DNA of 23,031 nt, from IMG/VR virus record IMGVR_UViG_3300045412_000016, positions 1-23,031 of that record; one strand, 5' to 3'. Both the position numbers and the translations under genes were made by a program. Source of the DNA: a virus. Shown here one piece after another: positions 1 through 23,031 of this stretch. Numbering within the stretch: the stretch's first letter is position 1; each line of letters begins with the position of its first letter. Under the pieces are notes generated by a model that saw nothing but the letters and a program-made list of their open reading frames with translations, did no database searches and was not told where the DNA came from.

Positions 1-126
1 AATGAAAGCCATAAGGATAGAGAGATAAGTTTTATTGATACTATTAAATTTAATACTTGGCAAAAAGTTTGCGAATTATTAGAAAAAAATTTATCAAAAG
101 AAATAGAGCAAATAGAAACAGTATAA
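1..126 (+). CDS. C-terminal end of an unidentified early gene (partial)
   Basis: Frame 1 is open from the first base to TAA at 124-126 and gives 41 residues ending in IEQIETV. The fragment is charged, rich in Lys and Glu and probably helical. It has no recognisable motif and the start lies outside the window. By position, upstream of the integrase in a T7-like genome, it belongs to the early (gene 0.x) region. No function can be assigned. Confidence 0.5.
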   Translation, partial: NESHKDREISFIDTIKFNTWQKVCELLEKNLSKEIEQIETV

Positions 127-181
127 ATTAATAGCTTAACTTTATTTCTCTCTAAATAAGGGGAGAGGTGGAAAACTATAA

Positions 182-658
182 ATGCCAACCAACGATACAA
201 TATCCAACATTCAATTCGACTGGGCTTTTTTACAGTCTGTTCGAAATACGGAACGTGGAAAAGATAAAGGTCAAATGAAAAGTTATTACAATGGGATACC
301 TTTTCAGCATTACGTTTTGTTTAAAACAATTTGTCTAATGCCTGACTTTAAAGATGGACTAACAACTAAAGACGTTATGAAAACTATGTCAAATGTTTTT
401 GGTTTAACAGTTTCCCAACCAGCAGTTTCAAGAGGAATAGAAAGTTTGAAACAAATAAATTTGGTTGAAGGAATAAATAATCCAGTGGGTAATGCGACAC
501 TTGCTTGGATTAAACTTACAAACAAAGGTCGCAAACTACAGAGACTATATCTTGGTAGTACTGCTGAATGGAAAGACAGATTAAGAATTGTATCTGTTCG
601 TACTTTAGAAGAACAAATAGTAACTGATAGTTCAAACATTAACAAAAGGACTGCATAA
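182..658 (+). CDS. Small winged-helix (MarR-like) DNA-binding protein, putative lysogeny regulator
   Basis: This 158-residue protein has a helix-turn-helix pattern at about residues 59-97: LTTKDVMKTM, then a recognition-helix-like SQPAVSRGIESL, then a wing ending in LTNKGRKLQ at about 112-120. That is the layout of MarR-type winged-helix regulators, with the LTxKG element after the wing. It has no signal peptide or membrane segment. A purine-rich stretch (GGGGAGAGG, 160-168) lies about 13 nt before the ATG. The stop overlaps the integrase ATG by one base (TAATG), so the two genes are probably cotranslated. Its place beside an integrase suggests a repressor or a recombination directionality factor; this role is inferred. 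The fold call is fairly good and the exact family is uncertain. Confidence 0.7.
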   Translation: MPTNDTISNIQFDWAFLQSVRNTERGKDKGQMKSYYNGIPFQHYVLFKTICLMPDFKDGLTTKDVMKTMSNVFGLTVSQPAVSRGIESLKQINLVEGINNPVGNATLAWIKLTNKGRKLQRLYLGSTAEWKDRLRIVSVRTLEEQIVTDSSNINKRTA

Positions 659-1884
659 TGTTGCCATCAATAAAAACTTATATTCAAGAAAGATTACCTC
701 GTGGTATTCGCTTGTTTAGAAATTCTTTACTAGTTGATGTAAGTAAAAAGGTAATGCACAATGGTAAAGAAAAAATTATCAGAAAATGTAAATCTGTTTT
801 TTTAGGTTTAGATAATGTTCTTGATAATGTTAAAGCAAAACAACTCTTTGAAAAATCTTTAGACGATGCAATTCGTCTTCAATCAATTATTCAAAGAGAG
901 ATTGCACAATCTGGTTATGCCGAAGTAGTAAAACTTTCAAACATAGGAGAAGGTTCTATTGGCGGTGTATGGAGTAGGTTCTATCAAAGAATACTTGAAC
1001 CTATGTGCGAAGCTAATCAAAAAAATATCAAAATGTACTTCCAAGACGTGGTTGAATATTTTAGTGTTGATAAACTTCTTAAAGACATTACAGAAAATGA
1101 AATACAGAAGTTTATAACATGGTTAAAAGTTAAATGTGTAAATAGAGAAGCCAATGCTTTAGGTACTGTTGCAAACAACACAATCAATAAACGTCTTGGA
1201 CTTATTCGTGAGTTAATGCGTATAGCAATCAAGAATAGATATTTAACTCTTGATGAATGTATTGACCCAACGAAAAAAAATCTTGGAGTTCAGGATTTAC
1301 CTAGAACTGTTTCACAACAAAAACCTACTATGACTTTTGCAGAACAGCATCAATTTATATCTGTTATTAGAAAATATGGTGATGATAACTTTGCAAATAT
1401 GATGGAGTTTGCTTTTGAAACAGGCATGAGACACAGCACAGAGTTAAATTCTTTTACAATTGAAAATGTTAACTTCAAACGTAAGACAATTTGTTTTTGG
1501 CGTAACAAGACTAATTCTTGGTCTATTGAAATGCCATTAACACAGAGAGCTTATGAAATAGTTTCTAACTATAAAGAAGTAGCTTTCTCTAGAATTGATA
1601 AGAAAGTATTTCCTTGTGCTAAAGGTCATATAAGAAACAAATGGAACAAATATAAGAAGTTAGCAAAGTTACCTTCTAACGTAACACCTTATATTACCAG
1701 AGGTTCTTATATAACTAGGTTAGTTGAAAATGGTCTTGATGCAAAAACTGTAATGCGATTAGCAGGACATACCTGCATTGAAACAACTTTAAATTTTTAT
1801 ATTAATCCTTCAGCAAATCATCTTCGTAATGCTATATCTACTTTAGATAATCAAAGAGATGAACTGAAGTTAATAAAAGGGTAA
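658..1884 (+). CDS. int: Tyrosine recombinase integrase
   Basis: The 408-residue protein carries the tyrosine recombinase catalytic set: Arg258 in GMRHSTEL, a beta-hairpin lysine near Lys284 (RNKTN), Arg348 in YITRGSY, His371 in LAGHT and the nucleophile Tyr381 in TLNFY. The usual histidine of the HxxR box is Tyr345, a tolerated variant. The N-terminal part (about 1-100) looks like an arm-binding domain, followed by a SAM-like core-binding domain at about 105-205. Length is normal for phage integrases. It starts in a TAATG overlap with the winged-helix gene and is followed by the tRNA-Leu and a repeat-rich gap, which fits an int-attP arrangement. Its expected role is site-specific integration into a host tRNA gene. 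Integrases in this position are known in temperate pelagiphage podoviruses. Confidence 0.93.
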   Translation: MLPSIKTYIQERLPRGIRLFRNSLLVDVSKKVMHNGKEKIIRKCKSVFLGLDNVLDNVKAKQLFEKSLDDAIRLQSIIQREIAQSGYAEVVKLSNIGEGSIGGVWSRFYQRILEPMCEANQKNIKMYFQDVVEYFSVDKLLKDITENEIQKFITWLKVKCVNREANALGTVANNTINKRLGLIRELMRIAIKNRYLTLDECIDPTKKNLGVQDLPRTVSQQKPTMTFAEQHQFISVIRKYGDDNFANMMEFAFETGMRHSTELNSFTIENVNFKRKTICFWRNKTNSWSIEMPLTQRAYEIVSNYKEVAFSRIDKKVFPCAKGHIRNKWNKYKKLAKLPSNVTPYITRGSYITRLVENGLDAKTVMRLAGHTCIETTLNFYINPSANHLRNAISTLDNQRDELKLIKG

Positions 1885-1936
1885 TACAAGTTGAAAACTA
1901 ACTTTTATTTATATAAAAATTACAGTCCTGTAACAA

Positions 1937-2021
1937 GCGACTGTGGTGGAATTGGCAGACACGCAAGTCTTAGAAACTTGTGCAGAAATGCATCTCGGTT
2001 CAACTCCGAGCAGTCGCACCA
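1937..2021 (+). tRNA. tRNA-Leu (anticodon UAG), probable attP core
   Basis: A complete class II cloverleaf is visible. The 7-bp acceptor stem GCGACTG (1937-1943) pairs with CAGTCGC (2011-2017), followed by discriminator A and an encoded CCA (2019-2021). The anticodon stem CAAGT/ACTTG encloses loop CTTAGAA with anticodon TAG at 1971-1973. The variable arm is TGCA-GAAA-TGCA (1981-1992), and the T stem CTCGG/CCGAG (1994-1998, 2006-2010) encloses TTCAACT. All stems are intact, so it could be a working tRNA reading CUA/CUN leucine codons. Because it directly follows int, it is also the likely attP identity segment for integration into a host tRNA-Leu gene. Both roles are compatible. Confidence 0.93.
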
Positions 2022-2202
2022 ATTTATAAAAGTTGTTAATATAATATGTGCTAAATTAGTGAGGATATGTTTGCAACAATATTTGCAATACGTTAGCAAT
2101 GATGCGAACATAAAAAAAATAAAACAAATAATTCTGCGGATAATTTTACCAGTAACTAGTCTTAGGAGAAAATTCAGGTCAATTCACTGGTGTAATTTCA
2201 AA

Positions 2203-2208
2203 TATAAT
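2203..2208 (+). promoter_or_regulatory. Candidate host-type -10 box upstream of the polymerase gene
   Basis: A perfect TATAAT lies in the intergenic region before the polymerase N-half. No good -35 is visible at the usual spacing (about TCAATT at 2179-2184). A CACNNGTG box (2185-2192) lies between the two, where a bound repressor would block the host polymerase. TATAAT is common in AT-rich DNA, so confidence is low. Confidence 0.3.
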
Positions 2209-2249
2209 TATTGTTATTACTCGCTAGTTATCTCAAAAATAACTTTAAT

Positions 2250-2321
2250 ACACCTGTGGCTAGTCTTGCAAACAAGTGCGAACATTAAGCGAATTGCGTT
2301 TGCAATATTATTCACAGGTGT
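2250..2321. repeat. 72-bp interrupted dyad upstream of the RNA polymerase gene
   Basis: Outer arms ACACCTGTG (2250-2258) and CACAGGTGT (2313-2321) are perfect inverted copies. Inner arms TTGCAAAC (2266-2273) and GTTTGCAA (2298-2305) are too, and both pairs share the centre 2285.5 with equal 7-nt spacers. It ends 17 bp before the polymerase ATG. It could be a paired operator, an integrase/excisionase site, or an RNA leader hairpin with a 7x7 internal loop. Confidence 0.6.
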
Positions 2322-2338
2322 TTCACAATGTTCTACAA

Positions 2339-3313
2339 ATGTCCACAGATAATACAAATTTTAAAGAACTACTAGAAACACTTGTAAAAGTAGGGGTTGG
2401 CGGAAAATATAAGGACAGAGACGATTACGTAAAATTAATCACCCAAGAATTAGAGTTTGAGGAACGTATGATTAGGGGTGGTATTGATAGATATAATAAA
2501 ACTATAAATGATGCTAGGGCAAAAAACCAAGAAAGCACTACTAAATATGGTTTATATTATACTCAAAAATACGTCACTGCTCTTGCAGATATGCTCAAAG
2601 ACGATGTCGCAAACTGTATGGCAGGTTCGGTAGGGGTAACGCAAACTTCGTTAAAATTAATATGCCAGTGTTTGTCTGTTAACTCTTTTAATAATGAGGG
2701 TATCTTTCAACCTTCAACCTTTCAATGGCTACCTGTAAGTTTTATTTGTCTTAAAAATGTTTTAGATGGAATTTCAAAGTCTGTAACTGTTAATGAATTA
2801 TCTATGAGTATCAGTAATGCTCTTATGCAAGAGGCAAGACTAACTAAATTTAAAGATACCCAACCTGATAAATATGAGCAAATTTGTAAAATGCTAAATG
2901 CAGAAGGTCAAAATATGAAGAAAAATAAATACAGACATAAACAAAGAGTTTGGGTTTATTTTATGAACAAAAATAAATTAGATTTTGATGATTGGGTTTC
3001 AGCAGACAAGATACATTTAGGTGTAAAAATCATTAGCTATTATGAGAAATTAGGTCTTGTTACCCATGAAAATAGAAGAACTGCAAGGAATAGAACTACT
3101 ACTTTTATAGTAGCCACAGACAAACTTCTTGAAGAAATTAAAAATTATAATATCCACAACGAAGCATTACACCCAACTTTTTTACCAATGTTAATGCCAC
3201 CAATGGACTGGAGTTCACCATTTACAGGGGGTTACTATGGCAGAAAATACAATCAAAAAAACAAAGCAGAGGAAATCGTAAATGCATTACAACATAATAA
3301 AAAGTACAAATAG
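2339..3313 (+). CDS. T7-type RNA polymerase, N-terminal half (gp1, split gene)
   Basis: Starting at ATG 2339 this frame gives 324 residues that match the N-terminal and thumb portion of single-subunit phage RNA polymerases, including the block MLMPPMDWSSPFTGGYY near its end (T7 has PPxxW...GGGYW). It would supply the promoter-recognition and thumb parts of the enzyme. An in-frame GTG at 2276 would add 21 residues, but that start lies inside the 72-bp dyad; ATG 2339 fits the expected start better, though no clear Shine-Dalgarno is visible. The frame stops at TAG 3311-3313, just after the thumb, and the protein continues one frame over in the gene starting at 3282. It could be a natural two-part enzyme, a +1 frameshift product or a sequence error. 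Confidence 0.85.
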   Translation: MSTDNTNFKELLETLVKVGVGGKYKDRDDYVKLITQELEFEERMIRGGIDRYNKTINDARAKNQESTTKYGLYYTQKYVTALADMLKDDVANCMAGSVGVTQTSLKLICQCLSVNSFNNEGIFQPSTFQWLPVSFICLKNVLDGISKSVTVNELSMSISNALMQEARLTKFKDTQPDKYEQICKMLNAEGQNMKKNKYRHKQRVWVYFMNKNKLDFDDWVSADKIHLGVKIISYYEKLGLVTHENRRTARNRTTTFIVATDKLLEEIKNYNIHNEALHPTFLPMLMPPMDWSSPFTGGYYGRKYNQKNKAEEIVNALQHNKKYK

Positions 3314-4955
3314 AAGATATTTAGAAGAATTTAAAAACAGATTTGATGATATGCCAAATGTCATTAATTCAATAAATATTCTACAAAAATCTGAATGGGT
3401 AATTAATAAAGAAATTCAAAAGGTTTTTAATAAATGTGTAGACTTAGGATTACAATTTGGAAAACTTCCAATCAATCCAAATGAAATAGAACTTCCACCT
3501 AAACCAGTTGATATTGGAAGTAACAAAGAAGCATTGATTAAATGGAAAAGAATGGCTTCTAAAGTTTATGAAAGACGAGCTAAAAATAAATCAAAACATA
3601 TTCAAGTATTAATGATTAAAGCTGAAGCTGAATTATTAAGTAACTTTGATGGTTTTTATAATCCTCTGCAATTTTGTAAGCGAGGAAGAATTTATCCAAA
3701 ACCTGCAATGCTCAATATGCAATCTGCTGATTATGCAAAAGGATTATTAAAATTTAAATATGGAAAAAGAATGGAAGAAGATAATAGTTATGGTTATTTA
3801 GCAATAGCTGGTGCAAATTTATTTGGTGAAGTAGATAAAGGAAGTATTCAAGATAGAATTCAATGGATTGAAAAGCATGAACAAAAAATTTTATCAGTAG
3901 CTAAGTCACCTTTTGATGATAAGTGGTGGCATCAAGCTGATAAACCATTTCAATTTTTAGCTTGGTGTATGGAATACAGAGACTTTGCTGAAACAGATTA
4001 TGACGCAAGTTTTATAACTACTCTACCAATACAAGCTGATTGTTCTAACTCAGGACTACAACATTACTCGGCAATGATGAGAGATGAAGTTGGCGGTAGA
4101 GCTACTAATCTCATTGATGATGAAAAACCAAATGATGTTTATGTTATAGTAGCTCAACGAGTAATTGAAAAATTAAAATTAAGAACAGATGAATTTGCAA
4201 AAAAATGGTTAGCTTATGGAATAGATAGAAAAATTTGTAAGAAGCCAGTTATGTGTTTACCTTACAGCTTAACTAGATACAGTTGTAGAATGTATTTAGC
4301 TGAACACGTTTATCAACAGTTAAATGAAAGAAATATTCCTCATAATTTTGGTGATGATTTATTTGAAGCTACCAAATATTTAACTCCTGTAGTTTGGGAA
4401 AGTATTTACGAAACAATACAAGGTGCTAGAAATATTATGAAATTTTTAAAAAAAGTTTCATCGTTAGTGTCTTCAGAAAACTTACCGATTAACTGGACAA
4501 CACCATTAAATTTTCCAGTTCAAATGGCTTGTTACTCTATGAAAAGTAAAAGAGTTAAAACAAAAATGGGAGAAAGTATATTGATGCTTTCTTACCAAGA
4601 AGAAACTCCAAAAATAGATAAACGCAAAACTTCTCAAAGTATCTGTGCAAACTTTATTCATTCATTAGACGCTAGTGTTTTACAGTTAGCTGTTGTTAAA
4701 GCACACAAGGAAGGAATAGATAATTTTTCTGTAATTCACGATAGTTTCGGAGTGGTTGCTCCTGATACTCAAGTTATGGCTAAAGCAGTAAGAAATAGTT
4801 TCTGTGAAATATATTCTAAAGATGTCCTTAAAAATTGGGCAGAAGAAATGTTTGCAATGTTGTCTACCAAAAACCAAAAGAAATTTCCAACTATACCTTG
4901 CAAAGGTAATCTTAATTTAGAAGAAGTAAAGAACTCAAAATTCTTCTGTATTTGA
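3282..4955 (+). CDS. T7-type RNA polymerase, C-terminal catalytic half (gp1, split gene)
   Basis: The 557 residues cover the palm and fingers of a T7-family RNA polymerase. Catalytic residues are present: Asp253 (QADCSNSG, T7 Asp537), Arg316 and Lys320 (RKICKKPVM, T7 Arg627 and Lys631), Tyr328 (T7 Tyr639) and Asp487 in IHDSFG (T7 Asp812). The end KGNLNLEEV followed by FFCI matches the T7 C-terminal foot. The residue after Tyr328 is Ser, where T7 has Gly640. ATG 3282 follows an AGAGGA (3268-3273) at 8-nt spacing, so independent translation is possible. It overlaps the N-half by 32 nt in the +1 frame. It should transcribe the phage middle and late genes from phage-specific promoters. Confidence 0.93.
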   Translation: MHYNIIKSTNRRYLEEFKNRFDDMPNVINSINILQKSEWVINKEIQKVFNKCVDLGLQFGKLPINPNEIELPPKPVDIGSNKEALIKWKRMASKVYERRAKNKSKHIQVLMIKAEAELLSNFDGFYNPLQFCKRGRIYPKPAMLNMQSADYAKGLLKFKYGKRMEEDNSYGYLAIAGANLFGEVDKGSIQDRIQWIEKHEQKILSVAKSPFDDKWWHQADKPFQFLAWCMEYRDFAETDYDASFITTLPIQADCSNSGLQHYSAMMRDEVGGRATNLIDDEKPNDVYVIVAQRVIEKLKLRTDEFAKKWLAYGIDRKICKKPVMCLPYSLTRYSCRMYLAEHVYQQLNERNIPHNFGDDLFEATKYLTPVVWESIYETIQGARNIMKFLKKVSSLVSSENLPINWTTPLNFPVQMACYSMKSKRVKTKMGESILMLSYQEETPKIDKRKTSQSICANFIHSLDASVLQLAVVKAHKEGIDNFSVIHDSFGVVAPDTQVMAKAVRNSFCEIYSKDVLKNWAEEMFAMLSTKNQKKFPTIPCKGNLNLEEVKNSKFFCI

Positions 4956-4964
4956 AGAGTAAAT

Positions 4965-4980
4965 AATACACAAGTGTATT
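4965..4980. promoter_or_regulatory. 16-bp palindrome AATACACAAGTGTATT, candidate operator
   Basis: Perfect 7-bp arms AATACAC and GTGTATT flank AA in the gap between the polymerase and ssDNA-binding protein genes. The core CACAAGTG is of the CACNNGTG type also found three times in front of the polymerase gene. It lies a few bases before the GGTTGCACTT promoter candidate, so a bound protein could control that promoter. Function is inferred. Confidence 0.45.
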
Positions 4981-4981
4981 A

Positions 4982-5000
4982 ATAGGTTGCACTTATAGAT
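4982..5000 (+). promoter_or_regulatory. Candidate phage RNA polymerase promoter (GGTTGCACTT element)
   Basis: GGTTGCACTT at 4985-4994, followed by ATAG, recurs at 12272-12281 in another intergenic gap, there followed by TAGG. Both lie directly before plus-strand genes. T7-like phages use a short conserved promoter read by their own polymerase. Two copies alone do not prove it. Confidence 0.45.
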
Positions 5001-5025
5001 AAAAACAAACAATCAAGGAGTACTA

Positions 5026-5616
5026 ATGATTGATATAAAAACTATGGTAACACCATTAGGCGAAGCTATTTATCCTAGACTTCTTAAACCTGATACAAAG
5101 TTTAATGAGTTGGGTGAATATAAACTTACCTTAAAAATCAAAAAACGAGACGCATCTAAACTATTGTCTGATTTAGACTTATATCTAGGTGACAGTCTGG
5201 CAACTTTTGAAAGAGAAGCTAAAGGTAAAAAAATAAAAATAGCTCCAAAACCTTATACTACTGAAGGTGATTTCTCTATTTTAAAAATGAAGATGAAAGC
5301 TAGTGGTATAAATAAAAAGACAAAGCAACCATTTCAACAAAGACCAATTATTGTTGATGCAAAGAAAAACCCAATGCCAATAGACACTTACATAGCAAGT
5401 GGTTCAATGTGCAAATGTGTTTTTGATGCAATACCTTATCACACTCCAATAACTGGAGCTGGTATAACTTTACGTCTTAAAATGGTTCAAATTATTGAAC
5501 TTGTTACAAGAGATAGAGGTGACAATCTTCTTAAAGAAGAAGATGGTTATGTTACTGAAAAAGTTCAATCACCAACTAATGAACTATCCCAAGTTCAAAC
5601 GAGTGCAGATTTCTAA
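5026..5616 (+). CDS. Single-stranded DNA-binding protein (T7 gp2.5-like)
   Basis: The 196-residue protein is close to T7 gp2.5 (232) in size and has its plan: an OB-fold-like core with basic strands (KIKIAPKPY, about residues 68-76), then a C-terminal tail ending in a terminal Phe (SADF). In T7 the terminal Phe and acidic tail contact the DNA polymerase and helicase. Here the acidic stretch (KEEDGY, about 170-175) is moderate. It has the best Shine-Dalgarno of the region, AAGGAG (5015-5020) five bases before the ATG. It is first after the candidate promoter and its end overlaps the endonuclease gene. It should coat ssDNA and organise the replisome. Confidence 0.85.
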   Translation: MIDIKTMVTPLGEAIYPRLLKPDTKFNELGEYKLTLKIKKRDASKLLSDLDLYLGDSLATFEREAKGKKIKIAPKPYTTEGDFSILKMKMKASGINKKTKQPFQQRPIIVDAKKNPMPIDTYIASGSMCKCVFDAIPYHTPITGAGITLRLKMVQIIELVTRDRGDNLLKEEDGYVTEKVQSPTNELSQVQTSADF

Positions 5617-6022
5617 ATCTGTAACACTCAAATCTGGTTTAGAGGAAGTAATCTACAATTACTTAACAAATAAAAAAGTTAAATTTGTTTATGAAGGTTT
5701 TAAGATTACTTACTCTATGCCTGAACAGAAAAAAAATTATTTTGTAGATTTTCCTTGCAGTAACATTTTAATAGAAACTAAAGGTTCATTTAATTCAGCA
5801 GACAGAAAAAAACATAAATTAATAAAACAACAAAACCCAAACTTAGATTTAAGATTTATTTTTTCTAATTCTAAAATAAAAATTGGAAAGAAATCAAAGA
5901 CAACTTATGGAAAATGGTGTGATTTATTTGGTTTTAAATATCATTGTATTAATACGACTAAAAAAACATTCCCAGATGAATGGTTAAGCGAAATTAAAGA
6001 AACAAATAATGCCAAGAAGTAA
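5579..6022 (+). CDS. Endonuclease I, Holliday junction resolvase (T7 gp3-like)
   Basis: With the ATG at 5579 the protein has 147 residues, the same size as T7 endonuclease I (149). Catalytic positions line up: Glu22 in SGLEE (T7 Glu20), Asp57 in FVDF (T7 Asp55), and Glu66 and Lys68 in ETKG (T7 Glu65 and Lys67). RKKHKLI and IFSNSKIK further match the family. A longer start at 5495 exists, but it would add residues wholly inside the gp2.5 gene and is not needed by the family alignment. The chosen start overlaps gp2.5 by 38 nt. Its role is cleavage of branched DNA and host DNA breakdown. It acts as a domain-swapped dimer in T7. Confidence 0.93.
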   Translation: MNYPKFKRVQISKSVTLKSGLEEVIYNYLTNKKVKFVYEGFKITYSMPEQKKNYFVDFPCSNILIETKGSFNSADRKKHKLIKQQNPNLDLRFIFSNSKIKIGKKSKTTYGKWCDLFGFKYHCINTTKKTFPDEWLSEIKETNNAKK

Positions 6023-6503
6023 AACAAATTTTATAGTAATTCATTGCTCATTATCAAAACCATCAATGAATGTAGATGCAAAAGTAATTGATAGATGGCA
6101 CAGGGAAAGAAGCTGGTTAAAGATAGGTTATGCAAGAGTTATTAAAAGAGATGGAACTATAGAACAGGGCAGACAAGATGACGAACACCAAGCCCATGCA
6201 GTAGAAATAAATGACATAAGCACTAGTGTTTGTTTAGTTGGTGGTTTGTCAGAAGATAATAAAAATGAGGATAATTTTACCTTTTTACAATGGGAGAGCT
6301 TACATAAATTATTATCAGAATGGGTAATCAAATATCCTGATGCAAGAATAATAGGTCATTATCATGTCAATCCTACAAAGACTTGTCCTAACTTCGACGT
6401 AGATAAATATTTACAACAAGAAAACATACCTAATTATAAATGGTCTTTTGGTACTGTTGATGAAGAAGAAATAGAAGAACATAAAAAGGCAGATGTTTTA
6501 TAA
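6009..6503 (+). CDS. N-acetylmuramoyl-L-alanine amidase (T7 lysozyme, gp3.5-like)
   Basis: This 164-residue protein is an Amidase_2 family member close to T7 lysozyme (151). Zinc ligands are seen at His12 (VIHCS), His117 (GHYH) and Cys126 (KTCPNF); the catalytic Tyr41 (IGYA) and Lys124 correspond to T7 Tyr46 and Lys128. The block SVCLVGGL is shared. The T7 residue after Tyr46 is His and here it is Ala. The C-terminal tail after about 140 is longer than in T7 and acidic (DEEEIEEH). It cuts the amide bond between MurNAc and L-Ala. In T7 it also inhibits the phage RNA polymerase, and this could apply here. It overlaps gp3 by 14 nt and gp4 by 11 nt. Confidence 0.94.
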   Translation: MPRSKTNFIVIHCSLSKPSMNVDAKVIDRWHRERSWLKIGYARVIKRDGTIEQGRQDDEHQAHAVEINDISTSVCLVGGLSEDNKNEDNFTFLQWESLHKLLSEWVIKYPDARIIGHYHVNPTKTCPNFDVDKYLQQENIPNYKWSFGTVDEEEIEEHKKADVL

Positions 6504-8070
6504 TGAAGAAAGTAAATTTCTTTATCATGCACCTTGTTCTGATTGTGGTTCAAAAGATAATTTAGCAGTTTATAGCGATAATCATACATACTGTTTTGGT
6601 TGTAAAGTTACAAAGTATCCAAACATTCAACAAGAAATAATTCAAACAAAAGCAACTGATATGATTGAAGGAACTATACAAGCATTGCCTAAAAGAAAAA
6701 TTTATGAAGAAACTTGTAAGATATTTAATTATGAACAAGGTTTTTATAATGGTCAACCAGTACAGATAGCAAATTACTTTAATAAAAATTATCAAAAAGT
6801 TGCACAGCATTTAAGGTTTCAAGACAAATCTTTTATTTGGTTAGGGGATTTAAATTCAGCATTACTATTTGGTCAGCAAAATTGGAAAGATGGTGGCAGA
6901 ATGGTTATTGTTACTGAAGGTGAAATTGATGCAATGTCAGTTTCTCAATTATGGCAAAACAAATATCCTGTCGTTTCTGTTCCTTCAGGAGCTTCGTCAG
7001 CAAAAAAATATATTAAAAAAGAATTAGAGTGGTTATCAAAATTTGAAAACATTATTTTAATGTTTGATAATGATGAGGCAGGTATTCAAGCAAGTGTTGA
7101 ATGTGCAAATACATTACCTGTAAAAAAAGTAAAAATTGCAAAACTTTCTGCTAAAGATGCAAATGAATTATTACAACAAGACAAAGGCGATAAAATTATT
7201 GATGCAGTATGGGGAGCAAAACAATACACACCACAAGGAATAATTTTAGGAGTTGATACAAAAGATTTACTTTTAAATGATGATGAAGTTGAAAGTATTC
7301 CTTATCTTTGGAATGGCTTAAATGAAAAACTTTTGGGAATAAGGTTTGGTGAACTTGTATTATTAACAGCAGGTTCAGGTACAGGTAAGTCTCAAGTATG
7401 TAGAGAAATTGCTTATGATGTAATTCAAAAAGGATTTAAGGTTGGTTACATTGCTTTAGAAGAAAGTGTTAAAAGAAGTATAAGAGGTATTGTCTCTATA
7501 CCAGTTAATGCTCCCCTACATAACCCACTAGTTAAAAAAACAATACCTCATGAAACTATAATTAATTCTTGGGAAAAAATAAAAGATAAGATTTGTTTTT
7601 ACGACCACTTTGGCTCTAGCGACAGCGAAGATTTAACAAGTCGTATTCGTTATATGGTTCAGGGTTTGGACTGCAAAGTTATATTTTTAGACCATATTTC
7701 AATAGTTATTTCAGGTTTAGAAGAAGGTGATGAAAGACGTTTAATAGACAATACTATGACTAAACTAAGAAGTTTAGTCGAAGAACTTAAATGTGCAATG
7801 TTTGTAGTTTCTCATTTAAGAAGACCTGACAGTAAAACAGGACATGAAGAAGGTCACACTACTTCTTTAAATCAGTTAAGAGGTTCTCATTCACTTGCTC
7901 AATTATCAGATGCAGTAATTGGTTTTGAAAGAAATCAGCAATCAGAAAATGAAAGTAATCTTATGAATGTAAGAGTTTTAAAAAATAGATTTTCTGGTGA
8001 TACAGGAATTGCAACAACCTTATTTTACAACAAACAATCAGGAAGATTATCGGAAGGACAATATGAATAA
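6493..8070 (+). CDS. DNA primase-helicase (T7 gp4-like)
   Basis: The 525-residue protein has the full T7 gp4 plan (566 in T7). The N-terminal primase zinc finger has Cys15, Cys18, Cys34 and Cys37. A TOPRIM domain follows with Glu142 (TEGEID) and Asp195/Asp197 (FDNDEAG). The C-terminal hexameric helicase has the Walker A box GSGTGKS with Lys299, a Walker B-like VIFLDHIS, and SHLRRP and LRGSHSLAQ further on. It unwinds DNA 5' to 3' with nucleotide hydrolysis and makes primers for gp5. Full zinc finger retention means it should be an active primase. It overlaps gp3.5 upstream and the next small gene by 8 nt. Confidence 0.95.
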   Translation: MFYNEESKFLYHAPCSDCGSKDNLAVYSDNHTYCFGCKVTKYPNIQQEIIQTKATDMIEGTIQALPKRKIYEETCKIFNYEQGFYNGQPVQIANYFNKNYQKVAQHLRFQDKSFIWLGDLNSALLFGQQNWKDGGRMVIVTEGEIDAMSVSQLWQNKYPVVSVPSGASSAKKYIKKELEWLSKFENIILMFDNDEAGIQASVECANTLPVKKVKIAKLSAKDANELLQQDKGDKIIDAVWGAKQYTPQGIILGVDTKDLLLNDDEVESIPYLWNGLNEKLLGIRFGELVLLTAGSGTGKSQVCREIAYDVIQKGFKVGYIALEESVKRSIRGIVSIPVNAPLHNPLVKKTIPHETIINSWEKIKDKICFYDHFGSSDSEDLTSRIRYMVQGLDCKVIFLDHISIVISGLEEGDERRLIDNTMTKLRSLVEELKCAMFVVSHLRRPDSKTGHEEGHTTSLNQLRGSHSLAQLSDAVIGFERNQQSENESNLMNVRVLKNRFSGDTGIATTLFYNKQSGRLSEGQYE

Positions 8071-8332
8071 CAAAACTTTAGAAAAATTTATTCTTACTTA
8101 TCTCATTGAGAGAGAAGAATATCTTAAACTATCAACAAAACAACAACAGATAGTTTATGAAACTTGTAAAACAATTATGACTGCAATTTACAATTCAATT
8201 AAATTTGAAAATGTATTCCCAGTTATAATGTGCGGAGATGTTGAAGCTCAAAAGATAATAAATAAAGCTCTTAAAAATATTTCAACATTTATTCCTTCAA
8301 CAGAAAAAATAACAATATCGGTAATACATTAA
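8063..8332 (+). CDS. Hypothetical protein, 89 aa
   Basis: I do not recognise this gene. ATG 8063 is chosen because GGAAGGA (8051-8057) lies just upstream and it makes a tight 8-nt overlap (ATGAATAA) with the helicase stop; a longer in-frame start at 7997 would lie deep in the helicase gene. The product is soluble, largely helical and begins MNNKTLEKFILTYL. It has a KLSTKQQQIVYETCKTIM helix at about residues 26-43 and no membrane segment. It sits in the replication operon between gp4 and a small membrane-protein gene, ending in a TAATG overlap with the latter. Confidence 0.7.
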   Translation: MNNKTLEKFILTYLIEREEYLKLSTKQQQIVYETCKTIMTAIYNSIKFENVFPVIMCGDVEAQKIINKALKNISTFIPSTEKITISVIH

Positions 8333-8499
8333 TGGATAATTTTATTTTAAAAAGTTTTAGAGACCAAGTTCAAAGAAGTATTGATAACCGTACTAAAATA
8401 AAAAATTATATTAAAAGTTTTATTTTATTAATTTGTTTAATAGCTTTTGTTTATATTGTCTCTAAACAATTTTCTTTAGCTAAATATTTTTTTTCGTAA
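8332..8499 (+). CDS. Small single-pass membrane protein, 55 aa (possible -1 frameshift extension)
   Basis: ATG 8332 overlaps the preceding TAA by one base. The 55-residue product has a basic N-terminal half (FRDQVQRSIDNRTKIKNYIK), a hydrophobic segment at about residues 30-43 (FILLICLIAFVYIV) and a short tail ending KYFFS. This looks like a type II membrane anchor with the N-terminus inside. The tail ends right after a run of eight T (8487-8494), and the -1 frame continues open to 8633 with protein-like content. It may be only the anchor part of a longer protein. The function is unknown; a lysis or superinfection role would be a guess. Confidence 0.65.
   Translation: MDNFILKSFRDQVQRSIDNRTKIKNYIKSFILLICLIAFVYIVSKQFSLAKYFFS
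8487..8493 (+). promoter_or_regulatory. Candidate -1 frameshift slippery heptamer (T TTT TTT)
   Basis: Read in the frame of the 8332 gene the codons are TAT TTT TTT TCG TAA, so the run gives a perfect X XXY YYZ heptamer of U. Slippage by -1 would bypass the TAA at 8497-8499. The same T8 run is also a place where sequencing or assembly may lose or gain a base. Confidence 0.4.
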
Positions 8500-8633
8500 C
8501 AACTAGTCACCAAACATATACATTTAAATTACAATCTAATCAGTCCTGTACTGATGCAATAGAACAATTCACTAAAAATAAATCAACTTATAACAATGAA
8601 GTAATCTTTCTTACTGGTTGTTACAAAAATTAA
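8493..8633 (+). other. Open -1 frame extension of the small membrane protein gene
   Basis: From TTC 8493 this frame is open for 46 residues to TAA 8631-8633 and reads FVTTSHQTYTFKLQSNQ and so on, with two cysteines (CTDAIEQF and TGCYKN). Composition is ordinary for a protein and no ATG, GTG or TTG start exists in the frame after the last upstream stop, only ATA 8484. The fused product would be 100 residues: cytoplasmic basic segment, membrane anchor and outer domain with a possible disulfide. It ends five bases before the DNA polymerase ATG, so it fills the gap exactly. Confidence 0.45.
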
Positions 8634-8638
8634 TTAAT

Positions 8639-10405
8639 ATGAAACTAATTGTAGATGTAGAAACTAATGGCTTTGTAGATAAGCTAAATAAAATTCATTG
8701 TATTGTTTGCAAAGATATAAATACTCAAAAAGTATATTCTTATAATCCTAAAAATTTAAATGAAGGTTTAGAATTATTAAAGAAAGCAGATACTTTAATT
8801 GGTCATAATGTTTTAAAATTTGACCTACCTGCTTTAGAAAAAGTTTATGGATTTCAATATAATGGAAACATTGTTGATACATTACTTCTTGCTAGACTAA
8901 TTTGGACAAACAGGATTGAAGAAGATTGTAAAGCTAATAATGTACCACCTAAATTTATAGGAAAACATTCTCTTGAAAGTTATGGTTTTAGACTTGGTTT
9001 ATTAAAAGATGATTTTAAAGATAAACAACAGTTTGATGAGTGGTCTGAAGAAATGCAAACTTATTGTGAGAGAGATGTAGAGATAACTTACAAACTTTAT
9101 AAATTAATTGAGAACGTAAATTATTCTAAACAAGCAATAGAACTAGAGCATAAATTTGCTTACTGGATAAAAAAACAAGAAGAATATGGGGTTCTGATAG
9201 ATGTGACTTCTCTTGAGAAGCTATATCAGTCCTTGCTAATAAGAAGACTGGAGCTAGAAAAACAACTAGCTTCGGTCTTCCCAAATTGGGAAAGATTAGA
9301 CAGTATATTTAGACCTAAAAGAAATAATGCAAAATTAGGTTATAAAAAAGGTGTGCCTATTAAAAGGTACGTTACAGAAGTATTTAATCCAAATTCTAGA
9401 GAACATATAGCTAATAGACTTCAAGTTTTATTTGGTTGGAAACCTACACAATTTACAGCAACAGGTAAGCCAGAGATAAACGAAAAGATTTTATCAGAGC
9501 TTAAATATCCAATTGCTAAAGTTTTAGCAGAACATTTTTTAGTTCAAAAACGAATTTCACAATTAGCCGAAGGAGACCAATCATTATTAAAATCAATATC
9601 TAATGGAAAAATTTATGGAAAAGTTATCGAAAATGGAGCAGTCACAGGAAGATGCACACACCACAGTCCTAACCTTGCACAAGTACCAAGCAAAGATAGT
9701 TTATATGGTACTGAATTTCGTCAGCTTTTTGTTGCTCCTTCCAGTATGGTTATGTGTGGTATTGATTTTTCTGGGCTTGAGCTTCGTGTCCTTTCTCATT
9801 ACTTATATAATTATGACAATGGTGCTTTTCAAAAAGAATTACTTGAAGCAGATATACATTCCACCAATCAACAAATTCTCGGACTATCCTCACGTTCTCA
9901 AGCTAAAACTTTTATATATGCTTACATTTATGGTGCAGGAAATAAAAGAATTGCTGAAATTATTGGAACGTCTGACAACGAAGCAAAATTAGTCAGAGAA
10001 AAATTTGAAGAAGCATTACCATCATTAAAACTTCTTAATCAATCAGTTAGAAATAAATTTAAAAGTATTGGTTATTTAAAAGGTATAGATGGTAGAAAAT
10101 TAATATGTAGAGCAGATTACTCTACACTAAATACTTTAATACAATCTGCGGGAGCTTTACTTGTTAAACAAGGAACAATTATTCTTAATGATAATCTAGC
10201 TTGTAATAGTTTTGTATGGGGTAAGGATTACGCAATGGTACTTCATATCCATGATGAAATGCAGTTTTATGTTGTTAAAGAAAAAATAGAACATTTTAAA
10301 TCTATTGCATCATTAACTTTTGAATTAACAAGAAAACATTTTAATTTTAGATGTCCTTTGACTGGTGAAATTAAAGTAGGCAGTAATTGGTCTGAAACGC
10401 ACTAA
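8639..10405 (+). CDS. DNA polymerase, family A (T7 gp5-like)
   Basis: The 588-residue enzyme has a 3'-5' exonuclease domain with Asp6 and Glu8 (IVDVETNG), GHNVLKFDLP and YCERDVEIT, followed by the polymerase domain. Motif A has Asp376 (GIDFSGLELR). Motif B has Arg419, Lys423 and Tyr427 (RSQAKTFIY, then YGAG). Motif C has Asp539 and Glu540 (HIHDEMQF). Tyr427 corresponds to T7 Tyr526. ATG 8639 is chosen because the exonuclease motif begins at residue 3 as in T7; an upstream TTG at 8618 would only add seven residues. No strong Shine-Dalgarno is visible. It is slightly shorter than T7 gp5 (704). It replicates phage DNA with gp4 and gp2.5. Confidence 0.95.
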   Translation: MKLIVDVETNGFVDKLNKIHCIVCKDINTQKVYSYNPKNLNEGLELLKKADTLIGHNVLKFDLPALEKVYGFQYNGNIVDTLLLARLIWTNRIEEDCKANNVPPKFIGKHSLESYGFRLGLLKDDFKDKQQFDEWSEEMQTYCERDVEITYKLYKLIENVNYSKQAIELEHKFAYWIKKQEEYGVLIDVTSLEKLYQSLLIRRLELEKQLASVFPNWERLDSIFRPKRNNAKLGYKKGVPIKRYVTEVFNPNSREHIANRLQVLFGWKPTQFTATGKPEINEKILSELKYPIAKVLAEHFLVQKRISQLAEGDQSLLKSISNGKIYGKVIENGAVTGRCTHHSPNLAQVPSKDSLYGTEFRQLFVAPSSMVMCGIDFSGLELRVLSHYLYNYDNGAFQKELLEADIHSTNQQILGLSSRSQAKTFIYAYIYGAGNKRIAEIIGTSDNEAKLVREKFEEALPSLKLLNQSVRNKFKSIGYLKGIDGRKLICRADYSTLNTLIQSAGALLVKQGTIILNDNLACNSFVWGKDYAMVLHIHDEMQFYVVKEKIEHFKSIASLTFELTRKHFNFRCPLTGEIKVGSNWSETH

Positions 10406-10415
10406 CAAGTTTGAT

Positions 10416-10778
10416 TTGGACTTGGCATTTGGTCAAAAGTATGAAAACGAATTTCAAAAAATAATAGAAGGTACAGTTGAAGTTAAAGCTGATAGACTTT
10501 GGTATAAAACTTCTAATATATTTGTTGAAATAGAAAGCAGACAGAAACCTTCTGGTATTTCTGTAAGCACTGCTAGATATTGGGTATTTTTCCTACAAGT
10601 AGTAAAAAGAAAAGAACAAATATTTATTGGTATTCCATTAAATTTACTTAAAAAATTTGTAGTTGGTTATCCTCTTAAAAGGGGTGGAGATAATCACACT
10701 TCAGTAGGTTACATAATTCCAGCAAAAGACCTCATAGATTTTTACATTCAAATAAAACAATTCGGAGAAAAAAAATGA
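10416..10778 (+). CDS. Hypothetical protein, possible PD-(D/E)XK-type nuclease
   Basis: This 120-residue protein has a segment VEVKADRLW, then NIFVEIESRQKPSGIS at about residues 36-51, then TARYWVFF. Such an Asp, ExE and Lys arrangement on predicted strands resembles PD-(D/E)XK nucleases or resolvases carried next to polymerase genes in marine phages, but the signature is not canonical and I rate it as tentative. No ATG is available: TTG 10416 is used here, and the frame is open upstream to 10380 with CTG 10392 and ATT 10386, which would add KRTNKFDL-type residues typical of a real N-terminus. Its TGA overlaps the next ATG (ATGA). Confidence 0.65.
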   Translation: MDLAFGQKYENEFQKIIEGTVEVKADRLWYKTSNIFVEIESRQKPSGISVSTARYWVFFLQVVKRKEQIFIGIPLNLLKKFVVGYPLKRGGDNHTSVGYIIPAKDLIDFYIQIKQFGEKK

Positions 10779-10948
10779 CAAACAAAGATTTTTTTTACAA
10801 ACAAAAAGCTCACGTTACTAACGTAGTTAAACCTGAATGTGAATGTAAAGACATAATATACAGAATGAATGATGAGATTAAACATTTAAATGTTTGTTTA
10901 AATAAATTGCTAAATTATCACAAGAAAAATCAAAACAAAAAAAGATGA
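10775..10948 (+). CDS. Small hypothetical protein, 57 aa, Cys-containing
   Basis: ATG 10775 overlaps the preceding stop as ATGA and its own TGA overlaps the next ATG the same way, so it is inserted seamlessly in the operon. The product is basic and ends KKNQNKKR. It has PECECKD (residues 20-26) and a heptad-like helix RMNDEIKHLNVCLNKLLNYH (30-49), which could form a coiled coil. Cys22 and Cys24 with Cys41 and His49 could bind metal, which is speculation. I do not recognise the family. A purine-rich GGAGAAAAAAA precedes the ATG. Confidence 0.65.
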   Translation: MTNKDFFYKQKAHVTNVVKPECECKDIIYRMNDEIKHLNVCLNKLLNYHKKNQNKKR

Positions 10949-11232
10949 ATAAAAAACAATTAGACAAGATTGAATTATATAAAAAATATAAAATAGTTTT
11001 TATTGACCCAACAGGAGATACAGGTTGGTGTGATGAAAAAGAATTTGAAAAATTCTGTCCTGACCATTGTGTAATTGAAGGTTACGTTTTTTCTAAAAAC
11101 AAGAAGTTTGTAAAAACTTTTGCATCTTATTCAGTTGATGAGCATTTTAGAATTACCTCTTTTGGAGACAGAAATGTTTTACCAACAAATTGTATTGTTG
11201 AAATGATTTTAATTAATGGAGAAAAAAAATGA
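10945..11232 (+). CDS. Hypothetical protein, 95 aa
   Basis: I do not recognise this protein. It starts in an ATGA overlap and ends four bases into the exonuclease gene (ATGA at 11229). The sequence is soluble and mixed alpha/beta, with KIVFIDPTGDTGWCDEKEF at about residues 16-34 followed by strand-like stretches to EMILINGEKK at the end. DPTGDTGW near the N-terminus could be a small barrel-like domain. Three cysteines (Cys29, Cys38, Cys42) lie close together. The context in the nuclease and replication block suggests a DNA metabolism or host takeover role, with no further support. Confidence 0.7.
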   Translation: MNKKQLDKIELYKKYKIVFIDPTGDTGWCDEKEFEKFCPDHCVIEGYVFSKNKKFVKTFASYSVDEHFRITSFGDRNVLPTNCIVEMILINGEKK

Positions 11233-12044
11233 AAAATATGAATGATTTCTATGCTAACAAAAATAAAATAATGTTAGTAGATGGAGATTTACTTTCCTAT
11301 AAAATATCTTCATCACAAGAAGTTCCAACTGATTGGGGTAATGATGTTTGGACATTACATTGTGATTTTAGAAGTGTTAAACAATTATGGTTTCAATCAA
11401 TAGAATTTTATTTAAAACATACTAATTCTAACGATGTTTTAATTTGTTTTTCAGATAAAAATAATTTTAGAAAGCAATTAGATAGTTCTTATAAATCTTA
11501 TAGAAAAGCTATTAGAAAACCTGTTTGTTATACTGAATTAAAGAAATGGATTGCTAAAAATTACAAAACTAAAAGTTATCCTAATTTAGAAGGAGATGAT
11601 GTAATTGGTTTATTAGCTACAGGAGAATATAAAAACAAAAGTGTCATAGTATCTGGTGATAAAGATATGCGAACAATATCAGGTTGGCATTGTTTTATAA
11701 TAGATGACAGTATTGAATATGTAGATGGTAACAAAGCTGATTATAATTTTTGTACTCAAGTTTTAGTTGGCGACCAAGCTGATGGATATAAAGGTTGTGT
11801 AGGTGTTGGAGTTGTAAAAGCATCTAGAGTTTTATTAGATAAGAAAAATATAGATGAGCTATGGGAAGCTGTAATTAATGAATTTTTAAGAAATAAATAT
11901 TTGCCTGAAGACGCATACCACCAAGCAAGATTAGCAAGAATATTAAGACATGGCGAATATAATTTTAAAACAAAGAAACCTAAACTTTTTAATTATAGAT
12001 ATGAAGACTTCACAAATTCTGCAACAAGCAGAAAAGCTAGTTAA
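11229..12044 (+). CDS. 5'-3' exonuclease (T7 gp6-like, FEN family)
   Basis: The 271-residue protein matches the FEN/PIN-like 5'-3' exonucleases of T7-like phages (T7 gp6 is 300). Acidic metal-binding motifs appear in order: LVDGDLLSYK (about 16-25), ICFSDKNNFRK, LEGDDVIG (about 120-127), VSGDKDMRTI (about 139-148) and LVGDQADGYKG (about 179-189). These correspond to the two-metal active site and the helical arch region. It should remove RNA primers and degrade host DNA together with endonuclease I. It overlaps the previous gene by 4 nt and the next by 44 nt, because the small downstream gene starts inside its 3' end. Confidence 0.92.
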   Translation: MKNMNDFYANKNKIMLVDGDLLSYKISSSQEVPTDWGNDVWTLHCDFRSVKQLWFQSIEFYLKHTNSNDVLICFSDKNNFRKQLDSSYKSYRKAIRKPVCYTELKKWIAKNYKTKSYPNLEGDDVIGLLATGEYKNKSVIVSGDKDMRTISGWHCFIIDDSIEYVDGNKADYNFCTQVLVGDQADGYKGCVGVGVVKASRVLLDKKNIDELWEAVINEFLRNKYLPEDAYHQARLARILRHGEYNFKTKKPKLFNYRYEDFTNSATSRKAS

Positions 12045-12261
12045 TGGTGATAGAGATAAAACTCATGGAGAGAAATTAACTAACCATAAAAATATAGCTT
12101 TACTTTGGAGTGCTTATTTAGAAATGAAAATAACACCTAAAGACGTTGCTATTCTAATGGTTTTGTTAAAGTTAGCTAGGACTAAGGCAGGTGAACATAA
12201 TTTAGATGATTATGTAGATGCTTGTGGTTATTCGGCTATTGCAGGTGAATTATCTCAATAA
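12001..12261 (+). CDS. DUF6378-like small protein, 86 aa
   Basis: ATG 12001 gives an 86-residue product; an earlier in-frame ATG at 11950 lies deeper in the exonuclease gene and is less likely. The core has the pattern RDKTHGE, then ALLWSAYL, then ITPKDVAILMVLLKLART, then LDDYVDACGYSAIAGEL, which is the pattern of the phage family annotated as DUF6378. Conserved acidic and histidine positions suggest a helical fold, distantly like the MazG/NTP-pyrophosphohydrolase type; that is inference. It overlaps gp6 by 44 nt. Family recognition is good and function is unknown. Confidence 0.8.
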   Translation: MKTSQILQQAEKLVNGDRDKTHGEKLTNHKNIALLWSAYLEMKITPKDVAILMVLLKLARTKAGEHNLDDYVDACGYSAIAGELSQ

Positions 12262-12268
12262 AAATTTA

Positions 12269-12290
12269 ATTGGTTGCACTTTAGGAGTAG
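12269..12290 (+). promoter_or_regulatory. Second GGTTGCACTT element, candidate phage promoter for the virion block
   Basis: GGTTGCACTT at 12272-12281 matches the copy at 4985-4994 exactly over ten bases. Here it runs into TTAGGAG, so the candidate promoter overlaps the Shine-Dalgarno of the next gene at 12294. It sits at the border between DNA metabolism and structural genes, where T7 class III-type promoters would be expected. Confidence 0.4.
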
Positions 12291-12293
12291 ACA

Positions 12294-12473
12294 ATGTCAG
12301 ATAAATTAAGAACACCTATTATTAAACAAGAATTAATAAAGTATTTAGATAATCTATTCCCAGACAAATGTCCAGATTTAAAAGATAGTGAAAAAGAAAT
12401 TTACTATAAATCAGGTCAGAGGTCAGTAGTAAATCATTTAATCAATCAATTTAACATTCAACAGGAAAATTAA
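12294..12473 (+). CDS. Small hypothetical protein, 59 aa
   Basis: ATG 12294 has an excellent AGGAG (12283-12287) seven bases upstream. The 59-residue product reads MSDKLRTPIIKQEL, KYLDNLFPDKCPDL and RSVVNHLINQFNIQQEN. It is soluble and helical and has no membrane segment. Small proteins of this position (between gp6-type and gp7.3-type genes) occur in marine T7-like phages. I do not recognise a named family. It ends five bases before the gp7.3-like ATG and starts the virion transcription block. Confidence 0.7.
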   Translation: MSDKLRTPIIKQELIKYLDNLFPDKCPDLKDSEKEIYYKSGQRSVVNHLINQFNIQQEN

Positions 12474-12477
12474 TTTT

Positions 12478-12717
12478 ATGTGTATTTCTTCACCTAAAAC
12501 CCCAAGTCCGCCACCAGCACCAGAACCTTTACCACCAACACCACCAGCAGTAACTCAAGGTGTAACAGGTAAAAAACAAATGTCACCGCAAGTAGCTGGA
12601 GAAAGTTCAGAAGCAGGACAAACTGCATCTAATAAATCAAGAATTAGATTAGGCAGAGGTTCTTTAAGAATACCTCTTACTTCAGAAGGCAGTGGCTTAA
12701 ACTATCCAACTAGCTAA
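12478..12717 (+). CDS. gp7.3-like small virion/tail assembly protein
   Basis: The 79-residue protein starts MCISSPKTP, has a proline-rich stretch at about 7-24 (PSPPPAPEPLPPTPP) and ends with a basic and glycine-rich tail (SRIRLGRGSLRIPL, then GSGLNYPTS). T7 gp7.3 has a similar ending of basic residues, a serine/leucine stretch and a glycine-rich terminus, and sits at the same place just before the portal gene. The low-complexity N-terminus and lack of enzyme motifs fit a structural accessory protein needed for tail assembly or adsorption. The assignment rests on position and the C-terminal pattern. Confidence 0.6.
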   Translation: MCISSPKTPSPPPAPEPLPPTPPAVTQGVTGKKQMSPQVAGESSEAGQTASNKSRIRLGRGSLRIPLTSEGSGLNYPTS

Positions 12718-12728
12718 TAAGTTTAAAT

Positions 12729-14321
12729 TTGGAAAGATATACGTTATCGGATAAAGTCAATTCAGAAAAATCTAAAATTGAGAGTGAATATACAAAGCTA
12801 GAAATTAATAGAGAAGTATTTATAGAAAGAGCAAGAGATAGTGCAGAACTAACTATACCTCATTTATTCCCACCAAAAGGTTCAAACGAAAGTACAAATT
12901 TTCCAACGCCACACCAATCAGTAGGTTCAAGAGGCGTTATGAACTTATCGTCAAAGCTAATGTTAGCTTTATTTCCCCCACAATCACCATTCTTCCGATT
13001 AGGAATAGATGATTTAGTTTATAAAAAACTACAACAAGACCCACAACAAAAAGAAACTATAGAACAAGGTTTAGCTCAAATTGAAAAAGCTATAATGGAT
13101 AACATTGAAGCTACTTCAGATAGAGTTAATGTTTATGAAGCTCTTAAACAGTTAATTGTTGGTGGTAATTGTTTATTACGTCTTACTGACAAAGGATTAA
13201 GAGTTTATCGTTTAGAAAATTATGTAGTTAAAAGAAATCCTCAAGGTGAAGTTTTAAAAATAATTATTAAAGAAAGTATAAGTCCAACTTCTCTTCCACC
13301 TGAACTTGCAAAATTAATTACAAAAAAATATGACGAGGAACAAAAAAACTTAAATTTATTTACTTATATTTATAGAGAAATAGATAAATATTGTCTTATT
13401 CAAGAAGTTGCTAAAAAACAAATTTTAAAAAAAGAATATAAATTAGATGAGCTTCCTTTTCTTGCTTTACGTTTCAACAGGGTTGATGGTCAAGATTATG
13501 GTAGAGGATTAGTAGAAGCATATCTTGGAGACTTAAAATCACTAGAAGGTTTAACAAGAGCTATTTTAGAAGGTTCTACAGCTTCAGCTAAATGTTTATT
13601 TATGGTTGCTCCAAATGGTTCAACTAGAGTTTCCTCTGTTGCCAGAGCTAATAATGGTGCAATTATTGAAGGTAATTCGGCAGATGTAACAGTTTTACAA
13701 ATGGGAAAATTTGCAGATTTTAAAGTTGCATTAGATACAATAAATAAAATTGAAGCAAGATTACAATTTGCATTTCTTTTAAATTCTTCAGTACAAAGAC
13801 AAGCTGAAAGAGTTACAGCTACAGAAATATCTTTAATAGCAAATGAATTACAAGATGCTCTTGGCGGTGTTTATGGATTGCTAACAGCAGAATTTCAACT
13901 TCCATATTTAAAAGCAAAAATATCAATGCTTAAGGAAGCTAATTTATTACCAGAATTACCTAAAGATATAGTGAAGCCAAAAATAATAGTTGGATTGGAA
14001 GCACTAGGAAGAAGTTCAGATAGAATAAGATTACTTCAATTTATGTCTGACCTTGCTTCAACTTTAGGAGCAAATGTTCTAGCTCAATACATTAATCTTG
14101 ATGATGCAATCAAAAAGTTTGCAGTAGCAAATGGTGTTGATACAGCAGGATTAATTAAACCAGCAGAACAAATCCAACAAGAAACACAGCAACAACAATT
14201 ACAACAGTTTGCTACAAAATCACTAGCAGACCCTAGAATTGCTCTAGCAATGGGAGAAGCAAATTCTGAAAATCCACAAGGATTAGTTGATGCTGTTAAA
14301 CAAGCAACTAATCAACAATAG
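12729..14321 (+). CDS. Portal / head-tail connector protein (T7 gp8-like)
   Basis: The 530-residue product matches the T7 connector (536). The block SVGSRGVMNLSSKLMLALFPP with PFFRL follows at about residues 64-91. YGRGLVEAYLGDLKSLEGL lies near the middle, and AERVTATEISLIANEL follows later. The C-terminus is Gln-rich (IQQETQQQQLQQF). No ATG is available at the front: TTG 12729 is the best start, with only ATA 12717 further upstream, and no clear Shine-Dalgarno is present. In T7 the dodecameric ring is the DNA channel and nucleates head assembly. It is followed by the scaffold gene after eight bases. Confidence 0.94.
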   Translation: MERYTLSDKVNSEKSKIESEYTKLEINREVFIERARDSAELTIPHLFPPKGSNESTNFPTPHQSVGSRGVMNLSSKLMLALFPPQSPFFRLGIDDLVYKKLQQDPQQKETIEQGLAQIEKAIMDNIEATSDRVNVYEALKQLIVGGNCLLRLTDKGLRVYRLENYVVKRNPQGEVLKIIIKESISPTSLPPELAKLITKKYDEEQKNLNLFTYIYREIDKYCLIQEVAKKQILKKEYKLDELPFLALRFNRVDGQDYGRGLVEAYLGDLKSLEGLTRAILEGSTASAKCLFMVAPNGSTRVSSVARANNGAIIEGNSADVTVLQMGKFADFKVALDTINKIEARLQFAFLLNSSVQRQAERVTATEISLIANELQDALGGVYGLLTAEFQLPYLKAKISMLKEANLLPELPKDIVKPKIIVGLEALGRSSDRIRLLQFMSDLASTLGANVLAQYINLDDAIKKFAVANGVDTAGLIKPAEQIQQETQQQQLQQFATKSLADPRIALAMGEANSENPQGLVDAVKQATNQQ

Positions 14322-14329
14322 GAAAAAAT

Positions 14330-15142
14330 ATGAACACACAACGTATAGAAGTACAACCAGACAATAAGGAAATATCTTTAGAACAATCTGCTAAAGATTT
14401 AGGTATTGCAAATGTAAATGTAGGAGCAGAAGTTATATCTACAAATTCAGGAACACAAGCTGTAATTTCTCAACCAAAAAATTTAACTGAAAGTACAGAA
14501 CAAAAACCTGAATGGCTTCCTGAAAAATTTAAATCAGCAGAAGAATTAGCAAAAGCATATTCAGAACTAGAAAAGAAATTCTCAGCAAATGTTAAATCTG
14601 CTAAAGAACAAACAAAAAATAATTCTGAACAAGTAAAATTAGAAGAAAATGTATTAGATAGATTTAATCAAGAATATGCAGATAATGGTATGCTATCAGA
14701 TAATTCATATCAAGAACTTGCTAAATTAGGTTTAAATAAAGAAATTGTTGATGGTTATATTGAAGGTCAAAAAGCACTTTCTGATAATTACCAAAAAGAA
14801 GTTTATCAAGAAGTAGGTTCACAAGATAAATATGCAGAACTTATTAATTGGGCTTCAGAAAATTTATCTGATGAAGAAGTTCAAAGTTATAATGAAATAA
14901 TTGAAAGTGGTTCAATGGCACAGATGAAACTTGCAGTTAGAGGTTTGATGGCTACTGCTGGAATGAACAAATCTAATTTTCAAAGACAAGAGCTTTTTGA
15001 AGGAGATAGTGATGTATTTTCTTCAGATGCCTTTAGGTCAATTGCACAAGTTACTCAAGCTATGAATGACCCAAGATATGAAAAAGACCCAGCTTATAGA
15101 AAAGAAGTAACAGATAGACTAGCTAAATCTACAATTCTTTAA
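14330..15142 (+). CDS. Capsid assembly scaffolding protein (T7 gp9-like)
   Basis: The 270-residue protein is acidic, helical and rich in Glu, Lys and Gln. PEWLPEKFKSAEELAKAYSELEKKF at about residues 61-85 is a recurring scaffold block (WLPEKFKS...L.KAY..LE). The C-terminal part SSDAFRSIAQVTQAMNDPRYE followed by DPAYRKEVTDRLAKS is the conserved scaffold end that binds capsid subunits. The size is near T7 gp9 (307). GGAAAAAA precedes the ATG. It acts inside the prohead and leaves before DNA packaging. Its TAA overlaps the HNH gene ATG by one base. Confidence 0.92.
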   Translation: MNTQRIEVQPDNKEISLEQSAKDLGIANVNVGAEVISTNSGTQAVISQPKNLTESTEQKPEWLPEKFKSAEELAKAYSELEKKFSANVKSAKEQTKNNSEQVKLEENVLDRFNQEYADNGMLSDNSYQELAKLGLNKEIVDGYIEGQKALSDNYQKEVYQEVGSQDKYAELINWASENLSDEEVQSYNEIIESGSMAQMKLAVRGLMATAGMNKSNFQRQELFEGDSDVFSSDAFRSIAQVTQAMNDPRYEKDPAYRKEVTDRLAKSTIL

Positions 15143-15354
15143 TGCGTAGTTATAAAAGAGAATATGCAATTCGTTCTAAAGAAGACAGAAACAATAGGCA
15201 AAAAAGAAGAATAGCGAGAAATCTTATGATTAAAAAATTGGGTATTAGTGCTGTTAAAGGTAAAGACGTAGACCATAAAGATGGCAACCCAAGCAACAAC
15301 TCTTTAGGCAATTTACGAATAATGTCTAAATCTAAAAATAGGTCTAAAAAATAA
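15142..15354 (+). CDS. Small HNH-motif nuclease-like protein
   Basis: The 70-residue basic protein has the HNH pattern VDHKDGNPSNNSLGNLRIMS followed by KNRSKK at about residues 43-70: Asp44-His45, Asn53, and later Asn57 and Asn66. N-terminal residues 1-37 are Arg/Lys-rich and could bind DNA. It is much shorter than free-standing homing endonucleases and corresponds to a minimal HNH domain. It fits between scaffold and holin genes with TAATG overlaps on both sides, so it is embedded in the operon rather than a recent insertion. Activity (nicking, packaging-related or homing) cannot be decided from sequence. Confidence 0.82.
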   Translation: MRSYKREYAIRSKEDRNNRQKRRIARNLMIKKLGISAVKGKDVDHKDGNPSNNSLGNLRIMSKSKNRSKK

Positions 15355-15734
15355 TGTGGTGGAATATAATACCAACAGTTCTTAAAACTGGTGCTGAGAT
15401 TTATAAAAATCATAAGCAATCAGAATTATTAGAAAGTGAAGCCGAACGTAGATATTATGAAAGAATGGCTAAAGGAGAAATAGAATATCAAAGAGATGTA
15501 TATGTAGACCAACAATCTGGGTGGAAAGATGAGGTAGTCTTGATAGTCGTTTGCATACCTATAGTTATTTTATCCTATGCTATTTTTACTGATGACCCAT
15601 TAATTAAAAGTAAACTTGATTTATTCTTTGATTACTTTGGTAAATTTCCTACATGGTATCAATGGTTAATCATTGGTATCTTTGGTGCAATTTATGGACT
15701 TAAGCCAACTTTAGATATATTTTCCAAGAAGTAA
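15354..15734 (+). CDS. Membrane protein, probable holin
   Basis: The 126-residue protein has a charged, helical N-terminal part (HKQSELLESEAERRYYERMAKGEIE, about 19-43) and two hydrophobic segments: EVVLIVVCIPIVILSYAIF (about 59-77) and WYQWLIIGIFGAIYGL (about 101-116). The pattern of a Trp-containing entry, two or three helices and a short basic end (FSKK) is common among phage holin-like proteins encoded near the capsid gene in marine T7-like phages. It could make membrane lesions that let the gp3.5 amidase reach peptidoglycan. ATG overlaps the HNH stop. The membrane call is firm and the holin role is inferred. Confidence 0.7.
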   Translation: MWWNIIPTVLKTGAEIYKNHKQSELLESEAERRYYERMAKGEIEYQRDVYVDQQSGWKDEVVLIVVCIPIVILSYAIFTDDPLIKSKLDLFFDYFGKFPTWYQWLIIGIFGAIYGLKPTLDIFSKK

Positions 15735-15765
15735 AAAAAATCACCATCTCTCTCTAGAGAGGTGA
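15733..15765 (-). terminator. Terminator-like hairpin with U-tract on the minus strand
   Basis: Arms TCACC-a-TCTCT (15741-15751) and AGAGAGGTGA (15756-15765) form a 10-bp stem with one bulged A and loop CTCT. Eight A (15733-15740) precede it, so on the minus strand the stem is followed by eight T, the classic intrinsic terminator form. On the plus strand no T-run follows. No minus-strand gene is visible. It may also be a processing hairpin in the plus-strand message. Confidence 0.5.
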
Positions 15766-15811
15766 CCTAATGAAAATTCAAAAAGATTGCCTGATACGTC
15801 AGATAACTCTC

Positions 15812-15834
15812 TGAATAGGAAAGTACATTAGCTG
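15812..15834 (+). promoter_or_regulatory. Weak promoter-like element before the capsid gene
   Basis: AATAGG followed by AAAGTACATTAG resembles AATAGGTTGCACTTATAG at 4981 if one base is gapped (G.AC.T then TAG). A strong phage promoter is expected here because T7 has one upstream of gp10. The match is partial and could be chance. Confidence 0.2.
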
Positions 15835-15877
15835 AAAACAATAAAAACAAACCAACAATAAAAAGGAGACATATAAA

Positions 15878-16834
15878 ATGTCAAACGCAACGCCATCACG
15901 TCTGGGTCAGATAAACTCGGCGGGTGATGCAAATGCTCTCTTTCTTAAAGTATTTTCTGGTGAAGTTTTATCAGCTTTTGAACGTGAAAATTTAATGCTG
16001 AATATGACTACAGTTAGAAGTATTACTAACGGAAAGTCAGCACAGTTTCCTGTAACAGGAACAATAGCTTCTTCTTATCATACTGTAGGTAACGAGATAC
16101 TTGGTTCTTCAGTAAATAAGAATGAGAAAATAATAAACATTGATGATATGCTTTTAGCTTCAGCTTTCATTGGTGAAATTGATGAGCTAAAAAACCACTA
16201 CGATGTACGTTCAATATACAGTCGTGAAATGGGTCAAGCACTTGCCAAAGTTTTAGATAAAAATCTATTAAACCTTGTAGTTATTGGTGCAAGAACAACT
16301 ACTGCGAACGTAACTGGTGGAAATGTTGGTACTAAAATTGTAGATGCCGATGCAGACAGTAATGCTACTTCATTGAAAGATAGTATTTTTGAAGCAATAC
16401 AAAGTCTTGATGAAAAAGACGTACCATCTTCTGACAGATACATTGTAGTAAAACCAGACCAATATTATCAGTTATTAAATTTAGATAGTTTATTGTCTAG
16501 AGATTTTTCTGCTAATGCTGGTGACAGGTCAAAAGGTTCTATAACCTCTATTGGTGGAGTTCCGCTAGTAAAATCTAATACTGCGGTTCAATCATTTACT
16601 GACCAATCTGGTGCTTCAACTGCTGGACAAAATAACACGTACATTGGAAACTTTGCCAATGTTCAAGCTGTTATATTCCATAAATCAGCAGTGGGAACAG
16701 TAAAACTTAAAGACTTAGTTCTTGAAAGTACTTACGACCCAAGAAGAATTGGAACATTAATGACTGCTAGAATGGCTTGTGGGTCAAATTTCTTAAGACC
16801 TGAAAGTTCTGCGGTTATTCAATTAACTGCTTAA
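15878..16834 (+). CDS. Major capsid protein (T7 gp10-like)
   Basis: The 318-residue protein has the HK97-type capsid pattern of T7-like phages: GQINSAGDANALFLKVFSGE and VLSAFERENLM at about residues 9-42, then FPVTGTIASSYHTVGNEILG (about 57-76), then IDDMLLASAFIGEIDELKNHYDVRS. YIVVKPDQYYQLLNLDS and MTARMACGSNFLRPESSAV occur near the end. It has a strong AAGGAG (15863-15868) nine bases before the ATG, fitting very high expression. The codons look more varied than in neighbours (several GC-ending), also consistent with high expression. The gene stands alone between the hairpin at 15741 and the hairpin at 16855. Confidence 0.95.
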   Translation: MSNATPSRLGQINSAGDANALFLKVFSGEVLSAFERENLMLNMTTVRSITNGKSAQFPVTGTIASSYHTVGNEILGSSVNKNEKIINIDDMLLASAFIGEIDELKNHYDVRSIYSREMGQALAKVLDKNLLNLVVIGARTTTANVTGGNVGTKIVDADADSNATSLKDSIFEAIQSLDEKDVPSSDRYIVVKPDQYYQLLNLDSLLSRDFSANAGDRSKGSITSIGGVPLVKSNTAVQSFTDQSGASTAGQNNTYIGNFANVQAVIFHKSAVGTVKLKDLVLESTYDPRRIGTLMTARMACGSNFLRPESSAVIQLTA

Positions 16835-16854
16835 TTAATTATTAAGTTAGTAAT

Positions 16855-16876
16855 GGGGGAGATTAATTTCTCCCCC
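16855..16876 (+). terminator. Strong hairpin after the major capsid gene
   Basis: GGGGGAGA (16855-16862) and TCTCCCCC (16869-16876) form a perfect 8-bp GC-rich stem with a 6-nt TTAATT loop, the strongest hairpin noticed in this AT-rich window. It lies 21 bases after the capsid stop, the position of the T7 terminator T-phi after gene 10. The following TACAAAATTTAC is only partly T-rich, so partial read-through is likely, as in T7. Confidence 0.75.
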
Positions 16877-16889
16877 TACAAAATTTACT

Positions 16890-17495
16890 ATGACAATCAC
16901 AACTCGCACAACCGAATTAGAAGCTGTTAATACAATTCTTTCTACAGTTGGTGAAGCTCCATTAAATAGTTTAAGTGGAAGTCTTCCTGTTGATGGAACA
17001 ATGGCTAGAAATGTTTTAAATGAAATTAATAGAGAAGTTCAATCACAAGGTTGGCATTTTAATACTCATTACAAAGATACATTAACTAGAAATAATAGTA
17101 ATCAAATACCTCTAGCTTCAAATGTTTTAAGAGTTGAATTAGACCCAAATAAATATTCAAAGTCATCTTATGATATAGTTCAAAGAAATAATTTTATTTA
17201 TAATCTTGCAAAAAATACAAATATTTTTGATATAAATTTTGAAGATGTTACAATAGTTTATCTTTTACAATTTGATGATATTCCTGAACAGGCAAAAAGA
17301 TACATAACTATAAGAAGTGCTAGAGTGTTTCACGATAGAACTTTGGGTGCAACTACACTTCATAAATATTCACAAGAAGATGAAGCAAGAAGTTTAATTG
17401 TACTTAAACAAGCTGAAGCATCAACTGGTGATTATACGATTTTTGATAATCAACTAGGTGCATACACAATAAGCAGAACTAACGTAGTTTATTAA
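16890..17495 (+). CDS. Tail tubular protein A (T7 gp11-like)
   Basis: The 201-residue protein starts with the family block TELEAVNTILSTVGEAPLNSL (about 8-28), then REVQSQGWHFNTHYKDTL (about 49-66) and IPEQAKRYITIRSARVFHDRTLG (about 127-149). The size matches T7 gp11 (196). It forms the gatekeeper ring under the portal. The ATG follows the capsid-gene hairpin by 13 bases and no good Shine-Dalgarno is visible, so its expression should be lower than that of the capsid. The next gene follows after one base. Confidence 0.94.
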   Translation: MTITTRTTELEAVNTILSTVGEAPLNSLSGSLPVDGTMARNVLNEINREVQSQGWHFNTHYKDTLTRNNSNQIPLASNVLRVELDPNKYSKSSYDIVQRNNFIYNLAKNTNIFDINFEDVTIVYLLQFDDIPEQAKRYITIRSARVFHDRTLGATTLHKYSQEDEARSLIVLKQAEASTGDYTIFDNQLGAYTISRTNVVY

Positions 17496-17496
17496 A

Positions 17497-19890
17497 ATGG
17501 CACTAGTTAGCAAAACTATTCCTAACTTGGTGCAAGGTGTATCACAGCAACCTGAAGTATTAAGATTATCTTCTCAATTTAGTACTCAATTAAATGGATT
17601 TTCTAGTGTTGTTGAAGGTTTGAAAAAAAGACCACCAACAAATCATATTAAGAAAATTTCAACTACAGCATTAACTAATGCGTATGTTCATACAATTAAT
17701 AGAGATTTAACTGAACGATATATTGTTGTTATTACTAATGGTTCTATAAGAGTTTTTGATACAAGTGGTACTGAAAAAACAGTTGTTTCACAAGCTGGAG
17801 CTACTGCTTATTTAACTTCAGCAAATCCTAAAACAGAGATTTCTTGTACTTCTATTGCTGATTTTACTTTTGTTTTAAATAAAACAATTACAGCAACAAT
17901 GTCTGCAACGACAAGTCCTGCTAAAATACAACAAGCTGTTTACACTTGTACTCAAGCAATTAATGGAATTAAATACTCTATTACAATAGATGGAACAACT
18001 CATAATACTACACTTGCAAGTTCAGGAGTAGTAACTACAGAACAAGTTAGAGATAATTTAAGAAATGCAATAGGAAGTCCAGCAGGATTTACTTTTGCAA
18101 ATATTGGTAATTCTTCTTTTTCAATAATTAAATCTGCTGGGACATTAAACGTGTCTGCTTCAGATAGTTATGGAGATGAAGCATCACAAGTAATTAAAGA
18201 TACAGTGACAAATTTTAGCGACCTACCACTTCCTGCAATAAATAATATGGTAGTTGAAGTGACAGGTGATGCTACAAATAAATTTGATAATTATTATGTA
18301 AAATTTATTGAAAGCTCTGGTGGTGATGGTGTTTGGGAAGAAACAGTTGCTCCTAATACTGTTATTGAAATAGATGAAACTAAAATGCCTCACGTTCTAA
18401 TTAGAACTGCTGATGGAAATTTTAGATTTACCCAATGTGATGATAGCCAATATACTATTTCAGGAACTACTTATGATGTACCTGCTTATGGTAATCGTGT
18501 TGCAGGTGATACAACTTCTGCACCAGACCCAAGTTTTATTGGTAGAAAAATTAATGAAATATTTTTTCATAGAAATAGATTAGGTTTTTTATCTGATGAA
18601 AACATTGTTATGTCTAGAAGTGGAGAATTTTTTGATTTTTTCCCAGAGACAGTTACACAAGTTTTAGATACTGACCCAATAGATGTTGCATCAACTCATT
18701 CTAAAGTTTCTATATTAAGACACGCAATATCGTTTGATGAAGAACTTTTATTATTATCAGACCAAACACAATTTATATTAACAGGAGCAAACGTATTAAC
18801 TCCTTCAAATGTTGCAATAAATGTAACTACAGAATTTGAAAACGATAGAAATATAAAACCTATCAATGCTGGTTCAAATGTTATCTTTGGATTTCCAAAA
18901 GGTAATTATGTTGGATTTAGAGAATATTTTATATCTTCAGATACAGATGTAAAACAAGCAGAAGATATAACTGCTAATGTTCCTAAATTTATACCTAAAA
19001 ACGTATTTAAAATAACAACTGCTACTAATGAAAATATAGTTGTTGCAATTACTTCTGATGAAGTAAACGCAATGTATATTTATCAATATTACGTATCAGG
19101 AAATAAAAGATTACAAAGTGCTTGGCATAAATGGACAATAGGAACTACTGCAAATACAAATATTTTAAATGCAGATTTTATTGAAAATACTTTATATTTA
19201 GTCATTCAAAGAGGCACAGACGTATTTATAGAAACAATAGATATATCTCCAAATTTAACAGATACAGGAGCTTCATATCTTACTTATCTAGATAGAAAAA
19301 TTCAGGAAAATTCTACAGGTGTATCTAGAAGTTATAATGCAGGAACAGACCAAACTACTATTACAATTCCATACGCAATTAAAAATACAATGTCTGTTGT
19401 AGTAAGAAGTGGTGCTTCAGGTGTTGCAGGTAGAGAAATAAATATTGTAAGTCAAACAACTAATGGAACAACTATTGTAGTAACAGGAGATGTTACAACT
19501 ACAAATTTATTTATTGGAGAAGTTTATAATTTTACATTTACTTTCTCACAACAATTTATGCAAGACCAAGATACAGCAGGTGCAAAAATTTCAGTTAAAG
19601 AAGGAAGATTGCAAATTAGAAGTTGGTCAATTTCTTTTAATGATACAGCTTATTTTACAACATTAGTTCAACCTGTTGGAAGAAGTAATTCAACAACAAC
19701 ATTTACAGGAACAATTACTGGTACAGGATTATTAGGAGTAGTTAATTTAGAAGATGGTGATTACGAATTTTCTATTCAATCAGAAAATGATAAATTTACA
19801 GTTACAATAAGTAACGACAGTCATTTACCTTCTAACTTTATTAATGCTTCTTGGAATGGTTATTATGTCAGTCCATCAACAAGGATATAA
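17497..19890 (+). CDS. Tail tubular protein B / nozzle (T7 gp12-like)
   Basis: The 797-residue protein equals T7 gp12 (794) in size. The N-terminus SKTIPNLVQGVSQQPEVLRLSSQ, then NGFSSVVEGLKKRPPT, is a hallmark of the family. Later blocks include GRKINEIFFHRNRLGFLSDENIVMSRSGEFFDFFP and VASTHSKVSILRHAISFDEELLLLSDQTQF. It builds the nozzle to which tail fibres attach. The 3' end is overlapped by the gp13-like gene by 26 nt. Confidence 0.95.
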   Translation: MALVSKTIPNLVQGVSQQPEVLRLSSQFSTQLNGFSSVVEGLKKRPPTNHIKKISTTALTNAYVHTINRDLTERYIVVITNGSIRVFDTSGTEKTVVSQAGATAYLTSANPKTEISCTSIADFTFVLNKTITATMSATTSPAKIQQAVYTCTQAINGIKYSITIDGTTHNTTLASSGVVTTEQVRDNLRNAIGSPAGFTFANIGNSSFSIIKSAGTLNVSASDSYGDEASQVIKDTVTNFSDLPLPAINNMVVEVTGDATNKFDNYYVKFIESSGGDGVWEETVAPNTVIEIDETKMPHVLIRTADGNFRFTQCDDSQYTISGTTYDVPAYGNRVAGDTTSAPDPSFIGRKINEIFFHRNRLGFLSDENIVMSRSGEFFDFFPETVTQVLDTDPIDVASTHSKVSILRHAISFDEELLLLSDQTQFILTGANVLTPSNVAINVTTEFENDRNIKPINAGSNVIFGFPKGNYVGFREYFISSDTDVKQAEDITANVPKFIPKNVFKITTATNENIVVAITSDEVNAMYIYQYYVSGNKRLQSAWHKWTIGTTANTNILNADFIENTLYLVIQRGTDVFIETIDISPNLTDTGASYLTYLDRKIQENSTGVSRSYNAGTDQTTITIPYAIKNTMSVVVRSGASGVAGREINIVSQTTNGTTIVVTGDVTTTNLFIGEVYNFTFTFSQQFMQDQDTAGAKISVKEGRLQIRSWSISFNDTAYFTTLVQPVGRSNSTTTFTGTITGTGLLGVVNLEDGDYEFSIQSENDKFTVTISNDSHLPSNFINASWNGYYVSPSTRI

Positions 19891-20332
19891 TCATTTAAGA
19901 TTAAGTAATATTAAAGATATAGAATATTTAGCACCAAGATTAAGATTTGAAGATAAAAGAGAAATTCTAAGTGCATTAGGAATAACTCCATACGCAGGAT
20001 TACATTTTAGTTATAAAAATTCTACTGCTTGTTTTACAATTGTAAATTCAAAAAATATTCCATTAGCAATATTTGGAGTTAATAAAAATAATTCTTCAAT
20101 TTGGTTGATGGCTACAGAAGGTTTAAAAGAAGTTGAAAAACCTTTTTTAAAACAGTGTAGAGAACTAGTAAATTTTTTAGCAAACAAACATAAAATTCTT
20201 TGGAATTATGTTGATTGCAGAAATGAACTTCATATCAAATGGTTAAAATGGTGTGGGTTTAAATTTTTAAGAAAAGTAAATTATGGAGTATTAAATCAAC
20301 CTTTTTATGAAATTATAAAAATATGTGCATAG
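19865..20332 (+). CDS. Internal virion protein gp13-like (acetyltransferase-like fold)
   Basis: With ATG 19865 the product has 155 residues, close to T7 gp13 (138); an upstream in-frame ATG at 19844 would add seven residues. It shares IPLAIFGVNKN with SSIWLMATEGL, then KHKILWNYVDCRN and HIKWLKWCGFKF, as in T7 gp13 (WNYV...HIRFLK..GA.F). The fold resembles GNAT acetyltransferases without clear catalytic motifs. T7 gp13 is needed for virion morphogenesis. It overlaps gp12 by 26 nt and the next gene by 10 nt. Confidence 0.83.
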   Translation: MSVHQQGYNHLRLSNIKDIEYLAPRLRFEDKREILSALGITPYAGLHFSYKNSTACFTIVNSKNIPLAIFGVNKNNSSIWLMATEGLKEVEKPFLKQCRELVNFLANKHKILWNYVDCRNELHIKWLKWCGFKFLRKVNYGVLNQPFYEIIKICA

Positions 20333-20910
20333 AACCAACAACAGCATTGACGATTGCTTCAATAGCTTCAGCAGGTATTCAATATCAAAACACAGTAGCT
20401 CAACAAAAAGCTCAACAACAAGCTCAACAAAGACAAAACGAATTAGCTCAAAGAAATGCAATAAATCGTTATGCTTCTGAAAGTTTAAAAATAAGACAAA
20501 TTGCTGACCAAACAGCTCAAAAAGGATTTGAAGCAAGTAAAAAAACTAGGTCTGCACAAGCTCAATTTATAGCACAAGCTGGTGATGCTGGGGGTCTTGC
20601 AATGAGTGGTTCTACAAATGCACTAATGGCAGATTTTTATAGAGTTAAAGGTAATTATGATAATTCATTAACTAATAATTTAGGAATAAATGTATCTCAA
20701 TATAGAAGAAATTTAGAAGCAATTCAATTTGGTCAAGAAAGTCAAAGCACTTATGTAACACCACCAAACCCTGAACTTGCTTTTGCAACAGGAGTTTTAA
20801 ATGTTGCTAATACTTATTATGGATTAGAAGCTGAAAAAGCTAACAGAGGTCTTCAAACAAATAGACAAAAAAATAGAAATAGACAAGAAGTAGAAGGTTT
20901 ACGTGGCTAA
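20323..20910 (+). CDS. Internal virion protein B (T7 gp14-like)
   Basis: The 195-residue protein (T7 gp14 is 196) begins MCIEPTTALTIASIASAG, a short hydrophobic stretch, followed by a long Gln/Ala-rich helix (about 25-60) and AQFIAQAGDAGGLAMSGSTNALMADFYR, then NLGINVSQYRRNLEAIQFGQES. This is the gp14 layout. In T7 it is ejected into the host and forms the outer membrane part of the DNA ejection channel. The ATG lies in the 3' end of gp13, and its stop overlaps the GTG start of the next gene by 8 nt. Confidence 0.88.
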   Translation: MCIEPTTALTIASIASAGIQYQNTVAQQKAQQQAQQRQNELAQRNAINRYASESLKIRQIADQTAQKGFEASKKTRSAQAQFIAQAGDAGGLAMSGSTNALMADFYRVKGNYDNSLTNNLGINVSQYRRNLEAIQFGQESQSTYVTPPNPELAFATGVLNVANTYYGLEAEKANRGLQTNRQKNRNRQEVEGLRG

Positions 20911-22789
20911 AAAATCATCAAGAACTCCTATAGGTTTAAATTTAACTCCTGAATTACCTGAAGTTGCTTCTAGAGATTTTAATTTATTTTATCCACAACA
21001 GAAAGAACCAGAGATTGCAGGTCTTAAAGAATTTACTTCTGCACTTGATAATTTTATTAACAGTGGTGGAACAAAAGCTGTTCTTGAAAGTGAAGCAGAA
21101 GATAAAAAAATTAATTCTGCACAAGCTCAACAAGATTACTTACAAAATAAATTAGCATTTAAAGATGCTATAAAAGCTGGTCAAATAGATGTAACAGCTA
21201 ATCCATATTATTTAGAAAAATATAAAGAGCTTACTTTAAATTCTTATGCTTCTGAATTTAGTTCACAATTAAACAAAGCATATCAAGACCAAAAATTAGT
21301 AGAGGATATAAGACCTAATTCTTTTGATAATTTTTATAAAAATGAATTAGGAAAATTTATTAAACAAAAAGAATTAGGAGCTTTTAATCCTCTTGACTTA
21401 GAAAAAGGATTTTTTAAAGAAACTTCTGCATTTAGAAATCAATTTGAAAATAATCATAGGTCAGCTCAATTAACAATATTTAAAGAAAAATTTAAAGACA
21501 GAGTAAAATCTCAAATTGGTGGGATTATAGAAAAATATAAAAATCTCGAAAATAATGTTTTTTCTGGAACTGATGCAGGTTACAATAAATATAACTTGAT
21601 GGCAGATGAAATGAATAAATCAATAGCTGACATAATTGATTTGAATGGAGATGGTAGAGAAACTATTGATATTGTTTTTGAAGGTATAAAAGACTGGGCA
21701 ATGTCAACAAGTGATTTTGAATTAGCTAAAAAGATTGTAATTGAATTACCAGAAAAATTATTAGGTGGTACAGACAGTATTCAAAATATTGGTAGAATTA
21801 AGTTAGAAAAAGACAGATTATTTGATGCTTTAGTTGATAAATCTGCTGAAAGAACTAGTAAATATAATCAATTAACTAAAGGTCGTAGAGAACAAGAACA
21901 ATTAAATACATATAATTTTTTAACTCAAAAAGTTAGAGAAAATCCTGATTTTGATGTAACTGCTTGGTTAAATGACCCAAAAAGAACAGGTTCAGAAAAA
22001 CAAGGAGCTACTGATTTTTTAAAAGATTTACAGTTTGATAGAGGTAACACTGATAATTCAGCAGTATTAAGAAAAATAGACGAATTAATAACTGATGGGA
22101 AAACTGCTGAAGCATACGAATATACAAGAGAACAATTTAAAATAGGTAATATAAGAAACGATACTAAAAATAAATATATTGGTGAATATATTGCTGATGC
22201 ACAATCAGGCAAATATGACGAAGTTTTGCAAAATAGTTTTGTTAGAGGTGATTTAGCTAGAATATCTAAAATTATTTCTTCTGAAAAAGGTGGTGGTTCA
22301 GCTTTAGATGCTTCTGATTTTACTACTTATGTAACTAGAAAATTAAGAGCTTGGTACAGAGACAATAGACTTAATTACAAAACACAATCTGATTTAGATG
22401 ATGCCATAGAAAAAAAATATATGGAATTAGTTAAAAATTATAGAAGTGTAAGAGATAATGATAATTTATTTGGTAAAACTAATGAAACTACAAGAGGTGG
22501 ACAAGGTAATATAGTTCAAAACATTGATAATGCTATTGAACAAAAAAGACAGCAAGAAGAATTAGCTAAACAAAAATTAAAAGAGCAAAATAAAAATCTT
22601 AAAGATGATGAAATTCAAAAACTTTATGATTTAAAACAAAAAGAAAAAAATAAATATAAAAGTCCTGCTGAAGCTAAAAAAGCTCAAGAAATTAAAAATG
22701 AAAAAGAAGCATTAGAAGTAATGAAAAATCCTATTACAGGTTTGGTAAGAAAAGCATTTGACCCAAATTTTAATAAAGAAAATAAATAA
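20903..22789 (+). CDS. Internal virion protein C (T7 gp15-like)
   Basis: The 628-residue protein (T7 gp15 is 747) starts at GTG 20903 with KKSSRTPIGLNLTPELPEVASRDF. It is mostly helical and charged with coiled-coil stretches, and a low-complexity Lys/Glu/Gln-rich end (about 545-600). It sits between gp14- and gp16-type genes. In T7, gp15 forms the periplasmic tube of the ejection apparatus with gp16. The call rests mainly on position, size and helical character. Confidence 0.8.
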   Translation: MAKKSSRTPIGLNLTPELPEVASRDFNLFYPQQKEPEIAGLKEFTSALDNFINSGGTKAVLESEAEDKKINSAQAQQDYLQNKLAFKDAIKAGQIDVTANPYYLEKYKELTLNSYASEFSSQLNKAYQDQKLVEDIRPNSFDNFYKNELGKFIKQKELGAFNPLDLEKGFFKETSAFRNQFENNHRSAQLTIFKEKFKDRVKSQIGGIIEKYKNLENNVFSGTDAGYNKYNLMADEMNKSIADIIDLNGDGRETIDIVFEGIKDWAMSTSDFELAKKIVIELPEKLLGGTDSIQNIGRIKLEKDRLFDALVDKSAERTSKYNQLTKGRREQEQLNTYNFLTQKVRENPDFDVTAWLNDPKRTGSEKQGATDFLKDLQFDRGNTDNSAVLRKIDELITDGKTAEAYEYTREQFKIGNIRNDTKNKYIGEYIADAQSGKYDEVLQNSFVRGDLARISKIISSEKGGGSALDASDFTTYVTRKLRAWYRDNRLNYKTQSDLDDAIEKKYMELVKNYRSVRDNDNLFGKTNETTRGGQGNIVQNIDNAIEQKRQQEELAKQKLKEQNKNLKDDEIQKLYDLKQKEKNKYKSPAEAKKAQEIKNEKEALEVMKNPITGLVRKAFDPNFNKENK

Positions 22790-22792
22790 TAT

Positions 22793-23031
22793 ATGGTACA
22801 AAGATATGAACTACCTAATGGTAAATACATTGAGGTAGAAGAAGATTTTATTGGGTCACAAGAAGAAAAAGAATTATTAGAACAATTTAATCAAAGACAA
22901 CCAACCCAATCAGCTCAACCAATAAAACAAAATAATGTTGTACCTGAAGGTAAAGAAAATAATTGGTTGTATGATACTGTTGTAGTTGCCCCTTACGAAG
23001 GTGCTAGAAAGTTTATAAATTCAACAGGAAG
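22793..23031 (+). CDS. Internal virion protein D, N-terminal end (T7 gp16-like, partial)
   Basis: ATG 22793 opens a frame that runs to the window end (79 full codons). It starts MVQRYELPNGKYIEVEEDF, followed by a Gln-rich linker and VVAPYEGARKFINSTG. By order it is the gp16 gene, the large inner core protein, which in many relatives carries a lytic transglycosylase domain; that domain is not in view. It begins three bases after the previous stop. Confidence 0.72.
   Translation, partial: MVQRYELPNGKYIEVEEDFIGSQEEKELLEQFNQRQPTQSAQPIKQNNVVPEGKENNWLYDTVVVAPYEGARKFINSTG

Follow-up and report, generated by a model that had tools for sequence, protein, structure and literature searches.

Two overlapping genes encode the parts of a T7-type RNA polymerase in a pelagiphage-related virus genome

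The DNA analyzed here, a virus record of 23,031 bases that we refer to as the window, carries, besides a T7-type RNA polymerase (RNAP) divided between two genes, genes for an integrase, an SSB, a tRNA-Leu, endonuclease I, a helicase-primase, DNA polymerase A, an exonuclease and a capsid protein. The integrase is of the tyrosine type (658-1884, identified with Pfam) and is followed by the tRNA-Leu (1937-2021), which lies upstream of the split RNAP and, judging from related pelagiphages as described in the accessible text of Chen et al. 2019 (PMC6811365), is likely to serve as an attachment site. As listed, the ORF of endonuclease I (5495-6022) shares 122 nt with the SSB gene; its Pfam match begins only at residue 35, so its true start may be further inside. 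A direct-repeat search yielded no convincing phage promoter set.

The gene for the N-terminal RNAP subunit (2339..3313, plus strand) starts with ATG at 2339, ends with TAG at 3311-3313 and encodes 324 aa. The gene for the C-terminal, catalytic subunit (3282..4955, plus strand) starts with ATG at 3282, ends with a TGA stop and encodes 557 aa, which contain the thumb, palm, fingers and all catalytic residues. The two starts lie 943 nt apart (3282-2339), which equals +1 modulo 3, and the genes thus overlap by 32 nt (3282..3313, plus strand) in a +1 frame relation. A Shine-Dalgarno (SD)-like AGAGGA (3268..3273, plus strand) is found 8 nt 5' of ATG 3282, and the overlap includes a run of five A (3299..3303, plus strand) that had earlier been proposed as a slip site and is poorly kept in relatives. 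All of these elements, from the coordinates of both ORFs to the AGAGGA, had been reported in a preliminary description of this DNA, and we find them as it gave them.

In Pfam, the N-half matches RPOL_N (PF14700, E 3e-12) and the C-half RNA_pol (PF00940, E 4.5e-99). Against PHROG 414 (RNA polymerase, 816 positions), the N-half covers positions 3-260 and the C-half 264-814, and since these stretches adjoin, the halves represent successive parts of a single protein, as the preliminary description had supposed. Both the N-terminal domain and the polymerase core are therefore present in the window, by PHROG 414 coverage as well as by fold matches to T7 RNAP, and they are encoded by two ORFs in different frames rather than in one chain. 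A single polypeptide is the usual but not a defining trait of the T7-type family, of which phage N4 RNAPII is a two-chain member.

Where does the break fall on T7 RNAP? Profile comparisons with solved structures match the N-half to T7 residues 112-288 and the C-half to 312-883. Predicted alone, the C-half has a confident model (pLDDT 89.8), which aligns in structure with T7 286/292-883 at Z scores reaching 36.3; in the AlphaFold model of the N-half, residues 71-268 match the fold of T7 68-255 (Z 16.2). For the N-half alone, model confidence is low (pLDDT 67) and the tail is predicted badly, which is consistent with a chain that would fold against a partner, though it is not evidence for this. 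The N-half extends to the equivalent of about T7 residue 288 and then continues as a C-terminal tail of about 25 residues beyond a T7-like GGY motif, and ATG 3282 corresponds to about T7 290-294 when the sequences are compared by eye. We took the position from the profile and structure matches, as the global alignment floated the first five residues of the window's C-half; this puts the break in front of the thumb, at about T7 residues 289-293. The thumb of T7 RNAP comprises residues 326-411, and a break at this point leaves both the thumb and the DxxGR motif (T7 421-425) in the second half. The preliminary description had placed the break between thumb and palm, near T7 430, a position that the profiles and structures contradict and that is instead close to the division point of N4 RNAPII. 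A seam for bisecting T7 RNAP near residue 301 was reportedly found by Segall-Shapiro and colleagues in 2014.

Phage N4 RNAPII (gp15-gp16, PDB 6dt7) is likewise a two-subunit T7-like RNAP encoded by adjacent genes, a natural heterodimer of T7-like halves in which gp15 has the thumb and DxxGR (PMC4496689). In both cases two genes align to non-overlapping parts of T7 RNAP. The N4 division, however, comes after the thumb and DxxGR and before motif A, at T7 452/453 in the global alignment, and the window is not divided there; in structure, N4 gp16 matches only residues 166-557 of the window's C-subunit. Because the break sites differ (T7 ~452 versus ~289-293), the N4 and pelagiphage splits are probably independent.

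We collected relatives by tblastn in phage records and by scans of IMG/VR and bacterial genomes. Among the matches listed by tblastn in phage records, the window's RNAP is closest to Pelagibacter phages, with HTVC041P and HTVC025P among the nearest. Two RNAP genes are annotated at the same junction in HTVC041P, HTVC025P, S30-C28, EXVC018P and EXVC020P (five cultured SAR11 phages or uncultured complete genomes), and also in the more distant Deep1-GF2-KM23-C739. The junction sample takes the best 80 loci at most per query and so leans to close kin; after deduplication by a 300-nt stretch it comprises at least 131 distinct junctions with both halves at the site, and 67 of the complete ones remain at <93% C-half identity. 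All 131 are split, cultured phages included, which is the outcome of a search for the split in related phages that the preliminary description had suggested as a check. Conservation of the arrangement in these relatives excludes a coincidental pair of ORFs. One contig was left out of the set (L183, from a Bdellovibrionales MAG): the frame of its RNAP-like matches changes within the core, perhaps through an assembly error.

The spacing from the stop of the N-half to the start of the C-half varies among the 131 junctions, with -32 (n=41), -1 (n=32), -29 (n=22), +1 (n=17) and -11 (n=11) as the common classes, and +131 (n=3), -20 (n=2) and +3, +5 and +497 nt (n=1 each) as rarer ones. The window's own overlap recurs in contigs L010-L017, whose N-halves are from 100% down to 81% identical to it. 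At the homologous start of the C-half the codon is ATG in 121 junctions and GTG in 10, every one of the 131 has an SD match of at least 4 nt, and matches of at least 5 nt occur at 86% of these starts as compared with ~7% of control ATGs. Some junctions hold further genes. In HTVC025P (L003 2513-3000) the RNAP halves are about 500 nt apart with the annotated genes gp10 and gp11 between them, and in three contigs (L067, L121, L128) the 131-nt spacer holds a small ORF starting MSRGTSRRLSWQPSHNRY. Small ORFs thus separate the halves in two lineages, so that the junction resembles any other boundary between genes. The HTVC025P stretch also shows an apparent third short ORF (MGTFVFCTGIIVLLFVYSVLAIIFDWEK).

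Both halves are under purifying selection, with dN/dS of about 0.07-0.21; for the window, dN/dS is 0.13 for the N-half against L019 and 0.08 for the C-half against L014. The equivalents of T7 D537, R627, K631, Y639, H811 and D812 are invariant in 37 aligned C-halves, the window included. The DxxGR motif of the window (3675-3689, C-half residues 132-136) reads CKRGR, with Cys at the equivalent of T7 D421, as it does in the window's closest relatives (L010-L019, L022 and L023); the aspartate is kept in 35/37 aligned relatives.

We think it very likely that the RNAP of this virus consists of two separately initiated, co-transcribed and probably coupled chains, which would most likely assemble non-covalently into one enzyme. 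That there are two genes with separate initiation signals, purifying selection on both and an inherited split is strongly supported by sequence comparison; co-transcription, coupling, assembly and promoter-dependent activity of the subunits are what we infer from it. Both genes would be transcribed together, and translation of the C-subunit would start at ATG 3282 from its own SD inside the end of the first gene, coupled to translation of the N-subunit. The 324-aa N-subunit corresponds to the promoter-binding and RNA-exit domain at the N terminus of T7 RNAP, and the 557-aa C-subunit to its thumb, palm and fingers; the two would join non-covalently to give one phage RNA polymerase, for which N4 RNAPII and the active engineered fragments of T7 RNAP set precedents. 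A natural two-subunit enzyme was the first of three readings offered in the preliminary description: the conserved start and SD bear out its separate translation, and the joining of the products is the part that we would infer. A related possibility, which we regard as unlikely, is that the N-subunit, being a separate protein, could leave or be exchanged after initiation, and would act as a dissociable promoter-recognition factor in a sigma-like division of labor within a T7-type polymerase.

The two-chain reading has to be weighed against several others. If ribosomes were programmed to shift by +1 in the overlap, with AAA AAG at 3299-3303 as one possible site, one full-length polymerase would result; this reading draws on the A5 run in the window and on the +1 offset seen in 93 of the 131 junctions. 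But the offset is +2 in 37 junctions, and in one it is 0, in frame behind a stop; AAAAA occurs within the overlap in 9/41 junctions of the -32 class and in 0/90 others, and so is missing from 122/131. The small ORFs that separate the halves of two lineages and the universally kept start codon and SD site of the C-half likewise speak against frameshifting, as do five junctions in which the two frames share no open window at all. We consider frameshifting very improbable for the window, and these comparisons reject it as a general mechanism for the clade and do not support the preliminary description's second reading of a shift on A5; a minor shifted product could formally still arise in single members, since the other 126 of the 131 junctions do have a shared open window.

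Could the polymerase instead be decaying after a recent inactivating frameshift, with the catalytic half alone functional, or neither half? The gene is split, and in the window's subclade the DxxGR aspartate is replaced by Cys, as decay might leave them, but both halves have a dN/dS far below 1, the catalytic residues do not vary, the C-half start and SD are conserved, and the split is old and common to the whole clade, so that we give decay very little credence. We hold it to be just as improbable that an intron or a split intein lies behind the arrangement, with the halves as exons or exteins that are joined at the RNA or protein level. The roughly 500 nt between the halves in HTVC025P would leave room for such an element, but a comparison of the window and the HTVC025P locus with Rfam returned no family other than tRNA and no intron match, MHYN stands at the very start of the C-half, no additional domain is present at either end, and overlapping genes leave no space for an intron. 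A one-base sequencing or assembly error that broke a normal single gene in the window's contig, the third of the earlier readings, has next to no probability in our view: a single-base difference can indeed fuse or split genes, as HTVC011P illustrates, but the window's overlap recurs in L010-L017, the split is found with other spacings in cultured phages, SAR11 genomes and many independent contigs, and in a freshwater phage of this kinship Chen et al. 2019 (PMC6811365, accessible text) found no reads without the split.

The isolate HTVC011P (L007, NC_020482), whose RNAP is recorded as a single 880-aa ORF, is given by Chen et al. 2019 (PMC6811365), in the text accessible to us, as the only unsplit member of the group. 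Near position 3011, its record has one base fewer in the overlap than five IMG/VR contigs that are 98-99% identical to it and all split, and the only other gaps between them, in the aligned region around the gene, are near 396-401, at the end of an upstream ORF. It follows that either this record is wrong or the genes fused very recently; since HTVC011P is an isolate, the fused gene may be viable. In a quick tree of 61 C-halves, 15 of them fused rows, all split rows together with HTVC011P lie on one side of a branch with SH-aLRT 99, opposite the 15 fused rows, and HTVC011P sits at a tip adjoining the split L097. A single origin of the split seems likely, though it is unproven because the outgroup branches are long. 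Taken across the junctions and the tree, the two-gene arrangement is inherited across a phage lineage and is not a sequencing error.

The window fits the split-RNAP pelagiphages of HTVC019Pvirus group III in having an integrase, a tRNA-Leu upstream and the RNAP in two parts, and shares with them the same integrase, tRNA-Leu and gene order (Chen et al. 2019, PMC6811365, accessible text). HTVC041P, HTVC025P and the other phage records listed as nearest to its RNAP belong to this group. That the RNAP genes of this group are split has been known since that report of 2019, which argued that the interruption was not recent. In its accessible text, it speaks of "fragmentation", gives no mechanism and does not place the break on T7, whereas we read the parts as two translated subunits; in further literature citing HTVC025P, "RNA polymerase" is not mentioned in the main text. 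As far as the literature searched shows, what is new is the evidence that two genes are translated, the mapping of the break to T7, the contrast with N4, the inclusion of the Deep1 lineage and the reduction of the HTVC011P exception to one base; the last of these weakens the reading of HTVC011P as a clear unsplit exception. The single-chain RNAPs of T7 and of fused pelagiphages such as HTVC019P and HTVC200P belong to the same family and lie at the same site by the SSB and endonuclease I genes; unlike the RNAP of the window, each is one uninterrupted ORF. Artificial counterparts exist in a phage T7 strain with a split RNAP (MG833025) and in engineered T7 RNAP, for which the accessible text of Segall-Shapiro et al. 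2014 (PMC4299498) names split points at residues 67, 179 and 601 and in which separately translated, co-expressed fragments restore activity, in line with the complementation of T7 RNAP fragments invoked in the preliminary description.

SAR11 are the ocean's most abundant bacteria, and their phages would appear to carry a stable two-protein form of T7-type RNAP. Textbooks present T7 RNA polymerase as the model one-chain enzyme, and its N-terminal domain refolds between initiation and elongation. The natural break point described here, just before the thumb, separates the promoter-binding domain from the catalytic core, and because the T7 N-terminal domain refolds at that switch, a two-protein RNAP would make the need for covalent linkage testable. 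The pair may also offer a naturally evolved set of fragments for split-polymerase engineering.
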